This document shows positions 1 through 64,000 of a DNA stretch of 64,000 nucleotides, one piece after another. The stretch is from Stutzerimonas azotifigens (lineage in GTDB: Bacteria > Pseudomonadota > Gammaproteobacteria > Pseudomonadales > Pseudomonadaceae), in the NCBI RefSeq assembly GCF_013522725.1, contig NZ_JAAMRF010000005.1, positions 124,001-188,000 on the forward strand. Direction: 5' to 3'. How positions within the stretch are numbered: the stretch's first letter is position 1; every line of letters begins with the position of its first letter. Position numbers and translations under genes: made by a program. Below the pieces are notes generated by a model. That model was not told the origin of the DNA and did no database searches. It saw nothing but the letters and a program-made list of their open reading frames with translations.

Positions 1-1
1 G

Positions 2-886
2 GCAGAGCAGGCGGCTGCTGAGATTACCAATGCGACAGGCGTTGCGATCGACCTAAGAGCCGATGACCTGGGGCTCGGCGATGTTCCGGTCAGTGCCGTC
101 GCCGTTCTATTTATGGACGAACGGATTGCCGGCTTGCGTTTCGCCCAGGCTCGCGGCGTGCCGCATATCAGCATTTCGCCAGGAATAAACGAGATGGCCC
201 CCGAGGTCGCGGCTTATATCCACAACCCAAGCGCTGCGCCAGTGATCCTGGGTACCGAATGGTTGGTGGGGGCTACGAGCATGATGACGCTCGGATTCGC
301 CAAAGCGTTCGGTCGTGTCGACACGATAGCAATCGGCGCCTTACTGGATGAACAGGACGCTTTCGGCCCGGCGGCACTTGCCGACCTGGAACGACAGACC
401 AAGACCATGCCCGCAGCGCTTGTTCGCCGTGACGGTGTTTACACCTGGCTTGCTGGCGACGATGCGAAGACCTCTTTTGCCGCTGTGGACGGAACCAGGA
501 TGGTGGCAATGGCCTTTTCGCCATATGACGTCGTGGGGCTGGCGACTGCGCTTGGTGCTCAGAACGTCCAGTTCAATCTGGCACTTGGCGAGAGCTCCAC
601 TCGACGCAATGGCGAGTCCATGTCGACCGAAATACTGATTGAGCTTCGGGGCTCGGATCATGCGGGCCGACCGTTGAGGACTCGTCATGCGGTTGTACAC
701 CCTGAGGGGCAGATGCCGCTGACGGGGCTTGGGGTAGCCCTGTTGCTTGAACGAGTTACCGGGCTGGACGGCAGCGCTGCGGTGCAGGCAGGTCTCTACT
801 TCCCCCTGCAACTGCTTGATCCCGCCACCTACGTCGCCCGGCTGAAACAAGCGGGCGGAGAGATCCTTGCGCTGGAGGTAGCGTAA
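2..886 (+). CDS. NAD(P)-binding oxidoreductase, saccharopine dehydrogenase-like (5' partial)
   Basis: The frame is open from base 2, so the gene starts before the window and lacks its N terminus, where the nucleotide-binding GxGxxG loop would be expected. The visible 294 residues look like the later part of the dinucleotide-binding fold followed by a substrate domain, as in short saccharopine-dehydrogenase-like proteins. There is no signal peptide. The stop codon overlaps the next ATG by one base, so it is co-translated with the following alpha/beta hydrolase, and the two probably act on the same small organic compound. The substrate is unknown. The family assignment comes from overall sequence character and not from a diagnostic motif. 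Confidence 0.6.
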   Translation, partial: AEQAAAEITNATGVAIDLRADDLGLGDVPVSAVAVLFMDERIAGLRFAQARGVPHISISPGINEMAPEVAAYIHNPSAAPVILGTEWLVGATSMMTLGFAKAFGRVDTIAIGALLDEQDAFGPAALADLERQTKTMPAALVRRDGVYTWLAGDDAKTSFAAVDGTRMVAMAFSPYDVVGLATALGAQNVQFNLALGESSTRRNGESMSTEILIELRGSDHAGRPLRTRHAVVHPEGQMPLTGLGVALLLERVTGLDGSAAVQAGLYFPLQLLDPATYVARLKQAGGEILALEVA

Positions 887-1896
887 TGCATGTTCATCGT
901 GGTCCTACCGGCACGACGCAGACGGACGCATTTGCGCTGCAGGAAAAACGCGTGCAAGTGAACGGTGAAACGTTTCACGTCATCGAGCAGGGCAAGGGGC
1001 CGGTGGTCCTCTTTTGCCATGGTTTCCCGGACACGGCCCAAACCTGGCGCAGCCAGATGCTCGCGCTAGCACAAGCGGGGTACCGGGCAGTTGCCCTTGA
1101 TATGCGCGGCTTCGGCGAGAGTTACGCGCCGGCCGATGCAAGCCTATACAGCGCGATACATACCGTAGGCGATCTGGTAGGGCTGCTGGACGCACTGCAG
1201 ATCTCATCGGTCGTTGTGGTGGGGCACGATTGGGGCGCGGATGTCGCCCAGCGCGCGATGGTAATGCGGCCGGACCGCTTTCGCGCGATGGTTAGCTTGA
1301 GCATTCCGTTCCTGCCTCGGGGTGAGGTCAGCACATGGGACCAGCTCAGAGGGCAAGGCTTTGGCGAACGCTACTATGCCTTCGCAATGATGAAGCCGGA
1401 GGCTGATCGGGATTTCGAGCCCGCCGAAAAAACGATACCCAGCATTCTCTACTGGCTGTCGGGTAGCCCGCCCTCCGGAACCGGATGGGACCCTGTCGAC
1501 CCTGCGCGCCATATGCTAAGGCCCGCGCCGGTGGGCATAACTGCGTGGGCCGATCCGGCTTACGTCACACACACCATCCGTTCGTTCACCAAGTCCGGAT
1601 TCCAAACCGGCCTTAATTATTACCGTGCTGCGCAGGAGACCTTTGATCTCATGCCAGCGTTCAAGAACGCGACCATTGATCAACCTTCACTCTACATCTG
1701 GGGTGCTGAAGACGGGCTTTGCCAGTTTTTCCATCCGACGCCACCTACGGTTGCGGAGCTTCGGCGTCTTGCACCGGGGCTGGTCGACGTTATCCGAATG
1801 GAAAACGCAGGCCATTGGATACAGCACGAGGCTGCAAGCCTTGTAAATGCTGAGCTGATCAAATTCCTCGGAAGCCTGGACTTGCAAGTCCGCTGA
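886..1896 (+). CDS. Alpha/beta hydrolase, epoxide hydrolase-like
   Basis: This cytoplasmic alpha/beta hydrolase of 336 residues fits the epoxide hydrolase/haloalkane dehalogenase branch. The oxyanion-hole motif HGFPD is at residues 45-49. The nucleophile elbow GHDWG at 113-117 puts an aspartate (D115) where esterases have serine, as expected for epoxide hydrolases. D276 (in GAEDG) and H310 (in AGHW) complete the triad. The start overlaps the upstream stop by one base. The gene is slightly longer than typical members because of about 20 N-terminal residues before the core fold. Substrate unknown. A dehalogenase is possible but less likely given the HGxP motif. Confidence 0.8.
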   Translation: MHVHRGPTGTTQTDAFALQEKRVQVNGETFHVIEQGKGPVVLFCHGFPDTAQTWRSQMLALAQAGYRAVALDMRGFGESYAPADASLYSAIHTVGDLVGLLDALQISSVVVVGHDWGADVAQRAMVMRPDRFRAMVSLSIPFLPRGEVSTWDQLRGQGFGERYYAFAMMKPEADRDFEPAEKTIPSILYWLSGSPPSGTGWDPVDPARHMLRPAPVGITAWADPAYVTHTIRSFTKSGFQTGLNYYRAAQETFDLMPAFKNATIDQPSLYIWGAEDGLCQFFHPTPPTVAELRRLAPGLVDVIRMENAGHWIQHEAASLVNAELIKFLGSLDLQVR

Positions 1897-1929
1897 TCTG
1901 GCCGGTTTACTCAACGTGAAGGAAAAGAC

Positions 1930-2949
1930 ATGAGACTTGAAGCATCAGTTCGAGCAGGCGATCTCGCGGCCACCGCCGGTCTTTTGCGCTTCGGTGCAGA
2001 TCCGAGCCGTCCCGGTCCAGATGGCCTGACGCCCCTGATGATTGCATCGGCTCTCGGGCAGTCCCAGATGGTGGAGCTGTTGCTCACCGCTGGTGCGAAT
2101 GTGCTCGCGATTGAGCCCCGAATGGGCGCCACCGCACTTCACAAGGCTGCGCAATCCGGCAACGCGGATGTCATCGAGTTGCTGATCAAGCACGGTGCCT
2201 TTGTTGATCAACAATCTCCCATTCTCGGCAACACGGCTCTGATGGACGCCGTGCTGCATAAGCACGAGGAGGCTGTTCGCGAGCTGTTAGAGCGTGGGGC
2301 GCGAACCACGATCAGGAATCACTGGCAGCAGTCGGCGCTAGAGCTTGCCAACCAAGTAGGCCTTCCGCCGATAGTGCGTTTGATCGAGACGCGAAACCAG
2401 GCCGACGCTGAGCGTGTCCGTGCGCTAACTCTTATCGCAGCGGCCAAGGCTGGTAATGTTGACGAAGTCAGGCGCCTCATCCAGGAAGGCGCTTCGGTTA
2501 ATCAACGCAGCCCTGTCATCGGGAGTTTGGATGACGATTACACGCCACTTGGCATCAGCGTCCGAGAGGGCCATGAGGAAGTTGTTCGAGTGCTGCTCGA
2601 CGCCGGAGCCGATATCCGTCGCACTATCGGCCTGATGCGGGGAACCCCGGTCCACGAGGCCAGTTACTTCGGCCATGCCGCCATTCTCAGGATGCTCGTG
2701 GGAGCTCGTGCACGTCCCGGCCAGTCCGAGCCAGAGCTCGATGCGCAAGGGCCCTATAACGGTCTCTCGGCACTGCACGATGCCGTCTGGCACGGTCATG
2801 TCGAAGCGGCGAAGGTGTTGGTCGATGCAGGTGCGCGGCTGGATATCGAGACGCACGCCGGCCAGACACCACGGCAGCTGGCGCTGCTCTATGGGTATGA
2901 CGATATCGCCAACTACCTTGAGGCGCACGAGACCCGTACCGTGTCCTGA
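1930..2949 (+). CDS. Ankyrin repeat protein
   Basis: The protein has 339 residues and consists almost entirely of ankyrin repeats (about eight), recognisable from recurring G-TPL/A-LH and V-LLL-GA blocks, for example around residues 34-66, 69-100, 104-132, 180-215 and 270-330. There is no signal peptide, membrane segment or enzymatic domain. Ankyrin repeats bind partner proteins, and the partner is unknown. It lies 33 bp after the hydrolase gene and is preceded by a plausible ribosome site (AAGGAAAAG before the ATG), so it may be the last gene of the same operon. Small bacterial ankyrin proteins sometimes partner catalases or secreted enzymes; nothing here indicates that. Confidence 0.8.
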   Translation: MRLEASVRAGDLAATAGLLRFGADPSRPGPDGLTPLMIASALGQSQMVELLLTAGANVLAIEPRMGATALHKAAQSGNADVIELLIKHGAFVDQQSPILGNTALMDAVLHKHEEAVRELLERGARTTIRNHWQQSALELANQVGLPPIVRLIETRNQADAERVRALTLIAAAKAGNVDEVRRLIQEGASVNQRSPVIGSLDDDYTPLGISVREGHEEVVRVLLDAGADIRRTIGLMRGTPVHEASYFGHAAILRMLVGARARPGQSEPELDAQGPYNGLSALHDAVWHGHVEAAKVLVDAGARLDIETHAGQTPRQLALLYGYDDIANYLEAHETRTVS

Positions 2950-2968
2950 TTATTGCGAGGCCGGTTGA

Positions 2969-3889
2969 CTACGATTCCAATACTGTCCATTCGGTGCTGA
3001 TGACCGGGAAAATAGACTTCGTCCATTCCACGAACGCCCTCACGGTTTGTGACAGATGCCGTGATTGGGGATACATGACCGAAAGCGGAACACTGGGTCC
3101 GCTTGAACCGGGCAATATTCGCTGCAGGTTACCTGCGCGAATATGTGGCGATACCAGGTAGCTCGCTGCCCTAATCAGCCCCAGGCCCTTCAGGCCGCAC
3201 ATGACGTAGGCATCGGTGTCGTCTACGACAATCTGTTCAGGGATGCGAATGGCATGTCGTTGGCCTTGGACGAGGAAGTCCCACTCCATGGTTCGACCCG
3301 TTCGGCTCAAGAGGTAACCGACTGCCTGATGGTCCTTAAGGCCTTCTATCGTCCTCGGTTCACCATGCTTCAAGAGGTAGGAGGGTGAGGCGCACATTGT
3401 CCAGTCGAAACTGGCAACCTTGACGGCGACCAAACTGGTCGAATCCTGTGGGACGCCGGCCCGTATTACACAATCCACCCCCTCCTTGATGAGGTCAACT
3501 GTTCGATCACTGAGCGTCAGGGTCAGATCGATGCCAGGGTACTTGTTTTGAAAGTCTTCGATGTTTGGCAAAACGTAAAGGCGAGCCAGCGACGGGATGA
3601 TATCGACCCGTAACTTTCCTTTTACTTTCTCCGTTCCCTTGATTTCGGATTCGACAGCTTCGATTTCCGAAAGTATTTGCCGGCAATGCTCGAAGTAATG
3701 GCTGCCTTGCGGGGTTAGGCTGAGTCGTCTGGTGGTTCGCTGCAACAACTGCACACCAAGATGGGCTTCAAGATCTTTTATCGTTCGGGTGATCGTCGAA
3801 GCCGGGAGCGCCAGGCTTTCGGCCGCCTTCCTGAAACTCTGGACTTCAACTATTCTCGCGAAAATATGCATTGCTTGAAGCCTATCCAT
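2969..3889 (-). CDS. LysR-family transcriptional regulator
   Basis: A 306-residue regulator with the standard LysR N-terminal winged helix-turn-helix (about residues 1-60, with the A-S-T-RTI-LE pattern and LLQRTTR wing) and a C-terminal effector-binding domain. It is divergent from the NmrA-type reductase gene starting at 4104, with 214 bp of AT-richer DNA between them. That arrangement is typical of a LysR protein that controls its neighbour and itself. The inducer is unknown. The start at 3889 gives the canonical MDRLQAM N terminus of the CrgA-like LysR subgroup. Confidence 0.9.
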   Translation of the reverse strand: MDRLQAMHIFARIVEVQSFRKAAESLALPASTITRTIKDLEAHLGVQLLQRTTRRLSLTPQGSHYFEHCRQILSEIEAVESEIKGTEKVKGKLRVDIIPSLARLYVLPNIEDFQNKYPGIDLTLTLSDRTVDLIKEGVDCVIRAGVPQDSTSLVAVKVASFDWTMCASPSYLLKHGEPRTIEGLKDHQAVGYLLSRTGRTMEWDFLVQGQRHAIRIPEQIVVDDTDAYVMCGLKGLGLIRAASYLVSPHIRAGNLQRILPGSSGPSVPLSVMYPQSRHLSQTVRAFVEWTKSIFPVISTEWTVLES

Positions 3890-4103
3890 GAAATCTCCTT
3901 TGATTTCCTAATGCAAGGAAATGCGGTTGGCCGAAAAAGCAATATGGAGGGTCGATTCTTGAGTGAAGGTGCTAGCGAACAGCCGGAGACTATTCCACAT
4001 GCGCGAATATTCTATACCAGAATTCGCCGATTATCTTCATCTCGAGGTATGCCAATATTTGTACCGATCGATGAAACTCATTCAAACATAAGTAGGTGAG
4101 GAT

Positions 4104-5045
4104 ATGGCTACAAGCAATCGTGTCGATATTGAAAAGATGCTGATTATAGGAGCAGGTCAGCTTGGCATGGCGGTGCTTCGAGCCTTGGTGCCACGAGTGA
4201 AATCGGCGACCACTCCGGTGAGCGTTCTCGTATCGCCAAAGTTCCTCGAAAGTCCACGCGACTCCGGGCGACAACACTATACGGAGCTCGAAGCCCTAGG
4301 CGTTCAATTCATACCCTTAGATCTAGCAGCTGCTGGGGAGGCCGATCTCGCTGAACTGTTTGGTAGGTTCCGCACCGTTATCAATTGTACCGGCTTCGTC
4401 GTCGGGCCTGGCACTCAATTGAGGGTGACCAGGGCGATATTGCAGGCTGGGGTGCCGAGGTATTTTCCTTGGCAGTTCGGTGTTGATTACGACGTTGTTG
4501 GAAAAGGCAGCGGCCAGCCCGTTTTTGATGAGCAGTATGACGTTAGGACGCTGTTACGCTCCCAAGGCAAAACTGAATGGGTCATTGTTTCCACTGGGAT
4601 GTTCACCAGCTTCCTGTTCGAGCCAGATTTTGATGTTGTTAACTTGCAAACTCGTACCGTTCACGCGCTTGGAAGTTGGGATACATGCGTAACTGTTACT
4701 ACGCCGGAAGACATTGGGCGTTTGACGACAGAGATTTTGCTAGAAGAGCCGTGCATCGCGAATGAAGTCGTATTCGTGGCGGGGGACACCATTTCCTATG
4801 GAAAACTGGCAGATATTGTTGAGGCTGTTACGAGAAAGAGTGTTAAGCGCGTTGAGTGGACCTTGGAAGAACTGAAAGCGAGCCTCGCCCGAGATCCTGA
4901 AAACCTGATGCTCCGATATCGGGTTGGTTTTGCCAATGGTACTGGCATGTGGTGGGATAAGTCCGATACCTACAATTATAAAAAGGGTATAGATACCGTC
5001 GATACTGAGGGCTGGCTACGGCAGCATTTGAAGGTCGATTCTTAA
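4104..5045 (+). CDS. NmrA/isoflavone-reductase-like NAD(P)-binding oxidoreductase
   Basis: A 313-residue Rossmann-fold protein with GAGQLG at residues 16-21 as the dinucleotide-binding loop. The rest resembles the NmrA/isoflavone reductase branch of atypical short-chain dehydrogenases (aromatic alcohol reductase-like), including the PWQFGVDYD segment near residue 120. A GTGAGG ribosome site lies just before the ATG. It probably reduces or senses a small aromatic or redox metabolite using NADPH; the substrate is unknown. It is divergent from and probably controlled by the LysR gene at 2969-3889. Codon use looks less GC-rich than that of neighbouring genes, which suggests separate acquisition. 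Confidence 0.78.
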   Translation: MATSNRVDIEKMLIIGAGQLGMAVLRALVPRVKSATTPVSVLVSPKFLESPRDSGRQHYTELEALGVQFIPLDLAAAGEADLAELFGRFRTVINCTGFVVGPGTQLRVTRAILQAGVPRYFPWQFGVDYDVVGKGSGQPVFDEQYDVRTLLRSQGKTEWVIVSTGMFTSFLFEPDFDVVNLQTRTVHALGSWDTCVTVTTPEDIGRLTTEILLEEPCIANEVVFVAGDTISYGKLADIVEAVTRKSVKRVEWTLEELKASLARDPENLMLRYRVGFANGTGMWWDKSDTYNYKKGIDTVDTEGWLRQHLKVDS

Positions 5046-5550
5046 AATCATTGTATATAGCGCCCTTCGCAGAGAAGGGTGACAACCAGCAACAATATTT
5101 GATGAAAGTGGGTTTTGGGTAATGCGCCAGCGTCGATTGGCGCGTTCAGTAGACGATGGAATTTCGGAGCGATCGCTCATTAAATAATTCCCTACCTTGA
5201 ACACGCGAATCTAGTAAACCGTGCCAGAACGCTGCGTCTTGTCCCATCATGAGCCAGCCCGAGTAGGGCCCATGGAAAAAGAGTGAATCGACCTGTCGGT
5301 GCTGCGGTTGCTCGGGCGGGATTGCCCAAACCCAGTGTCGCGAGCAGGGTGCACAATCCGTGCATTCGCCACATGCACGCAACACAAACGAAGCCGTTGC
5401 CGACGCGCACCGTCTCGCTAGCTCCATCGAGCAGGGCACCGGCTTACCTGGAAATGCTGATCGCGTCGGCTACGGACGATTTAGTTGCGTTGGCCGAGAT
5501 CGGGGAATACGGTACATATATGTTTTGTTATATTACGTATGGGTGTCGAG
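5046..5550. other. Intergenic stretch, no supported gene
   Basis: About 500 bp between the NmrA-type gene and the ParD-like gene. Open frames exist on both strands, but none has a ribosome site or a recognisable protein. The last 40 bases are AT-rich (around 5513-5540, with TATA-like runs) and are the likely promoter of the ParD-like/methionine aminopeptidase pair. The rest may be decayed DNA from an earlier insertion. Confidence 0.5.
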
Positions 5551-5760
5551 ATGGGAATAATCAACCTGGAAGATGAGATACACGATCAGCTAAGGCGCGC
5601 GAGTTCCGTGACCTGCCGCTCGATCAATGCGCAGGCAGCCTTTTGGATAAGGATTGGGATGCTTTGCGAACTCAACCCAACCCTAAGCTACAACGAACTA
5701 ATCGGGCGAGAGCTCCAGGAGGCTGGGGTGAAATACCCTTCTGCGGGAGCGGCAAAGTGA
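5551..5760 (+). CDS. ParD-like small protein (PF11903-type putative antitoxin)
   Basis: A 69-residue protein, short and hydrophilic, with the pattern MGI-L-DE-H-QLR-AS-V--RSINAQA-FWI-IGML-E-NP-LSYN. This matches the ParD-like family annotated as a putative type II antitoxin, in which an N-terminal ribbon-helix-helix segment would bind DNA and the C terminus a partner protein. I chose ATG 5551 because family members begin at this MGI; an in-frame ATG at 5539 is possible. The stop TGA overlaps the GTG start of a methionine aminopeptidase (GTGA, 4 bp), so the two are translationally coupled. No RelE/ParE toxin follows. Confidence 0.72.
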   Translation: MGIINLEDEIHDQLRRASSVTCRSINAQAAFWIRIGMLCELNPTLSYNELIGRELQEAGVKYPSAGAAK

Positions 5761-6530
5761 TCAAAAGTCCAGGGGAAGTTGCGCTTATGGCCGAGTCGGG
5801 CAGGCTGCTGGCCCGCGTCTTCGAGCTAATCGATTCGCTGACCTTGGAAGGGATGACAACGCTTGAGGTGAATGATCGGGTCGAGCAGTTCATTGTGCTC
5901 GAGCTAGGCGCCAGGCCTGCCAGCAAAGGTCAGTACGGTTTCGCCTATGCGCTTAACGCCTCAAGGAACCAGGTGGTATGCCATGGGGTGCCTTCTGCAT
6001 CGGAGCGGCTCGATGGCGGGGATATCGTCAACTTCGACGTTACTCTTGAGAAGAATGGCTATATCGCTGATTCGAGCAAGACCTACATGGTCGGCAATGT
6101 CGCGCCGGCCGCCCAACGTCTTGTTCAGGTTACTTACGAGGCCATGTGGAAAGGGATCCGAGCGGTAAAGCCTAGTGCGTCTCTCGGCGATATAGGACAT
6201 GCGATCGAAAAACATGCCAAGAAGAACGGCTATTCCGTGGTTCGAGATTATTGCGGGCATGGGATAGGCAGGGAGATGCATGAACCGCCTCAGGTACTGC
6301 ATTTCGGCAGGCCCCGAACCGGTCTGGCACTCAGGGAAGGGATGGTCTTTACCATTGAACCTATGCTGAACGCAGGCCGGGCTGCAGTGAAAACGCTGGC
6401 GGATGGATGGACTGTCGTTACTCGTGACAGCACGTTGTCGGCTCAATTCGAGCATACCGTTGCGGTCACAGGCAGCGGGGTACAGGTCCTCACCCTAAGA
6501 CCGGACGAAAGGCATACGAACAAAGGATAG
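5757..6530 (+). CDS. map: Type I methionine aminopeptidase (accessory copy)
   Basis: A 257-residue enzyme that removes N-terminal methionine from nascent proteins. All five metal ligands of the pita-bread fold are present: D94 (NFDVTL), D105 (ADSSKT), H168 (GHGIG), E201 (FTIEPM) and E232 (FEHT), plus the substrate-binding H76 (CHG). It has no N-terminal extension, so it is the short E. coli-like form. The start is GTG 5757, overlapping the ParD-like stop by 4 bp; a longer in-frame reading exists but has no family support upstream. Carriage on an ICE, coupled to a ParD-like gene, suggests a role other than the housekeeping one. The host's essential map should be elsewhere. Confidence 0.88.
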   Translation: MIKSPGEVALMAESGRLLARVFELIDSLTLEGMTTLEVNDRVEQFIVLELGARPASKGQYGFAYALNASRNQVVCHGVPSASERLDGGDIVNFDVTLEKNGYIADSSKTYMVGNVAPAAQRLVQVTYEAMWKGIRAVKPSASLGDIGHAIEKHAKKNGYSVVRDYCGHGIGREMHEPPQVLHFGRPRTGLALREGMVFTIEPMLNAGRAAVKTLADGWTVVTRDSTLSAQFEHTVAVTGSGVQVLTLRPDERHTNKG

Positions 6531-6788
6531 GGCCGCCATTTGCAGTTGCTTTGATCAGCGGCGTCGCGGCCTGTTGGGGAAATATATCGCCACATGGAAC
6601 GGCCGAAGAGCCTGAAGGACGATCAGTCAGCGTGATTTTCCGGCCGACCGATCAGTAAGACAGGCGGATCAGTCGTACCGGCCGGATAACAATTTTGTCC
6701 GGCTCTTTGGCCCATTGGCTTTGGTCTGGATTTTATGTGCAATACCGGCCCTAGTCTCGGCGGGTTGTGCATTCACGGAGTTGAAAAC

Positions 6789-7700
6789 ATGTCGCTGAGT
6801 ATCAAGACCCCGCTTCTTGAGTCCACCCCCCTGAGCTGGATCAACGGCACCAAGGTGTGGTTGAAAGTGGAAGCCATGCAGCCCTCAGGATCATTCAAAA
6901 TCCGCGGGATAGGCCACGCCTGTGAACATCATGTTTCGCGCGGGGCGAAACGCTTCATTTCGTCGTCCGGTGGGAACGCCGGGCTGGCTGTGGCGTATGC
7001 CGGAAGGCGGCTGGACGTACCTGTGGTCGTGATCGTGCCCGAAACGACGTCCGAGCGGGCCCGACATCTGCTAGGCCAGGAGGGGGCAGAGGTTATCGTT
7101 CATGGCAAATCATGGTTCGAGGCCAACGAGCTCGCGCTTTCGCTCAAGACGTCCGACGATGCCTATCTGCACCCATTCGATGATCCGCTGCTGTGGTATG
7201 GCCATGCCTCGATGATCGACGAGGTCGTAACCGACGGGCTTTGCCCCGACGCCGTTATCGTTTCTGTCGGAGGCGGCGGCTTGCTCGCTGGAGTAGCCGA
7301 AGGCATGCAGCGGAACGGTCTTAATGACGTTCCGATCTATGCAGCTGAAACCGAGGGGATGGCGTCGCTCAACGCCTCGATCAAGGCCGGTCGCTTGGTC
7401 CAATTGCCCAAGCTCTCTGGCGTGGCAACCTCGCTGGGAGCACCGCAAGTCTGCCAGCGCGCCTTCGAACTGGCGAGGGAGCGGCCCGTTGTGCCTATGC
7501 AGGTCACCGATCGCGAGGCGGTCGAAGCCTGCCTTGCCTACCTGGACGATCATAGAACGCTAGTTGAGCCGGCTTGCGGAGCCTCGCTTGCGCTTCTGTA
7601 CGGTAGAAAGCTGTCGCTCAGTAAGCTCGACAACGTACTCGTAATCGTGTGTGGCGGCTCCACCGCAACGGTTGAGAGCTTGACCCGCTATATCGCCTGA
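6789..7700 (+). CDS. Serine/threonine dehydratase-like PLP enzyme
   Basis: A 303-residue fold-type II pyridoxal-phosphate enzyme. K37 in SGSFKIRG is the Schiff-base lysine, SSGGNAG near residue 58 binds the carboxylate, and the glycine-rich VSVGGGGLLAG near residue 157 holds the phosphate. The C-terminal CGGSTAT also fits the serine/threonine dehydratase family. There is no ACT regulatory domain. Most likely it deaminates L-serine or L-threonine to the 2-oxo acid. The start ATG 6789 has GGAG upstream; an earlier in-frame ATG at 6735 would add 18 unsupported residues. It stands alone, followed by the minus-strand ICE core. Confidence 0.82.
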   Translation: MSLSIKTPLLESTPLSWINGTKVWLKVEAMQPSGSFKIRGIGHACEHHVSRGAKRFISSSGGNAGLAVAYAGRRLDVPVVVIVPETTSERARHLLGQEGAEVIVHGKSWFEANELALSLKTSDDAYLHPFDDPLLWYGHASMIDEVVTDGLCPDAVIVSVGGGGLLAGVAEGMQRNGLNDVPIYAAETEGMASLNASIKAGRLVQLPKLSGVATSLGAPQVCQRAFELARERPVVPMQVTDREAVEACLAYLDDHRTLVEPACGASLALLYGRKLSLSKLDNVLVIVCGGSTATVESLTRYIA

Positions 7701-7776
7701 GCGAACGAGGGAGGCCTCAAGGCCTTATGAAGAGAAGAGCGGACCACGCCCACAAGGGGCGAGGTCCGTGCGGCAC

Positions 7777-8604
7777 TCAGGCCTTCAGCTGTTGCATGCA
7801 TTCGGCCAACATCCACAGTGCGCGGTTGAGCCGCAGGTTCTGGTCGATGCCTTGGACTGGTCGGGTGCTCTGGCGTCGTCCATGTGCGCTGCGTCCATTC
7901 AAACCCCCTTTGAGGAGGTTTTCCTGAATGCGATTAAACGTGGACCACAGGTCACTGCCACCGTCGCCGAAGCGGCGGGGCATCAGTACCTGAGTCTCGG
8001 TGACCGGTGTCACCTTCTGCGGCCCGTCGTACTTGAGCGCCAGTGCAGAGCGGGCCAGTAGTTCCTGCTCGCCCTCGTCCAGGGTGATGAGGCGCATCGC
8101 GTCGCGAGACTCCTGCACTTGTTCGAAGCTGTGTAAGACCTCATAGGCACCTTCGATTACGTGCTCGGCGACATTGCCTTTGTGATGCACACGGACATCG
8201 GCGAGGGTGTTGCCGCAGACCAAGCCGTTGTGGCAGACGAACCTGAACATACCGGCCAGCATCTGGTAACTGCTGGTGCCGTCGTGTGAGTTTAGGAGGA
8301 TGATTTCATTCGCTTCGTTGCCGTTAATCTGGCTGGCGTGACGAAGGCGGATCATATGCTTGGTGAATTCGCGGCGGTCCTCGTTACGCACGCGGGTCTG
8401 GCACACCATGAAAGGTTGGAATCCTTCTCCGCGCAGTTCGGCGAGCACCGAGGCGGTGGGAATATAGCTGTATCGCTCGGACCGGCTTTCATGCGGGTTT
8501 TCCGCGAAGATCGACGGTACCACTGCGCGAATCTGGTCATCGGACAGCGGATGGTCAGATCGCAGTATTGGCGAGCGTGAAGCGAAACGAGAGGCGAGTT
8601 GCAT
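7777..8604 (-). CDS. DUF932-domain ICE protein
   Basis: A 275-residue protein of the DUF932 family, common on conjugative plasmids and ICEs and of unknown function. The conserved core (Y-PT--V---L-GEGF-P near residues 46-67, and the FRFVCHNGLVCG segment near residue 120) is intact. It has no signal peptide or membrane segment. It is transcribed on the minus strand after the DUF3577 gene. A role in plasmid or ICE DNA metabolism has been suggested for the family; nothing in this sequence shows it directly. Confidence 0.82.
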   Translation of the reverse strand: MQLASRFASRSPILRSDHPLSDDQIRAVVPSIFAENPHESRSERYSYIPTASVLAELRGEGFQPFMVCQTRVRNEDRREFTKHMIRLRHASQINGNEANEIILLNSHDGTSSYQMLAGMFRFVCHNGLVCGNTLADVRVHHKGNVAEHVIEGAYEVLHSFEQVQESRDAMRLITLDEGEQELLARSALALKYDGPQKVTPVTETQVLMPRRFGDGGSDLWSTFNRIQENLLKGGLNGRSAHGRRQSTRPVQGIDQNLRLNRALWMLAECMQQLKA

Positions 8605-8673
8605 GGCCGTTCTCCTTGAGAAATGCGGCAGTTACGTGCGGGGCTGGAAGGCCGGCACGTTTGATTGCATGGG

Positions 8674-8703
8674 ATTAAAGAAAGCCCCAAGAGGCTGGGC
8701 GAT
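8674..8703 (-). terminator. Possible rho-independent terminator before the DUF932 gene
   Basis: On the minus strand a short GC stem (GCCC...GGGC, with AGCC/GGCT inside) is followed by a T-rich run (TTTCTTT). It lies between the DUF3577 and DUF932 genes. The stem is short, so this is tentative. Confidence 0.35.
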
Positions 8704-8793
8704 AACGGGAGGTGAGTTGCGCATGCCGCCGACGCCGAGGTGTCGGGGCTATGGAGGTGAGGGACGAAGGCAGGGTGAGTTAGGCCCAGCGGT

Positions 8794-9678
8794 TCAGAAC
8801 GAAGCCACCCGCGCGGGCTCCTCGACAGAGGCCTGAATGGCGGCAGTGGGTAGTGGGGCACCGCTGTCGTCCTCGGCAAGAACCGTCTTTTCGGACGTTT
8901 GAACGTCTTCGGGAGCGGGGGCTTCGAGTTCCAGCGGATAGACCTTTTCGCCGTCGATTTTGATCAGGCTGACCCGAACCAGCTTCGACTTCAGACTGCC
9001 GCCCACTTCACCGGCGCGCTCGCCTTTGGTACGGACGTAGGCCTCGGCCTTCATGTCGTTGAGCGTGAAGGCAAGCAGCACCTTCTTCTTCGATTCAACG
9101 GCCTGAATGCAGCGCTGCACCAGGTGCTGGGCGCTGTCGTCGGCGACGGTGGTCTCGATATAGCGATACTCAGGATCGCCAACCGGGCCGGCCAAGGCTG
9201 CGATTGAGCACGAGATGAATGGAGCACCGCCGTTTGGAATCATCCTGGGATTGTTCAAGTATCCGATACCGCGGGTATGCAGCTCGTAATACTTCATTTT
9301 GTCCAAGGCGTTGCGCTCCAGTAACTCGGCCTTGAGTAGCCGGGCCTTCATGCTGGCTGCTGGATCGCCCGAAAGCCGACGGAATGGATCGATCCATAGA
9401 TCTCCTAGACGAAAGCTGACCAGCGGCCGCTGCTGGGGATCATCAATACCGATGTAGGACTGGACGAGTTGCTTGGCTTCAGCGCCAGAAACCCGCACAT
9501 CAAAGTAACGCCGGGTTGGGTTAGTGGCAGGCCCGACGAGCGCCGCCACAGTGCATGCGAGAAATGGCATAGCCTTGCGGCCGCCCTTTACCGGTACTTC
9601 GCGGACACGATGGATGTAGCCGATACCCGAGGTGTGGATGTCGAAGTACGACTTTGGGTTGGAAGTAGTGCTGGCCAT
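8794..9678 (-). CDS. STY4534-type ICE replication-associated protein with duplicated DUF3577 domain
   Basis: The 294-residue protein contains two related halves. Residues about 10-75 (SYFDIHTSGIGYI...) and 140-205 (KYYELHTRGIGYL...) share YFD/YYE-HT-GIGY, PF--C--AAL-GP--(N/D)P and RY(F/I) blocks. These match the DUF3577 family annotated as STY4534-type ICE replication protein. The duplication within one chain is visible directly. The start ATG 9678 is chosen over an upstream in-frame start because the sequence becomes family-like at MASTTSNPKSYFD. The C-terminal tail of about 45 residues is acidic and proline-rich. A role in ICE replication or stability is a family-level annotation only. Confidence 0.8.
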   Translation of the reverse strand: MASTTSNPKSYFDIHTSGIGYIHRVREVPVKGGRKAMPFLACTVAALVGPATNPTRRYFDVRVSGAEAKQLVQSYIGIDDPQQRPLVSFRLGDLWIDPFRRLSGDPAASMKARLLKAELLERNALDKMKYYELHTRGIGYLNNPRMIPNGGAPFISCSIAALAGPVGDPEYRYIETTVADDSAQHLVQRCIQAVESKKKVLLAFTLNDMKAEAYVRTKGERAGEVGGSLKSKLVRVSLIKIDGEKVYPLELEAPAPEDVQTSEKTVLAEDDSGAPLPTAAIQASVEEPARVASF

Positions 9679-10278
9679 GGTGAATCTCCATTGACTTGGG
9701 AACAAGAAAGCGAAGACACACCGACCCAATGCGGGAGGTGCGTAACCCCGCAGTGGGTTGAGGAGCATCTGCATCCATCACCGGAGATCCGGTAGTTGTT
9801 CGCGCGAGGGATGCGGTGCGAACAGGGTCGGTCACACGGGAAAATCGTGGGCAGCCTTGAAGACCGAAGCGGCCTGGCATGTCGCTGACAACGTCAGCGG
9901 AACATGGGGTGAGCCTGGCGCTATGCGGATCTCGCGGCCAGGAGGAATCGGCTACTGCCGGTGACCTTATTAGTCAGTCGCCGCAGCAGCAGGTGGTGGG
10001 CTTGGTGCTTGTTGATTGTGTCTTTTCAGTCAATCGGCAGTCGTGACCGGCTGCAGTCGGCCAAAGAAGTCATTGAGTGTCTATAAAAGCAGGAGGCATT
10101 CAGCTGGCCTCACAGTACGAGAGACAGCGAGCGCGGATTCATCAGAATGGCGCATTGACATCAGCGTGCCGGCTTTGGCCTACTCGTGACATCTGTGCAT
10201 GACGTGAAAACAGCCGTCTTCTAGCGTTGAATTCACTTCAATGGGTAGATCTCAAATGCTAGGAAAGGAGTTCTTTGC
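9679..10278. other. Junction between ICE core and defence cargo, no gene
   Basis: About 600 bp separate the minus-strand DUF3577 gene from plus-strand qatA. I see no supported coding frame. A strong ribosome site (AGGAAAGGAG, 10263-10272) precedes the qatA ATG. The segment from about 10000 to 10110 looks like decayed insertion-element border sequence. The left breakpoint of the cargo insertion should lie here. Confidence 0.45.
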
Positions 10279-12228
10279 ATGTTCCTGAACGACCAGGAAA
10301 CGGCTACTGACCTGCTGTATTACACTCCCATCGCTAAAACAGTTGAGCGTCTACTTCGCGAATCACGGGGGGCACCGGTCACCATTGGCGTTCACGGCGA
10401 CTGGGGTGCCGGTAAATCCAGCGTTCTGAAGATGACACAGCAGATCCTCAAGTCTGATGATCGCGTCTGCTGCATCTGGTTCAACGGATGGGCATTCGAA
10501 GGTTTTGAGGACGCGAAAACTGTCGTCATCCAGACGATTGTCGATGAATTAAGGCGTGCGCGCCCTGGCTCAGCGAAGGTTGCTGAGGCTGCGAAGAAGG
10601 TCTTACGTCGAGTTGATTGGTTCAAGTTGGCCAAGCAAGCAGGTGGATTAGGCCTTACCGCGTTCACAGGCATCCCCAGCCTCGATCAGTTAAGAGGAGC
10701 TGTGGAATCGATTTCTGCGTTCGTGCAGAACCCCGGTGACCATCTGAGCCTTGAAAGGCTCAATAACCTTGCTAAGGAGGTTGGAGGTTTCATCAAAGAT
10801 GCTGATACCGAGTCTGAGCAGCTTCCCGAGCACATGCATGAGTTCAGGGCCGAGTTCGAAGAGCTCTTAACGGCTGCCGACATTGACCAGTTGGTGGTCA
10901 TCGTTGATGACCTTGATCGATGCTTGCCGAAGACAGCAATCGCCACGCTTGAGGCCATTCGCCTTTTCCTCTTCGTAAATCGAACAGCATTCGTAGTCGG
11001 TGCTGATGAGGCCATGATCGAGTACGCGGTACGCGAGCACTTTCCAGACCTCCCTCAAGGCGCGGGGCCTGTGACGTATGCGCGTAACTACCTCGAAAAG
11101 CTCATTCAGGTACCGTTCCGCATCCCGGCCCTGGGGCTGGCGGAAACCCGTAGTTACATCACGCTGCTGCAGTTGGAGAGCTTCGTCAAAACGGATGACG
11201 ATCGATTCAAAGCGCTCTTGAATACCGCCCAGCAGGACATGCTCCGTCCCTGGAAGAGCGCCGGCCTCGACCGCAAAGCCGTAGCTGGCGCTTTCGGCAA
11301 CCCGCTTCCCGACTATGCCCAGGAAGCATTGGATACCAGTGCCTTGTTGGCCCGAGTCTTGAGCGAGGGTACCCGGGGCAACCCCCGGCAGATCAAACGC
11401 TTCCTGAACTCCATGATGCTGCGTTACGCCATCGCTGAAGCTCGTGGATTTGCTGAGGACATCCGGCGTCCAATACTTGCGAAAATCATGCTGGCGGAGC
11501 GTTTTCACCCTGACTTTTACGAGCAGTTGGCCCGGATCGCGAGCCTAGATGCGGGCGGTATGGTGCCTGCCATCGCCGAACTGGAAAAACGGGCCAAGAA
11601 GTCCAGGGGAACCGATTCAGAGCTGAATGAGGGGAAGGGCTCAGGGAAGCTCAAGGCAGTGGCCAACTCTGGCGATGTGAACGATTGGGAGAAGAGCGAT
11701 TGGATCAGCAAATGGGCGGCGATCGATCCCGCGCTGACCAGCGTTGATCTGCGCCCCTACATCTTCGTGACTCGCGACAAACGCAGCTCCTTGATGGGGC
11801 AGGTCGCGGTGAGTCATCTCGAGGCGCTTGTCGACAAGCTCATGGGCCCACCATTACAGATCCGGCAAGCGACCACGATGAAAGAAATTGTGGGATTGGC
11901 TGAGGTTGATGCCGAGAATGTTTTTGACGCACTCCGCGATCAGATAATCCAGGCGGACGGTTTTTCGGATCAACCCAAAGGTGTCGCGGGGTTGATTGAG
12001 CTTGTCAAACAACGCCCCGCGCTGCAAAAGCGCCTGATCGAATTTATCCGATCTCTGCCCACGTCAAAACTCGGGATGTGGGCTCCGGCCCCATGGCATG
12101 AGTGCCTCAAGGATACAAATGCTATCCAGGGTCTCGATGCAATTCTGAGAGGTTGGAGTCAGCAGATCGAGAACGAGAATCTTCAGAAGGCAGCCAAGCG
12201 CGTACTTGCGCTCAGCGGGAAATCATAA
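10279..12228 (+). CDS. qatA: QatA, KAP-family P-loop NTPase of the Qat anti-phage system
   Basis: A 649-residue KAP-type NTPase. Walker A is GDWGAGKSS at residues 40-48 and Walker B is VVIVDDLDR around residues 206-214, the DDLDR form typical of KAP proteins. Further family features are WFNGWAFEG near residue 73 and the TRGNPRQIKRFLN block near residue 370. It is the first of four tightly packed genes (8-bp gap, then two 4-bp ATGA overlaps) whose products match QatA-B-C-D in order. Qat is a known phage-defence system whose mechanism I do not know to be settled. A strong ribosome site precedes the ATG. Confidence 0.92.
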   Translation: MFLNDQETATDLLYYTPIAKTVERLLRESRGAPVTIGVHGDWGAGKSSVLKMTQQILKSDDRVCCIWFNGWAFEGFEDAKTVVIQTIVDELRRARPGSAKVAEAAKKVLRRVDWFKLAKQAGGLGLTAFTGIPSLDQLRGAVESISAFVQNPGDHLSLERLNNLAKEVGGFIKDADTESEQLPEHMHEFRAEFEELLTAADIDQLVVIVDDLDRCLPKTAIATLEAIRLFLFVNRTAFVVGADEAMIEYAVREHFPDLPQGAGPVTYARNYLEKLIQVPFRIPALGLAETRSYITLLQLESFVKTDDDRFKALLNTAQQDMLRPWKSAGLDRKAVAGAFGNPLPDYAQEALDTSALLARVLSEGTRGNPRQIKRFLNSMMLRYAIAEARGFAEDIRRPILAKIMLAERFHPDFYEQLARIASLDAGGMVPAIAELEKRAKKSRGTDSELNEGKGSGKLKAVANSGDVNDWEKSDWISKWAAIDPALTSVDLRPYIFVTRDKRSSLMGQVAVSHLEALVDKLMGPPLQIRQATTMKEIVGLAEVDAENVFDALRDQIIQADGFSDQPKGVAGLIELVKQRPALQKRLIEFIRSLPTSKLGMWAPAPWHECLKDTNAIQGLDAILRGWSQQIENENLQKAAKRVLALSGKS

Positions 12229-12236
12229 GGATTGAT

Positions 12237-13100
12237 ATGGGTACCTCCAAAGGATATGGAGGCCCGAGCTCCGGCTTGGTGCCCTCCTGGATTGATGATG
12301 TGGCGCAGCCAGCCGCTCCGGCTGCCCAACCGAACGGGCCAGGCCAAGCTAATCCATCTCAGCCCGGCTCTACGCCATCTCAGCCTGGCTCAGCTCCGTC
12401 AGGGCCGGTAAACAATAACGGCACTGGCTCACTTCGGGGGGCTCGCAGCAGCTTCACCCGGTTCGCCCGCACTGGAAGCCCCAGCGATTTGGGGAAAGCC
12501 CTGTCTTCATATGTGCGTAAAGGCGTAGGGGGATCGTCGAGAGGCGCACGCCGCATGGGGACATCCCGCGCTACCGCAGCAAAGTTGCTCAGTATCTTCG
12601 GAGATGTTCAGCGCAACGGGGCCGCAGAAATACTGCGGCGGTTGCAGCTCACCGTGGCGCCAGGGCAACCGGCCTCCCAGGTGCTGCTCACGCTGCTTGA
12701 GTTCATTTGCCCGCCTGGCGGCGCGATTGACGAAGGTGTTGCTCGCCAGGCTGCGCTGAATACGATCGCCGAACTGGACGAGGCAGGCAGCGGTAGCTTC
12801 GAGGACATGACTCAAGCTGATCGGCAGAACTTCTTCCTCGACTTCGTAGCGAACTCGATTGAGAGCATGATCATGGCGGACTTGGGCGGCCGGGGAATCA
12901 CCATGCCGGATGATGTGGACGCAGTTGAGCGCATCCAATCTCAGCTGAGTTCCTTCATCACGGGCTGTACACGGGGCCAGCTCGCCAATCGGCTGGAGCA
13001 ATGGCCGGCGCCCACAGACCAGGAGGTCAATCAGGTCACCTCTGCGATCTATGAAGCGGCGTTCGATCTTATCGCCACTGCAGCGGAGGGGATGGAATGA
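12237..13100 (+). CDS. qatB: QatB, accessory protein of the Qat anti-phage system
   Basis: This 287-residue protein has a low-complexity Pro/Gly/Ala/Ser N terminus (about residues 20-70, with repeated QPGS motifs), then a Ser/Arg/Gly-rich basic stretch and a helical C-terminal domain. That layout is typical of QatB, whose biochemical function is unknown. I start it at ATG 12237, 8 bp after qatA, because the open frame upstream lies inside qatA. It overlaps qatC by ATGA. The assignment rests mainly on position between a KAP ATPase and a QueC-like protein, supported by the MGTS-GYGGP N terminus. Confidence 0.86.
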   Translation: MGTSKGYGGPSSGLVPSWIDDVAQPAAPAAQPNGPGQANPSQPGSTPSQPGSAPSGPVNNNGTGSLRGARSSFTRFARTGSPSDLGKALSSYVRKGVGGSSRGARRMGTSRATAAKLLSIFGDVQRNGAAEILRRLQLTVAPGQPASQVLLTLLEFICPPGGAIDEGVARQAALNTIAELDEAGSGSFEDMTQADRQNFFLDFVANSIESMIMADLGGRGITMPDDVDAVERIQSQLSSFITGCTRGQLANRLEQWPAPTDQEVNQVTSAIYEAAFDLIATAAEGME

Positions 13101-14473
13101 GGCACCACAGCATTATTTGCCGGCTTGGCCAGACGGATGACCAGGATCTGGCTCTGCTGGAGCCAGGCAGTGTTATCACCGAAATCCAGTTTCTGAACAG
13201 ACTTGGGCGACTGCAGTTTGGGATTGGTCAAGCCATTGGGCAGCTGGCTGATCTGGGTCTGAGCCCAGGAGAAACTGCCGTCGACCTAGCACTTTTGGCA
13301 GCGACCCTTACAGCGGCGGATACCAGAATCTCACGGGACACCGAGTCGGAAAACGCCTGGACGAGAGAGATCGACCTCTACGTCCCCGTCGCAGATCCCG
13401 CACTGTGGACAGCAACGTCCGACATGTTGGCCTCGACATTGAAATTCCTCACTGGTGATCGCTGGCGTCTGGTCTTCCGCGAGCGGCCCACAGATATCGA
13501 TGAGCTATCTCCCGCTCCGGAGAGCTTGAGAACAGATGAGTCGGACAGCGTCTGCCTGTTCTCAGGGGGGATGGACAGCTTCATTGGGGCGATCGATCTA
13601 CTCAGTGGCGGCGGCAAGCCATTGCTTGTGAGCCATTACTGGGACACCAACAGCACCAGCACCTACCAGAACGACTGCCGGGCAGCGCTGCAGGAGAGGT
13701 TTTCCGAGACGTCGATCAACCACGTCCAGGCCCGCGTGGGGTTCCCACACGATCTCGTGGAGTGTGGAGGTAGTGAAGATACACTTCGAGCGCGCTCATT
13801 CTTGTTCTTCGCGCTGGCGACCATGGCTGCGGAAGCGATCGGCGACTCGGTCACCATCCATGTGCCTGAAAATGGCCTGATCTCTCTGAACGTCCCCTTA
13901 GACCCACGCCGCCTGGGTGCATGTAGCACGCGCACGACGCATCCATACTACATGGCGCGGGTGAATGAGCTCTTTGAGCGTTTGGGCCTGAGCACGAGGC
14001 TGTTCAACATGTTCAGCCATCTCACAAAAGGTCAAATGGCAGAGCAGTGCTCTGACCCTGTATTCCTCGCGGATTATGTGCATCTGACGATGTCATGCTC
14101 CTCGCCTGGAAAGGCCAGGTACCATCCCGATCCCTCTAATCGATCACCCAAGCACTGTGGGTTCTGCGTCCCCTGCATCATCAGGCGGGCAGCGATTCTC
14201 CGTGGGTGTGGCCCCGATCAGACCCGATATGTCATCCCAGATCTGCATGCGCAAGCGCTGGACACTAACAAGTCTGACGGCGAACATGTACGTTCCTTCC
14301 AGCTCGCCATCGCTCGTCTCAAGCGTGCGCCTCACCGAGCCAAGTTCGCAATTCATGAGCCGGGGCCGTTGATCGACCATCCTGACCGTTTAGGTGACTT
14401 CGAACAGGTCTATCGAAATGGGCTGCTGGAGGTCGACGACTATCTCGAGGGTGTCACAGCCGTACCTCTATGA
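13097..14473 (+). CDS. qatC: QatC, QueC-like protein of the Qat anti-phage system
   Basis: A 458-residue protein. The PP-loop ATP pyrophosphatase motif SGGMDS is at residues 156-161. A cysteine cluster CGFCVPC at 354-360 corresponds to the zinc site of QueC, the 7-cyano-7-deazaguanine synthase. About 150 extra N-terminal residues distinguish it from housekeeping QueC, as in QatC. It probably uses ATP to modify a nucleobase or a protein; the target in Qat defence is not known to me. It overlaps qatB and qatD by 4 bp each, indicating coupled translation in a fixed ratio. Confidence 0.92.
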   Translation: MRHHSIICRLGQTDDQDLALLEPGSVITEIQFLNRLGRLQFGIGQAIGQLADLGLSPGETAVDLALLAATLTAADTRISRDTESENAWTREIDLYVPVADPALWTATSDMLASTLKFLTGDRWRLVFRERPTDIDELSPAPESLRTDESDSVCLFSGGMDSFIGAIDLLSGGGKPLLVSHYWDTNSTSTYQNDCRAALQERFSETSINHVQARVGFPHDLVECGGSEDTLRARSFLFFALATMAAEAIGDSVTIHVPENGLISLNVPLDPRRLGACSTRTTHPYYMARVNELFERLGLSTRLFNMFSHLTKGQMAEQCSDPVFLADYVHLTMSCSSPGKARYHPDPSNRSPKHCGFCVPCIIRRAAILRGCGPDQTRYVIPDLHAQALDTNKSDGEHVRSFQLAIARLKRAPHRAKFAIHEPGPLIDHPDRLGDFEQVYRNGLLEVDDYLEGVTAVPL

Positions 14474-15237
14474 AACCGCAAAAAAGCCCGATTCCGAAGT
14501 GGGTGGATTTTCACTGCCATCTCGACCTTTATCCCGATCATGAGCACCTTATCTTGGAGTGCGATCAGGCAGAGGTTGCCACCTTGGCCGTGACCACGAC
14601 ACCGAAAGCATGGCGGCGCAATCGTGAACTTGCGGCATCCTCTCGACATGTCCGGGTGGCATTGGGGTTACATCCCCAACTGGTGGCAGAGCGTGAATCG
14701 GAGCTGCCGCTTCTGGAGCACCTGCTTGAGGAGACTCGATACGTTGGAGAGGTGGGGCTAGATGCCGGGCCCCAGTTCTATCGAAGCTTTGAGGCCCAGG
14801 AGCGGGTGTTCAAAAGGGTGCTCGAGGCTTGCTCGGAGCAGGGCGGGAAGATCCTCACTGTCCACAGCGTACGCAGTGTGGGAAAGGTGCTGTCCTATAT
14901 CGAGCGCCTGCTTCCGACTGACCGGGGAACGGTGGTGCTCCACTGGTTCACTGGCTCCCCCAGCGAAGCCAGGAGGGCTGTAGAGCTTGGGTGCTATTTT
15001 TCGATCAATTCGCAGATGCTGACCTCAGCTAAACATCGCAATCTAATTGTCTCACTGCCTCCTGATCGAATCCTCACAGAGACCGATGGCCCGTTCGTGC
15101 AGAGCGAAGGGAGGCCAGCCAGGCCTGCTACAGATATTCCGAAAACTGTACAAGCCTTGGCAATGCTTCGAGAGCAATCACTAGAGCAAGCAACCGCGCA
15201 GATCATCAGCAATCTGCGTGATTTAGTGTCCAGCTAG
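14470..15237 (+). CDS. qatD: QatD, TatD-like metal-dependent nuclease of the Qat anti-phage system
   Basis: A 255-residue TatD-family hydrolase. The N-terminal DFHCHLD places metal ligands H15 and H17. GEVGLD near residue 95 supplies the bridging glutamate, HSV and HWFTG provide further histidines, and TETDGPF near residue 203 gives the final aspartate. All canonical metal ligands appear present, so a DNase activity is expected. It is the last gene of the Qat operon, coupled to qatC by an ATGA overlap. Housekeeping TatD is excluded by this context. Confidence 0.91.
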   Translation: MKPQKSPIPKWVDFHCHLDLYPDHEHLILECDQAEVATLAVTTTPKAWRRNRELAASSRHVRVALGLHPQLVAERESELPLLEHLLEETRYVGEVGLDAGPQFYRSFEAQERVFKRVLEACSEQGGKILTVHSVRSVGKVLSYIERLLPTDRGTVVLHWFTGSPSEARRAVELGCYFSINSQMLTSAKHRNLIVSLPPDRILTETDGPFVQSEGRPARPATDIPKTVQALAMLREQSLEQATAQIISNLRDLVSS

Positions 15238-15596
15238 TGCATCAGGTGTGAATGGCTTTCAAGGTGGTTTTCAGGTCAGCGAGCAGGTCGTCAGGGGTGC
15301 TGGCTTCACCCGACTGCATTGATTGTCCCTGGTTTCGTTGACACTTTTGATGGGCTACCTTTGGCCGGACGCGGTCTTTCCAGTCGATCAAAGTCAAGTG
15401 AAAGCTTTTGGAGCGAGACGGCCCGCCAACTTAAGGCGCAGCACGTCAGCTTTATCGTCCTTGTACCTTATTGGGCAGGGATGGGCTGTTCACGTCCCGT
15501 CCTCGCTTTGAGCAGAGCCCAGATTCTGCCGTGCCCAATACGCCCCGCTTTGATAAGATCAAGCGCATTTGCGGGTCAAATTTTGAGGGCGGAGCG
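15238..15596. other. Spacer between Qat and restriction-modification genes
   Basis: About 360 bp. On the minus strand at 15243-15320 a 25-codon frame starting MQSGEASTPDDLL reads like a real but very short or truncated peptide, possibly the border of a lost insertion element. The rest contains the promoter region of the methyltransferase, with a GGGCGGAG ribosome site at 15587-15594. Nothing else is supported. Confidence 0.4.
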
Positions 15597-16811
15597 ATGA
15601 GATCAGTTGAACTGTTCGCCGGTGCGGGTGGCCTGGCAATGGGTTGCGAGATCGCGGGCTTCGAACACCTTGCTGTGGTGGAATGGGACAAATGGGCCTG
15701 CGATACCGTGAGGGAAAACAAGCGGCGAGGGTACCCGCTGTTGGCGAGCTGGAATCTTCACGAAGGTGATGTCCGCAATTTTGATTGGAGCTCCATTCCC
15801 AAGGGCATCGAGCTCCTCTCGGGCGGCCCCCCGTGCCAGCCATTCTCGATCGGCGGTAAGCACAGCGCCCAGGCGGACAAGCGGGATATGTTTCCTGCCA
15901 CCGTTGAGGTGATACGCCAACTGAGGCCAAAGGCGTTCATCGTCGAGAACGTGAAGGGACTTACTCGCGCGACCTTTGCCAATTACTTCCACTACATCCA
16001 GCTTCAGCTTGAGTTTCCGGAGCTGCCGCCCATCGGCGACGAGGACTGGAGCGCGCACCTCAAACGCCTGCAGGAAGAGCGTACCTCAGGCAAGAGCAAG
16101 GGAGTGGGGCTGACGTACAACGTCGTACCCACCCTGGCCAACGCCGCTAACTACGGTGTCCCGCAAAAGCGCGAGCGCGTGTTCCTGGTAGGATTCAGGG
16201 ACGACCTTGGCGTGGAATGGTCGTTCCCAGAGCCCACGCACAGCTACGAGGCCTTGCTTTATGATCAGTGGGTGACGGGCACTTATTGGGAGCGCCATGG
16301 ATTATCCATGCCAAAAGTGCCAACCAAACTCGCCGCCCGGATCGAAAAGCTTAGGCGCGCGAAAACCCCTTTGACGACGCTGCCCTGGCGCACCGTCAGG
16401 GACGCAATTCACGACTTGCCAGACCCAAGATCGCCAGCGGCAGCGGCTGTGCCCAATCACCAGTTCCAAGACGGCGCCCGCGTTTATCCCGGTCACACAG
16501 GCAGCCCGCTGGACCTCCCCGCTAAGACACTAAAAGCCGGTGATCATGGCGTTCCGGGTGGTGAAAACATGTTGGTTCGCCGGGATGGCAGCGTCCGCTA
16601 TTTCACCGTTCGTGAGAGTGCGCGCATTCAGACCTTTCCGGATGGCTACAGATTTCACGGCAGTTGGACCGAAACGATGCGCCAGCTGGGCAACGCCGTG
16701 CCGGTGCTGCTGGCTCAGCGGGTCGCGTCCAGCGTGGCTGAAAAACTGGCCATGGCAGAACTGAACAAACTGAAAAAATCAAGCATGAGCAAGGGAAGGG
16801 CGATCGCGTAA
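15597..16811 (+). CDS. DNA (cytosine-5) methyltransferase of an Eco29kI-like system
   Basis: A 404-residue C5 methyltransferase. It has the SAM-binding FAGAGG at residues 7-12, the catalytic GGPPCQPFS with C80, ENV in FIVENVKG, the QKRERVF motif VIII near residue 195, and a C-terminal RQLGNAVP motif. I start it at ATG 15597, where motif I begins in the usual place, with GGGCGGAG upstream. Its stop overlaps the start of a GIY-YIG endonuclease by one base. It therefore protects host DNA against the partner enzyme. If the specificity follows Eco29kI the site is CCGCGG, which is inference from homology of the nuclease. Confidence 0.92.
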   Translation: MRSVELFAGAGGLAMGCEIAGFEHLAVVEWDKWACDTVRENKRRGYPLLASWNLHEGDVRNFDWSSIPKGIELLSGGPPCQPFSIGGKHSAQADKRDMFPATVEVIRQLRPKAFIVENVKGLTRATFANYFHYIQLQLEFPELPPIGDEDWSAHLKRLQEERTSGKSKGVGLTYNVVPTLANAANYGVPQKRERVFLVGFRDDLGVEWSFPEPTHSYEALLYDQWVTGTYWERHGLSMPKVPTKLAARIEKLRRAKTPLTTLPWRTVRDAIHDLPDPRSPAAAAVPNHQFQDGARVYPGHTGSPLDLPAKTLKAGDHGVPGGENMLVRRDGSVRYFTVRESARIQTFPDGYRFHGSWTETMRQLGNAVPVLLAQRVASSVAEKLAMAELNKLKKSSMSKGRAIA

Positions 16812-17458
16812 TGGGAAAGGTAATTCCATTCAATCCGCTGGATAAGAAGAATTTAGGCGCGAGCGTTGCCGAGGCGTTGTTAACGAAGGAAGTCCACCCC
16901 TTGGGCGCTCTGCCCGCGTTCGAAGGCGCGGGCATCTACGCGATCTATTACACGGGTGATTTTGCGCCTTATGGACAAGTGGCCAGGCTCAACCGTGACG
17001 GGAGATTTATGCTCCCGCTTTACGTGGGCAAGGCCGTTCCCCCGGGAGCTCGGATGGGAGCCAACCTGGAAGTGCCGGCTGGCAAGGTGCTTTCAAGGCG
17101 ATTAAAGGAACACGCCGATAGCATCAGGGCGGCCGAGAACTTGAATATCGAGGACTTCTATTGCCGCTTTCTGGTGGTCGACGATATCTGGATTCCTCTT
17201 GGGGAGTCGCTGATCATCGCCCGCTTCACTCCGGTTTGGAACTCGCTGATAGATGGGTTCGGAAACCACAACCCTGGCAAGGGCCGACACGCCGGCATGC
17301 GTCCGCGCTGGGACGTTTTGCACCCGGGAAGAGAGTGGGCGATGCGCCTCGTTGAGCGCCCTGAGACCCAGGAACAGATTGCCCAAGATGCCGAAACCTA
17401 CCTCCGCGTGCTACCGGCCTGCCTCTCGGGACAGTTTATTGAGGCTGAGGGCGAGTAA
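16811..17458 (+). CDS. Eco29kI-like GIY-YIG restriction endonuclease
   Basis: A 215-residue GIY-YIG nuclease. GIYAIYY at residues 41-47 and LYVGKA with Y71 carry the two motif tyrosines. R97 and H101 (RRLKEH), E132 (LGESL) and N144 (PVWNSL) sit at spacings very like the catalytic residues I know for Eco29kI. It follows its methyltransferase with a one-base overlap, so modification is translated first. It cleaves foreign DNA lacking the cognate methylation. There is no controller gene and no obvious separate promoter. Confidence 0.88.
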   Translation: MGKVIPFNPLDKKNLGASVAEALLTKEVHPLGALPAFEGAGIYAIYYTGDFAPYGQVARLNRDGRFMLPLYVGKAVPPGARMGANLEVPAGKVLSRRLKEHADSIRAAENLNIEDFYCRFLVVDDIWIPLGESLIIARFTPVWNSLIDGFGNHNPGKGRHAGMRPRWDVLHPGREWAMRLVERPETQEQIAQDAETYLRVLPACLSGQFIEAEGE

Positions 17459-17915
17459 CCGCGAACGATAGCGATTCGTGCCATTCACCCACCGTGGCAG
17501 CTTCAAGGCCTGGAGTGGGGCGCCTACATTTCATGATCGCCATAGGCCTCGAGCGGACAAGGACTAGCTTTCCCATGACCAACCAGCGTGCCGACACCGA
17601 CGTTTGAAGTCGTTTTCAAGCAACTCTTAAAGCAGGTATTTCGTCACTGGACGGCGATCACCGTAGCGCTGGCGTCTATGAGCACGACGCTGAGCATGCT
17701 TACGTTGTACGACTTTATGCGTGCCATCGGCCGAATAGACATGTTTGTGCCAGCGCTCGCCTCAAAAGCCCCGCTTACTGTTTGGTTGCTCGTGATCGTA
17801 CTGGTCATGCTTCCTTTGTTCCAGGGCTGACGGCTGCAGGTAGCGATGATGTTCATGGCAAGTTCTCCACGTGTAGGAGGACAAGGATGGCTAGCCAGAG
17901 CAGTGGTCGCTAACC
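17459..17915. other. Scarred junction between restriction genes and the first IS element
   Basis: Apart from the doubtful small membrane frame, this stretch holds only short fragments. The last bases before the IS are CTAACC; together with GGTT on the far side of the second IS they rebuild a short palindrome, so this is probably the original target site of the IS insertion. Confidence 0.45.
17588..17830 (+). CDS. Small membrane protein, probably a damaged remnant
   Basis: An 80-residue reading frame with two hydrophobic segments (about 23-45 and 60-78). It starts only at a GTG. An ATG at 17575 opens a different frame that ends after 10 codons, so an N-terminal frameshift is likely. The protein ends abruptly after a membrane segment. 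On the other strand an ATG at 17856 with an upstream GGAG could begin an ICE gene that is also cut short. The 17.5-17.9 kb stretch thus looks like the breakpoint where cargo met the ICE core. I do not recognise the family. Confidence 0.4.
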   Translation: MPTPTFEVVFKQLLKQVFRHWTAITVALASMSTTLSMLTLYDFMRAIGRIDMFVPALASKAPLTVWLLVIVLVMLPLFQG

Positions 17916-19578
17916 GGCCCAGAGTGTGTAAAAACGTCCGTACAAACCTTTGCTATGATTTCTGAGAACTTCATCGCAAGGGAAACCCATGAAACGGTTT
18001 ATCCAGGGTGAACACCGAGGTCAAAGCACCTTACTTCCCGAAAGCCTCGACGACTACGTCAGCGATACCAATCCGGTTCGGGTGGTTGACGTTTTCGTCG
18101 ATGAACTCGATTTGGCCAATCTAGGTTTTGATGGCGTCATTCCAGCCGAAACCGGCAGACCTGCCTACCACCCGGCGATCCTGCTGAAGATCTACATCTA
18201 CGGTTACCTAAACCGAATTCAATCGAGCCGACGTCTGGAGCGAGAAGCCCAGCGCAACGTCGAACTCATGTGGCTAACCGGGCGTTTGATGCCCGATTTC
18301 AAGACCATCGCCAACTTCCGAAAAGACAACAGCAAGGCCATTCGCGGCGTCTGCCGCCAGTTCGTTTTGCTCTGCCAGCAGTTGGGGTTGTTTGACGAAA
18401 ACCTGGTTGCCATCGACGGCAGCAAATTCAAGGCAGTGAACAACCGTGACCGCAATTTCACCAGCGCCAAACTGAAGCGGCGCATGGAAGAAATCGAGGC
18501 GAGCATCGGCCGTTATTTGGCTGCGCTCGATGCGGCTGATCGACAGATTCCTAGCGCCTCCGCGCCAGACATTGCCAGCCTGGAAGATAAAATCGCCAAG
18601 CTCAAATCGCAGATGAAAGAGCTTCAAGGGATCGAAACTCAGCTCAACGATTCCCCTGACAAACAGGTTTCGCTGACCGACCCGGATGCCCGTTCGATGA
18701 TGACGCGCGGCAGCGGTATCGTCGGCTACAACGTGCAGACGGCGGTCGATACGCAGCACCATTTGATTGTTGCTCATGAGGTCACCAACAGAGGTTCTGA
18801 CCGCGACCAACTCAGCTCGATGGCCAAGCAAGCTAGGGAAGCCATTGGCGCAGAAACATTGTCGGTAGTCGCCGACCGAGGCTACTTCAAGGGTGAAGAA
18901 ATCCTCGCCTGTCACGATGCAAACATCACCGCTTATGTGCCAAAGCCGATGACTTCAAGCGCCAAGGCTGATGGCCGGTTCAACAAAGATGCCTTCGTTT
19001 ATGACGCGACGAAAAACAAATATACATGCCCGGCTGGCGAGGCACTGATTTGGCGATTCTCCAGCGTTGAGAAAGGCATGAATATGCACTGTTACTGGAG
19101 TTCAAAGTGCCAGAGTTGCGCGCTGAAAACCCAGTGCACGCCAAGCACAAATCGTCGAGTAAGGCGCTGGGAACATGAAGCGGTGCTGGAGGAAATGCAA
19201 CGCCGGCTGAACCAAGCACCGGAGATGATGCGGGTTCGAAAACGGACTGTTGAGCATCCCTTCGGGACGCTCAAACAATGGATGGGAGCAACGCACTTCC
19301 TGACTCGAAAACTGAATGGGGTGAGCGCAGAAATGAGCTTGAATGTGCTCGCCTACAACTTGAAGCGGGTGATGAAAATCATCGGCACCGAAGGCTTGTT
19401 GAAGGCGATGGCGGCGTAAAAGCCCAGCTTTTACTGCCCCAAGAGGTGCCAAAGCGCTTCATACGCGCTCTGAAGCGTTACCGGCGCTGATCGTGGTAAA
19501 TAATCGGGAAATCGCCACGCCCAGGAGCAATGGGCTGAAGCACGCAAGATAAGAAAGTGTTTTTACACACTCTGGGCC
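17916..19578 (+). mobile_element. IS1182-family insertion sequence, copy 1
   Basis: The 1663-bp element has 20-bp perfect terminal inverted repeats, GGCCCAGAGTGTGTAAAAAC at the left and its complement at the right. The terminal GGCC may instead be a 4-bp palindromic target duplication, making the element CAGAG...CTCTG. It encodes one intact transposase. The sequence matches copy 2 (32244-33906) throughout wherever I compared. Confidence 0.92.
17989..19419 (+). CDS. IS1182-family transposase (copy 1)
   Basis: A 476-residue DDE transposase. The N-terminal FIQGEHRGQ-TLLPESLDDYV and the RPAYHP--LLKIYIYGYLN--SSRRLE block are hallmarks of the IS1182 family, followed by a D-G-KF (AIDGSKF) first catalytic aspartate near residue 143 and ADRGY near residue 297. 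A cysteine cluster (CQSCALKTQC, near residue 375) and the VEHPFGTLK-WMG block carrying the catalytic glutamate complete the protein. No frameshift or truncation. The start ATG follows an AAGGGAAA ribosome site. Confidence 0.95.
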   Translation: MKRFIQGEHRGQSTLLPESLDDYVSDTNPVRVVDVFVDELDLANLGFDGVIPAETGRPAYHPAILLKIYIYGYLNRIQSSRRLEREAQRNVELMWLTGRLMPDFKTIANFRKDNSKAIRGVCRQFVLLCQQLGLFDENLVAIDGSKFKAVNNRDRNFTSAKLKRRMEEIEASIGRYLAALDAADRQIPSASAPDIASLEDKIAKLKSQMKELQGIETQLNDSPDKQVSLTDPDARSMMTRGSGIVGYNVQTAVDTQHHLIVAHEVTNRGSDRDQLSSMAKQAREAIGAETLSVVADRGYFKGEEILACHDANITAYVPKPMTSSAKADGRFNKDAFVYDATKNKYTCPAGEALIWRFSSVEKGMNMHCYWSSKCQSCALKTQCTPSTNRRVRRWEHEAVLEEMQRRLNQAPEMMRVRKRTVEHPFGTLKQWMGATHFLTRKLNGVSAEMSLNVLAYNLKRVMKIIGTEGLLKAMAA

Positions 19579-19761
19579 AAAAGCGGCCTGTCGCGAAGGG
19601 CAGGTTTCAGCTAAAAGTAGATAAGGGCGCGTTAGCGGAGCTCGTTTTTTTGTCCTGACGAAGTGGTAGATGGGCGAATCGGCGAGACCGAAACTCATAT
19701 CGCAGGGTATGAGCGCCAAGCCCCGCCCATCAGATACCGAGGGTTTGGTGGTTTGAACGAT
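19579..19761. other. Left edge of the sulfur passenger region
   Basis: The first bases, AAAAGCGGCCTGTC, are nearly the reverse complement of the last bases before IS copy 2, GACAGTCCGCTTGT. Together they would form a hairpin centred on the IS insertion point. I see no supported gene here. Confidence 0.5.
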
Positions 19762-19974
19762 CTATCCGGATAGCTCCGGTTTGGCACCAGGTTTTTGCTC
19801 GTCGGAGTTTTGCGCGCTGGAAGACGCCTCGATAGACGATGGGTTTTCCTCATCCAGCTGGCAAATCGTGCAGTTCTGGCTATCTGGATGATTAGTTTCG
19901 ACATAGCGAACGCGGCGGCTTCCCGATTGCCGGTTTGCGCTCACGCGGAAACGGGGTCGATCAGGGGTCTTCAT
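19762..19974 (-). CDS. Small hypothetical protein with CxxC motif
   Basis: A 70-residue hydrophilic reading frame beginning MKTPDRPRF, with a GAGGGA ribosome site about 6 bases before ATG 19974. It has an arginine-rich N terminus, one CTIC motif near residue 35 and an acidic, Ser-rich C terminus. I do not recognise a family. It lies downstream of the persulfide dioxygenase gene on the same strand (101-bp gap), so it could be the last gene of that operon. The ribosome site is the main evidence. Confidence 0.4.
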   Translation of the reverse strand: MKTPDRPRFRVSANRQSGSRRVRYVETNHPDSQNCTICQLDEENPSSIEASSSAQNSDEQKPGAKPELSG

Positions 19975-20075
19975 ATTCAATCCCTCACGTAGCGAAATGG
20001 ATGCTTGGTAACGTCGCCTGGAGGCTGCGAACGGTGATGGATTCCCCGGGCCTCAAGGGGGCTGGCATGACGTGC

Positions 20076-20825
20076 TCAACCCTCAGGACTGTGCTCAACC
20101 TGTTCGCAATAGCGACGGAAATTATCCGTCAGGTCGGGTGGGCATACGCCGCACTGGCGATTCCCCGGCACGGCGTGATCGATGAACGCGGGATAGGGCA
20201 AGTTCAGTTCCGCCATGATGTCGCGGAAGCGCTCCAACGTTATCGCTTCACCGAGTCGGGGATTGCGCTGCTTTTCCTGGGCGATGGTCGAGACTCGTCG
20301 ACCGCTGTAGTCATGGCTGGGATAGACCAGGGTGTCGTCTGGCAGCGTGAACAGCTTGTTTCTAACGCTGTGAAACAGGTCGTCGGCGCTGCCGTTCTGA
20401 AAGTCAGTCCTACCGCAGCCGTCGATGAGCAATGCATCACCGCTGAACAGGCGATCAGCGAGGAGATAGGCAAAGTGCCCGTCTGTGTGCCCGGGGGTAT
20501 GCAAGGGTGTGAACTGCAGGCTGCCGACGATGAAAGGGACACCTTCTTCGATGCCCACATCCGTGCAGGGCAACTTGTCGATAGCCGGCCCCGCGATACG
20601 GCAGCCGGTCTGCTTCTTCAGCTCCAGCGCGGCGGTGATGTGGTCGGCATGTATGTGGGTATCCAAGGTGAACGCCAGCTGCAGGTCCAGCCTGGCCAGC
20701 TCGGCCAGGTCGCGGTCCGTTGCGGAAATGACCGGGTCGATGAGCACGGCCTGGCCGGTGTCCTCGCACCCGAGTACGTAGGTATAAGTGGACGACACGG
20801 GCTCGAACAGCTGGCGAAATATCAT
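20076..20825 (-). CDS. Persulfide dioxygenase (ETHE1/Blh-like metallo-beta-lactamase fold)
   Basis: A 249-residue metallo-beta-lactamase-fold protein. THIHADH at residues 56-62, HTPGHT near residue 112 and FSGDALLIDGCGRTD near residue 130 give the mononuclear iron ligands and the GRTDF signature of ETHE1-type persulfide dioxygenases. These oxidise glutathione persulfide to sulfite. I start it at ATG 20825; the open frame continues upstream but into the neighbouring gene. It follows the DUF2892 gene by 11 bp on the minus strand and shares a divergent control region with a BigR/SqrR-like repressor, so sulfide or polysulfide induction is likely. Confidence 0.88.
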   Translation of the reverse strand: MIFRQLFEPVSSTYTYVLGCEDTGQAVLIDPVISATDRDLAELARLDLQLAFTLDTHIHADHITAALELKKQTGCRIAGPAIDKLPCTDVGIEEGVPFIVGSLQFTPLHTPGHTDGHFAYLLADRLFSGDALLIDGCGRTDFQNGSADDLFHSVRNKLFTLPDDTLVYPSHDYSGRRVSTIAQEKQRNPRLGEAITLERFRDIMAELNLPYPAFIDHAVPGNRQCGVCPPDLTDNFRRYCEQVEHSPEG

Positions 20826-20836
20826 GATGGTCTCGG

Positions 20837-21271
20837 CTAGTGGTGAGTGTTCAGCGGTGCCTGTTCCAGCGCACTGAGCAGTGCATACTTTTCCTGATCG
20901 ATCTCGCCCCGCGTGCGGATACCCAGCCGGCGCAAGATCGCCAGCGGCGGGCACCAGCCCTGCAAGCCGTGTTGCAGAAGAAACGGCAGCACGACGCCAG
21001 GCAGCAGAAACCACTTTCGGTTTGCTGTCAGGCCAAGTAGCAAGCCAGACAGCGCGAGCGAGGAGGCATTGACCTCAAGCACGCGCTCCACGTCCCACTC
21101 GCGATCCAGGGCGTCGATACGCTGAAGGATTGCGCTTCGTCCCATCCCGCTGAATCGACGAATGTTCTCGTCCGTTTGCCGATCGATTTCCTGATTCACA
21201 GGTTGGGACGTTGAGCGGCGAACCCGGTCCGCCTGGTCATGATTGGTACTGTTTTGCTGTATCGATGACAT
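20837..21271 (-). CDS. DUF2892-type membrane protein
   Basis: A 144-residue protein with a charged N terminus (about 60 residues) and two hydrophobic segments around residues 70-85 and 90-108, separated by a basic turn, ending in GLQGWCPPLAILRRLGIRT. This CPP-(L/I)--LRRLG(I/V)RT ending is characteristic of DUF2892 domains, often found with rhodanese or persulfide enzymes such as YgaP. I choose ATG 21271 (MSSIQQ), preceded by AGGAGA. It is the first gene of the operon leading to the persulfide dioxygenase. Function unknown; sulfide-linked by context. Confidence 0.8.
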   Translation of the reverse strand: MSSIQQNSTNHDQADRVRRSTSQPVNQEIDRQTDENIRRFSGMGRSAILQRIDALDREWDVERVLEVNASSLALSGLLLGLTANRKWFLLPGVVLPFLLQHGLQGWCPPLAILRRLGIRTRGEIDQEKYALLSALEQAPLNTHH

Positions 21272-21393
21272 GTTGATCTCCTGGTTCGCGCCGGCGGGGT
21301 GGGCGCGGCGAGGTGAAAAGTCACAGCGATGCCGCATATTTTTAGGACGAGTGCGGGACGTCGAGTTCCGACCGGGCGTCCGCTGTAGCGTCT

Positions 21394-21429
21394 ATACGAT
21401 CTATTGAAATATATATTGATAAATCGTAT
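21394..21429. promoter_or_regulatory. Candidate operator of the BigR/SqrR-like repressor
   Basis: In the divergent control region an inverted repeat ATACGAT (21394-21400) / ATCGTAT (21423-21429) brackets an AT-rich core containing the perfect palindrome AATATATATT (21408-21417) and two TATTGA repeats. BigR/SqrR-type repressors bind AT-rich palindromes of this sort. It is placed to control both the DUF2892-dioxygenase operon and the repressor-transporter operon. Confidence 0.6.
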
Positions 21430-21459
21430 TGTCAAATCCACCTGACCCACCTGAACAAA

Positions 21460-21798
21460 ATGGCCCACATGGCAGATCTCGATATCGAAACGCTTCGTCG
21501 CAGTGCTGCGGACGCCTGCGGCTTGCTGAAAGTGCTCGGCAACCCTGACCGCCTGCTGTTGCTCTGCCAGCTGACCCAGGGTGAGCACTGCGTGGGTGAC
21601 CTCGCCAATGCGACGGGCATTGTGCAGCCGACCCTGTCGCAGCAGCTCACGGTGCTGCGCCATAACGGCTTGGTCAGCACCCGACGCGAGGGCAAGCAAG
21701 TGCATTACAGCATCGCCAGCCAACAAGCGATGGAGGTTATGCAGGTGCTCTACCGGCTTTACTGTCAGCATCCCGAACGCGAGGAACCCTCGACATGA
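21460..21798 (+). CDS. ArsR-family sulfide/persulfide-responsive repressor (BigR/SqrR-like)
   Basis: A 112-residue winged-helix repressor of the ArsR family. It lacks the metal-binding ELCVCDL motif. It has C36 (in LLLLCQL) and C102 (in LYRLYC), the two positions whose disulfide or tetrasulfide link switches BigR and SqrR off DNA; C20 and C44 are extra. The [17 protein letters not shown] and [10 protein letters not shown] blocks form the DNA-binding region. It is divergent from the dioxygenase operon and overlaps the YeeE/YedE gene by 4 bp (ATGA). ATG 21469 is an alternative start. Likely derepresses the module when sulfane sulfur rises. Confidence 0.87.
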
Positions 21799-22226
21799 CG
21801 ATTGACTGGGTACATTTCACACCGTGGTCCTCGCTCGCCGGGGGCGCGCTGATCGGTCTTGCTGCGACCTTGTTTATTCTGTTGAGCGGAAGAATCGCGG
21901 GCATTAGCGGCGTGATCGGCGGCTTGATGCGGCCAGGCAAAGGCGATGTGCTCTGGCGTGTTGCCTTCATTACCGGGCTGGTGATCGCGCCGGTGCTGTT
22001 TCAGGCCGCGTTCGAGCAACCAGACATCGACGTAGAGGCGAGCACCTTGACGCTAATCGCGGCTGGTGTGTTGGTCGGGATCGGCACGCGGTATGGCTCC
22101 GGTTGTACGAGCGGGCATGGCGTCTGCGGGTTGTCGCGACGGTCGCCGCGCTCGCTGGTCGCGACGGCCGCCTTCATGGCCAGCGGCTTTCTGACCGTGT
22201 TCGTCATCCGCCACCTGCTGGGCTGA
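21795..22226 (+). CDS. YeeE/YedE-family membrane protein (PmpA-like)
   Basis: A 143-residue protein with about four membrane segments and the signature [15 protein letters not shown] near residue 100, containing the conserved cysteine of YeeE/YedE (TsuA-like) sulfur transporters. The protein is half-size, with the second half encoded by the next gene, as in pmpA/pmpB pairs of BigR regulons. It probably moves a sulfur compound such as thiosulfate or a persulfide across the inner membrane. It is coupled to the upstream repressor gene. Confidence 0.87.
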
Positions 22227-22235
22227 GGAGTTGCC

Positions 22236-22661
22236 ATGAAATTGCTGAGCGCCTTTGTAGCGGGGCTGATTTTCGGCCTCGGCCTGATCCTGTCAGGGAT
22301 GGCCAATCCGTCCAAAGTGATCGCCTTTCTCGATCTGGCCGGTCCGTGGGACCCCTCGCTCGCGTTCGTTATGGGCGGTGCGATTGCGGTCGGCAGTGTC
22401 GGGTTCTATTTCGCCTCCAAACGGTCCCGGGCGGTGCTGGGAGATGTCATGCGAATGCCCACCGCCACCCGGATCGATCGCCCTCTTGTGCTGGGCAGCC
22501 TGGCATTCGGAGCGGGATGGGGGCTGGCCGGCTACTGTCCGGGTCCGGCGGTCGCGACGCTTTTGAGTGGTCGGAGCGAACCGCTGATCTTTGTCCTCGC
22601 CATGTTGGCGGGTATGGCGCTCTACGAGATGCAGACACGCTTTTCAGGGAAGCCGCAGTGA
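22236..22661 (+). CDS. YeeE/YedE-family membrane protein (PmpB-like)
   Basis: A 141-residue partner of the preceding gene, with about four membrane segments. [15 protein letters not shown] near residue 18 and [14 protein letters not shown] near residue 95 are the second-half signatures of YeeE/YedE proteins, including the cysteine of GYCPGP. It starts 9 bp after the first half, behind a GAGGAG ribosome site. The two halves together are expected to make one sulfur-compound channel. Confidence 0.87.
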
Positions 22662-22712
22662 AAGGTTGCGGTCGCTGTAAATCGAAAGATCTAAGGCTTC
22701 CGGAGCGCAACG

Positions 22713-23495
22713 ATGGTTGAGGTCGGGCTCGGGCTATTGGTCGGCCTCGTCCTGGCGCTGACCGGTGCCGGCGGCGGCATTCTCACCGTACCGTTGCTGA
22801 TCTTCGTGGTCGGGCTCGAGCTGCATCAGGCCGCGCCCATCGGGTTGATGGCGGTCGGGCTCGCGGCCTGGGTCGGGGCGGTGATTGGTTTGAGGGACGG
22901 CATTGTCCGGTACAAGGCGGCGGCCCTGATGGCCTGCTGCGGTGTGCTGCTCGCGCCCGTCGGCGTCTGGCTGGCCGCGCGGGTAGAGCACGATGTGCTT
23001 GCCGTGGTGTTTGCGCTGGTGATGTTCTGGGTTGCCTTCAGGGCATTCAGGCGCCCGCCGAACGATGACTCGAACCCGAGAGCCGTGCCCTGTCGGCTGA
23101 ACCCGCAGACGGGCCGTTTTCACTGGACCTCACGCTGTGCAGCGACCGTCGCCGCGTCCGGTACCCTGGCGGGTTTTCTCTCCGGCTTGCTGGGGGTCGG
23201 CGGCGGGTTCGTGCTGGTTCCGGCGCTCAGTCGCTTCAGTGATCTGCCGATGCGTTCGATTGCCGCCACGTCGTTAGCGGTCATCGGCCTGGTGTCGGTC
23301 AGCGGCGTGTTGTCCGCCGCGCTGACGGGTGGCATTCAGTGGGCAGTGGCGCTGCCGTTTTCGGCCGGTGCGGTGCTGGGGATGTTTGCCGGCCGCACGG
23401 TTTCATCTCGCCTGGACGGGCGCGTGCTGCAGCGAGGCTTCGGGTTGGTAGCGGCTGTTGCCGCGTCGGCTTTGTTGCTTCAAGTCGCCTTCTGA
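22713..23495 (+). CDS. TauE/SafE-family sulfite/anion exporter
   Basis: A 260-residue membrane protein with about eight membrane segments in two similar halves, GLVLALTGAGGGILTVP near residue 10 and GFLSGLLGVGGGFVLVP near residue 155, the internal repeat typical of TauE/SafE. It probably exports sulfite or a related anion made by the persulfide dioxygenases next door. It lies 51 bp after the YeeE/YedE pair and probably belongs to the same transcript. Confidence 0.87.
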   Translation: MVEVGLGLLVGLVLALTGAGGGILTVPLLIFVVGLELHQAAPIGLMAVGLAAWVGAVIGLRDGIVRYKAAALMACCGVLLAPVGVWLAARVEHDVLAVVFALVMFWVAFRAFRRPPNDDSNPRAVPCRLNPQTGRFHWTSRCAATVAASGTLAGFLSGLLGVGGGFVLVPALSRFSDLPMRSIAATSLAVIGLVSVSGVLSAALTGGIQWAVALPFSAGAVLGMFAGRTVSSRLDGRVLQRGFGLVAAVAASALLLQVAF

Positions 23496-23550
23496 TCGCG
23501 CGCCCGCAGGTAGCAAGCCAGACACCTGCGCCGCGCGACCGGATAAGACG

Positions 23551-24939
23551 TTAGCCTTCCTGGACCGGCAGGTTTGCCGCCTTCCAGGCCATCCAGGAGC
23601 CCGGAACATTGGCCACATCACGAAAGCCGGCCTTCTTGAGGATGCTGGCGGCGATGGAGGCGCGATAGCCGGAGCCGCAGTAGGTGGCGGTGGTCTTGTC
23701 CGGATCCAGCTCGTTGAGCCGGTCAGCAAGGTGCGCGACGAAGATGTGCCTAGCGCCAGGCACCCGGCCCGCCGCGACCTCTTGAGGGCTGCGTACATCC
23801 AGCACCTGCACATCGGGCGCTTCACGACGTGCATTCAGTTCATGAACCGTCCATTCCTGAAGCCTGTTCAGCGGTAGCGCCGCGTTCTGCCAGTCCGTCA
23901 TGCCGTTGCGTAGATAGCCGCGAATATCGTCAAGGCCTATCCGGTAGAGCTGGGTGACAGCCTGGTGAACATCGTCGGCCGATTCGCCCACCAGCAGGAT
24001 CGGGCGAGCGTCGTCGAGCATCCAGCCAGCCCAGTTCACGAACTCGTTGCGCAGGGCAATGTTGATCGCCCCGGGCACGTGCCCGCCGCCAAACGCGAGG
24101 ATCGAGCGGACGTCCACGACCTGCATGCCGCGCGCCGCCAGTGTCTCGAACTCGGACGGCGCGAGTGGCGGTGGTAGGGAAGCGCCCTCCATCTGTACGG
24201 CCGAACGCACGTTCAGCTGTTTCAGGCGCGCGTAGTGACGGGGTGGTTCCGGCATGTCCGCCAGTAGCCAATCGATAAACTCGTCCTCGCTCCGCTGCTC
24301 GCGCAACGCGGGGTTGAAGAGACGCTCGCTGCCGAGCGTGGAGTGGCGTCGGTCGCCGATGGATTTGCCGCAGGCCGAGCCGGCGCCGTGGCAGGGGTAG
24401 ATTTCGATCCGGTCGCCAAGGGGCAGGTAGTGATCGAAAAGTGTGTGGTACAGCGCGCCGGCGAGTTTTCGTTCACTGCCTTCGCCCAGCAGGTCGGGGC
24501 GCCCGACGTCCAGGTTGAACAGGGTGTCGCCGGTAAACAGCGCGATCGGCTGGTCGCCCTGCTGGGCGTCGAACAGCTGCAGGGAGATGTGTTCTGGCGT
24601 ATGCCCGGGCGTGTGCATGACTTGCAACGTGGCCTGCCCGAGCTCTATGGTCTCGCCACCGCTGACCTGGCGAAGCTCGAACTCGTAGTTATCCGCGCGA
24701 CCGCCGATGATCTGTGCCCCGGTGCGCTTCGCCAGCGCCTGGGCGCCGGACACGAAGTCGGCATGGATATGTGTTTCGATGGCGTAGGCGATTCGCAGGC
24801 CTCGCGCCTTGGCCATTTGCAGGTAGATATCGATGTCGCGGCGGGGGTCGATGACCGCGGCTACCGCGGCCTTGCTGTCGCCGATCAGATAGGAAATCTG
24901 CGCCAGGCCGTCTGTATAAAAAGGTTCGAAAACAAGCAT
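23551..24939 (-). CDS. Persulfide dioxygenase-rhodanese fusion
   Basis: A 462-residue cytoplasmic fusion. The N-terminal metallo-beta-lactamase domain (about 1-240) carries THIHADFVSG at 56-65, HTPGHTPEH near residue 109 and FTGDTLF near residue 138, as in persulfide dioxygenases. Two rhodanese domains follow (about 255-350 and 365-462). The last has the active-site loop YCGSGYRAS with C421; the first has LVGESADD instead and no cysteine, so it is probably structural. It oxidises persulfide and handles sulfane sulfur. I start at ATG 24939 because GGAGG lies 5 bases before it. Confidence 0.9.
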   Translation of the reverse strand: MLVFEPFYTDGLAQISYLIGDSKAAVAAVIDPRRDIDIYLQMAKARGLRIAYAIETHIHADFVSGAQALAKRTGAQIIGGRADNYEFELRQVSGGETIELGQATLQVMHTPGHTPEHISLQLFDAQQGDQPIALFTGDTLFNLDVGRPDLLGEGSERKLAGALYHTLFDHYLPLGDRIEIYPCHGAGSACGKSIGDRRHSTLGSERLFNPALREQRSEDEFIDWLLADMPEPPRHYARLKQLNVRSAVQMEGASLPPPLAPSEFETLAARGMQVVDVRSILAFGGGHVPGAINIALRNEFVNWAGWMLDDARPILLVGESADDVHQAVTQLYRIGLDDIRGYLRNGMTDWQNAALPLNRLQEWTVHELNARREAPDVQVLDVRSPQEVAAGRVPGARHIFVAHLADRLNELDPDKTTATYCGSGYRASIAASILKKAGFRDVANVPGSWMAWKAANLPVQEG

Positions 24940-25028
24940 TGCCACCTCCGACGATGGTTAACGGATTGCTCAGTCAACTATTCGGACGGTGTGCGTGGCT
25001 GGACGTTCAGGCTATCGAGATGCCGTCA

Positions 25029-26357
25029 TCAGGGAGCGGGAGCCTGCAGGCTGACCACCAGCTCGACGACGAGACCATCCGCCTGCGGTACGAAACGCAG
25101 ATCGCAGGCACAGCGCTCGGCGATCGCCTTGACAATGGACAGGCCCAGACCACTGCCTTCACCTTCGCCGCTGCGCCAGAAGCGCTCCGTCAGACGCTCG
25201 AGCATTTCCGGCGGGATGGCCGAGCCGTGATCCTGCACGCTGAAGCGAACCCGGCTTTCATCCAGCTGGGAGATCGTCAAGCGGATGGTCGTGCCGTCCT
25301 GGGTATGGCGGCGGGCATTGTCGAGCAGGTTGCGCAATGCCGCGACCGCCAGGGTGGGCGGCATCGCCAGTGGGCGAAGGGAGACCTCTTGCGCCCCGCA
25401 CAGCTCGATGTGCGGCCCAGGCTGCTGGCTGGCGTCAGCGATCGCCAGTTGCGCGACTTCGAGCGCCGTGCAACTGAGCCCGTCATCAAAGGACACGCGG
25501 CCTTCCACTCGCGCCAGCATGAGCAGCTGTTCGAGGATCCGGTGCAGACGATCCGTGCCGACCTCGGCCTGGGCCAATGCCCGTTTCGCGGTATCGCCCT
25601 CGGTCATGGCCGCCACCTGCAGGTGGGTCTTGATGGCGGTCAGCGGGCTGCGCAGTTCATGGGCGGCGTCATCGGTCAGCCGGCGTTCGCGTTCGAGCAT
25701 GTGCGCGATCCGCGCGAACAGCTGGTTCTGGGTTTCGACCAGGGGCGTCAGCTCTCGCGGCAGCCGCTCGATGTGCAACGGCTCCACCGAGTCGGCGCTG
25801 CGTTGCGCCAGGGCCGTGCGGATTCGTCTGAGCGGCGCTAGGCCGTTGCCGATTCCGATCCACAACACGATCAGGCTGCCCAGCAACGCGACGAAAACCG
25901 GCAGCGCCGCGGCCAGGAGCACCGAACGCTGGAGTGCGCTGCGCTCGTCAAGGCGATCGGCCGTGGTGATGCGCATGCCGTTCTGGATGAAGGTGAAGCT
26001 ACGCCAGGCGGTATCGCCGATCATCTGGTCGTGAAATCCGGTGCGCTGAGCGTCGAGGGCACTGTCTGGCGTCGCATGGCTGCGCGCCAGGATTTCACCC
26101 CGTAGAGAGCTGATCTGGCAGGCCAGGCCGTTCTCGATGCCCAGTTGTTCGGCGCTCAGACGGGTGCCTTCGCCCAGTTGCGGTTGCGGCAATTGCACCA
26201 GCAGACCCGCGACCATCCGCGCCGACGCAGCAAGGCGCTGATCGAGGGACTGCATCAATTGATTGCGAACATCGAAGAGCATCCAGGTCGCGGCCAGCGC
26301 CCAAAGCAGCACGAAGGCCGAGCCAAGGGTGAGGGTCAGGCGCAGGCGCAAGCTCAT
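25029..26357 (-). CDS. dsbS: Sensor histidine kinase (DsbS-like, QseC type)
   Basis: A 442-residue inner-membrane kinase. Membrane segments are around residues 8-30 and 145-168, enclosing a periplasmic sensor of about 115 residues. A HAMP-like linker follows, then the H box DDAAHELRSPLTAIK, the N box LRNLLDNARRH and the GEGSGLGLSIV G box. It overlaps the response regulator by 4 bp. With divergent dsbD-dsbE-dsbG next to it, the layout matches the copper-responsive DsbRS-DsbDEG locus of Pseudomonas aeruginosa (PA2476-PA2480) as I know it. The signal here is inferred, not shown. Confidence 0.85.
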   Translation of the reverse strand: MSLRLRLTLTLGSAFVLLWALAATWMLFDVRNQLMQSLDQRLAASARMVAGLLVQLPQPQLGEGTRLSAEQLGIENGLACQISSLRGEILARSHATPDSALDAQRTGFHDQMIGDTAWRSFTFIQNGMRITTADRLDERSALQRSVLLAAALPVFVALLGSLIVLWIGIGNGLAPLRRIRTALAQRSADSVEPLHIERLPRELTPLVETQNQLFARIAHMLERERRLTDDAAHELRSPLTAIKTHLQVAAMTEGDTAKRALAQAEVGTDRLHRILEQLLMLARVEGRVSFDDGLSCTALEVAQLAIADASQQPGPHIELCGAQEVSLRPLAMPPTLAVAALRNLLDNARRHTQDGTTIRLTISQLDESRVRFSVQDHGSAIPPEMLERLTERFWRSGEGEGSGLGLSIVKAIAERCACDLRFVPQADGLVVELVVSLQAPAP

Positions 26358-27049
26358 GGGTCGGGTGCCTCGGTGGGAGCCGACGCATGGCCGGCAGGGC
26401 CCAGGCGATAACCGATCCCCCTGACGGTTTCGACGATGCCGTTACCCAGCTTGCGCCTGAGATGGTGGATATGGACATTCAGGGCGTTGCTTTCAACGTC
26501 ATCGCCCAGTCCGTACACGGCGTCCTTGAGCTGCTCGGCCGATAGCACGCGGCCGGGATTCTGCAGTAGCGCCTGGAGCAGCGCCTGTTCACGGCGCGAC
26601 AGGTCCACGGGTTCGCCTGCCATGAACGCCGCACAGGCGGCGGGATCGTAGCTCAGCGGGCCGTGTTCGATCATCTGTGTCGCCCGACCGGCAGCGCGGC
26701 GCAGCAGGGCATGCAGGCGGGCGGCGAGCTCACGCAGGTCGAAGGGTTTGACGAGGTAGTCGTCAGCGCCCGCCTGAAGCCCGGAGACCCGCTCGGTTAC
26801 CGCATCCCGGGCGGTCAGGATCAGCACAGGCAGCTCGAGGCCGCGGCGGCGCAGGCGCTGCAGAAAGCGCAGGCCGTCTTCGTCAGGCAGACCCAGATCG
26901 AGAATCATCAGGTCGAAGCTGGCTGTGCGCAGCAGCGAGTCGGCCTGCCCGGCCGTAGCGGCATGGGCCACGCTGAAGCCCTGGGCTTCGAGCCCGGCGA
27001 CGATGCCACTGGCGATCAGTGCGTTGTCTTCTGTCAGCAGTACGTGCAT
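26354..27049 (-). CDS. dsbR: OmpR-family response regulator (DsbR-like)
   Basis: A 231-residue regulator with a receiver domain (phosphorylated D51 in LDLGLPDEDG, conserved LTARD and K in YLVKPFD) and a C-terminal winged helix with the NVHIHHLRRKLG and GIGYRL blocks of the OmpR/QseB branch. I start at ATG 27049, where the receiver begins; the longer frame adds 30 residues without domain support. It is divergent from dsbD, and a two-half-site CTTAA-type box sits between them at 27178-27193. Confidence 0.87.
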   Translation of the reverse strand: MHVLLTEDNALIASGIVAGLEAQGFSVAHAATAGQADSLLRTASFDLMILDLGLPDEDGLRFLQRLRRRGLELPVLILTARDAVTERVSGLQAGADDYLVKPFDLRELAARLHALLRRAAGRATQMIEHGPLSYDPAACAAFMAGEPVDLSRREQALLQALLQNPGRVLSAEQLKDAVYGLGDDVESNALNVHIHHLRRKLGNGIVETVRGIGYRLGPAGHASAPTEAPDP

Positions 27050-27177
27050 GTGGGAATCGCTTGATAGGCAGCAGTCAGTATCGTCCGCCTGGATTAACGG
27101 CGCGTTAGCAGATGGTACGCCGAGTTGCTCGTGCCTCAACGCCGCTCAGCCTTACAGGTTGTGTCCGGGCAAGCCTC

Positions 27178-27193
27178 GTTAATCGCCTCTTAA
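27178..27193. promoter_or_regulatory. Candidate DsbR binding site
   Basis: GTTAA and CTTAA half-sites separated by six bases (TCGCCT), a direct repeat with 11-bp period as bound by QseB/PmrA-type OmpR regulators. It lies 49 bp before the dsbD start, in the divergent dsbR-dsbD control region. Confidence 0.5.
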
Positions 27194-27241
27194 TCCCGAG
27201 TCGGCAAGCTCGCCGTCGAATCGGGTAATCGGGTGTTGTGC

Positions 27242-28987
27242 ATGCGAGCGCTTTTTATCTTTCTGGCCTGCTGCCTATGGTCCGTGCAGCTGGCGAACGC
27301 TTCGCCGTTCACCTTCGGTCAGAAGCAGCAGGACTTTCTGCCCGTGGACGAAGCGTTCACGCTGCACGTCGAGCAGCCTGACGCTGGCGGAGTCGTGCTG
27401 CGCTGGGACATTGCGCCCGGCTATTACCTCTACCAGGAGCGCCTACGATTCGCAGGGCTGGCACCGGGGACCGAGCCCCAGTTGCCGCCTGGCGAGCCCT
27501 ACCATGACGAGTATTTTGGTGATTCGCGAATCTATCGCGACAGCCTGGAAGTGCAGCTCCCCGATGCGAATATCGCGTCGCTTGAACTCGGCTGGCAAGG
27601 CTGCGCCGATGCCGGCCTGTGCTATCCGCCGCAAACCCGCACGGTAGACCTGGGCGGCAGCAGCACGCCTCCGTCCACGCCGGTTCAGGCCGACGACCAG
27701 GCCTTGGCCAGCGGGCTACAGCAGCAGTCGCTGGGCTGGAGCCTGCTGATCTTCTTCGGACTCGGCCTGCTGCTTGCCTTTGCGCCCTGTTCGCTGCCGA
27801 TGCTGCCTATCCTGGCCGGCATCGTGGTGGGTAGCCAGGCCGGGCCTCGCCGCGGCATGGCCCTGGCTGGCGCCTATGTATTCAGCATGGCGCTGGTCTA
27901 CGCCGCCCTTGGGGTGGTGGCGGCGCTACTGGGTGCGAATCTGCAGGGATGGCTGATGCAGCCGTGGCTGATCGCAAGCTTCGCTGGCCTGTTCGTGCTC
28001 CTGTCGCTGCCCATGTTCGGCTTCTTCGAGCTGCAACTGCCGGCCGGCCTGCGTGATCGGCTGGAGCAGGCCGGCCGCCAGCGCCGGGGCGGCAGCCTCG
28101 CCGGGGCCAGCGCGTTGGGTGTGTTGTCCGGGCTGCTGGTGGGCCCTTGCATGACCGCACCGCTGGCCGCGGCGCTGCTGTACATCGCCCAAAGCGGCGA
28201 CGCCCTGAACGGTGGCCTGGTGTTGTTCGCGCTGGGCCTGGGGATCGGTACGCCGTTGGTGCTGCTGGTGACAGTGGGCAATCGCTTCCTGCCCAAGCCT
28301 GGGCCGTGGATGGATCGCGTCAAGGTGTCCTTCGGTTTCCTGTTTCTGGTCGCCGCCCTCTACGTGCTGCGTCCGCTGTTGTCCGACCCACTCTGGGTAG
28401 GGCTGTGGGGCGCGCTTCTGGTCGTGGGCGCCAGCGGGCTGTTGCACCTGTCGCGGGAACTGGTGCGGCATCAGGCGCTCAGCCGCGCGGTGGCGTCGCT
28501 GGCTGGTATATGGGGCGTAGCGTTGCTGCTCGGAGCGGCTGGCGGCGCACAGGACGTCTTGCGGCCGCTCGGTGTATTCACGGGCAGCGTTGCGTCCTCG
28601 CAAGGTGCAGAGCCTGCACACGGATTTGTCGGCTTCAGCGAGCCGGCCGACCTTGATCGTGAGCTGGCTGCCGCCAGGGCCGCGGGCCAGTGGGTGCTGG
28701 TGGACTACTACGCCGACTGGTGCGTGTCCTGCAAGGTCATGGAAAAGGAGGTGTTCGGCGACGCGCAGGTGCAGGCGGCGCTAACTGGCGTGCGGATTCT
28801 GCGGCCGGACGTGACGCAGACCGATCCCGCCAGTCGTGAGCTGCTGAACCGCTATCAGGTCATGGGGCCGCCGACGCTGCTCTTCATCGGCCCGGACGGG
28901 GAAGAGCGACGTACCCAGCGCATCACTGGCGAGGTCGATGCGAATCAATTTCTGAACAGATGGAACCAGACTATGGAGCGTGGCTGA
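27242..28987 (+). CDS. dsbD: Thiol:disulfide interchange protein DsbD
   Basis: A 581-residue inner-membrane electron carrier. A signal sequence (about 1-21, ending in ANA) precedes the periplasmic alpha domain with the C/C pair in GCADAGLCYPP. About eight membrane segments follow (beta domain, starting around residue 170, with the APCSLPMLP and GPCMTAP cysteine motifs). The C-terminal thioredoxin-like gamma domain has C494 and C497 in ADWCVSCK. It moves electrons from cytoplasmic thioredoxin to periplasmic thiol proteins. I start at ATG 27242; a GTG at 27233 is possible. First gene of a plus-strand operon with dsbE and dsbG. Confidence 0.92.
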   Translation: MRALFIFLACCLWSVQLANASPFTFGQKQQDFLPVDEAFTLHVEQPDAGGVVLRWDIAPGYYLYQERLRFAGLAPGTEPQLPPGEPYHDEYFGDSRIYRDSLEVQLPDANIASLELGWQGCADAGLCYPPQTRTVDLGGSSTPPSTPVQADDQALASGLQQQSLGWSLLIFFGLGLLLAFAPCSLPMLPILAGIVVGSQAGPRRGMALAGAYVFSMALVYAALGVVAALLGANLQGWLMQPWLIASFAGLFVLLSLPMFGFFELQLPAGLRDRLEQAGRQRRGGSLAGASALGVLSGLLVGPCMTAPLAAALLYIAQSGDALNGGLVLFALGLGIGTPLVLLVTVGNRFLPKPGPWMDRVKVSFGFLFLVAALYVLRPLLSDPLWVGLWGALLVVGASGLLHLSRELVRHQALSRAVASLAGIWGVALLLGAAGGAQDVLRPLGVFTGSVASSQGAEPAHGFVGFSEPADLDRELAAARAAGQWVLVDYYADWCVSCKVMEKEVFGDAQVQAALTGVRILRPDVTQTDPASRELLNRYQVMGPPTLLFIGPDGEERRTQRITGEVDANQFLNRWNQTMERG

Positions 28988-29802
28988 TGCTGACGATCAA
29001 CCTGGGGCCACTGGCACTTGCCGTCCCACATGTGCTGATGCTGGTGAGCCTGTTTATAGCGATGCTGACCGGCTGGTGGGTTGGGCGGCGCAGCGAGCGG
29101 AATCCGGAACAACAGCTCTTCAGGCTGCTGCTGGTGGCGCTACTGGTCGCGCGGCTGGCCTTCGTGCTGGTGTACGTCGAGCATTTCCGAGATGAGCCCT
29201 GGCGCGTGATCGACATACGTGACGGCGGTTTCATTGCCTGGCCGGGCTTGGTGGTGGCCGTTCTGTTGGGTTCCTTGCTGGCCTGGCGCGACAGCGGGCT
29301 GCGCCGACCGCTGGGCGCAGCGGTGCTGGTGGGTGTGCTCAGCTGGGGGTTCGGGACCTTTGCGTTGCACGCGTTCGAGCAGGGCACGCGACTGCCTGAG
29401 ATGGGCCTGCGGGACAACCAGGGTAAACCCGTCGCCTTGCAGGATTACGTTGGCAAGCCCCTAGTAGTCAACCTGTGGGCCACCTGGTGCCCTCCTTGCA
29501 GACGAGAAATGCCAGTCCTTGCGCAGGCGCAACAAGACAACACCGACGTGACCTTTCTGTTCGTCAACCAGGGCGAGGGCGAGCGATTGATTGCCGACTT
29601 CCTCGACGGCGAAGGGCTCGGCCTGGAAAACGTCCTGCTCGATACCGGCGGTCGTCTGGGCCAGCACGTAGGGTCTGCGTCGCTGCCCACCACGCTTTTT
29701 TATGACGCCGAGGGACGCCAGGTTGGCAGCCACCTCGGCGAGCTGTCCCGTGCCAGCCTGGCGCGCGCCCTTGAGCAACTAGAGGTTAAAACCCAGCCAT
29801 GA
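28987..29802 (+). CDS. dsbE: Membrane-anchored TlpA-like thiol-disulfide reductase (DsbE-like)
   Basis: A 271-residue protein. The N-terminal 130 residues form about four membrane segments resembling a shortened prolipoprotein diacylglyceryl transferase-like domain (RRSERNP, D-RDGG motifs). A periplasmic TlpA/ResA-type thioredoxin domain follows, with C168 and C171 in WATWCPPC and the cis-proline in SLPTT. It is expected to receive electrons from DsbD and reduce periplasmic disulfides. Its start overlaps the dsbD stop (TGATG). It is longer than ordinary DsbE/CcmG because of the membrane domain. Confidence 0.84.
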   Translation: MLTINLGPLALAVPHVLMLVSLFIAMLTGWWVGRRSERNPEQQLFRLLLVALLVARLAFVLVYVEHFRDEPWRVIDIRDGGFIAWPGLVVAVLLGSLLAWRDSGLRRPLGAAVLVGVLSWGFGTFALHAFEQGTRLPEMGLRDNQGKPVALQDYVGKPLVVNLWATWCPPCRREMPVLAQAQQDNTDVTFLFVNQGEGERLIADFLDGEGLGLENVLLDTGGRLGQHVGSASLPTTLFYDAEGRQVGSHLGELSRASLARALEQLEVKTQP

Positions 29803-30575
29803 AACCGGTACGTTCACTTTCGTTTTTTATCTCAACGCTCGCCTTACTGCCGACGCCCTGGGCGCTGGCCGAAGCGCTGCCTCCCGCGGTTCAGGCCATT
29901 GAAGCGCGCGGAGCCAAAGTGGTCGGCAGTTTCGACGCGCCGGGCGGATTAAAGGGCTACGCGGCGCGTTACAACGGACAAGGCATTGCGCTGTATCTGA
30001 CACCGGACGGTGATCATGTCGTGATCGGCAGTTTGCTGGACGCCGCTGGCGAAGACCTGACCAAGGCACCGCTGGAAAAGCTGGTGTATGAGCCGATGAG
30101 CAGCGAGATGTGGCAGCGGCTCGAAAGCAGCACCTGGATTGCTGACGGCGCGGCTGAGGCGCCACGGGTGATCTACATGTTTTCCGACCCGAACTGCCCG
30201 TTCTGCAACATGTTCTGGAAACAGGCACGGCCCTGGGTCGAAGCAGGCGACGTTCAGCTCCGTCACGTCATGGTCGGCATGTTGCGCCCGGACAGCGCAG
30301 GCAAATCCGCTGCGCTGTTGGCCGCGAAAGACCCTGAAGCGGCTCTCAATGAGCACGAGGCCGCGGGCAAGGCCAGCGCGCTCAAACCCATCGAGCGTAT
30401 CGCGCCCGAGTTGAATGAACAGCTTGAGGCGAACCTCATCCTGATGGGCGAAATGGGCGCCTCGGCGACCCCGGCTATCTATTACCTGGATGAGCAAGGG
30501 CGTCTGCAGCAGCATCAGGGCGCGCCTCGTCCCGAGGCGTTGAATGGCATCATGGGGCCGTTGTCAAAACGCTAG
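29799..30575 (+). CDS. dsbG: Thiol:disulfide isomerase DsbG
   Basis: A 258-residue periplasmic protein with a signal peptide (about 1-25, WALAEA). The N-terminal dimerisation domain (about 26-100) is followed by a thioredoxin fold with C133 and C136 in DPNCPFCN and a GASATPAIYY cis-proline loop. This fits DsbG/DsbC-type isomerases that protect or repair periplasmic cysteines, kept reduced by DsbD. It overlaps dsbE by 4 bp (ATGA). DsbC is the alternative; the locus arrangement favours DsbG. Confidence 0.88.
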   Translation: MKPVRSLSFFISTLALLPTPWALAEALPPAVQAIEARGAKVVGSFDAPGGLKGYAARYNGQGIALYLTPDGDHVVIGSLLDAAGEDLTKAPLEKLVYEPMSSEMWQRLESSTWIADGAAEAPRVIYMFSDPNCPFCNMFWKQARPWVEAGDVQLRHVMVGMLRPDSAGKSAALLAAKDPEAALNEHEAAGKASALKPIERIAPELNEQLEANLILMGEMGASATPAIYYLDEQGRLQQHQGAPRPEALNGIMGPLSKR

Positions 30576-30632
30576 CAACACCACACGGTCAGTCAGCACC
30601 GGCACCTATAACAAGAACGATCTGGAGGCTAC

Positions 30633-31280
30633 ATGAACGTCCCCCTCTGGCCCTTGGCCGGGCTCTTCCTTGCGATCTCCGTGTCCGCGCACGCCGCGGA
30701 TGCCGCTGCGGTGTACAGCAAAGGCGGGACCAACCCCGCCGCGATGGCGTGCGCTACCTGCCACGGCGCCGAGGGTGAAGGCATGGCTGCTGCAGGATTC
30801 CCCCGCCTGGCCGGCTTGTCGGCGAATTACATGCGCAAGCAACTGGCTGATTTCGCGTCCGGTGCGCGGGCGAATCCAATCATGCAGCCCATTGCCGCGG
30901 CCTTGAGCCATGAGGAAGCCGACGCCGTCTCGACGATGCTGGCTGACAAGCCGCAACCGCAGGTCGAGCGAATCGACCGCACCGCGTTGGTCGACGGGCC
31001 TGGCGAAAGCCTTGCGCTGCGCGGCGCCTGGGATCGCAACATCCCCGAGTGCGTCGCCTGCCACGGCCCCAGCGGAACGGGAGTAGGCGACGCCTTCCCA
31101 CCGCTGGCCGGGCAGTCGGCACAGTATCTGTCGTCTCAGTTGACCGCGTGGCGTCAGGGCACCCGCAAGAACGACCCCAACGACCTGATGGGCCAAATCG
31201 CACGTAGCTTGACCGAGGACGAGGTAACGGCGGTCTCGACGTACTTCGCAGGCCTGACTGACAAAGGAGCAGCCAAATGA
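30633..31280 (+). CDS. tsdB: Diheme cytochrome c4-family protein TsdB
   Basis: A 215-residue periplasmic cytochrome with a signal peptide (about 1-21, SAHA) and two c-type hemes: C40-C43-H44 (CATCHG) and C140-C143-H144 (CVACHG). The two similar halves are typical of the c4 family, with probable methionine sixth ligands in N-IMQPIAAAL and NDLMGQIA. It overlaps the thiosulfate dehydrogenase gene by 4 bp, as tsdB does in Pseudomonas-type tsdBA, and would accept electrons from TsdA and pass them to the respiratory chain. AGGAGG-like sequence (GGAGG) precedes the ATG. Confidence 0.87.
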   Translation: MNVPLWPLAGLFLAISVSAHAADAAAVYSKGGTNPAAMACATCHGAEGEGMAAAGFPRLAGLSANYMRKQLADFASGARANPIMQPIAAALSHEEADAVSTMLADKPQPQVERIDRTALVDGPGESLALRGAWDRNIPECVACHGPSGTGVGDAFPPLAGQSAQYLSSQLTAWRQGTRKNDPNDLMGQIARSLTEDEVTAVSTYFAGLTDKGAAK

Positions 31281-32194
31281 AGACCCATACAACCGCGCTG
31301 CTGTTGATGTCATTGGGCTTCCCGGTGCTCGCGGACGACATCGCGATGGAAGATCAGTCGCAGATCCTGACCGGAGCAGGTGATCCCGCCAGCAGCAAGT
31401 ACTTCCAACCGCCAAAGGAAAGCGAACTGCCTGACAACACCTACGGGCAGTTGGTACAGCAGGGGCGCGCCATATTCGTCGATACCAAGACGCATGCGCC
31501 CGACTATGTCGGCAACGGCCTGGCCTGTGCGAACTGCCACCTCGAACAAGGCCGGAAAGCCAACTCTGCACCGCTCTGGGCTGCCTACACCATGTATCCG
31601 GCGTACCGGAAGAAAAACGACAAGGTGAACAGCTATGCCGAGCGCCTTCAGGGCTGTTTCCAATTCAGTATGAACGGCAAGGCGCCCGAGGCTGACGGCC
31701 CCGTTATCGCCGCGCTTTCAGCCTATTCCTACTGGCTTGCAACCGGAGCACCCACAGGTCAAGAGCTGTCAGGTCGGGCCTATCCGGAAGTGCCACAACC
31801 CGAAGGCGGATACGACCTGGCGAAGGGAGAACAGGTCTACGACGCACAGTGCGCCGTCTGTCATGGGCCGAACGGGGAAGGGCAGAAGTCTGGTGACCTT
31901 TATGTATTCCCGCCACTCTGGGGCGCGGACTCGTTCAACTGGGGTGCAGGCATGCATCGAATCAACACGGCTGCGGCGTTCATCAAGGAAAACATGCCAC
32001 TGGGCAAAGGCGGCACCCTGCCAGATGAAGACGCCTGGAACGTGGCGGCCTTCATGAACAGTCACGAGCGACCGCAAGACCCACGCTTGATTGATGGCTC
32101 AGTCGAGAAAACCCGAGATAAGTACCACGCCAATGACGGCGTGAACCTTTACGGGGAAATCGTAAACGGCAAGATGCTAGGGAAGGGGATCTGA
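31277..32194 (+). CDS. tsdA: Thiosulfate dehydrogenase (tetrathionate-forming) TsdA
   Basis: A 305-residue periplasmic diheme enzyme that couples two thiosulfates to tetrathionate and can work in reverse. A signal peptide (about 1-20) is followed by heme 1 at C84-C87-H88 (CANCHLEQG), the active-site cysteine C127 in LQGCFQFSMNG, which ligates heme 1, and heme 2 at C192-C195-H196 (CAVCHG). The CHLEQGRKANSAPLWAA block is diagnostic for TsdA and separates it from SoxA. It ends the passenger operon, 49 bp before IS copy 2. Confidence 0.9.
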   Translation: MKTHTTALLLMSLGFPVLADDIAMEDQSQILTGAGDPASSKYFQPPKESELPDNTYGQLVQQGRAIFVDTKTHAPDYVGNGLACANCHLEQGRKANSAPLWAAYTMYPAYRKKNDKVNSYAERLQGCFQFSMNGKAPEADGPVIAALSAYSYWLATGAPTGQELSGRAYPEVPQPEGGYDLAKGEQVYDAQCAVCHGPNGEGQKSGDLYVFPPLWGADSFNWGAGMHRINTAAAFIKENMPLGKGGTLPDEDAWNVAAFMNSHERPQDPRLIDGSVEKTRDKYHANDGVNLYGEIVNGKMLGKGI

Positions 32195-32243
32195 GAAGCA
32201 GGCAGCCGCTAGTTTCCTCACATTGCGTTGACAGTCCGCTTGT

Positions 32244-33906
32244 GGCCCAGAGTGTGTAAAAACGTCCGTACAAACCTTTGCTATGATTTCTGAGAACTTC
32301 ATCGCAAGGGAAACCCATGAAACGGTTTATCCAGGGTGAACACCGAGGTCAAAGCACCTTACTTCCCGAAAGCCTCGACGACTACGTCAGCGATACCAAT
32401 CCGGTTCGGGTGGTTGACGTTTTCGTCGATGAACTCGATTTGGCCAATCTAGGTTTTGATGGCGTCATTCCAGCCGAAACCGGCAGACCTGCCTACCACC
32501 CGGCGATCCTGCTGAAGATCTACATCTACGGTTACCTAAACCGAATTCAATCGAGCCGACGTCTGGAGCGAGAAGCCCAGCGCAACGTCGAACTCATGTG
32601 GCTAACCGGGCGTTTGATGCCCGATTTCAAGACCATCGCCAACTTCCGAAAAGACAACAGCAAGGCCATTCGCGGCGTCTGCCGCCAGTTCGTTTTGCTC
32701 TGCCAGCAGTTGGGGTTGTTTGACGAAAACCTGGTTGCCATCGACGGCAGCAAATTCAAGGCAGTGAACAACCGTGACCGCAATTTCACCAGCGCCAAAC
32801 TGAAGCGGCGCATGGAAGAAATCGAGGCGAGCATCGGCCGTTATTTGGCTGCGCTCGATGCGGCTGATCGACAGATTCCTAGCGCCTCCGCGCCAGACAT
32901 TGCCAGCCTGGAAGATAAAATCGCCAAGCTCAAATCGCAGATGAAAGAGCTTCAAGGGATCGAAACTCAGCTCAACGATTCCCCTGACAAACAGGTTTCG
33001 CTGACCGACCCGGATGCCCGTTCGATGATGACGCGCGGCAGCGGTATCGTCGGCTACAACGTGCAGACGGCGGTCGATACGCAGCACCATTTGATTGTTG
33101 CTCATGAGGTCACCAACAGAGGTTCTGACCGCGACCAACTCAGCTCGATGGCCAAGCAAGCTAGGGAAGCCATTGGCGCAGAAACATTGTCGGTAGTCGC
33201 CGACCGAGGCTACTTCAAGGGTGAAGAAATCCTCGCCTGTCACGATGCAAACATCACCGCTTATGTGCCAAAGCCGATGACTTCAAGCGCCAAGGCTGAT
33301 GGCCGGTTCAACAAAGATGCCTTCGTTTATGACGCGACGAAAAACAAATATACATGCCCGGCTGGCGAGGCACTGATTTGGCGATTCTCCAGCGTTGAGA
33401 AAGGCATGAATATGCACTGTTACTGGAGTTCAAAGTGCCAGAGTTGCGCGCTGAAAACCCAGTGCACGCCAAGCACAAATCGTCGAGTAAGGCGCTGGGA
33501 ACATGAAGCGGTGCTGGAGGAAATGCAACGCCGGCTGAACCAAGCACCGGAGATGATGCGGGTTCGAAAACGGACTGTTGAGCATCCCTTCGGGACGCTC
33601 AAACAATGGATGGGAGCAACGCACTTCCTGACTCGAAAACTGAATGGGGTGAGCGCAGAAATGAGCTTGAATGTGCTCGCCTACAACTTGAAGCGGGTGA
33701 TGAAAATCATCGGCACCGAAGGCTTGTTGAAGGCGATGGCGGCGTAAAAGCCCAGCTTTTACTGCCCCAAGAGGTGCCAAAGCGCTTCATACGCGCTCTG
33801 AAGCGTTACCGGCGCTGATCGTGGTAAATAATCGGGAAATCGCCACGCCCAGGAGCAATGGGCTGAAGCACGCAAGATAAGAAAGTGTTTTTACACACTC
33901 TGGGCC
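32244..33906 (+). mobile_element. IS1182-family insertion sequence, copy 2
   Basis: Same length, orientation and terminal repeats as copy 1, offset by exactly 14328 bp. No difference was seen between the two transposase products, so the duplication is recent. Its left flank is TCCGCTTGT and its right flank is GGTTGCTG; these do not match each other but each complements a flank of copy 1. Confidence 0.92.
32317..33747 (+). CDS. IS1182-family transposase (copy 2)
   Basis: A 476-residue DDE transposase identical in sequence to the one at 17989-19419, intact from start to stop. Identity makes the two elements good substrates for homologous recombination, which would excise the sulfur genes as a circle with one IS copy. 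Confidence 0.95.
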   Translation: MKRFIQGEHRGQSTLLPESLDDYVSDTNPVRVVDVFVDELDLANLGFDGVIPAETGRPAYHPAILLKIYIYGYLNRIQSSRRLEREAQRNVELMWLTGRLMPDFKTIANFRKDNSKAIRGVCRQFVLLCQQLGLFDENLVAIDGSKFKAVNNRDRNFTSAKLKRRMEEIEASIGRYLAALDAADRQIPSASAPDIASLEDKIAKLKSQMKELQGIETQLNDSPDKQVSLTDPDARSMMTRGSGIVGYNVQTAVDTQHHLIVAHEVTNRGSDRDQLSSMAKQAREAIGAETLSVVADRGYFKGEEILACHDANITAYVPKPMTSSAKADGRFNKDAFVYDATKNKYTCPAGEALIWRFSSVEKGMNMHCYWSSKCQSCALKTQCTPSTNRRVRRWEHEAVLEEMQRRLNQAPEMMRVRKRTVEHPFGTLKQWMGATHFLTRKLNGVSAEMSLNVLAYNLKRVMKIIGTEGLLKAMAA

Positions 33907-34126
33907 GGTTGCTGCCTGCCACAATGGCAGTTTCGGATTGTTCTTCGCCAATCAGCCAGGTTTCTTCCAAGGCCAAGTGAGCTAACAGCTGCCTGCCAAC
34001 ATACTCACTTACCGTAATACCTTGGTTCGCGATAAAGCGCGCCAGGTCGGCGTAGCAGGGCCCGTCTGCACGACGTTCTGCCTTGCGGACGAAGAGCTTC
34101 TCGCCGCAAGGCGAGAAGCGGTGCGG
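33907..34126 (-). pseudogene. ICE gene fragment truncated by IS copy 2
   Basis: On the minus strand the frame directly after the stop of the 265-residue gene stays open for 73 codons up to the IS border. The peptide looks coding (CGEKLFVRKAERRADGPCYA, then ARFIANQGITVSEYVGRQLL). No ATG starts it in this frame, and its 3' part is missing. If the bases before IS copy 1 (17915 downward) are joined across the IS, the frame continues. This may be the remnant of an ICE core gene cut by the insertion. I do not recognise the family. Confidence 0.45.
34098..34121. other. Perfect hairpin after the 265-residue gene
   Basis: Ten-base arms GCTTCTCGCC and GGCGAGAAGC around a four-base loop (GCAA), just after the stop of the minus-strand gene at 34127. 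It has no T-run, so it is not a clear rho-independent terminator. It could be an attenuator or RNA-stability element. Confidence 0.55.
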
Positions 34127-34924
34127 TCAGTGCCGGGTGGGCTTGCTTCCCGGCAGGCACTGCACGAGGATGCGCCGCCAACTGCCATCGTCGATCAGTT
34201 GCTCCAGCGTTTCGCCGAGCGAGTCGAAGAACACTTGATCGATGCGTTTGACCAGTTCCCCGTCGCGTTTCAGCTCGATTGCGTAGAGGTCGTCGGCACG
34301 TTCGTACAGCACGGTAACCCGCCCCTGGAACTTTGCTGTAGCAACGGTGAAGTTGATCGCCGGAGGCGTCCTGATGATGTCGTCGGGCAGCGGATCGACG
34401 AGGGAGAAATCCCGTGCACCGGCATCCACTAGTAAGTGGGTGACGCGGCGAAAGCCATCGGGAGCAGGTAGCTGTTCAAGCTGATTGATGAGTTCCTGCA
34501 ACTCCGGACAGCGTGGCTGTGGGAGCGGTAGCTTGGCCGGTGCCGAGCCGAGAATGTGCGTTTGCACCGTATAAGGCGTGCCGTCTGCGGTGTGCTCAGT
34601 GCGCTCTTCCGGTGTGTCCGCTCGCAGACCGTCGAAACGGCGTCGGGCATACGGTTGGACCTGTACCTTGGTGCCCTCGTCAGGCACCTGGGTCAGCAGT
34701 GCGCGATCAAGCACGGCGAACTCGGCACGGCCGATCTTGACGACGATGGCGTCACCGGTGTCGGCGATCACCTTGCCCTCGAAGGGTTTGGGGTCGATGT
34801 GGAAACCCCACGCTGAGACCTTGGGTTGTCCGTCGAAGATATTGAACTTGAACGTACGGACATTACGAGGGACATGACCGGCGACCAGAACGGGCATTTG
34901 GGCGCGGATGGCTTGGGTATCCAT
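34127..34924 (-). CDS. Conserved ICE core protein of unknown function
   Basis: A 265-residue protein beginning MDTQAIRAQMPVLVAGHVPRNV at ATG 34924; an ATTAAGGAGTC ribosome site precedes it. It has no signal peptide, membrane segment or known catalytic motif that I can see. The middle is mixed charged (QVQPYARRRFDGL) and the C terminus ends in a Trp/Arg-rich stretch. It lies downstream of topB on the same strand, in the ICE maintenance region. I infer it is an ICE core gene from position, but do not know its function. Confidence 0.6.
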   Translation of the reverse strand: MDTQAIRAQMPVLVAGHVPRNVRTFKFNIFDGQPKVSAWGFHIDPKPFEGKVIADTGDAIVVKIGRAEFAVLDRALLTQVPDEGTKVQVQPYARRRFDGLRADTPEERTEHTADGTPYTVQTHILGSAPAKLPLPQPRCPELQELINQLEQLPAPDGFRRVTHLLVDAGARDFSLVDPLPDDIIRTPPAINFTVATAKFQGRVTVLYERADDLYAIELKRDGELVKRIDQVFFDSLGETLEQLIDDGSWRRILVQCLPGSKPTRH

Positions 34925-36038
34925 TGGAGACTCCTTAATGAAAAAGGGACTCCTGCCCGCAAGGGGGGTGTCCCTTGAGGGGTGGATGGCGCGACATGCG
35001 CCGGATAACAAAACAACCAGTGCGGTGAACCGCACCCCAGCCTTTAAGGTTTCGACTGCCTGGGATGTTGCCGGCGACGCCAGCGAACATGCTGCAACGA
35101 TAGTGCGCAGTCGGCGGGCTTGCGCGTGGCAAATCGAAACCGGTGGCCGCCGTATTGACGTCTCCAAGCACTTTTACGATGGGTTAGGGATAGAGACGCT
35201 AGTGCTGGCGTCCTGTTGTTAGGGCGTGGCTTGCAGCCTGGTGCGAACAAAAATACTCGAAGGACTCGCGCGAAGCCGGACCGCTGTCGTCGGCAGTGCC
35301 GATGAAGTAGCCGGCGGTACTGCGGCGTACCTCCAGAGGCAGGCGTTTACCTGCTTAGGTCAGGGCCAGATAACCGATTGGTTCAGTGCAGCGTGACTGA
35401 GGTGCATGGGACATGGAAGATGTCTCCTGGCTGGAATGGAACAAGGCACCGACGCCTTGCAGGCGTTCGGGCGTTCATGGGACAGGTCAGGCTGTGACCA
35501 CCTGCAGTTCGCCGTTGCTCTCGAAGATCAACTGCATGAATGCCCGGGCCAGCTTCGGCTGTTTCGGGTGGCCAGGAGAAAGGGGCCGAAGGCCTGGGCC
35601 TTCGGCTGTTGAGGAAGAAACCACCTGTGAGCTGCTGCAGGGAGTGGCCGTCGTCAAAGCCATCCGCTGTTGCAGCGATTACACTCGACCCTTGTCGTGG
35701 CTGGGGTCGAAATCCTTTGGCACGCATCTGCGTACAAAAGGAACCCGTTGTTTCGCCGGTGGGTTCCGGCGCTGAATACCGTTTGACCCGAAGGGTCTCC
35801 TGGGGGCTCGACCTGCTGTTGAGACAAGGCGCCAGGGGACCCTTCGAAGTGAAAGCTAGCAGATCATAAAGTCCATGTGGTACGGGCTGCGAATGAATCC
35901 GCCTTCTCGTCAAACCAGCTAATCGCCGGCGACGCGCACACGTTGCAGAAGGATAGTGCGTGCTGGGTTCCTCGCGTGAGCGAGGTATGCGTATCGGCCA
36001 TGGCCGATACGGTGGGGGACAAGGGCCGCGACCTATTT
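34925..36038. other. Gene-poor, hairpin-rich gap next to topB
   Basis: In an otherwise tightly packed minus-strand region, 1.1 kb has no supported gene. It contains several perfect inverted repeats: GCCGAAGGCC/GGCCTTCGGC at 35585-35606, GACCC/GGGTC near 35789, CCTCGC/GCGAGG near 35970, and the 20-bp palindrome GTATCGGCCATGGCCGATAC at 35991-36010. Candidate roles are a structured RNA, long leader or replication/transfer site. A longer open frame across 35383-36375 on the minus strand overlaps topB in another frame and is not supported. Confidence 0.5.
35991..36010. repeat. Perfect 20-bp palindrome downstream of topB
   Basis: GTATCGGCCATGGCCGATAC is its own reverse complement. It lies 29 bp beyond the topB stop and next to a second short hairpin (CCTCGC/GCGAGG). 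No T-run follows, so it could be a protein-binding site or a weak terminator. Confidence 0.6.
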
Positions 36039-38030
36039 TTAGATCCGTTGAGGCTTGCGTGTCGCGCTGGCTTTCTGGATGGGCAGGGTGCCCTTGCAAT
36101 CGGGATAGTTGCGGCAGGACCAGAAAGGGCCGGCCTTTCCTGTGCGTTGACGGGTCGGACTGCCGCACAGCGGGCAAACAGGCCCCTCGGGTAGCTTGAT
36201 AGCCAGTGTGGTACCGCGATACTGCTGAACAAGCAGGGTAATCCACATCGATTGCTTTTCGACGAAGGTATCCAGCGTCATGCTGCCGGCTTCGATCATG
36301 TCCAGAGCCTGTTCCCAGACGGCGGTGGTGCCGGGGTCTGTAATAGCTGCGGGCACCGTATTGATGAGTGTGCAAGCCGCCTCGGAGGCGCGCACGGCAC
36401 GGCCTTTCTTGATCAGGTAACCGCGGTCGAGCAGACCTTTGATAATGCTGGCACGCGTGGCCTCGGTGCCGATGCGGGTGGTCTCTTTGAGCTTCTGCTT
36501 CAACCGCGGGTCGGTGACCAGCTTGGCGACGCCTTTCATGGCCTTGACCAAATCACCCTGGGTGTAAGGTTTTGGCGGCTGCGTCTTGAGTGACTTCAGA
36601 TCGATGTGGCCAATCTGGCAGGGCAGCCCTTCGTGCATGGCTGGCAATACCTGGCTGCGCGGTGTCGACTCACGATCGGTATCGTCCGCTTCCGGTACGG
36701 CTAGCACTTGGTGCCAGCCGGGAATGATTACCTGCTTGCCGATGGCTTGCAGATATTGATCGCCGCACAGCAACTGGGCGGTCGTGCGGTCGAACTCGTG
36801 ATGCGGCAGGAATTGCGCTAGGTAGTGTGCGCGGATCAGCTTGTAGACCGCGATCTCCTTGTCGCTCATTGCTGACAGGTTCGCCGGCTCCAGGGTGGGA
36901 ATGATGCCGTGGTGGGCCGATACCTTGCTGTCGTTCCAAGCGCGTGAGCGTTGAGTAGGGTCAAGCTGGTCGAGCAAAGGGCAAAGGGTGGGATCGGTGG
37001 TGAGCACCGCATCGAGCACGGTCGGTACCTCAGCGAACATGCTTTCGGGCAGGTAACCAGAATCTGAACGCGGATAGGTCGTCGCTTTGTGCGTTTCGTA
37101 AAGAGCCTGGGCAATGTCCAGCGTCTCCTGCACGTCGAGGCCCAGCTGGCGTGAACACACTTCCTGCAGAGTGCCGAGGTCGAACGGCAGCGGTGGACAT
37201 TCGCGCACACGCTCTGTTTCAGCCGAGACCACGTCCGCGCTGCCAGCAGCGCGCATGCGATTGGCAGCTTGTTGTGCCGCCGCCTGCTGCAGGCAGCGGC
37301 CTGCGGCATCGGTGCAGCCATCCGGCGCGATCCAGTTGGCAAGGAAGCAGTGCCCGCCAGCCGATAGTGCGACCTCGACGGTCCAGAACGGCACCGAGAC
37401 GAAGCAGGCAATCTCGCGGTCGCGGGTTACCACCAGTGCCAGTGTCGGTGTCTGCACCCGCCCGACCGACAGTACACCGTCGTAGCCGGCCTGACGTCCG
37501 AGAAGTGTGAACAGGCGGCTCAGGTTCATGCCGATAAGCCAGTCTGCCCTCGACCGGGCGAGTGCCGCGTAGTACAGCGGCAGCGTCTCGTTCGATGGTT
37601 TCAGCGCACTCAGCGCCTTGCGAATGCTCGCCTCATTGAGCGCCGACAGCCATAGCCGCCGGATCGGTCCCCGGTAGACGCACAGGTCGAGGATCTCGCG
37701 GGCGATCATCTCGCCTTCGCGGTCCGCATCGGTTGCGATCACCAGCTCGCTGGCCTGGCCGACGAGCTGCTTGACGATCTTGAGTTGCGCTGCGGTTGCG
37801 GCCTTCGGCTCGACGCGCCAGTGCTCGGGAATGATAGGCAGCTGTTCAATAGACCAGCTCTTGTACTGCTCACCGTAGGCTTCCGGTGGTGCCGCTTCGA
37901 TCAGGTGACCAATGCACCAGGTCACGACGATGCCCGCTCCGCTGTAGCAGCCGCTGCCGCGTTGGCTAGCGTTCAACACACGGGCGATGTCTTTGCCTTG
38001 GGAAGGTTTTTCGCACAAGAACACGCGCAT
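36039..38030 (-). CDS. topB: DNA topoisomerase III, ICE-encoded
   Basis: A 663-residue type IA topoisomerase. The Toprim domain has E7 (LCEKPS) and the DADREGE motif at residues 101-107. The active-site tyrosine is Y319 in TTYPRSDSGYLPE. The C-terminal zinc-finger-like segment has CPLC and CRNYPDC near residue 630. It relaxes and decatenates DNA and is a standard member of the ICE maintenance module, distinct from host TopB. I start at ATG 38030, where the family N terminus MRVFLCEKPSQ begins; the longer frame is unsupported. Confidence 0.92.
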   Translation of the reverse strand: MRVFLCEKPSQGKDIARVLNASQRGSGCYSGAGIVVTWCIGHLIEAAPPEAYGEQYKSWSIEQLPIIPEHWRVEPKAATAAQLKIVKQLVGQASELVIATDADREGEMIAREILDLCVYRGPIRRLWLSALNEASIRKALSALKPSNETLPLYYAALARSRADWLIGMNLSRLFTLLGRQAGYDGVLSVGRVQTPTLALVVTRDREIACFVSVPFWTVEVALSAGGHCFLANWIAPDGCTDAAGRCLQQAAAQQAANRMRAAGSADVVSAETERVRECPPLPFDLGTLQEVCSRQLGLDVQETLDIAQALYETHKATTYPRSDSGYLPESMFAEVPTVLDAVLTTDPTLCPLLDQLDPTQRSRAWNDSKVSAHHGIIPTLEPANLSAMSDKEIAVYKLIRAHYLAQFLPHHEFDRTTAQLLCGDQYLQAIGKQVIIPGWHQVLAVPEADDTDRESTPRSQVLPAMHEGLPCQIGHIDLKSLKTQPPKPYTQGDLVKAMKGVAKLVTDPRLKQKLKETTRIGTEATRASIIKGLLDRGYLIKKGRAVRASEAACTLINTVPAAITDPGTTAVWEQALDMIEAGSMTLDTFVEKQSMWITLLVQQYRGTTLAIKLPEGPVCPLCGSPTRQRTGKAGPFWSCRNYPDCKGTLPIQKASATRKPQRI

Positions 38031-38222
38031 GCAGCCTCCAAGCGTGGTCATCGAATGATCCTCAGCATTCCTGACAGGCGCACATGCGGCAGCAAACAAC
38101 ACGGAAAGGACGGAACACAGGTTGTAGCTGCGTTACTTAACAGTTGGGGAGTAGCGCGCTTGTAGTGTCGAGAGTTTGATTGCCAGAAGCTTCGTTCACG
38201 GGCGCGCTGGAGCTCAGTGGAA

Positions 38223-38259
38223 CTCGGTGGAACTATCCCCTGGGGATAGTTCCACCGAG
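38223..38259. promoter_or_regulatory. Long palindrome upstream of topB (candidate ICE operator)
   Basis: A 37-bp perfect palindrome with 18-base arms and one central base. Its core TATCCCCTGGGGATA is repeated at 40127-40141. It lies between the ssb stop (38274) and the topB start (38030), about 200 bp before topB. The long perfect arms could also make an RNA hairpin after ssb. Confidence 0.6.
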
Positions 38260-38273
38260 GTGTGCTGCGGGCA

Positions 38274-38669
38274 TTATTCCGCAGGGTGGGACGGATCGCT
38301 GGCCTGTTTCTGGATCAGCGTTACCGCCTCAAGCCGGTACGGCAGGATGCCTATGCGACGGGCTTCGATCTTGAACGTCACGCGCTCGTTCTCGTCGGCG
38401 TCCTCCCATTCATCGCGCACCGTGCGACCTTCCACCAGTACGCGCATGCCTTTCTGATACAGCGTTTTCCAGTGCTCAGCATCGCGGTGCCACAGTTCCA
38501 CGGGAGCCCAGTACCCACCGCGATCTTCATAGCCATCCTTGGTTGGAACCGGATTGTCGAAATACACGTTCAAGCGCAACAACCGTCGCGGCTCGTCGTT
38601 GCCGCTTGGAAACTCCCTGAACTCCGACGCTGAACCAATGTTGCCTTCGCCGACAAAGTGCGTGCTCAT
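38274..38669 (-). CDS. ssb: Single-stranded DNA-binding protein, ICE-encoded
   Basis: A 131-residue OB-fold protein of the ICE SSB type, beginning MSTHFVGEGNIGSASEF. The RRLLRLNVYFDNP, YWAPVELWHRDAE and KGMRVLVEGR blocks correspond to the SSB core. It lacks the acidic IPF tail of chromosomal SSB. Its ATG overlaps the stop of the DUF3158 gene (ATGA), and it starts at 38669 although the frame is open upstream. In ICEclc an SSB of this kind is expressed in transfer-competent cells, so it probably coats transferred single strands. Confidence 0.86.
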   Translation of the reverse strand: MSTHFVGEGNIGSASEFREFPSGNDEPRRLLRLNVYFDNPVPTKDGYEDRGGYWAPVELWHRDAEHWKTLYQKGMRVLVEGRTVRDEWEDADENERVTFKIEARRIGILPYRLEAVTLIQKQASDPSHPAE

Positions 38670-39217
38670 AGTGACTCCTTGGAGAAAGTGGTGCGGATGG
38701 ACGCAGCGCTTCCAGGGATACGCTGCAGGTAAATCGATTCGGCTTGGGCCACCTTGCTGGCGCACTCGTGAGCCTGTCGGCCGAGCGTGTGTAGGAGGCT
38801 GATCTGCATGTTCAACACGATGCGCTGTACCTCCATGGCGTAGAGGTCATCAATCAGAGGGCCGGGTGTGGCGACGCTGGTGATCAGCGCCTGCCATAGC
38901 GCCACGCCCATGGCGGAGCGATCGGGCCTGCGCCAGCGTAGAAATGTGGTGCCTGCGCCAGTGGTCTGCTGGGCCAGTTCAACGGGAAGCAAGCGGAAGG
39001 GGTACGCGTTCGCCTGAGCAAGAACACGCCGCTGTGCCAACTCGATCAAGTCGTCGCGCAGCGTGTGGCAGTGGCTGGCCCAGGTCTCCATACTCCCCTT
39101 ACCCTTAAAAGGCTGTAAAAGGCCTTTTAGAGAGGCTGCCTGTTCCAGTTTCTGGAAGTCCGCCTGTTCCAAAGGGTGAAAGCGACGAGCGGCCGCAGAG
39201 GTCGAGGAGGTCGTCAT
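38666..39217 (-). CDS. DUF3158-family ICE protein
   Basis: A 183-residue protein, largely helical, without signal peptide or membrane segment. The F-PLEQADF-KLEQAASLKGLLQPFKGKG N-terminal region and FLRWRRPDRSAMGV near residue 92 match the DUF3158 family found in this ICE module. It overlaps the preceding PFL_4669-type gene and the following ssb by 4 bp each, so the three are one translation unit. Function unknown. Confidence 0.8.
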   Translation of the reverse strand: MTTSSTSAAARRFHPLEQADFQKLEQAASLKGLLQPFKGKGSMETWASHCHTLRDDLIELAQRRVLAQANAYPFRLLPVELAQQTTGAGTTFLRWRRPDRSAMGVALWQALITSVATPGPLIDDLYAMEVQRIVLNMQISLLHTLGRQAHECASKVAQAESIYLQRIPGSAASIRTTFSKESL

Positions 39218-40005
39218 GCTGGGTTGTCCTCGTTTTCATCTACCGCAGCTGTCGGGCGATCGGCGTCCGCTACCGGGAAGTCGTCGGCGCTGGCGTCCTC
39301 TGTTCCCTGGTGTGCGGAGGCGGCCAGTGCCGAGCGACGGATAATCGGTGGTGCGTAGCGGGAACGCAGAGTGCCTTCGAGCACGTTCTGCGGCAGTTCG
39401 CCAAGTTTCTCAATGGCTGCTCTGGCTGCGGCATTCTTGGCAGCGAAGTCATCCCTGGTGCAACCCGAGTAGCGGTGCTGCTGTGCCAGCGAGAACAGGC
39501 TACGCAGTGCGTGAGCCCCTTCGTTGAGCCAGCGCTCAAGCGTGCTGCGATCAATCAGGGCGGTGTGGTGGGCCAGGATCAGCTTGCGCGCCAGGTCGTC
39601 GTAATCGGCCAGCAAGTAGACCGCGAGGAAGCCGAGCTGCGCGCTTACGAACAGCGGCAGCTTCACCGGCTGCACGTTCATGTTCTCGCCCAGCGATAGT
39701 GATGGCGGCACGTCGGCCAAGGCCCGGTCCACCTGTTCACGTAACGTCTGCAACGTCTCCTTTGTCTGCGTCAGCTTTTCCTCAACCCTCAGCATCCACC
39801 AGTCCGAATAGGGGTCGTCCTGCTCGGAGCCGCGCTTGATCTTGTTGGCGATGGCGATGAAACCGTTCAGACCAACGATGCCTGGTTTTCCTTCGCTGGG
39901 CGCTCGACCGTGCCAGATGCGCGAGGCGTGATGGGTGTGCAGCGTCAGCGACATTGCACTGCGCAGCGAGCCCAGATTTAGTTGCAAGGTTTTGTCGGTG
40001 GACAT
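39214..40005 (-). CDS. PFL_4669-family ICE protein (InrR-like position)
   Basis: A 263-residue protein of the family named after PFL_4669. The N-terminal LQLNLGSLRSAMSLTLHTHHASRI and the WHGRAPSEG-PGI-GLNGFI blocks are diagnostic. I start it at ATG 40005, where homologues begin, although the frame is open to 40053; neither start has a good ribosome site. In ICEclc the gene at this position, after bisC and before ssb, is inrR, whose promoter is bistably activated. The correspondence is by gene order and size, so it is an inference. It may act in ICE activation. Confidence 0.78.
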   Translation of the reverse strand: MSTDKTLQLNLGSLRSAMSLTLHTHHASRIWHGRAPSEGKPGIVGLNGFIAIANKIKRGSEQDDPYSDWWMLRVEEKLTQTKETLQTLREQVDRALADVPPSLSLGENMNVQPVKLPLFVSAQLGFLAVYLLADYDDLARKLILAHHTALIDRSTLERWLNEGAHALRSLFSLAQQHRYSGCTRDDFAAKNAAARAAIEKLGELPQNVLEGTLRSRYAPPIIRRSALAASAHQGTEDASADDFPVADADRPTAAVDENEDNPA

Positions 40006-40126
40006 GAGGACGACTCGCGGTAGAGGAACGAGTCGCCAGCTTGAGCTGCGCACGGAAGGCGGTCAGTCAACAAACGGCACCTGATGCAGGCGGGTTATTC
40101 GAGCGGAAGGCTGCCTGTTGCAACTA

Positions 40127-40141
40127 TCCCCTGGGGATAAT
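40127..40141. promoter_or_regulatory. ICE palindrome, second copy (upstream of the PFL_4669-type gene)
   Basis: TATCCCCTGGGGATA is a 15-bp palindrome with a single central base, the same core as in the 37-bp palindrome at 38223-38259. It lies about 120 bp before the ATG at 40005, in the short gap after the STY4528-type gene. By synteny this gap corresponds to the inrR promoter of ICEclc. Confidence 0.6.
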
Positions 40142-40172
40142 GCCAAGGGGGTCCAAGCACGTTACCCAGCCG

Positions 40173-41333
40173 CTATTTTTTGTTTAGCAGGGCGTGCAGA
40201 TGGGCGAGGTGTGCCTGGACGACTTCGGGGTTCGCCGGTTGAGCAAGTGGCGCTGGGGGCGGGACGGTGGCAACGGCAATGCTCTGACCTTGTCCTGCCC
40301 ACGCTTTGAATTCGCCGCGGATTGCGGCCTGGATAATGCCGAACAGATAGCCCGCAGGTTTGCGCACCTCGCTACTGCGGCAGCGCGCGGCCCACTCGTC
40401 GAGCACGGCTTGCCGCATTTCGGCTTCCACTTGCTGCAACGCCACCAGCGCGCCGGCCTGCTGTTCATCCTTCAACGCAAGGAAACTCTCAGGCAGTTGC
40501 AGGCCCTGGAGCTCGCGTGTGCGCGGTACAGTACGATTTATACGATTACTGAGTACTTCAGTACGGTCTTGCTTCGGATGCCGAAGAGGGCCGGTTTTGC
40601 TGACATGCGAGCCTGCTGCGGAATCCGAAGACGGCGGTTTTTCATTCCGAAGAAGGACATCGCAGCCTTCTTCGGATTCGACGGAGGTCTGCTCTTGTGG
40701 GTAACTTTCTCGTCCGGACATGTTGCCCTGGGCCATGCGTTGCGCAAGCACCTGCAGGCGCGTCGGTAGGACACGGTCGCTGAGCATCGGGTCTTCGGTG
40801 AGTTCCTGGATGGTGTGGTAGCCAACCCGTTGGATCGCCTTGCTGGCGTGGTTGAGTGCGTGACTCAACAGCCCGAGGTATTCGGGATCAAGCTGCATGG
40901 CCTCGTAAGGTGTGAGTGGCTCATCGTGCAGGACGTAAAGGTTGCCCTTTATGCGGCCGGTCTTGGGATCGCGCCGTCGGCGCACGAGACTGAGCCAGCG
41001 TGTAAGACGCAGGAGTGTAAGTGCGCGTGCCACTGTTTCGTGAGATGCCTGCTCGGAGCAGGGCGTTGATGCCAGATAGGGGCGGAGCTGATCGTAAGTC
41101 GGGAACGCCGTGACCCCATCTTCGTTGAGCAGGAGTCGAAATACCTGCCAGGCGTTGCGTTCCAGCGGCGTCAAACGGCGGTCGAGAAACAGTCTACGGG
41201 GTACGCTTTCATGGCGATTGCCGCTGTATATGAATCCATCGCTGGCTGGATTGCTGTTCTTGGTGGGAGCTAGGTGCTGCAGGGCGTCGTCGAGCAGCGT
41301 TGAAAGAGCGGCAGGGCCTGCCGGCGAGATCAT
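40173..41333 (-). CDS. STY4528-family ICE protein (BisC-like position)
   Basis: A 386-residue protein. An N-terminal winged-helix-like segment (SVPRRLFLDRRLTPLERNAW, residues about 42-62, and the ARALTLLRLTRWLSL helix) is characteristic of the STY4528 pathogenicity-island family, sometimes annotated as replication protein. The C-terminal third is Ala/Pro/Gln-rich. By order and size it corresponds to bisC of ICEclc, one subunit of the BisDC activator of transfer competence; that is inference. It starts 4 bp after the DUF2857 gene and is coupled to it. Confidence 0.8.
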   Translation of the reverse strand: MISPAGPAALSTLLDDALQHLAPTKNSNPASDGFIYSGNRHESVPRRLFLDRRLTPLERNAWQVFRLLLNEDGVTAFPTYDQLRPYLASTPCSEQASHETVARALTLLRLTRWLSLVRRRRDPKTGRIKGNLYVLHDEPLTPYEAMQLDPEYLGLLSHALNHASKAIQRVGYHTIQELTEDPMLSDRVLPTRLQVLAQRMAQGNMSGRESYPQEQTSVESEEGCDVLLRNEKPPSSDSAAGSHVSKTGPLRHPKQDRTEVLSNRINRTVPRTRELQGLQLPESFLALKDEQQAGALVALQQVEAEMRQAVLDEWAARCRSSEVRKPAGYLFGIIQAAIRGEFKAWAGQGQSIAVATVPPPAPLAQPANPEVVQAHLAHLHALLNKK

Positions 41334-41337
41334 GGCC

Positions 41338-41898
41338 TTACACCAGGCCTTGATCGATCCAGCTTCCTATTGCCGCCCAGATCACGGACATGGGCAAAGA
41401 TAGGGCTTCGGCCAGATCCATCGTCAGCTCCAGCATCGTGCTGTCGTCACTCAGCTCGAAGTTGCGCTCTGTAATACCAGCCTTCCACTGCTTCCATAGA
41501 ATTATCTCCTGATCTTCATTCAGAACCGGATGTCGCCCTCGGCGTTTGGGCAGCCCGATGATGTCGCGGCGCAGGGCGACTTCCTGGTGGGTCAGCCCGT
41601 AGAATTTGCTGACCATCTCGGTGCTGGCCCCCAAGCGCAACATACGATCTACCGTGGCGATCTCACGCTCTATGTCGTTCATCTGGCCGACCAAGCGCCA
41701 GAGAACGTCCGTATTCACCGTCACAGAACACCAAGGCACCTGGGCATTAGCCAACAAACTCACCAGGGCGGGGTGTTTCAGTACGTCCAGTTCCCGCTCG
41801 CTGAAGCCCATCGACAGGCAACGGCGAAGTTGGCCGTTACGCAGATCATGCAGAGCCTGAGCGACGACAGCTTGATTGAGCGGATGAGGTGTCGACAT
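41338..41898 (-). CDS. DUF2857-family ICE regulator (BisD-like position)
   Basis: A 186-residue protein of the DUF2857 family. It has QAVVAQALHDLRNGQLRRC, then G-SERELDVL, a V--DVLWRLV helix and the GAS-EM---FYGLT--EVA-RR segment, which resembles a helix-turn-helix. In ICEclc the gene at this place is bisD, which with bisC forms a FlhDC-like activator. I infer the same role. It sits 18 bp after parB and 4 bp before the STY4528-type gene. Confidence 0.82.
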   Translation of the reverse strand: MSTPHPLNQAVVAQALHDLRNGQLRRCLSMGFSERELDVLKHPALVSLLANAQVPWCSVTVNTDVLWRLVGQMNDIEREIATVDRMLRLGASTEMVSKFYGLTHQEVALRRDIIGLPKRRGRHPVLNEDQEIILWKQWKAGITERNFELSDDSTMLELTMDLAEALSLPMSVIWAAIGSWIDQGLV

Positions 41899-41916
41899 GG
41901 TTCTCTCCGGCCTGTT

Positions 41917-43593
41917 TCAGTGGTCGGGCTTATCTGGATTGGCCTCCAGATCCAGAAGCCGGCGTGCCAGCCGGACCAGACGGAAAAACTTTACCAAGCC
42001 GTCGTCGCTCAGGCGGGGGAGGACTTTTGTGTCCCTGGCATCGGTTCCCAGAAAAAGCGCTCCCAAGCTGTCGTCCAAGTGCAGAACAGCCTTACCGGGT
42101 TCGGCCGAGTGTGGGGTACTCAATGCATGCAACAACGCCAACACCATGCGGGCGAACAAGGGCGGCGAAACGCTCTGTTCGTGCGGAGTGCAGGTGAAAC
42201 CTATGCCAGCCTTGTCCGCTTCGATGTAATTGGCCAGCTCAGCTTCCTCAGCGATCTCTTGGGCGAATTGCGCAATGTGGATGCGCAGCCGATCTGGTGA
42301 CTCCAGTCCAGGCTCGATGTACCAGACGTCGCTGATAGGGAACAGTCCACCGGCTTGAACGGGAATTGCCTGCAGCACGTTGTCCGTGAAGGTCGGCAGA
42401 GGCTCGCCGGTGTGGTTGGCAACCAGCTGCTGGATGGTCTGTAGCCGCTCCGTGCTGTCGGCGGGGGAGATGATGTGGCTCTGTAGACGCGCTTCGGTAT
42501 CCCCTTCATTAATGACGGCATTTGTCTCCGCTATCTGCATCGGCGAGGGTTGGGCAATAGTGTCATTGGATGTTGCAACTGGAGCGTCTGCTGCAGCGCT
42601 ATCGTTTCGAGTCGAAGTCGGCGGGTGAATGGGCGTAGTGTCGGTTTTGATTACGGTGTCGACGGTCGTGGCTTCGACTGGCAGCAGGGGTGGGCTATTC
42701 ACCGCACGCTGGCGATGTTCGATGCTGTCGACGTCAAGCTCGAGCACGTTGTAGTCGATACCAAGCAGCTCCGACATGTGGCCGATAAGTTCGTCTTGGA
42801 CCCGGTCGCCCGAAAAGGTGCCTGGCTGTTCGTCGAACGGTGCCAGGACATCATGGAATAGCGTCTCGAATTCAATGTTTAACGACTGCCCGCCCGCATA
42901 TTTTTCCCAGGTGAGTTCGGAGGCTTTACGCAGCACGGCCAACCGTTCGACTTGATGCCGTCCGAGCCCGTTGTAAAGCACGCTGGGAATGGAGGGCAGA
43001 AGGTAGCGCACGGTGTCTTGCATGCGGCTGATGTGGGACTGCGGAACTGGGAATCCATCGGCGCTGAGGCGGCGGGCGAGTTCCGACTGGGACAGCGACT
43101 TGCCGCTTTCCTGCTCGTAGAGCTCGCGGGCTTTTTCAACACCGAGCGCGCGCTCGATGAATGTCAGTCTGCCGTGCAGCTCGTTTTCCGCTAGGTGCCC
43201 AGTCAGCGCGATGATCTCGCCGCGCTCTGGCCACGGACGAAACAGGCACAGAATACGGAAGAAACTTTCACTCTTGGTCTCGGACCATAGTTCGCGTAGG
43301 ACGGCGAGCCGGGTATTGCCGCCGTTACGAATGATGAAGTGGTCGGCACCGGGGCGTCGGGTTATCGGGGGTGGGGCATCGAGGCCCCGCTCACGGATGG
43401 ACGCTTTTATTTCGTCGTAGAGCGGGTTGCGTGTCAGGCGTGGATCAAGTTCATAGGGATGCAGGTCGTCGAGTGTGACAACCATTGGCGTCTCGGCGAT
43501 AGGATCACTCAATGCCCGTGCTGCTGGACCTGAGTGGGAAAACCCGTCGGCCATCAGTTTGCCGGCCATTTCTTGCAAAGAGACATTAGTCAT
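41917..43593 (-). CDS. parB: ParB-family protein of the ICE type
   Basis: A 558-residue ParB-like protein of the PFGI-1/ICE type, roughly twice the length of chromosomal ParB. The N-terminal ParB nuclease-like domain (about 35-140) has LDDLHPYELDPRLTRNP and GGNTRL. A helix-turn-helix region follows (SLSQSELARRLSADGFPVPQSHISRMQ, about 175-205). The central part (about 310-390) is low-complexity, and a C-terminal domain of unknown role ends the protein. It probably works with ParA in ICE partition or maintenance. It overlaps the small upstream gene by 8 bp. Confidence 0.88.
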   Translation of the reverse strand: MTNVSLQEMAGKLMADGFSHSGPAARALSDPIAETPMVVTLDDLHPYELDPRLTRNPLYDEIKASIRERGLDAPPPITRRPGADHFIIRNGGNTRLAVLRELWSETKSESFFRILCLFRPWPERGEIIALTGHLAENELHGRLTFIERALGVEKARELYEQESGKSLSQSELARRLSADGFPVPQSHISRMQDTVRYLLPSIPSVLYNGLGRHQVERLAVLRKASELTWEKYAGGQSLNIEFETLFHDVLAPFDEQPGTFSGDRVQDELIGHMSELLGIDYNVLELDVDSIEHRQRAVNSPPLLPVEATTVDTVIKTDTTPIHPPTSTRNDSAAADAPVATSNDTIAQPSPMQIAETNAVINEGDTEARLQSHIISPADSTERLQTIQQLVANHTGEPLPTFTDNVLQAIPVQAGGLFPISDVWYIEPGLESPDRLRIHIAQFAQEIAEEAELANYIEADKAGIGFTCTPHEQSVSPPLFARMVLALLHALSTPHSAEPGKAVLHLDDSLGALFLGTDARDTKVLPRLSDDGLVKFFRLVRLARRLLDLEANPDKPDH

Positions 43594-43816
43594 TCCGGCC
43601 TCCCTGCTGGTGGCGACCGGCGCTGGCGCCTCTAAGCGTTTGGCGTGCTCGAATATCGCTTGTTGTTGAGCTGGTGAAGATCGGCGGTAAGCTCGGCTTC
43701 ACGAACTTCAGCAGTCCTTCCGGCGTTCGGTGGACTTCCCAGCCCTCACTCAAAGCGAACTCAATCAGCAGCAGTAACCGCTTATGACCGTGGCAGAGTT
43801 CATTAGCGCTCGACAT
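43586..43816 (-). CDS. Small ICE protein between parA and parB (Shi-like position)
   Basis: A 76-residue basic protein beginning MSSANELCHGHKRLLLLIEFALSEGW, overlapping parA by 14 bp and parB by 8 bp. The overlaps on both sides support translation. In ICEclc a small gene called shi lies at this place. I see a helical N terminus and a Gly/Arg-rich tail and no known domain. The end overlapping parB may be shorter in reality. Confidence 0.6.
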   Translation of the reverse strand: MSSANELCHGHKRLLLLIEFALSEGWEVHRTPEGLLKFVKPSLPPIFTSSTTSDIRARQTLRGASAGRHQQGGRND

Positions 43817-44663
43817 GTGAACGCCTCCTGTTAAGTCGGCCGCTCACGCAGGCAAGCTGCTCTTGCCACTGCGGGCAAAGTTCGCGTGCGAGCGCACGCA
43901 TGGTCTCCAGGGCCGCCGGTGCTTGGCGCCCGGTCGGGCGTCGGTGTTCGATCGTGTGTACGGGTTGACTCGACGTTGCGGCACGGGGGAACGCCTCGAT
44001 GGCGGGTATCTCGGTGTGCAGTATCTGTACCTCGTCACTCTCGCGAAAAATCAGCCGTAGAGTCTGCTGAACTAACTTTGCGTTCGACGAGATGGTCGGT
44101 ACGCGGTTGAGCAGCAAACGCAGTGGCGGAGGCTGGATACCCAAGCGGCGGTAGGGTGCGATTGCATCGACAAGCTGCAGTGTTCCTCGCTGCAGCTCCC
44201 GGGCTGCCAGAGTTTCGGGGGTGATAGGGGAGACAGCTAGATCAGCCGCGAGCATGGCCATCTCTAGCATGATGCTGCGCGCGCCCTGTGTATCGATCAC
44301 CACCAGGTCGTAGTGTTGTCTGAATAGCTGCAGCAAGTTGCGCAGGCGCAGGCGCCCATCCGCTGCGTGCAGCAATAGCGTTCCCAGCTGTTGGTGCTCG
44401 TCATTGGACAGCACCACATCCAGACCTTTGATGGTCGTGTGCGATACCAACTGCGGTAGTGCTTGTTCATTAAATGCCAGCAGTTCGTAGATGCCGCCAG
44501 CGGCGCGGTGGGTGAGTTCGTAGTAGGACGATAAGGTGGGCTGCATGTCGAGGTCGATCAGCAGCACCCGCATACCAGCGTCAGCGATGAAGCCTCCCAG
44601 GTTGGCCGCGACGGTCGTTTTACCTACTCCGCCCTTCGTCGAAATGATGGCTATCACTTGCAT
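43803..44663 (-). CDS. parA: ParA-family partition ATPase
   Basis: A 286-residue deviant-Walker ATPase. KGGVGKTT at residues 10-17 is the deviant Walker A motif, LLIDLDMQPTLS near residue 35 is the A' motif, and DLVVIDTQGARS near residue 118 is Walker B. There is no N-terminal DNA-binding domain, so it is the short Soj-like form. It would segregate or stabilise the ICE with ParB. It follows alpA by 30 bp. Confidence 0.91.
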   Translation of the reverse strand: MQVIAIISTKGGVGKTTVAANLGGFIADAGMRVLLIDLDMQPTLSSYYELTHRAAGGIYELLAFNEQALPQLVSHTTIKGLDVVLSNDEHQQLGTLLLHAADGRLRLRNLLQLFRQHYDLVVIDTQGARSIMLEMAMLAADLAVSPITPETLAARELQRGTLQLVDAIAPYRRLGIQPPPLRLLLNRVPTISSNAKLVQQTLRLIFRESDEVQILHTEIPAIEAFPRAATSSQPVHTIEHRRPTGRQAPAALETMRALARELCPQWQEQLACVSGRLNRRRSHVER

Positions 44664-44693
44664 GGCTCGCTCCTTGACCGTAGTGGAGTGGCG

Positions 44694-44912
44694 TCAAACG
44701 CGCTCTTTGATGCGTTCGGTGATCCAGCTGTCGATTTCGGCAGAGTCCCAGCCGACAGCTCGAATTCCCAGGCGCAAGGCCTTGGGGAATTTGCCTTCCT
44801 TCATCAAGTTATAGATATGCGCGCGCTTGAATCCGGTTTTGGCTTCAACTTCGGCGCGGCGGAGGATGCGGCGGTCCGCAACTGCTGTGTGTTCAGTAGA
44901 CATTGTGGTCAC
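44694..44912 (-). CDS. alpA: AlpA-family DNA-binding protein
   Basis: A 72-residue MerR-like winged helix of the AlpA/phage-regulator family. The RILRRAEVEAKTGFKRAHIYNLMKEGKFPKALRLG core is complete, with helix-turn-helix at about residues 18-45, and W/D-S-EID-WI-ERI at the C terminus. It is the first gene of the ICE regulatory operon (alpA-parA-small gene-parB-DUF2857-STY4528). In ICEclc this promoter is the switch controlled by BisR and BisDC. Confidence 0.9.
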   Translation of the reverse strand: MTTMSTEHTAVADRRILRRAEVEAKTGFKRAHIYNLMKEGKFPKALRLGIRAVGWDSAEIDSWITERIKERV

Positions 44913-45486
44913 TCCTTTATGCTTGGCAGCACTCGTAAGGCGTGGCTCGTAGTAAGCGAGCGTGACCCCGTTAGGGCATCAAACAATCGGTTTGTGCTGA
45001 CCACCGGATTCATCGAAATGGCGCTTGGCTGTTCCGATTTCCTACTACGTGATGGTGAACACCACCAAGGCAACCCGCAGGCGATGCACTATTGGTAGCG
45101 TGACCGTGCCAATCAAGATTAAAAAATTAGCGGACCCGCTCGGCGGAGTTAGCGGATTAATAGATTGATATCTGTTGCTATTCAGCTGACGGAAAACGTC
45201 ATGCGAAGAAAGACCGATTTTCACATGCTGCTGAGAGAGCTGAGAAAAGGCCGGTTTTTACGAAGTGACAGGCTTGTAAGGCGCATGCTTACTGAGCTGC
45301 TTTCTCGGAGAACAACTTCTCAGACCATCCCTGGAAAGGTCCATGGAGGAAAATTGTCCGGTCGGCCCCTTGTGGTCCAGGTAGTTATTCCGCGATAGCG
45401 TGACTTTTGTGGTCAAGCAAGTGACGAAAACAACATGGCCCAAGCAATGACCGCTGTAGCCAGACTGTCTCAATTGCGGAAGTTAT
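44913..45486. other. Control region upstream of alpA
   Basis: About 570 bp between alpA and the convergent end of the LysR gene. An AT-rich stretch near 45117-45175 carries two TTAGCGGA repeats, 27 bp apart around a GC-rich block, and is the likely alpA promoter region. A plus-strand frame at 45165-45398 has no ribosome site and no recognisable family, so I do not call it. Confidence 0.45.
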
Positions 45487-46386
45487 TTAGATAGCAATCA
45501 GCTCACCAATTTGCTGGGCACGTTTGATGAACCTGCTCAGCTCTTCAGATGGCGGCTGATCAAGCATGGTAATGAATGTTGGTGTGCATGGAACATCATC
45601 AGTGACGGGGCGAACGATAACGTCTGGGTGACTATACAAGGTTATTTGCGACGCCAATCCGACGCCAATGCCGTAACCCGAAGCCACGAGCATCATCATT
45701 GGTTCATGCCCCGAGACATATTCGGCCACCGCAGGAAAAGGCAATGTGTACTCGTGGAACCAGCGGCGAATGACATCGTGCCCGCCTGAGCAAAGCTCGG
45801 GATGGCAAAGAACCAGCGCGTGTCGAGCAACCTCTTGGAGAGGAATTTTTTCAAGAGCAAGGAGCGGATGGTTCCTGGGAATTGCGATCGCAGGGCGGTC
45901 TGTCCAGACGACTTCTTTAACGTATCCATTGTTGAGTTCGGTGTGCACAGTGAATCCAGCGTCAATCTGGTCGTGCCCTAGCGCATTGTTCATCTCCTTG
46001 ACCGTCATTTCGATGATTCTCACCTCAGTAAGAGGTTCTTCCTCACGGCAGCGGGCCAACAATCGTGTCAATCGAGGTTGGGCGAGCCCGTCGGCCAGGC
46101 CTATGCGCAGTCGGCCCCGGTAGCCTCGCGCTGCCGCACTCACGCGAGTCCGCGCGCCCTCCATGAAAGTAAGCATTCTCCGGGCTTCCTCTCGGAAAAC
46201 CTCACCCGCCCACGTCAAACAAATGCGCCCTCTGGCGCGCTGGAACAAGCGAACCCCCAAGTCCGTTTCCAGTTCCTTGATGGCCCGGGATAGAGGGGAG
46301 GGTTCGATATGGACTCTGGCAGCTGCACGCGAATAGCTCAGTTCCTCCGCGACGACCAAGAAGTAATGAAGATGGCGCATCCTCAT
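45487..46386 (-). CDS. LysR-family regulator near the ICE right end
   Basis: A 299-residue LysR regulator. The N-terminal HTH (MRHLHYFLVVAEELSYSRAA, SPLSRAIKELE, LFQRARGRICLT) is intact, and the effector domain is full length. It is the outermost ICE gene, about 440 bp from attR. In ICEclc a LysR-type protein (TciR) near this end helps start the activation cascade; homology to it is only suggested by position. An alternative is a cargo regulator. M3 (46380) is an equally good start. Confidence 0.85.
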   Translation of the reverse strand: MRMRHLHYFLVVAEELSYSRAAARVHIEPSPLSRAIKELETDLGVRLFQRARGRICLTWAGEVFREEARRMLTFMEGARTRVSAAARGYRGRLRIGLADGLAQPRLTRLLARCREEEPLTEVRIIEMTVKEMNNALGHDQIDAGFTVHTELNNGYVKEVVWTDRPAIAIPRNHPLLALEKIPLQEVARHALVLCHPELCSGGHDVIRRWFHEYTLPFPAVAEYVSGHEPMMMLVASGYGIGVGLASQITLYSHPDVIVRPVTDDVPCTPTFITMLDQPPSEELSRFIKRAQQIGELIAI

Positions 46387-46822
46387 GTTGGTTTTCTCCT
46401 TACGGTGTTGCGGTTCTCACCAATGAACCGGCGCAGTAGAGGCGGGAAACCATCTCGTGACGATTCGTGATCGGGTTTTCGTCGGGGATTCCGCTTCGCG
46501 TTTTGTGATCTAAAGACCAGACATCGAAGCAATGGGAATTTGCGACGCTCAGCATTAAATGATCGTGCTATCTGGCGGGATTGAGTGCTGCGTCTCACAT
46601 GAAGGCCATTATGAGGTGCTCGGCGGAGGCAGGTGACGCTCAGCGGAGAAGCGCCCTACAGCCGCTGCAGGTGGCTGGGTTGTTAACCAGGCGAAGGACT
46701 ATCTCGAAAGAAAATTGGCGGGGGGCTTGCCTGCCTGTTCGAACAAGTCCATAATTGTGTCCGTTGCTTAGGCAGCAGTTGCGGAAAATCCTTTTAAATC
46801 AAAAGGTTGTGGGCTAGGCTCT
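46387..46822. other. Non-coding right end of the ICE
   Basis: About 440 bp between the LysR start and attR. It holds the LysR promoter and A/T-rich tracts near 46780-46805. I see no supported gene. Confidence 0.5.
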
Positions 46823-46840
46823 AGTCTCGTTTCCCGCTCC
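46823..46840 (+). other. attR: 18-bp tRNA-Gly 3' end
   Basis: GTCTCGTTTCCCGCTCCA is the 3' end of tRNA-Gly including CCA. Upstream bases do not continue the tRNA, so this is a stand-alone copy, as left by site-specific insertion of ICEclc-type elements in a tRNA-Gly gene. The complete tRNA-Gly should be at the far (left) end of the ICE, outside the window. Confidence 0.9.
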
Positions 46841-46849
46841 AGTTTGTTG

Positions 46850-46882
46850 ACGCTGACGCCGCAGTATGCGGCGTCTTCGTTT
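46850..46882 (+). terminator. Hairpin between tRNA-Gly 3' end and tRNA-Cys
   Basis: GACGCCGCA/TGCGGCGTC arms around two bases, followed by TTCGTTTT. It looks like a processing or termination hairpin in the tRNA operon. Confidence 0.55.
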
Positions 46883-46885
46883 TGA

Positions 46886-46959
46886 GGCCGGTTGGCAGAG
46901 TGGTTATGCAGCGGATTGCAAATCCGTGTACGCCGGTTCGATTCCGACATCGGCCTCCA
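46886..46959 (+). tRNA. tRNA-Cys (GCA)
   Basis: A 74-nt cloverleaf. The acceptor stem GGCCGGT pairs with ATCGGCC, the D arm is TGGCAGAGTGGTTATGCA, the anticodon loop TTGCAAA gives GCA, the T arm has GGTTCGATTCC, and CCA is encoded. It lies 46 bp after attR and would follow tRNA-Gly in the undisturbed chromosome. Confidence 0.95.
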
Positions 46960-46964
46960 TCATT

Positions 46965-47000
46965 AAAGCCCTGTAGATCATTGATCTTCAGGGCTTTTTT
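46965..47000 (+). terminator. Rho-independent terminator-like hairpin after tRNA-Cys
   Basis: AAAGCCCTG and CAGGGCTTT arms with an inner GATCA/TGATC pairing, followed by a run of T. It separates tRNA-Cys from tRNA-Leu. Confidence 0.7.
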
Positions 47001-47095
47001 GTTCCCGTCCCGGGTTGTATCCAAACCGCTACGCGGTTGCATGGGTGGGAGAGGGTGGTTATAGTCCTGCGCGCCGCGAGCTGCTGACGCGGCAT

Positions 47096-47411
47096 GCCCG
47101 AGTGGTGAAACTGGTAGACACAGGGGACTTGAATCAATTTGAGCCCTCCGGAGGAAACTCCAGAGGTGAAGCCCGTCAAATTCGGCGAACGCCCTGGATG
47201 CTCAACGCGTCCGAGCCAACGCCGAGCCAAGCCCGAATGCGAAAGCGTTGGGAAGGTGTAGAGAGCAGACGGCGGGCACCTAAGGCGTCAGGCTAAGGTG
47301 AAGGCGTGCTCCAGACCACGAACAGCGTCCACGCTGGCGGCGAAAGCCGAAGTGGTAAGAAAATCCCCCGACTTAACCGTCGTGCCGGTTCGATTCCGGC
47401 CTCGGGCACCA
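47096..47411 (+). tRNA. tRNA-Leu (UAA), split by a group I intron
   Basis: The exons are 47096-47130 and 47360-47411. Spliced, they give an 87-nt class II tRNA. The acceptor stem GCCCGAG pairs with CTCGGGC, the anticodon stem GGGGA with TCCCC, the loop is CTTAAAA with anticodon TAA, the long variable arm is CGACTTAACCGTCG, the T arm GCCGGTTCGATTCCGGC, and CCA is encoded. The interruption falls between U34 and A35. Confidence 0.93.
47131..47359 (+). ncRNA. Group I intron (IC3-like) in tRNA-Leu(UAA)
   Basis: A 229-nt self-splicing-type intron without an ORF. The 5' exon ends in U and the intron ends in G, as group I requires. An internal guide (GAGCCC near 47141) can pair with the exon end CUU including a U-G wobble. 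The core blocks GTCAAATTCGGCGAA, CAACGCCGAGCCAAGC, GGTGTAGAGA and CACCTAAGGC match what I remember of the Azoarcus tRNA-Ile intron. GAAA tetraloops cap hairpins in the P2 (GGAGGAAACTCC) and P9 (GGCGAAAGCC) positions. Confidence 0.9.
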
Positions 47412-47415
47412 ACAT

Positions 47416-47453
47416 CGAAGCCGCCTCTGTCCAAGCAGAGGCGGCTTTTTCCG
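47416..47453 (+). terminator. Terminator of the tRNA operon
   Basis: AAGCCGCCTCTG and CAGAGGCGGCTT arms around a six-base loop, followed by TTTTT. It ends the tRNA-Cys/Leu transcription unit. A second hairpin (ACGGGCC/GGCCCGT, T-rich tail) follows near 47470-47495. Confidence 0.85.
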
Positions 47454-47661
47454 TTGTATGGGCATAGAAAACGGGCCGTGAGGCCCGTTTTGTTTAGGCA
47501 GAAGCGGAGGTGCGGACTGGCTTAGACTGGCGAGAATAGACTGAGCGGCTGCCTGTGCCAGCCATCGTTACGCCAAGCGTTGGCATTCATATAGGAAGGA
47601 ACTGCATCCCTGTAGACGCGGCCAGAGCAGATATAACGAGTGCGCTTTGGAGGCTGGTTTC

Positions 47662-47886
47662 ATGAGCGATGCGTTTTCCTACGTGGCCATCATCACCGCC
47701 GTCGTCATCATCCTGCTGGATCTATGGGCCATCGTCAGCGTGTTCCGCAGCGACCGAGGCGTTGGTCCGAAGGCGCTTTGGGCCATCGGTATCTCGCTGT
47801 TTCCCATCATTGGTCTGATCGTCTGGGCCATTGCCGGGCCGAGGGCGGTCAAGGCCGGTCCCGTCTGGCGTAGCCCCGACCCTTGA
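47662..47886 (+). CDS. Small PLDc_N-type membrane protein
   Basis: A 74-residue protein with two membrane segments (about 6-28 and 38-60). The D-WA-VSVFRSDR and G---LWAIGI-LFPIIGLIVWAI pattern matches the phospholipase D N-terminal-like (PLDc_N) family of small membrane proteins, function unknown. ATG 47662 is chosen because GGAGG lies 8 bases upstream. It is a single gene between the tRNA cluster and galU. Confidence 0.75.
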   Translation: MSDAFSYVAIITAVVIILLDLWAIVSVFRSDRGVGPKALWAIGISLFPIIGLIVWAIAGPRAVKAGPVWRSPDP

Positions 47887-48279
47887 GCGGTCTTGATCGA
47901 AGGCTCTGCCTCTTTCACGTGTTCGTCCGAAAACGTAAAGGTGAGGCGACTCGCAACACGAACGCCAGCGGACAGTTAGCCGGTCAGCGCCGACGTGCTG
48001 CCAGCGTCGCCGCGGTAGACAGATGGCATCGCCCGGATCACTCTATGGCGCCCGCGAAGACCCGGCTCCGATCCAGGTGGCGGTCGACAGATCCGAGCTG
48101 ATGCGTACCGTTTATTAGCGCGCTGCGAACCCCCCGGGCGTTCGGTGGTCGTAGCCTCTAGATTCGGCCTCCTGCGCAGATTTGCTCATCTCGAAAGGCG
48201 TCGGCCGGTCACCGCAAGGCAGCTGTACCTGTCGTTCAAGCGGCACATCGATTGGAACCATATCCATCAAGGACTCAGT
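47887..48279. other. Leader region of galU, no gene
   Basis: About 390 bp. Frames here extend galU upstream but have no ribosome site, while AAGGACT lies just before the ATG at 48280. No other feature seen. Confidence 0.5.
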
Positions 48280-49119
48280 ATGATCAAGAAATGCCTTTTT
48301 CCCGCGGCCGGATACGGTACCCGCTTCCTGCCAGCCACCAAGGCAATGCCCAAGGAAATGCTGCCGGTGGTCAACAAGCCCCTGATTCAATATGGGGTCG
48401 AGGAAGCGCTGGAGGCAGGGCTGAACCAGATCGCGATCGTTACCGGGCGGGGCAAGCGTTCGCTGGAAGATCACTTCGACATCAGCTACGAGCTGGAACA
48501 CCAGATCCGCAATACCGACAAGGAAAAATACCTGGTCGGTATCCGCAAGCTCATCGATGAATGCAGCTTCTCCTATACCCGCCAAGTTGAAATGAAAGGT
48601 CTGGGGCATGCCATTCTCAGCGGTCGTCCGCTGATCGGCGACGAGCCGTTCGCCGTGGTGCTGGCTGACGACCTCTGCATCAATCTCGAGGGTGACAGCG
48701 TCCTGGCGCAGATGGTCAAACTGTACAACCAGTTCCGCTGCTCCATCGTCGCCATCCAGGAAGTGCCACCGGAAGAGACCAGCAAGTACGGCGTGATCGC
48801 CGGCGAGATGATCCGCGACGACATCTTCCGCGTCAGCCACATGGTCGAAAAACCCAAGCCTGAAGACGCACCGTCGAACATGGCGATCATCGGCCGCTAC
48901 ATCCTGACGCCGGACATCTTCGAGCTGATCGAGCAGACCGAGCCGGGCAAGGGCGGGGAAATCCAGATCACCGATGCACTGATGCGCCAGGCCAAGGACG
49001 GTTGCGTGCTGGCCTACAAGTTCAAGGGCCAGCGCTTCGACTGCGGCAGTGCAGAGGGTTATATCGCCGCCACCAACTTCTGCTACGAGCACTTCTACCA
49101 GACCGGCAAGGCGTTCTAA
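48280..49119 (+). CDS. galU: UTP-glucose-1-phosphate uridylyltransferase GalU
   Basis: A 279-residue cytoplasmic nucleotidyltransferase that makes UDP-glucose for cell-surface polysaccharides. The N-terminal KKCLFPAAGYGTRFLPATKAMPKEMLP is the nucleotide-binding signature, VVLADDLC near residue 125 carries the metal-binding aspartates, and EKPKPEDAPSN-AI-GRY-L near residue 190 is conserved in GalU. Start ATG 48280 gives the normal length. A strong terminator follows. The gene is typical of Pseudomonas chromosomes, supporting that this part is outside the ICE. Confidence 0.95.
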   Translation: MIKKCLFPAAGYGTRFLPATKAMPKEMLPVVNKPLIQYGVEEALEAGLNQIAIVTGRGKRSLEDHFDISYELEHQIRNTDKEKYLVGIRKLIDECSFSYTRQVEMKGLGHAILSGRPLIGDEPFAVVLADDLCINLEGDSVLAQMVKLYNQFRCSIVAIQEVPPEETSKYGVIAGEMIRDDIFRVSHMVEKPKPEDAPSNMAIIGRYILTPDIFELIEQTEPGKGGEIQITDALMRQAKDGCVLAYKFKGQRFDCGSAEGYIAATNFCYEHFYQTGKAF

Positions 49120-49134
49120 GCGCTTCGGCTGCAA

Positions 49135-49162
49135 CGGCAAAGCCGCCTTCGGGCGGCTTTGT
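49135..49162. terminator. Shared terminator of galU and the glyoxalase-like gene
   Basis: AAAGCCGCC and GGCGGCTTT arms around a TTCG tetraloop at 49139-49160. It lies between convergent genes and can serve both strands. Confidence 0.85.
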
Positions 49163-49166
49163 CGCA

Positions 49167-49589
49167 TCAGGGGATCGGCAACGCCTCGGCTCCGGGTCCC
49201 AGCGGTTGGCCGTAGCTGAACTCGACATAGTTGCCGGCCGGGTCGCGCAGTCCGCAGTAATAGCCGACCGGATACTCGTCTTCGCGCGGCTCCCAGATGA
49301 GGCAGCCTGCCGCCCGGGCGCGTGCTGCGATTTCGTCCACGGCTTCGCGACTACCCAGGGCGAAGCCGAAATGGCTGTAGTCGGTCTCGGCAAGCGCGCG
49401 TGCCTGTCCGCCCGGCATGATCACGAAGATGAACTCACGCTCCTTGCCGGGTTCCGCCATCCAGACGATGCGCGAACCCTTGCCTGGGCGCTGGTGGAAT
49501 ACGTGCATGCCGCAGAAGCGTTCATAGAATTCGATGCATGCCTCCAGGTCCGGAACATGGAGGGCCAAGTGGGTCAGGGCAGGGCGCAT
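49167..49589 (-). CDS. Glyoxalase/bleomycin-resistance-family protein (VOC superfamily)
   Basis: A 140-residue VOC-fold protein. LTHLALHVPDLEACIEFYERFCGM and YSHFGFALGSREAVDEI form two beta-alpha-beta modules. H7, the E/Q in the middle (FIFVIM), H76 and the last E (YVEFSYG) are in metal-ligand positions. It could be a lactoylglutathione lyase-like enzyme or another VOC enzyme. ATG 49589 with a GGAGTAT site upstream is preferred over an earlier start. It is divergent from glutathione reductase, which makes a glutathione link plausible. Confidence 0.82.
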   Translation of the reverse strand: MRPALTHLALHVPDLEACIEFYERFCGMHVFHQRPGKGSRIVWMAEPGKEREFIFVIMPGGQARALAETDYSHFGFALGSREAVDEIAARARAAGCLIWEPREDEYPVGYYCGLRDPAGNYVEFSYGQPLGPGAEALPIP

Positions 49590-49661
49590 GCGATACTCCT
49601 GGAATGATCTCAGGCGAAGGCCTGGGTTATGCTTCGTGGTTCTAGAAGGAGACAACACCCC

Positions 49662-51020
49662 ATGACCTATGACTTCGACCTGTTCGTGATCGGCGCCGGT
49701 TCAGGCGGCGTGCGGGCCGCACGTTTCGCCGCCAGCTACGGTGCGCGGGTTGCCATCGCCGAGAGCCGTTATCTGGGTGGGACCTGTGTGAACGTCGGTT
49801 GTGTGCCGAAAAAGCTGCTGGTGTACGGCGCTCACTATGCCGAAGACTTCGGACAGGCGCAGGGCTACGGCTGGACGCTGGACGGGGCGACCTTCGATTG
49901 GGCGACTCTGATCGCCAACAAGGACAAGGAAATCAAGCGTCTCAACGTCATCTACCAGAACCTGCTGGTCGACAGCGGCGTAACGTTGCTGCAGGCGCAC
50001 GCCCGCATCTTCGACGCGCATAGCGTCGAAGTCGACGGCAAACGCTACACCGCGAAGCACATTCTCATCGCAACCGGTGGCTGGCCGTTCGTGCCGGAGA
50101 TTCCGGGCCGCGAACATGCCATCTCATCCAATGAAGTGTTTTACCTGGAGCGCTTGCCGCGGCGGGTAATCGTCGTGGGCGGTGGCTATATCGCCGTCGA
50201 GTTCGCCTCCATTTTCAATGGTTGCGGCGCGCAAACCACTCAGCTTTATCGCGGTGAGCTGTTCATGCGCGGCTTCGACGGCTCGCTGCGCGATCATCTG
50301 AAGGACGAGATGATCAAGAAGGGCATTGACTTGCAGTTCAACGCCGATATCGCCCGCATCGATAAATTGCCCGATGGCAGCTTGCGCGCGACTCTGGAAG
50401 ACGGCCGTACGATGGAAGCCGACTGCATCCTCTATGCAACCGGGCGAAGGCCCATGTTGGACGGCCTCGGGCTCGACGCCGTGACGGTCGAGCTCGACGA
50501 TAAGGGCTACGTGAAGGTCGATGACCGCTACCAGACCTCCGAACCGTCGATTCTGGCGATAGGCGACGTCACTGGCGGCGTTCAGCTCACGCCGGTCGCA
50601 TTGGCCGAAGGGATGGCCGTTGCGCGCCGCCTGTTCAAGCCCGAGGAATATCGCCCCGTGGACTACCGGTTGATCCCGACCGCCGTGTTCAGCCTGCCCA
50701 ACCTCGCCACGGTCGGCCTGACCGAGGAGGAAGCGAGGAGGGAAGTCGGGCAGGTCAGAGTCTACGAAAGCCGGTTCAGGCCGATGAAGCTGACCATGAC
50801 CGACAGCCTCGAGCGCAGCCTGATGAAGCTGGTGGTCTGCGCTAAAACTGATCGCGTGCTGGGTTGCCACATGGCCGGACCGGATGCTGGAGAAATCATG
50901 CAAGGGCTGGCGGTGGCGCTGAAGGCGGGTGCCACCAAGCAGCTGTTCGACGAAACCATAGGCATCCACCCGACGGCGGCCGAAGAGTTCGTCACCATGC
51001 GTACGCCCACCGGCATCTGA
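49662..51020 (+). CDS. gor: Glutathione-disulfide reductase
   Basis: A 452-residue FAD-dependent reductase that regenerates glutathione with NADPH. FAD is bound by [20 protein letters not shown] (about 8-27). The redox pair is in [13 protein letters not shown] (C42 and C47), NADPH by [12 protein letters not shown] near residue 172 with basic residues after it, and the C-terminal catalytic HPTAAEE near residue 440. Start ATG 49662 is preceded by AGAAGGAGAC. Short spacing to the divergent VOC gene suggests a shared control region. Confidence 0.94.
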
Positions 51021-51289
51021 CGCTGGCCTGGCTAGGGACGCCGCGCTCCGGGCGGCTTCCGACAAGCGCCGGCGCTCCTGTAGCCGGCGAAGCGCGGTTT
51101 CTCGAAGCGGTAATCGAGCCCGGGGTCGAATTGGATCAGCGTGGCCATTTCATGACCACCCTCGGTGATTATCGGTCGAGGGCTGAGTTCTCACAGACAG
51201 TTACATTCGGCCTCCGCCGCTGAATTGACCTTGCCACCGGGGTAAGCCTTAGCGTCGACGACCTACAACTTTGGATGAAGGTTTTGATG

Positions 51290-51655
51290 ATGAAGATGTT
51301 CATGGTGGGTACCCTGGCATGCCTCATGTGCTCGGCTGCGCTGGCGAACGAGACGCCCCGCGCGCAAGACCATGCTCCGGGCAGCCACCCGACCGGCCCT
51401 GCCAACGAGGCTTACATGAAGTCGATGCAGACAATGCACGACGATATGCACGACGGCATCATGGCGAAGGATCCTGACGTGGCGTTCGCGTTCGGAATGC
51501 TCGCTCACCACGAAGGTGCTATCGAGATGGCGCGGATCCAGCTTCAGTACGGCAAGGATCCCGAGATGCGAGCGCTGGCCGAAGCGGTGATTGCGCTGCA
51601 AGAAAAGGAAATCGATCAGCTCCGCGCGTGGCTCAAGGCGCATCCCGCCAAATAG
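51290..51655 (+). CDS. DUF305-domain periplasmic protein (CopM-like)
   Basis: A protein of about 121 residues with a signal peptide ([17 protein letters not shown]) followed by a DUF305 helical domain rich in Met and His. Examples are [38 protein letters not shown], whose HH and Met clusters suggest copper or other metal binding. Starts at 51275, 51287 and 51290 are in the same frame; the GAAGG at 51277-51281 favours 51287 or 51290. It is followed by a convergent copper-chaperone-type gene, which supports a copper role. Confidence 0.82.
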
Positions 51656-51802
51656 AACCTATCCTTGCGGCGAGCCGCCCACCGGCTCGCCATTCTTTTG
51701 CCCACCCCCACACTGGCTAGAACAGTAATTCGTATTCATACCCTCGAACGGACAGGCAACTGGCATCGAACCGGGTACGGGTTTCGGGCCGGGCGCGTTG
51801 CA

Positions 51803-52291
51803 TCAGTGCTGGTGCGACGCCGGCGCCTGGTCGGTGATCGTCACCTCCAGCGTGATCTCACCGGCCTTTTCGAACTCCAGGGTGATCGGAAAGTGTTCAC
51901 CGGCCACCAGTGGTTCGGTCACCCCGAACAGCATCACGTGGTTGCCGCCTGGCTTGAACTCCACGTGCCCGTCTGCCGGGATGTCTACCGCTTCGACCCG
52001 TTCCATGCGCATCACGTCGCCCTGATGCACATGGGTATGCAGCTCGGCCTTCTCCGCGCGCGGCGTATGGGCGCCGACCAGCCGGTCCGCTTCTGCGGCA
52101 TGGCTGTGGAGCGTGAAATAGACCGCTCCGGTCGGAGGCGTCGGAGGCACCGCCCGCGACCAGACCTGCTCGATCTTCATGGTCTCGTGCCCGGGCTGAC
52201 CGCTTCCGGCCGCCTCGTGCGCGTGATCATGGGCGTACGCCAGCTGGCAGGCAAGAGTCAGCGAGACCACTGCAAAGAGTCTTTTCAGCAT
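51803..52291 (-). CDS. PCu(A)C-type periplasmic copper chaperone
   Basis: A 162-residue protein with a signal peptide (about 1-20, QLAYA) and a His-rich segment (HDHAHEAAGSGQPGHE). The PCu(A)C domain carries the H(M)x10-MxM-type copper site: H in ELHTHVHQGDVMRMERV and the M/H in GGNHVMLFGV. It would deliver copper(I) in the periplasm, for example to cytochrome oxidase. ATG 52291 gives a proper signal peptide; the longer frame does not. Confidence 0.87.
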   Translation of the reverse strand: MLKRLFAVVSLTLACQLAYAHDHAHEAAGSGQPGHETMKIEQVWSRAVPPTPPTGAVYFTLHSHAAEADRLVGAHTPRAEKAELHTHVHQGDVMRMERVEAVDIPADGHVEFKPGGNHVMLFGVTEPLVAGEHFPITLEFEKAGEITLEVTITDQAPASHQH

Positions 52292-52542
52292 GGAAATGGG
52301 CACCTTTCGACGAAAGTCCAAAACATTAGCACGTGAGGCCGGTAGGTACGCAGCAGGGAAGAGCTGCGCCGTCGGTCGGGCAGCGCTGCGCTTTCGCAAG
52401 TTCGTCATACAGCCGTCCTAGCTTGGAGATGGACCTGGTGAGCCAGCATGCAGTAGGCCGGCTGGTGTCTGGCGCGTTCCCCACTGCCGATGCGGTAAGG
52501 AAGCGCTACCCACAGCGAACTCGAAGAAGAAAGGAGAAAGGC

Positions 52543-53613
52543 ATGTTCAAGATCAAACCCCTCGTGGCAGCCATCCTGACCGTGGTGTCGGTCCAGACTT
52601 ATGCAGCGGGAAATACCTCGATCCAGGACCAGGACGGTATCGACAACCAGGCGAACGTACTGCAGACCGGCGGCGAAGAAAACATGGCCGAGCAGATTCA
52701 GGCCGGTACGCTGAATACCGCCGAAACCGAACAGACCGCCTCCGAGAATACCGACTCGGTGATTTCGCAGAACGGTGTATACAACTACGCGGAGTCGGTG
52801 CAGACCAACTCGCGTTGGAGCAGCGCCGCGCAGTATCAGGAGGGGGCAGAAAACACCTCGGTCGTCACCCAGGAAAACAGCGACGGCGATGTCGCTTTGA
52901 TCGAGCAGGTCGGCGACCTGAACATGGCCAGTATCTTCCAGAGCAACAGCTCTGATTCCTCGGCGCGGATCATCCAGGAAGGCGACTACAACACCGCGCT
53001 GGTCGCCCAGGACGGCGAAGGCCATGACGCCTACAGCTCCACGACGGGCAGCGACAACCGTCTCTACACCCAGCAGAGCGGTATCGGCCAGCAGGCCGTC
53101 GTGTTCCAGGACGGCACAGCAAACCGTGTCACCACCTATCAGGACGGCACCGACAACCGCACCCTGACCGAGCAGACCGGTGAGTACAACGCAGCCTTCA
53201 TCGACCAGAACGGTATCGGGCAGGTCGCCGAACTCGCCCAGAGCGGCGATACCAACGATGGTTACGTGACCCAGTCGGGCAACTTCAACGAGCTGTATTT
53301 CGACCAGTCGGGCAACGACAATCTGTTGCTGGCCGACCAGATCGGCAACGACAACCTGATCACCGGCCAGAGCAACGGCAGCTATAACACCGTAGACGTG
53401 ATCCAGAACGGCGAGTTGAACACCGCAGCGGTCAATCAGCTCAGCGGCGCCGACAACCTTGCGACGGTTCTGCAGACCGGCAACGGCAACCTCGCCGATA
53501 TCACTCAGGCAGGCACCGCCAACGAAGCGATCATCAACCAGAGCGGAATGAACAACAGCGCGTACATCAGTCAGTCCAACAGCGGCAACATGGCGACCGT
53601 GACTCAGCGTTAA
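52543..53613 (+). CDS. Curlin-repeat amyloid-type protein
   Basis: A 356-residue secreted protein with a signal peptide (about 1-21, QTYA). The rest is about 15 imperfect repeats of about 21-23 residues with the pattern Q-G--N-A----Q, as in CsgA/CsgB curlins. It is rich in Asn, Gln, Gly, Thr and Asp, very acidic and free of cysteine. An AGAAAGGAGA ribosome site precedes ATG 52543. It is much longer than CsgA (about five repeats). No csgEFG export or nucleator genes are visible in the window, so it may depend on a curli system elsewhere. Confidence 0.87.
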   Translation: MFKIKPLVAAILTVVSVQTYAAGNTSIQDQDGIDNQANVLQTGGEENMAEQIQAGTLNTAETEQTASENTDSVISQNGVYNYAESVQTNSRWSSAAQYQEGAENTSVVTQENSDGDVALIEQVGDLNMASIFQSNSSDSSARIIQEGDYNTALVAQDGEGHDAYSSTTGSDNRLYTQQSGIGQQAVVFQDGTANRVTTYQDGTDNRTLTEQTGEYNAAFIDQNGIGQVAELAQSGDTNDGYVTQSGNFNELYFDQSGNDNLLLADQIGNDNLITGQSNGSYNTVDVIQNGELNTAAVNQLSGADNLATVLQTGNGNLADITQAGTANEAIINQSGMNNSAYISQSNSGNMATVTQR

Positions 53614-53811
53614 GCCATCGCGTAAGAAGTGCCGGCAGGGATGCCGGCGAACAATCGAGCCGGGCTGTGACCGCCTATTACTCCAAACTCCGCTACCTTC
53701 TCGTCAGGCTGAGCTGCGCCTGCGCGCTTGGCTCCATCCCATCGTCGTATCGAGAAGCTCGGGCAGGCGGGGCTGATGCACTTTACGATTCATCGACGGT
53801 GAGCGCATAGG

Positions 53812-56019
53812 CTACACAGCCTGCGGCATGCCTCCGAGCAGCTTGTCCAGCGTTATCGGGTAATCGCGAACGCGTACGCCGGTGGCATTGTAGATTGCGT
53901 TGGCGACCGCGGCGCTGACGCCGCAGATACCCAACTCACCGACGCCCTTGGCCTTCATTGGTGACGACAGCGGATCGGTCTCGTCGAGAAAGACGACTTC
54001 TTGATGTGGGATGTCCGCGTGCACCGGCACCTCATAGGTAGCCAGGTCATGGTTGACGAAGAACCCATAGCGCGTGTCCACCGCCAGTTCCTCCATCAGC
54101 GCGGCGCCGGCACCCATGGTCATGGCGCCGATCACCTGACTGCGGGCGGTCTTGGGGTTGAGGATGCGCCCGGCGGCACAAACCGCGAGCATTCTGCGGA
54201 TGCGCACCTCTGCCGTAGCCGAGTGGACCGCGACCTCGACGAAATGGGAAGCGAAAGTCGAGAGCTTGTAACGATCATCCAAGTCGCCGAACTCGATGGT
54301 GTCTTCTTCGACAATATCACCGTCGGCAGCGGCTTCACGCAGAGCGATGCGCCTGCCGCTTTGGTGAACTTCACCGTTTTCGAACACGGCCTGCTGGGCG
54401 TCGAAGCCCAATTTCTGCGCCACGCTTCGCCGTAATTTCACGCAGGCCGCATAGACGCCGGAAGTGGAGCTGTTCGCCCCCCATTGGCCACCCGAGCCGG
54501 TCGAGACCGGGAAGCTCGAGTCGCCGAGACGGACCTCCACCTGCTCCAGCGGCACGCCCATCATCTCGGCAGCAGTCTGGGCGATAATGGTGTAGCTGCC
54601 TGTGCCGATGTCGGTCATGTCGGTTTCGACCGTGACCATGCCGTTGCCGTCCAGCCGTACTCTCGCGGCCGACGTCGTCACCGGGCTGTCCCTGAACCCG
54701 CCGGCGACGCCTAGGCCGATCAGCCATACCCCTTCGCGCCGGGTAGCGGGCGTGGCGGCGCGCCGGTTCCAGCCGAAGCGCTGGGCGCCTTGGATGAGGC
54801 ATTCATTCAACTGGCGTTGAGAATACGAGCGCTCCGGCTGCTCGGGAAGGACCTGGGTGTCGTTGATGATGCGAAATTCCACCGGGTCCATGCCGAGCTT
54901 TTCCGCCATCTCGTCCATGGCGACCTCCACGGTCATGGAACCTGGCATGTCGCTGGGCGCGCGCATAGCGTTGGCTTCGGGTAGATCGATGCTGGCCAGC
55001 CGCGTGGCGGACATACGGTTGGCTCCCGCGTACAGCGGCCGGGAATAGCGCACCCCGGACTCCGGACTGTCCCCGTTCAGGTCACCGGACCAGTTCTCAT
55101 GGCCAATGGCGACGATCTTCCCGTCCCGGTCGGCACCGATGCGGATGCGCTGGATGGTGGCGGCGCGGTGAGTGGTGTTGTTGATCATCAATGCGCGGGG
55201 CAGGGCGGTCTTGACCGGCCGGCCGATGGCGCGTGCGGCGAGGGCGGTCAATAGCGCATCGGCTCGCAAGAACAGCTTGCCGCCGAAGCCGCCACCGATG
55301 TACGGCGAGATGAGACGGACGTTCTCGGCCGGTATGTTCAATGTTTTCGCCAGGTCCTGCTTGCCCCATTCGATCATCTGGTTGGAGGTCCAGAGGGTCA
55401 GGCGATTACCCTCCCAGGCCGCGATAGACGCATGTGGCTCCATCATGGCGTGAGACTGGTCAGGGGTTGTGTAGATGGCGTCGAGCTGTAATGGCGCGTC
55501 AGCAAAGGCGGAAGCGAAGTCGCCGACGGCGGTGTCTGCTTCACCGCCAGTAATCTTGCCGGGGTTTTTGGCAGTGTCTTTGGCGGCGGCCAAGTCGAAG
55601 CTGCCAGGGACGCGCTCGTAGGTGATGCGCACCAGCTCCGCTGCGGCGCGAGCCTGCTCGAAGCTTTCGGCAACCACCAGCGCCACCGCCTGGTGGTAAT
55701 GCTCTATATCGGGCCCACCGAGCAGCGTCGCGTTATTGCGTTCGCCCTTGCCGAGCGGCCCTGCATTGTCCGCAGTGACGACAGTGAGCACACCCGGGGC
55801 ACGCCGTGCGAGAGTCAGGTCGATGGAGGTGATGCGGCCTTTGGCGATTGCAGAACCGATCACATGACCATAGGCAACATTGGCGACCGGCTCGTGCCAC
55901 TCGTAGGCGTAGGTCGCCGTGCCGGTAGTCTTGAGTGGACCGTCGATCCGATCGACGCCTTTGCCGACCACCTGTTGGCGATCGATCGGGTTCTCTCCCG
56001 CGGCTGTTTCGAATTTCAT
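53812..56019 (-). CDS. paoC: Molybdopterin-binding catalytic subunit of aldehyde oxidoreductase (PaoC-like)
   Basis: A 735-residue xanthine oxidase-family large subunit. The N-terminal part has DGPLKTTGTATYAYEW, followed by GGGFGGKLFLRADALL near residue 245, GSGGQWGANSSTSGVYAA near residue 510, and the C-terminal KAKGVGELGICG with the catalytic Glu near residue 695. It follows the FAD subunit by 3 bp. Together the three genes match periplasmic PaoABC, which oxidises aromatic and other aldehydes. A PaoD-type cofactor-insertion gene is not visible. Confidence 0.88.
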   Translation of the reverse strand: MKFETAAGENPIDRQQVVGKGVDRIDGPLKTTGTATYAYEWHEPVANVAYGHVIGSAIAKGRITSIDLTLARRAPGVLTVVTADNAGPLGKGERNNATLLGGPDIEHYHQAVALVVAESFEQARAAAELVRITYERVPGSFDLAAAKDTAKNPGKITGGEADTAVGDFASAFADAPLQLDAIYTTPDQSHAMMEPHASIAAWEGNRLTLWTSNQMIEWGKQDLAKTLNIPAENVRLISPYIGGGFGGKLFLRADALLTALAARAIGRPVKTALPRALMINNTTHRAATIQRIRIGADRDGKIVAIGHENWSGDLNGDSPESGVRYSRPLYAGANRMSATRLASIDLPEANAMRAPSDMPGSMTVEVAMDEMAEKLGMDPVEFRIINDTQVLPEQPERSYSQRQLNECLIQGAQRFGWNRRAATPATRREGVWLIGLGVAGGFRDSPVTTSAARVRLDGNGMVTVETDMTDIGTGSYTIIAQTAAEMMGVPLEQVEVRLGDSSFPVSTGSGGQWGANSSTSGVYAACVKLRRSVAQKLGFDAQQAVFENGEVHQSGRRIALREAAADGDIVEEDTIEFGDLDDRYKLSTFASHFVEVAVHSATAEVRIRRMLAVCAAGRILNPKTARSQVIGAMTMGAGAALMEELAVDTRYGFFVNHDLATYEVPVHADIPHQEVVFLDETDPLSSPMKAKGVGELGICGVSAAVANAIYNATGVRVRDYPITLDKLLGGMPQAV

Positions 56020-56022
56020 CGG

Positions 56023-56973
56023 TTAGCCCCTCGCTTGCGCCAGCACGGCGGCAAGCGTGCGCTGGACCAATGTGAGTTTGAATTCGTTGTGATGAGTGGG
56101 CCGGGCGTCGGCCAACAGCCTTTCGCTGACGGCGCGTGCACCGTCAGGCAGTTGTGCTTCGGCCGACTCCACTCGCCAGGGCTTGTGCGCAACGCCGCCC
56201 AGAGCGACCCGGCCGGTGCCGTCCGGCTGCACTATGGCGGCGACCGATACCAGCGCAAAGGCGTACGAGGCCCGGTCGCGAACCTTGTGATAGATGTGCG
56301 TTCCGCCGATCGGCTTTGGCAACGTCACCGCCGTGATGAGCTCGCCGGGCATGAGCGCGCTTTCGATGTGCGGAGTGTCGCCAGGCAGGCGATGGAAGTC
56401 GGCGATGGGAATGCGGCGAGTTTCACCATCGGGCCGTACCGTTTCCACGGTCGCATCGAGCGCCCTCATGGCCACCGCCATGTCGCTAGGATGAGTGGCG
56501 ATGCAGGCATCGCTGACACCGACCACCGCGAGCTGGCGGCTGAAGCCTTCCAGCGCGCCGCAGCCACTGCCAGGCATGCGCTTGTTGCACGGCTGGTTGG
56601 TGTCATAGAAGTAAGGGCAGCGGGTCCGCTGAAGCAGATTGCCGGCGGTGCTCGCCTTGTTGCGTAGCTGCCCGGACGCACCCGCGAGTAGGGCGCGGGA
56701 CAGCACGCCATAGTCTTGCCGAACCCTGGCGTCGGCGGCCAGATCGGTATTGCTGACCAGCGCGCCGATGCGCAAGCCACCGTCCGGTGTCGCCTCGATC
56801 TTGTCCAGCTTCAAGCCGTTCACATCGATCAGGTGCATTGGCGTTTCGATCTCGAGCTTCATCAGGTCGAGCAGGTTGGTGCCGCCCGCGATGAATCTCG
56901 CGCCCGGCGACCGGGCTGCGCTTGCCGCGGCTTCGACCGGAGTTTCAGCGCGCTCGTAGGTGAAGGATTTCAT
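56023..56973 (-). CDS. paoB: FAD-binding subunit of aldehyde oxidoreductase (PaoB-like)
   Basis: A 316-residue subunit with the FAD-binding PCMH-type fold ([13 protein letters not shown] near residue 32) and a C-terminal CO-dehydrogenase flavoprotein domain. The insert [21 protein letters not shown] near residues 118-140 supplies cysteines for the extra 4Fe-4S cluster known in PaoB. It overlaps the iron-sulfur subunit gene by 4 bp. Confidence 0.88.
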
Positions 56974-57626
56974 GCACGTTCCCCAGCCACCTCGGTGATG
57001 GCCTCGATGATGTTGGAGTAGGCGCCGCAGCGGCAGATATTGCCGCTCATGCGTTCGCGCAACTCGTTGCTGGTCAGCTGGGGTGGGGCGGTGATGTCAC
57101 CACTGACGTGGCTGGGAATGCCACGCTTGATCTCGTCGAGCACCGACACCGCCGAGCAGATCTGTCCTGGCGTGCAATAGCCGCACTGGTAGCCGTCGTG
57201 CTTGACGAATGCGGCCTGCAGCGGGTGAAGGCTTTCTGTTGTGCCTAGCCCCTCGATGGTCGTGATTTCGGCGTCCTGATGCATGATGGCGAGCGTCAGG
57301 CAACTATTGATCCGCTGACCGTCGACGATCATGGTGCAAGCGCCGCATTGGCCTTGGTCACAACCTTTCTTGCTACCGGTTAGGTGAAGGTGCTCGCGCA
57401 TCGCGTCGAGCAGTGAAGTGCGGTTATCCAATTCGAGTTCCCGACGCCGACCGTTGACCACGAACGCAACGGTGGACGTTACGGTCCGGCGTACGGGGGA
57501 TTCGTCTGCACCCTTGTCATGGGGCGCAGCCAACGTCGAGACAGGCGCCGAACCCAGCACCACGAGGCCGCCGCCCAGGGCAAGTACCTGTCGGCGCGAG
57601 AGGCCATTGTCGTCAGAATCACTCAT
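56970..57626 (-). CDS. paoA: 2Fe-2S subunit of aldehyde oxidoreductase (PaoA-like), Tat-exported
   Basis: A 218-residue subunit. A Tat signal ([16 protein letters not shown], about 9-25) exports the folded complex to the periplasm. The plant-ferredoxin-like domain has [15 protein letters not shown] near residue 89, and the C-terminal 2Fe-2S domain has CGYCTPGQI and [11 protein letters not shown]. First gene of the paoABC operon on the minus strand. Confidence 0.89.
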
Positions 57627-58149
57627 CGTTAGCTCTCCGGCTGAAGCGGTAGTTGATGAGGGCGTCTCGCGGCAGCGGCGCAGGGCCGCTGCGTGAGCGG
57701 CGGCTATTGCAACGTGCGCACCTCGGATAACGGGCAGTCATGGAATACCGCGTCACCAAACGCTACGTCCGGTGCGGGATATGCCTGTGACAACAGAATC
57801 TACGCCGCTGCAGCAAGGGAGTGACGTTCGGTACCGAGGCGGCCGCACATTCAGCCAGGTCGGGGGTCGCTTTGCGCTCAGCTGGCAGTGGGTGAACGTC
57901 TGGCACACTGCACAGGGATGATGTTTATAACCAGCCTGGAGAGGGTGGATGGAGAGAAAAAAGGGCGGCTAGCTCGGTCGGTGTCTGGTTCGCCTTGGGG
58001 AACCCAATACATGATTTAACATAATATACATTATGCGAAGTCACATGCATCGTTGATGGACTAGCCGATGGGCTGCCGCTTCGCCGGATTCGATCACTGC
58101 TGAATGCCGGTAACGATCAGCCTGCTCCCTAAGCGCTTCAATCCCAGCG
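57627..58149. other. Upstream region of the paoABC operon
   Basis: About 520 bp without a supported gene. The interesting part is AT-rich DNA near 58010-58040 with the palindrome CATAAT-ATAC-ATTATG at 58020-58035, a candidate operator. Promoters for paoABC would read leftward from here. Confidence 0.45.
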
Positions 58150-58536
58150 TTAGGTCGTTTCAGGCGCTCGGCTGCATCGCTTTAATGTAAGAGCAATCCC
58201 TTCTCGCAAATCGCTCTCCGAAAACGGCTTACGTAGAATCTGGCCCCCATCGAACTCGCTCGGTATTCCGCTAGCGCCGTAACCGGTACTGAAGAGAAAC
58301 GGAATATTGCGGTCGCGAAGAATTTCGGCGACAGGGAAAACGAGCTGGCCGGCCAGGTTCACGTCCAGCATCGCCAGATCGATCTCCACTGTCCTCGCCA
58401 TATCGCATGCTGCAGCGAGACGCGCGACCGAAGCCACGACATCGCATCCGAGCTCCTCCAGCATGTCCTCTATCATCATGGCGATCGCGCCCTCGTCCTC
58501 TACGACGAGCACTCTAATCCCTGCGAACTCGGTCAC
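58150..58536 (-). CDS. Single-domain response regulator
   Basis: A 128-residue stand-alone receiver. The acidic pair E13-D14 (VVEDEG), the phosphorylated D58 (AMLDVNL) and the lysine in LRKPFSE are all present; there is no output domain. It overlaps the PAS/HWE kinase gene by 4 bp (ATGA). It probably accepts phosphate from that kinase and acts by protein-protein contact, as in two-component relays of the HWE type. Confidence 0.88.
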   Translation of the reverse strand: MTEFAGIRVLVVEDEGAIAMMIEDMLEELGCDVVASVARLAAACDMARTVEIDLAMLDVNLAGQLVFPVAEILRDRNIPFLFSTGYGASGIPSEFDGGQILRKPFSESDLREGIALTLKRCSRAPETT

Positions 58537-60707
58537 GGCCTATCTGCTCCGATGAGGATCGAGAAGCGGCAGACGACTCCCTCAGGGGCAAAGGTGATAT
58601 CGAGTTTTCCGCCCAGGTCGCGCTCGATGCATCGCTCTATCAAACGAAAACCAAGGCCTCGTGTTTCGGGCCGATACACCGACGGACCTCCTTGCTCGCG
58701 CCATTCCAAAGTGAGCAATGCGCCAGTCGATTCTGGTTGCACGCTCCAGGTAACGGACACAGCACCCCTCTCGGCTGACATCGCCCCGTATTTCAGCGCA
58801 TTGATGGCAAGCTCATTGAGCGTCATCGTGAGATTGAGCGCTACTCTCGAACTGACTTCGATATAAGCGCCATCGATTACGAGACGGCTGGGCTCATGCC
58901 CCACTACCGGGGTGAGCACCTCTCGTGCAAGGGAATCCAAAGGTGTGTTCCCCCAATGCCGCTTCGTTAGCAGGTCGTGCGCCCGAGACAATGCGAGTAG
59001 CCTTGCTTCGAAGCGCTTATGCCCTTCTTTTGCGCACCCTGCATTTCGAGCCGTTTGGCTAGCCAGGGATTGAACGGTGGCAAGCGTGTTCTTGACCCGA
59101 TGGTTGAGTTCGTCGATCAGTATCTTCTGTCGATTTTCCGCCTGCTTTCGTTCGGTTATGTCTACAAGCATGTTGATCGCGCCAATCAACTTCCCATCAG
59201 CGTCATGCAAGGGTGTCGGATAAGGAATAAATGGCACGCGAGTGCCGTCGGGTCGCTCTGCAATAGCTTCGACCCCCCGTATTGGGCGGTCTTCCTTCAA
59301 TGCAATCGCCATCGGGCATTGATCATGTGCAAGTGGAGTTTCGTCGACGTTATATAGCCGCCAGGAGACGCACCACATGTCCCCTAACTGAGGCGTTCGA
59401 CCAGAGAGTTCGACAGCGGCGTGATTGAAGAATGTAATGCGGCCGTCTGCATCGGTTGTATAAACAGCAGCTGGCAATGCCTCGAGAAGATCCCGCAAGT
59501 GCCGTTCACTTTCTCGGATTTTGGTTTCCATTTGCTGTGCGATCGTGACGTCCTGAATTACTCGCACTCCATAGCGAAACATGCCGGAAGCCGACCGTAC
59601 CGACGAACTATTGATATCAAGATAAACGACTTCTCCATCAGCGTTGAACGCGCGCTTTCGAAGCACATAGTTATCAACCTCACCGGCAACTTGACGTGCG
59701 TACAAAGTGGCATCCGCCTCGATGTCGTCGGGGTGCGTGTAGTCTGAAAACGTCATCGCCAATAGCTGTTCGCGGGTTCTACCGAGAATGTTGCAAATGG
59801 CGTCGTTCACACGGAGCAGCTGTCCATCTGCGTCGGTCTCGGCAATTCCTACCGTGGCCGCCTCGTAGGTTGCCGAGAGTCTGTCTTCGCTTTCTCGGCG
59901 GGCTGTCTCCGCCGTGTGGACGTCGGTCACGTCGATTGTGAAACAGCGAGTATTGAAGAGCTTGCCGTCTTCGAACCGGCCGTTGGAGGTAATGACTACA
60001 TGCTTGATAGCGCCGTCCTTGGCACGTAGTCGCGCCGGATATTCTTGCAAACTGTTGCCGCTGGACAGCTTGTAAAGAATATCGTTGATGACGGGCGCAT
60101 CCACATGAAATTCCGCGATATGGCGCCCGATATACTCGTCAGGGGCATATCCCAAAAGAGCCAATTCAGTTTTGTTGGCGCGAAGAATGAGCCCCTCGGC
60201 ACTGACAATATGAAGACCCACTGCGCTGTTTTCGAAAAAGTCTTCCAGGTCAGCAGTTTTTCGCCGGAACTCCTGTGCCACAGCGTGATACGACGAGACG
60301 TCATGAAAGCAGGTTATCGCCCCCTGCGTGACTCCCCGTCCGTCCTTTAAAATCCGGGTATTAACAAGGGCTACGAACTGGGTGCCATCCATACGTTGCA
60401 TGATCATCTCGGCATTACTTTGCGAGACGCACGTACTGAGGGTCACGGCTGTCGGGTAGTCCTTGAAGCCAAGCGGCGTACCGTCCGTTGAAAGAAGCCG
60501 ATGCGAGCCGCAAAAGCGATCACCGTCCTTTCCGATTACCGGCGCCCTTCCCCATAGCCGCGTGGCTTCGGCGTTGTAGCTGACTATCCAGCCTTCGCAA
60601 TCGCAGATGTATACAGCGGCAGGAATTGCATCAAGCGCGCGTGAATTCGAAGAAACCAAGCTGTCATATTCGCTCAGCGGCTCTTGGAGATCTTGTATCT
60701 TTGACAT
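58533..60707 (-). CDS. PAS-domain HWE-family sensor histidine kinase
   Basis: A 724-residue soluble kinase with four PAS-type domains (about 20-135, 150-270, 280-395 and 400-520), each with the Y--DADG or SAEGLI start pattern, and no membrane segment. The kinase core belongs to the HWE class: H536 in DELNHRVKNTLATVQSLA and N in LNELAINALKYGA near residue 625, with a shortened ATP domain. Multiple PAS domains suggest sensing of light, redox or small ligands; no LOV cysteine motif (NCRFLQ) or heme signature is evident. Translation is coupled to a single-domain receiver. Confidence 0.87.
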   Translation of the reverse strand: MSKIQDLQEPLSEYDSLVSSNSRALDAIPAAVYICDCEGWIVSYNAEATRLWGRAPVIGKDGDRFCGSHRLLSTDGTPLGFKDYPTAVTLSTCVSQSNAEMIMQRMDGTQFVALVNTRILKDGRGVTQGAITCFHDVSSYHAVAQEFRRKTADLEDFFENSAVGLHIVSAEGLILRANKTELALLGYAPDEYIGRHIAEFHVDAPVINDILYKLSSGNSLQEYPARLRAKDGAIKHVVITSNGRFEDGKLFNTRCFTIDVTDVHTAETARRESEDRLSATYEAATVGIAETDADGQLLRVNDAICNILGRTREQLLAMTFSDYTHPDDIEADATLYARQVAGEVDNYVLRKRAFNADGEVVYLDINSSSVRSASGMFRYGVRVIQDVTIAQQMETKIRESERHLRDLLEALPAAVYTTDADGRITFFNHAAVELSGRTPQLGDMWCVSWRLYNVDETPLAHDQCPMAIALKEDRPIRGVEAIAERPDGTRVPFIPYPTPLHDADGKLIGAINMLVDITERKQAENRQKILIDELNHRVKNTLATVQSLASQTARNAGCAKEGHKRFEARLLALSRAHDLLTKRHWGNTPLDSLAREVLTPVVGHEPSRLVIDGAYIEVSSRVALNLTMTLNELAINALKYGAMSAERGAVSVTWSVQPESTGALLTLEWREQGGPSVYRPETRGLGFRLIERCIERDLGGKLDITFAPEGVVCRFSILIGADRP

Positions 60708-61190
60708 TAGTTATCCTTTATCGCCCCTGGCTAAACGACATACCTGTTAGGTTGCTGAAGGAAAACATTTTCGAGATCTTCCAAGGCCTCAATGCTCGCG
60801 CCCGCTTTGACATTAGGTATTTCATCGACTCTCGTGATGCCAGGCGACTGGCCGTGCAGACCTGAAGTTAGACCGCATCGTAGCGCTATGCACCGCTCGG
60901 GTTACCGTTACGGCTGCATTATGGCTGTGTTTGGTGGGTTCTGCGCAGGGAAGCACGTACGGCATCGGTTGTCGACAATAAGTTGACGTGCCTCGATTTT
61001 ATCGGCCGCACGGCTGTTCTGGAACCAGCCGGGGCGCTTATTCCTGTTGCTTATGGCCCAAGGCAGCCTCGAGGCGATGCATCGCTTGCGGGCGCCTCGC
61101 CATGCCCTTTGCATTCCAACGGCGGGGCGACCGTTATATAGTTTTATATACAGCGGTGCCTGGCACCCTTACTCTCCCTTCGAGATTCTC
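60708..61190. other. Divergent control region between the PAS kinase and modE
   Basis: About 480 bp. Weak open frames exist but none is supported. The right-hand end holds the ModE-like site at 61131-61156. The kinase promoter should lie near 60715-60760. Confidence 0.5.
61131..61156 (+). promoter_or_regulatory. Candidate ModE box upstream of modE-modABC
   Basis: CGTTATATA and TATATACAGCG half-sites separated by four bases form an imperfect inverted repeat resembling the ModE consensus (CGNTATATA, about 6-7 bases, TATATAACG). It lies about 40 bp before the modE ATG, so modE and the transporter are probably repressed when molybdate is plentiful. Confidence 0.6.
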
Positions 61191-62006
61191 ATGACCGCAG
61201 CCAAGCCCTCCGAAAACGCGCTCAAGATTGATGGCCACCTCTGGTTCAACCGCAACGACAAGGCCTATCTGGGTGGTAAGCGAGTCGAGCTGCTGGAGCA
61301 GATCGAGCGAACCGGCTCCATCAGCCAGGCAGCCAAGGCTGTCCAGCTTAGCTACAAAGGCGCCTGGGATGCTGTCGAAGCGATGAACAACCTCTCGGAG
61401 CGTCCGCTGGTTGTCCGTGAAGCAGGTGGTTCCGGAGGTGGCGGAACACGCCTGACCGACTTCGGTAGGCAGATGATCCATACCTGGCGGCGCATGCAGA
61501 GCGAGTATGAACGTTTTCTGGCCCAGCTGGCGGCAGGCGCCGAGCGCCACGAAGAAGCCGGCAACCTCCTAAGGGCCATTGCGATGAAAACCAGTGCGCG
61601 TAACCAGTTCAGGGGGCGAGTCACCGAAATCCGGCCGGGATCGGTGAATGGCAGCGTCACGCTGGATTTGGGCGGCGGGCTGGCGCTGGTGGCCAACATC
61701 ACACGCGACAGCATAGAGGCGTTGCAGCTGGCCCCAGAAGTGCCTGCTATCGCCCTTATCAAATCGAGCTTCGTGCTGCTCTCGCCGGACCCCGACGTGC
61801 GCATCAGCACTCAGAATCGCCTGCACGGTGTGGTGCTTTCCATTACCCAGGGCGCCATCAACAGCGAAGTGAAACTGCAACTGACCGAGCACCGCACACT
61901 GGTCGCGGTGGTCACCAATCACAGCGTGGACGAGCTGGGCATCCAGGTCGGCCACCCCTGTACCGCCCTGATAAAGGCCTCCCACATCATCATTGCCGTC
62001 GACTGA
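61191..62006 (+). CDS. modE: Molybdate-responsive transcriptional regulator ModE
   Basis: A 271-residue regulator with an N-terminal winged helix (LEQIERTGSISQAAKAVQLSYKGAWDAVEAMNNL, about 31-65) and two C-terminal molybdate-binding Mop domains (about 130-195 and 205-268, with SARNQFRGRV and STQNRLHGVV starts). It represses modABC when molybdate is bound. ATG 61191 gives the family length. A ModE-like box lies upstream, indicating autoregulation. It precedes modA by 11 bp. Confidence 0.93.
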   Translation: MTAAKPSENALKIDGHLWFNRNDKAYLGGKRVELLEQIERTGSISQAAKAVQLSYKGAWDAVEAMNNLSERPLVVREAGGSGGGGTRLTDFGRQMIHTWRRMQSEYERFLAQLAAGAERHEEAGNLLRAIAMKTSARNQFRGRVTEIRPGSVNGSVTLDLGGGLALVANITRDSIEALQLAPEVPAIALIKSSFVLLSPDPDVRISTQNRLHGVVLSITQGAINSEVKLQLTEHRTLVAVVTNHSVDELGIQVGHPCTALIKASHIIIAVD

Positions 62007-62017
62007 GCGAGAACCCT

Positions 62018-62779
62018 ATGCGCGCCCTCTTCTCCCGCCTTTCTGCCCTTGCCTTCTGCATTCTGTTTCCGGCCCTTGCCATTGCCGATGAAGTGCAGGT
62101 CGCCGTGGCCGCGAATTTCACCGCGCCGATGCGCGAGCTGGCCGAGGCGTTCGAGGCCTCGACAGGGCATCGGGCACGGCTCGCCTACGGCTCGACAGGC
62201 AAGTTCTACGCACAGATAAGCAATGGCGCGCCATTCGAGGTGCTGTTCAGTGCCGATAGCGCTACGCCGACGCGCCTGGCCAAGGAAGGCAAGGCCTTGG
62301 GCGATAGCCAGTTCACCTACGCGCTCGGGCAGTTGGTGCTCTGGTCGGCGCGTGAGGGCTATGCAACCGATGGCGAGGCGCTGCTCGAGCGCGGTGACTT
62401 CCGCCATCTGGCCATTGCCACCCCGACGGCAGCGCCTTATGGCGCCGCTGCACTGGAAGTGATCCGCGGGATGGGGCTGGAAGCCGACCTCAAAGGCAAA
62501 CTTGTCCAGGGTGAAAACATCACCCAGGCGTTCCAGTTCGTTGCCACGGGCAATGCCGAGGTCGGTTTCGTCGCACTGTCGCAGGTGTATCTGGATGGCG
62601 AGATAAGCCGCGGTTCGGCCTGGACCGTGCCAGCCGAGCGCTATTCGCCGATTCGCCAGGACGCCGTGGTGCTCGAGCGAGGCCGTGATAATCCGGCTGC
62701 TCACGCGTTGCTCGATTTCATGCATACCGAACAGGCCAGAGCGGTGATGGCCCGTTATGGGTATGGCGTCGAACCATGA
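62018..62779 (+). CDS. modA: Molybdate ABC transporter substrate-binding protein ModA
   Basis: A 253-residue periplasmic protein with a signal peptide (about 1-24, LAIADE). [22 protein letters not shown] begins the ModA fold, and [19 protein letters not shown] contributes the oxyanion-binding serine. [11 protein letters not shown] is also typical. It binds molybdate or tungstate for ModBC. It overlaps modB by 4 bp. Confidence 0.93.
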
Positions 62780-63447
62780 GTCCAGAAGACTGGGGTGCGA
62801 TCTGGCTCACGCTCAAGTTGGCGACACTGGTCACCATATTGTTGTTGCTATTTGGCACCCCACTGGCCTGGTGGCTGGCGCGTACCCGTTCCCGGCTCAA
62901 GGGGGCGGTTTCCGCGCTGGTCGCGATGCCGCTGATCCTGCCGCCGACGGTCATGGGCTTTTACCTGCTCCTGTTGATGGGGCCGCAAGGGCCTGTCGGA
63001 CGCCTGACCGAAGCGACGGGCATCGGCCTGCTGCCCTTTACCTTCGCGGGCCTGGTCATCGCGTCGATGGTCTACTCGCTGCCGTTCGTTGTGCAGCCGT
63101 TGCACAACGCTTTCGCTGCCATCGGGCCTCGCCCGCTGGAGGTCGCCGCAACGCTACGCGCCTCGCCGTGGGACAGCTTTCGGCACGTCGTACTGCCCTT
63201 GGCACGTCCGGGCTTCATCAGCGCGGCGGTGATGGGGTTCGCCCATACCGTGGGCGAGTTCGGCGTGGTGCTGATGATCGGCGGCAACATTCCGGACCGC
63301 ACCCGTGTCGTCTCGGTACAGATCTATGACCATGTCGAGGCGATGCAGTACAGCAATGCCCACATACTGTCGGCATGCCTGGTGGTATTCAGCTTTGTGG
63401 TGCTGCTGATACTGGGGCGCTTGCGGAGGGAGGCCGTTCATGTCTGA
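62776..63447 (+). CDS. modB: Molybdate ABC transporter permease ModB
   Basis: A 223-residue inner-membrane permease with about five membrane segments. The [25 protein letters not shown] segment near residue 128 is the EAA loop that contacts the ATPase, and [15 protein letters not shown] near residue 155 is typical of ModB. Start ATGA overlap with modA; the stop overlaps modC by 8 bp. Confidence 0.93.
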
Positions 63448-64000
63448 CGTGGGAATCGATGCGCACCTGCAGGTACAGCGGGACGACTTTCGTCTCGACG
63501 CCCGGTTGCAGCTGCCCTCCACCGGGATCAGCGTGCTGTTCGGCCGTTCCGGCTGTGGCAAGACGACCTTGCTGCGCGCCATCGCCGGGCTCGATCGGGC
63601 CCAGGGCCAGCTCAGTTTTTGCGGCGAGCGCTGGCTCGACGGCACTTATTGCCTGCCCACCCACCGCCGGCCGCTCGGCTATGTGTTTCAGGAAGCCAGC
63701 CTGTTCGATCATCTGGACGTTCGCGACAACCTGACCTTTGGCTACCGGCGCGTGACGAGGGCCGAGCGCCACATTGACCTCGACGAGGCGACTGCTCTCC
63801 TCGGCCTGGAGCCGCTGCTGGCTCGGCGAGCCAACCAGCTGTCCGGAGGGCAACGCCAGCGGGTCGCCATCGCCCGAGCGCTATTGACCAGCCCCAGGTT
63901 GCTATTGATGGACGAGCCGCTCGCCAGCCTGGATCTGGACAGCAAGGCGGAGATCCTGCCGTACCTGGAGCGCTTGCATACCGAACTCTCGATACCGGTG
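63440..64000 (+). CDS. modC: Molybdate ABC transporter ATP-binding protein ModC (3' partial)
   Basis: The first 187 codons of an ABC ATPase; the gene runs off the window. GRSGCGKTT near residue 36 is Walker [16 protein letters not shown] near residue 134 the signature, and [12 protein letters not shown] near residue 155 Walker B. It energises molybdate uptake with ModAB. The GGAGGGAGG ribosome site lies within the end of modB. The C-terminal Mop domain is outside the window. Confidence 0.92.

Follow-up and report, generated by a model that had tools for sequence, protein, structure and literature searches.

The window (the whole stretch of 64,000 nucleotides that was analyzed) carries a tRNA-Leu(UAA) gene split by a group I intron, and the present analysis ties genes of this type to integrative elements. 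In relatives, the intron-bearing gene is the replacement tRNA of an element integrated in tRNA-Leu (seven genomes of the family). These integrative elements, with measured lengths of 45 to 68 kb, sever the host gene in its anticodon loop and supply a complete replacement whose intron splits the same core. The tie between an intron-bearing tRNA gene and elements severing the native gene, with the intron located within the crossover core, is new. Taken as a whole, we consider it fairly probable that the window gene contains a self-splicing intron in an element-derived replacement tRNA gene, which the intron would hide from the integrase. Since the gene is tied to severing elements and the intron lies in their core, both the spread of these introns and the selection of a ribozyme for hiding DNA become testable.

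Group I introns of bacterial tRNA genes generally pass for harmless riders whose distribution is oddly scattered. In its passages on phages, a 2014 review locates all phage introns then known in protein genes despite the many tRNA genes of phages, and, where it deals with mobility, sees little evidence of bacterial introns moving between species (PMC3984707). Among open PMC papers (thus without subscription papers), no report of intron-bearing replacement tRNAs on integrative elements was recognized.

A group I intron in the tRNA-Leu(UAA) gene of the window

With introns allowed, ARAGORN identified at positions 47096-47411 a tRNA-Leu with anticodon TAA and a 229-nt intron after position 35; without introns, it missed this gene and reported the neighboring tRNA-Cys alone. 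The Rfam model Intron_gpI covers 47121-47314 end to end (49.2 bits, E 4.1e-11) and, because this score falls just below the curated cut-off of 50 bits, the intron is absent from the default Rfam scan. During annotation, window-type genes escape both this default threshold and intron-blind tRNA finding. The exon/intron borders, read from the sequence, are 47130/47131 and 47359/47360; the last base of the 5′ exon is a U that pairs with a guide G, and the intron ends with a G. An earlier note on this DNA, which had proposed the Rfam search, was right about the 229-nt intron between U34 and A35, about the U at the 5′ exon end, the terminal G and the two GAAA loops of P2 and P9 (Table 1), and about an insertion at the cyanobacterial and plastid tRNA-Leu site in a gammaproteobacterium.

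The intron possesses the conserved P3-P8 core, including P7, that defines group I, together with covariation. In nine aligned cores (the window, four tRNA-Leu relatives and four CAU-tRNA relatives), 95.6% of the helix cells are paired compared to 79.5% in shuffles, and 18 pairs are changed on both sides compared to 12.6 (sd 1.6). The covariation score reaches 0.435, whereas shuffles give 0.168 and slid partners no more than 0.064. The count of further pair types (31), equalled in 58 of 500 shuffles, is less telling. This covariation rules out a chance match as the source of the intron call. From its sequence and fold, the window intron is a group I intron that is most likely self-splicing and, by resemblance, may belong to subgroup IC3. 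Among the listed ORFs of at least 90 aa, assessed by position only, no homing endonuclease was seen in the intron; the only one of them that crosses it encodes 93 aa (47015-47296).

Table 1. Features of the tRNA-Leu(UAA) locus (positions in the window)
Feature	Positions	Strand	Basis
tRNA-Cys, native upstream neighbor	46886..46959	+	ARAGORN
tRNA-Leu(UAA) gene with CCA end, intron-split	47096..47411	+	ARAGORN with introns; one genomic place for the whole split gene (BLAST)
5′ exon, ends U33 U34, element-type spelling GTGGTGAAACTGGTAGACAC	47096..47130	+	
Group I intron, 229 nt, between U34 and A35	47131..47359	+	Rfam, ARAGORN, covariation
Internal guide GAGCCC; P1 with 5′ exon GGG(A)CUU, U.G at splice site	47141..47146	+	Read from sequence
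P2, GAAA loop 47154-47157	47145..47166	+	Read from sequence
P3 5′ strand, partner 47271-47277	47171..47177	+	Covariation, helix 1
P4 (47182-47187 with 47220-47225), P5 in between	47182..47225	+	Covariation, helices 2-4
P6	47226..47257	+	Covariation, helices 5-6
P7 5′ strand GAGCA, partner UGCUC 47307-47311	47263..47267	+	Helix 7, two-sided change in 3/5 pairs
P8	47278..47299	+	Covariation, helix 8
P9 region, GAAA loop 47342-47345	47316..47355	+	Read from sequence
3′ exon, starts at A35	47360..47411	+	ARAGORN
galU-like nucleotidyl transferase, native downstream neighbor	48145..49119	+	Pfam NTP_transferase; order kept in S. nosocomialis and G024

Elements that sever the native tRNA-Leu(UAA) gene

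In relatives, a differently spelled 5′ half of tRNA-Leu(UAA) ends after the core CTTAAAATC and is followed by a conserved arm. Mostly 160-220 bp past the severed half, an entire intron-bearing gene begins. This 5′ half varies by host; the arm is nearly identical in Azomonas, Stenotrophomonas acidaminiphila and a Lysobacterales MAG. The CTTAAAA core followed by the arm is present upstream of 33 of the 127 distinct tRNA-Leu introns, usually at the end of a severed host 5′ half (no arm in the 94 others). Control scans found this motif in 0/127 cases downstream and in 0/127 on each of two reverse strands, and these three scans rule out its chance origin.

In the closed G162 chromosome, the other half of the native gene (from CTTAAAATCTCTCG to GGGCACCA) lies 57.4 kb from the 5′ half, core to core. 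A 400-aa tyrosine recombinase (PF00589) is encoded just inside the right end, and TrbI, TrbL, a coupling protein and a TrbE/VirB4-like ATPase are encoded between the two halves; a DUF3363 protein gives a strong match, its Relaxase match being just below the cut-off. Since integrase and conjugation genes are located between the severed halves, this element is an integrative and conjugative element. It has long stretches in common with the other tRNA-Leu elements, whose core-to-core lengths are 68.2 kb (KOS6), 66.0 kb (P. jinjuensis, G068) and 62.5 kb (G652); the G608 element is about 45 kb long measured from its left arm, and the ends of those of G109 and G010 are on different contigs. As in known integrative and conjugative elements of tRNA genes, a tyrosine recombinase, conjugation genes and a tRNA target are found. 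However, such elements, as usually described, restore the tRNA gene that they enter, whereas the tRNA-Leu elements sever their target and carry a whole intron-split replacement. In G162, a Gabija pair (GajA and GajB; L334, 14991-19201) adjoins the replacement tRNA within the element.

Two other modes of spread were rejected. Homing of the intron alone is ruled out, the exon spelling traveling with the intron. Phage spread of the window clade is not borne out by its five IMG/VR rows (L072, L074, L089, L111 and L115), which look like the host flanks of proviruses: their upstream DNA (only 68 bp for L089) is Achromobacter-like and devoid of the arm. The arm pattern had no match in viral sequences.

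A search starting from the integrase of the G162 element (298 genomes of the family, E 1e-60) gave matches in 26 genomes, eight of them with at least 86% identity. Integrases of at least this identity are present in seven of the 17 genomes with a Leu intron compared to one of the 281 others (Fisher p 3.9e-9, kinship between genomes being ignored). A severed native 3′ half lies beside them in seven of the eight genomes, compared to none at the 22 other integrase loci; likewise, no tRNA-Leu 3′ half is near the integrases with 61-70% identity (18 other genomes). In the eighth genome (G055), the element ends in a changed core, CTTGAAATC, beside other DNA. Of the seven genomes with a severed 3′ half, six have a matching attL; the exception is G608, whose left core is occupied by a group II intron (RF00029, 62 bits) that is followed by the arm. 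Ten of the 17 Leu-intron genomes of the family, including that of the window, have no integrase with at least 86% identity.

Distribution and phylogeny of the introns

Distribution was examined with a core model (R1) and strict filters; an earlier RF00028 search had missed the window itself. For both reasons, the counts of genomes are lower bounds. The model matches at least 22 of the 298 Pseudomonadaceae genomes: 17 matches are in tRNA-Leu(UAA), four in CAU tRNAs (two of them reassigned by reading, their anticodon having been miscalled by ARAGORN) and one without tRNA according to ARAGORN. In wider searches, it detected at least 63 genomes in the class (369 searched), at least 27 in the phylum (299 searched) and at least 47 in a cyanobacterial phylum (146 searched). 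Among the loci of the class search, 19 of 30 are tRNA-Leu(UAA), as read from the ARAGORN output; the others are Leu(CAA), Ser(UGA), CAU, Arg(CCU), Arg(UCU) and Thr-like tRNAs, and two without call. A pattern scan of named genomes retrieved at least 117 stretches, of which at least 114 yield an intron-bearing tRNA; the matches listed include many Burkholderiales, Lysobacterales and Pseudomonas/Stutzerimonas, three cyanobacteria, and some MAGs labelled as other phyla that may be misbinned. In their passages on distribution, reviews of 2014 and 2024 place such introns in cyanobacteria, alpha- and betaproteobacteria (PMC4033280, PMC11408192). The core matches in the class and in the phylum, in several tRNA types, bear out the wider lineage that the earlier note had offered as an option. 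Overall, an intron-bearing tRNA-Leu is not an oddity of the window, many beta- and gammaproteobacteria having one.

In a FastTree phylogeny of 192 introns, whose deep forks are weak and whose root is arbitrary, the window belongs to a clade of 116 rows (98% local support) in which Pseudomonadales are interspersed with Lysobacterales, Burkholderiales, Nitrosomonadales and others. The kept alignment columns show no difference between the Azomonas intron (L042) and that of Lysobacter concretionis (L131). The window's own group comprises 28 rows (88%), among them S. nosocomialis and Achromobacter, and no row of this group has an element end. An 18-row clade (95%) gathers Leu and Arg introns from genomes of other classes of the same phylum and one row of the window's class. 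The tRNA-Leu introns of cyanobacteria are grouped apart (20 rows, 99% local support), which bears out the view that the window's core is unlike theirs: they are group I introns at the same U34/A35 site of the same tRNA but belong to another clade, element ties having been examined for the window clade side only. Close kinship with the Azoarcus tRNA-Ile(CAU) intron, whose core blocks the note had likened to those of the window, was not borne out. Both are small tRNA introns with similar core words; however, the tRNA-Ile introns at the Azoarcus site (L258 and L271) are inserted after the CAU anticodon and are outside the window's clade, L271 being in the tree on a long branch. Introns of tRNA-Ile2 are mentioned for Acidovorax and Burkholderia in a passage of PMC8450103. 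Lateral transfer between tRNA genes, the other option raised, fits in part: in the window's clade, the evidence points to transfer of the whole gene on integrative elements, not of the intron alone; a tRNA-Leu(CAA) gene (L015) has an intron within the window's clade.

The window gene in its genome

In the draft genome of the window (4.83 Mb, 34 contigs), a pattern with at most two mismatches revealed no uninterrupted tRNA-Leu(UAA), the second copy that the note had suggested looking for, and matched a GGATTCAAAATCC gene only, which is read as tRNA-Leu(CAA). The single uninterrupted match being this one, the cell seems to have no tRNA-Leu(UAA) other than the split gene, which would be its sole reader of UUA. 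The same pattern found a ACTTAAAA copy in 13 of the 15 other searched genomes lacking a Leu intron. It found no intact tRNA-Leu(UAA) in G043 and G072, both without Leu intron, and the copies that it retrieved in G030 turned out to be one severed half and one copy with a flipped stem pair.

The gene order tRNA-Cys, intron-split tRNA-Leu, galU, gor is common to the window and S. nosocomialis (91% over the galU-gor stretch), and the same order surrounds an intact tRNA-Leu in G024; in G162, galU is located about 5 kb past the severed 3′ half. A promoter-like TTATAGTCCTGCG ahead of the window gene is also present in a relative with an intact gene. Whereas the window exons have the element-type spelling, the intact genes of relatives are spelled otherwise. 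The core-plus-arm motif is absent from the 700 bp upstream of the window gene, no second tRNA-Leu half was found in about 57 kb from 46801 onward, and no close element integrase (at least 86%) was found anywhere in the genome. Spelling and location suggest that the window gene is probably a replacement at the native place, i.e. the scar of an element since lost, for instance by recombination between like halves. A window-type gene may also have moved in the opposite direction, from host to element.

Close to this locus, the 3′ end of a tRNA-Gly gene (GTCTCGTTTCCCGCTCCA, 46824-46841) is devoid of its 5′ part, S. nosocomialis having a whole tRNA-Gly there; we presume that this sequence equals the attachment sequence of ICEclc. 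A ParA-like gene is located left of the remnant (41917-44663), and both probably constitute one end of another integrative element. Two radC RNA motifs on the minus strand (9771-9916 and 34952-35101) perhaps belong to the same tRNA-Gly-side element.

A replacement gene proposed to be hidden from the integrase

According to the mechanism that we propose, the elements enter the host tRNA-Leu(UAA) gene by recombination at its anticodon loop, which separates the 5′ half from the 3′ half, and bring a complete replacement gene close to their left end, on the inner side. The anticodon loop of this replacement is itself the crossover core; an uninterrupted replacement would therefore be a second target besides the element's own end. 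The U34/A35 intron would split this core in DNA and be removed in RNA, giving a working tRNA whose gene is hidden from the integrase. At the window, the element would be gone and the replacement left at the native place, this gene descending from element-borne replacement genes or sharing an ancestor with them.

The 9-bp core comprises the anticodon loop and two bases of the stem; in the carried gene, the intron interrupts it after the third base. The used sites have three different stems (AGAGA/TCTCT, AGGGA/TCCCT and GGAGA/TCTCT), and stem variation is therefore tolerated. The carried replacement genes have AGGGA or GGGGA stems; once spliced, the arm of those of KOS6 and Azomonas, CAAGGGACTTAAAATCCCTC, is identical to the site used. 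Given this tolerance and this identity, an intronless replacement should be a target.

An independent case, found through its similarity to the window intron, comes from the Gordonia phage Daredevil (NC_048021.1). It carries a tRNA-Lys(UUU), unannotated in the record, with a 238-nt intron after U34 (borders given by the program) for which Rfam reports nothing at E 0.001. This gene adjoins an annotated integrase, and between the two lies CGGACTTTTAATCCGC, identical to its spliced arm and present once in the 4.1-kb stretch. As in the tRNA-Leu elements, an intron-split tRNA thus lies next to an integrase and to its own anticodon arm in uninterrupted form; unlike them, it is a tRNA-Lys(UUU) of a phage with an actinobacterial host, known here from phage DNA alone.

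Two replacements are intronless. In G030, a tRNA-Leu whose loop-adjacent stem pair is flipped (GCACTTAAAATGC) adjoins a severed 3′ half and a recombinase-like protein (Phage_int_SAM_3 above the cut-off, Phage_integrase below), the severed 5′ half being on another contig. In G608, the group II intron, which encodes a reverse transcriptase and is present at two genomic places, contains a complete tRNA-Leu(UAA) with the flipped stem. Only two of the nine genomes with a flip-stem tRNA-Leu (G030 and G608) have a severed half within 1.5 kb. The G608 group II intron (L411, 6859-9421, and L412) is inserted in tRNA-Leu genes after CTTAAAA.

We give even weight, for and against, to a general strategy in which mobile DNA targeting the anticodon loops of essential tRNA genes would carry a replacement invisible to its recombinase. 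The means would be either an intron in the core, as in the tRNA-Leu elements of beta- and gammaproteobacteria and in the Gordonia phage with tRNA-Lys, or a flipped stem pair, as in the second integrase element and the group II intron. If true, this strategy would give bacterial tRNA group I introns a selected function, and part of their scatter among tRNA genes would be the scars of such elements.

Alternative explanations

The replacement could be needed merely because integration destroys the native tRNA, the intron being a neutral rider without effect on the integrase. This explanation, possible although we hold it rather unlikely, draws on elements of another tRNA. In G071, G178 and G013, the native tRNA-Ile is cut in its T loop, and a tRNA-Ile(CAU) gene with an anticodon-loop intron comes after it; the missing end of the native gene lies 8.8, 36.3 and 34.8 kb away, respectively; a tyrosine recombinase follows in G178 and G071. 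An intron in the anticodon loop leaves a T-loop core whole, so that either core hiding is an incomplete account or recognition reaches further. Same-site introns also exist in cyanobacteria and in 25 viral contigs without any true core nearby (ACTTAAAA is close to the Leu intron in two of them, both chance-like). However, a neutral rider would not be expected to be found in all seven elements detected through their integrase and having a severed 3′ half, inside a core of 9 bp, or at the same place beside an integrase in a phage with another tRNA, and the two intronless replacements have altered stems instead. We therefore prefer hiding from the integrase. The tRNA-Ile elements (L008, L009 and L010; G178, G071 and G013) cut at GGTTC and have the ends TTATGTGG and CCACATAA.

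The intron-bearing tRNA-Leu could also be native, inherited vertically for a long time and merely captured by elements, the window being unrelated to any of them. The location of the window gene at the native place and its tree group without element ends (S. nosocomialis, Achromobacter and others) agree with such inheritance. It is nevertheless improbable, as the gene is present in only 17 of the 298 genomes of the family, relatives have an intact and differently spelled gene, orders are mixed in the tree, and Azomonas and Lysobacter share introns that are identical over the kept columns. As for cyanobacteria, an origin from their introns was rejected on the basis of the separate clades. Transfer of the intron alone from their tRNA-Leu genes would explain the common insertion site, but the distance between the two well-supported clades and the exons that differ from native ones along with the intron make it extremely improbable. 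Descent from an element-borne replacement, or common ancestry with one, remains our preferred reading.

Other introns encountered

Several other introns were also recorded. A 79-kb viral contig (L114, IMGVR_UViG_3300035037_000204) carries three intron-bearing tRNAs, Arg(UCU), CAU and Leu(UAA). The Leu introns of five other viral contigs (L068, L085, L088, L103 and L107) are 671-809 nt long, and their ORFs of 165-185 aa are HNH endonuclease-like by eye (LELDHIDG, CPNCHAQT). In G063 (L002 and L061), an 80.6-bit group I intron has no surrounding tRNA and is perhaps in a protein gene. Lastly, two plasmids (L405 and L406; CP094253.1 and NZ_CP023816.1) carry a tRNA-Leu(UAA) with an intron of another subtype, next to an AAA ATPase gene and aac(3)-IId and with a core-like CGGACTTAAAAAGTC upstream; at least 80% of this 651-bp stretch is present in 1210 plasmid records.
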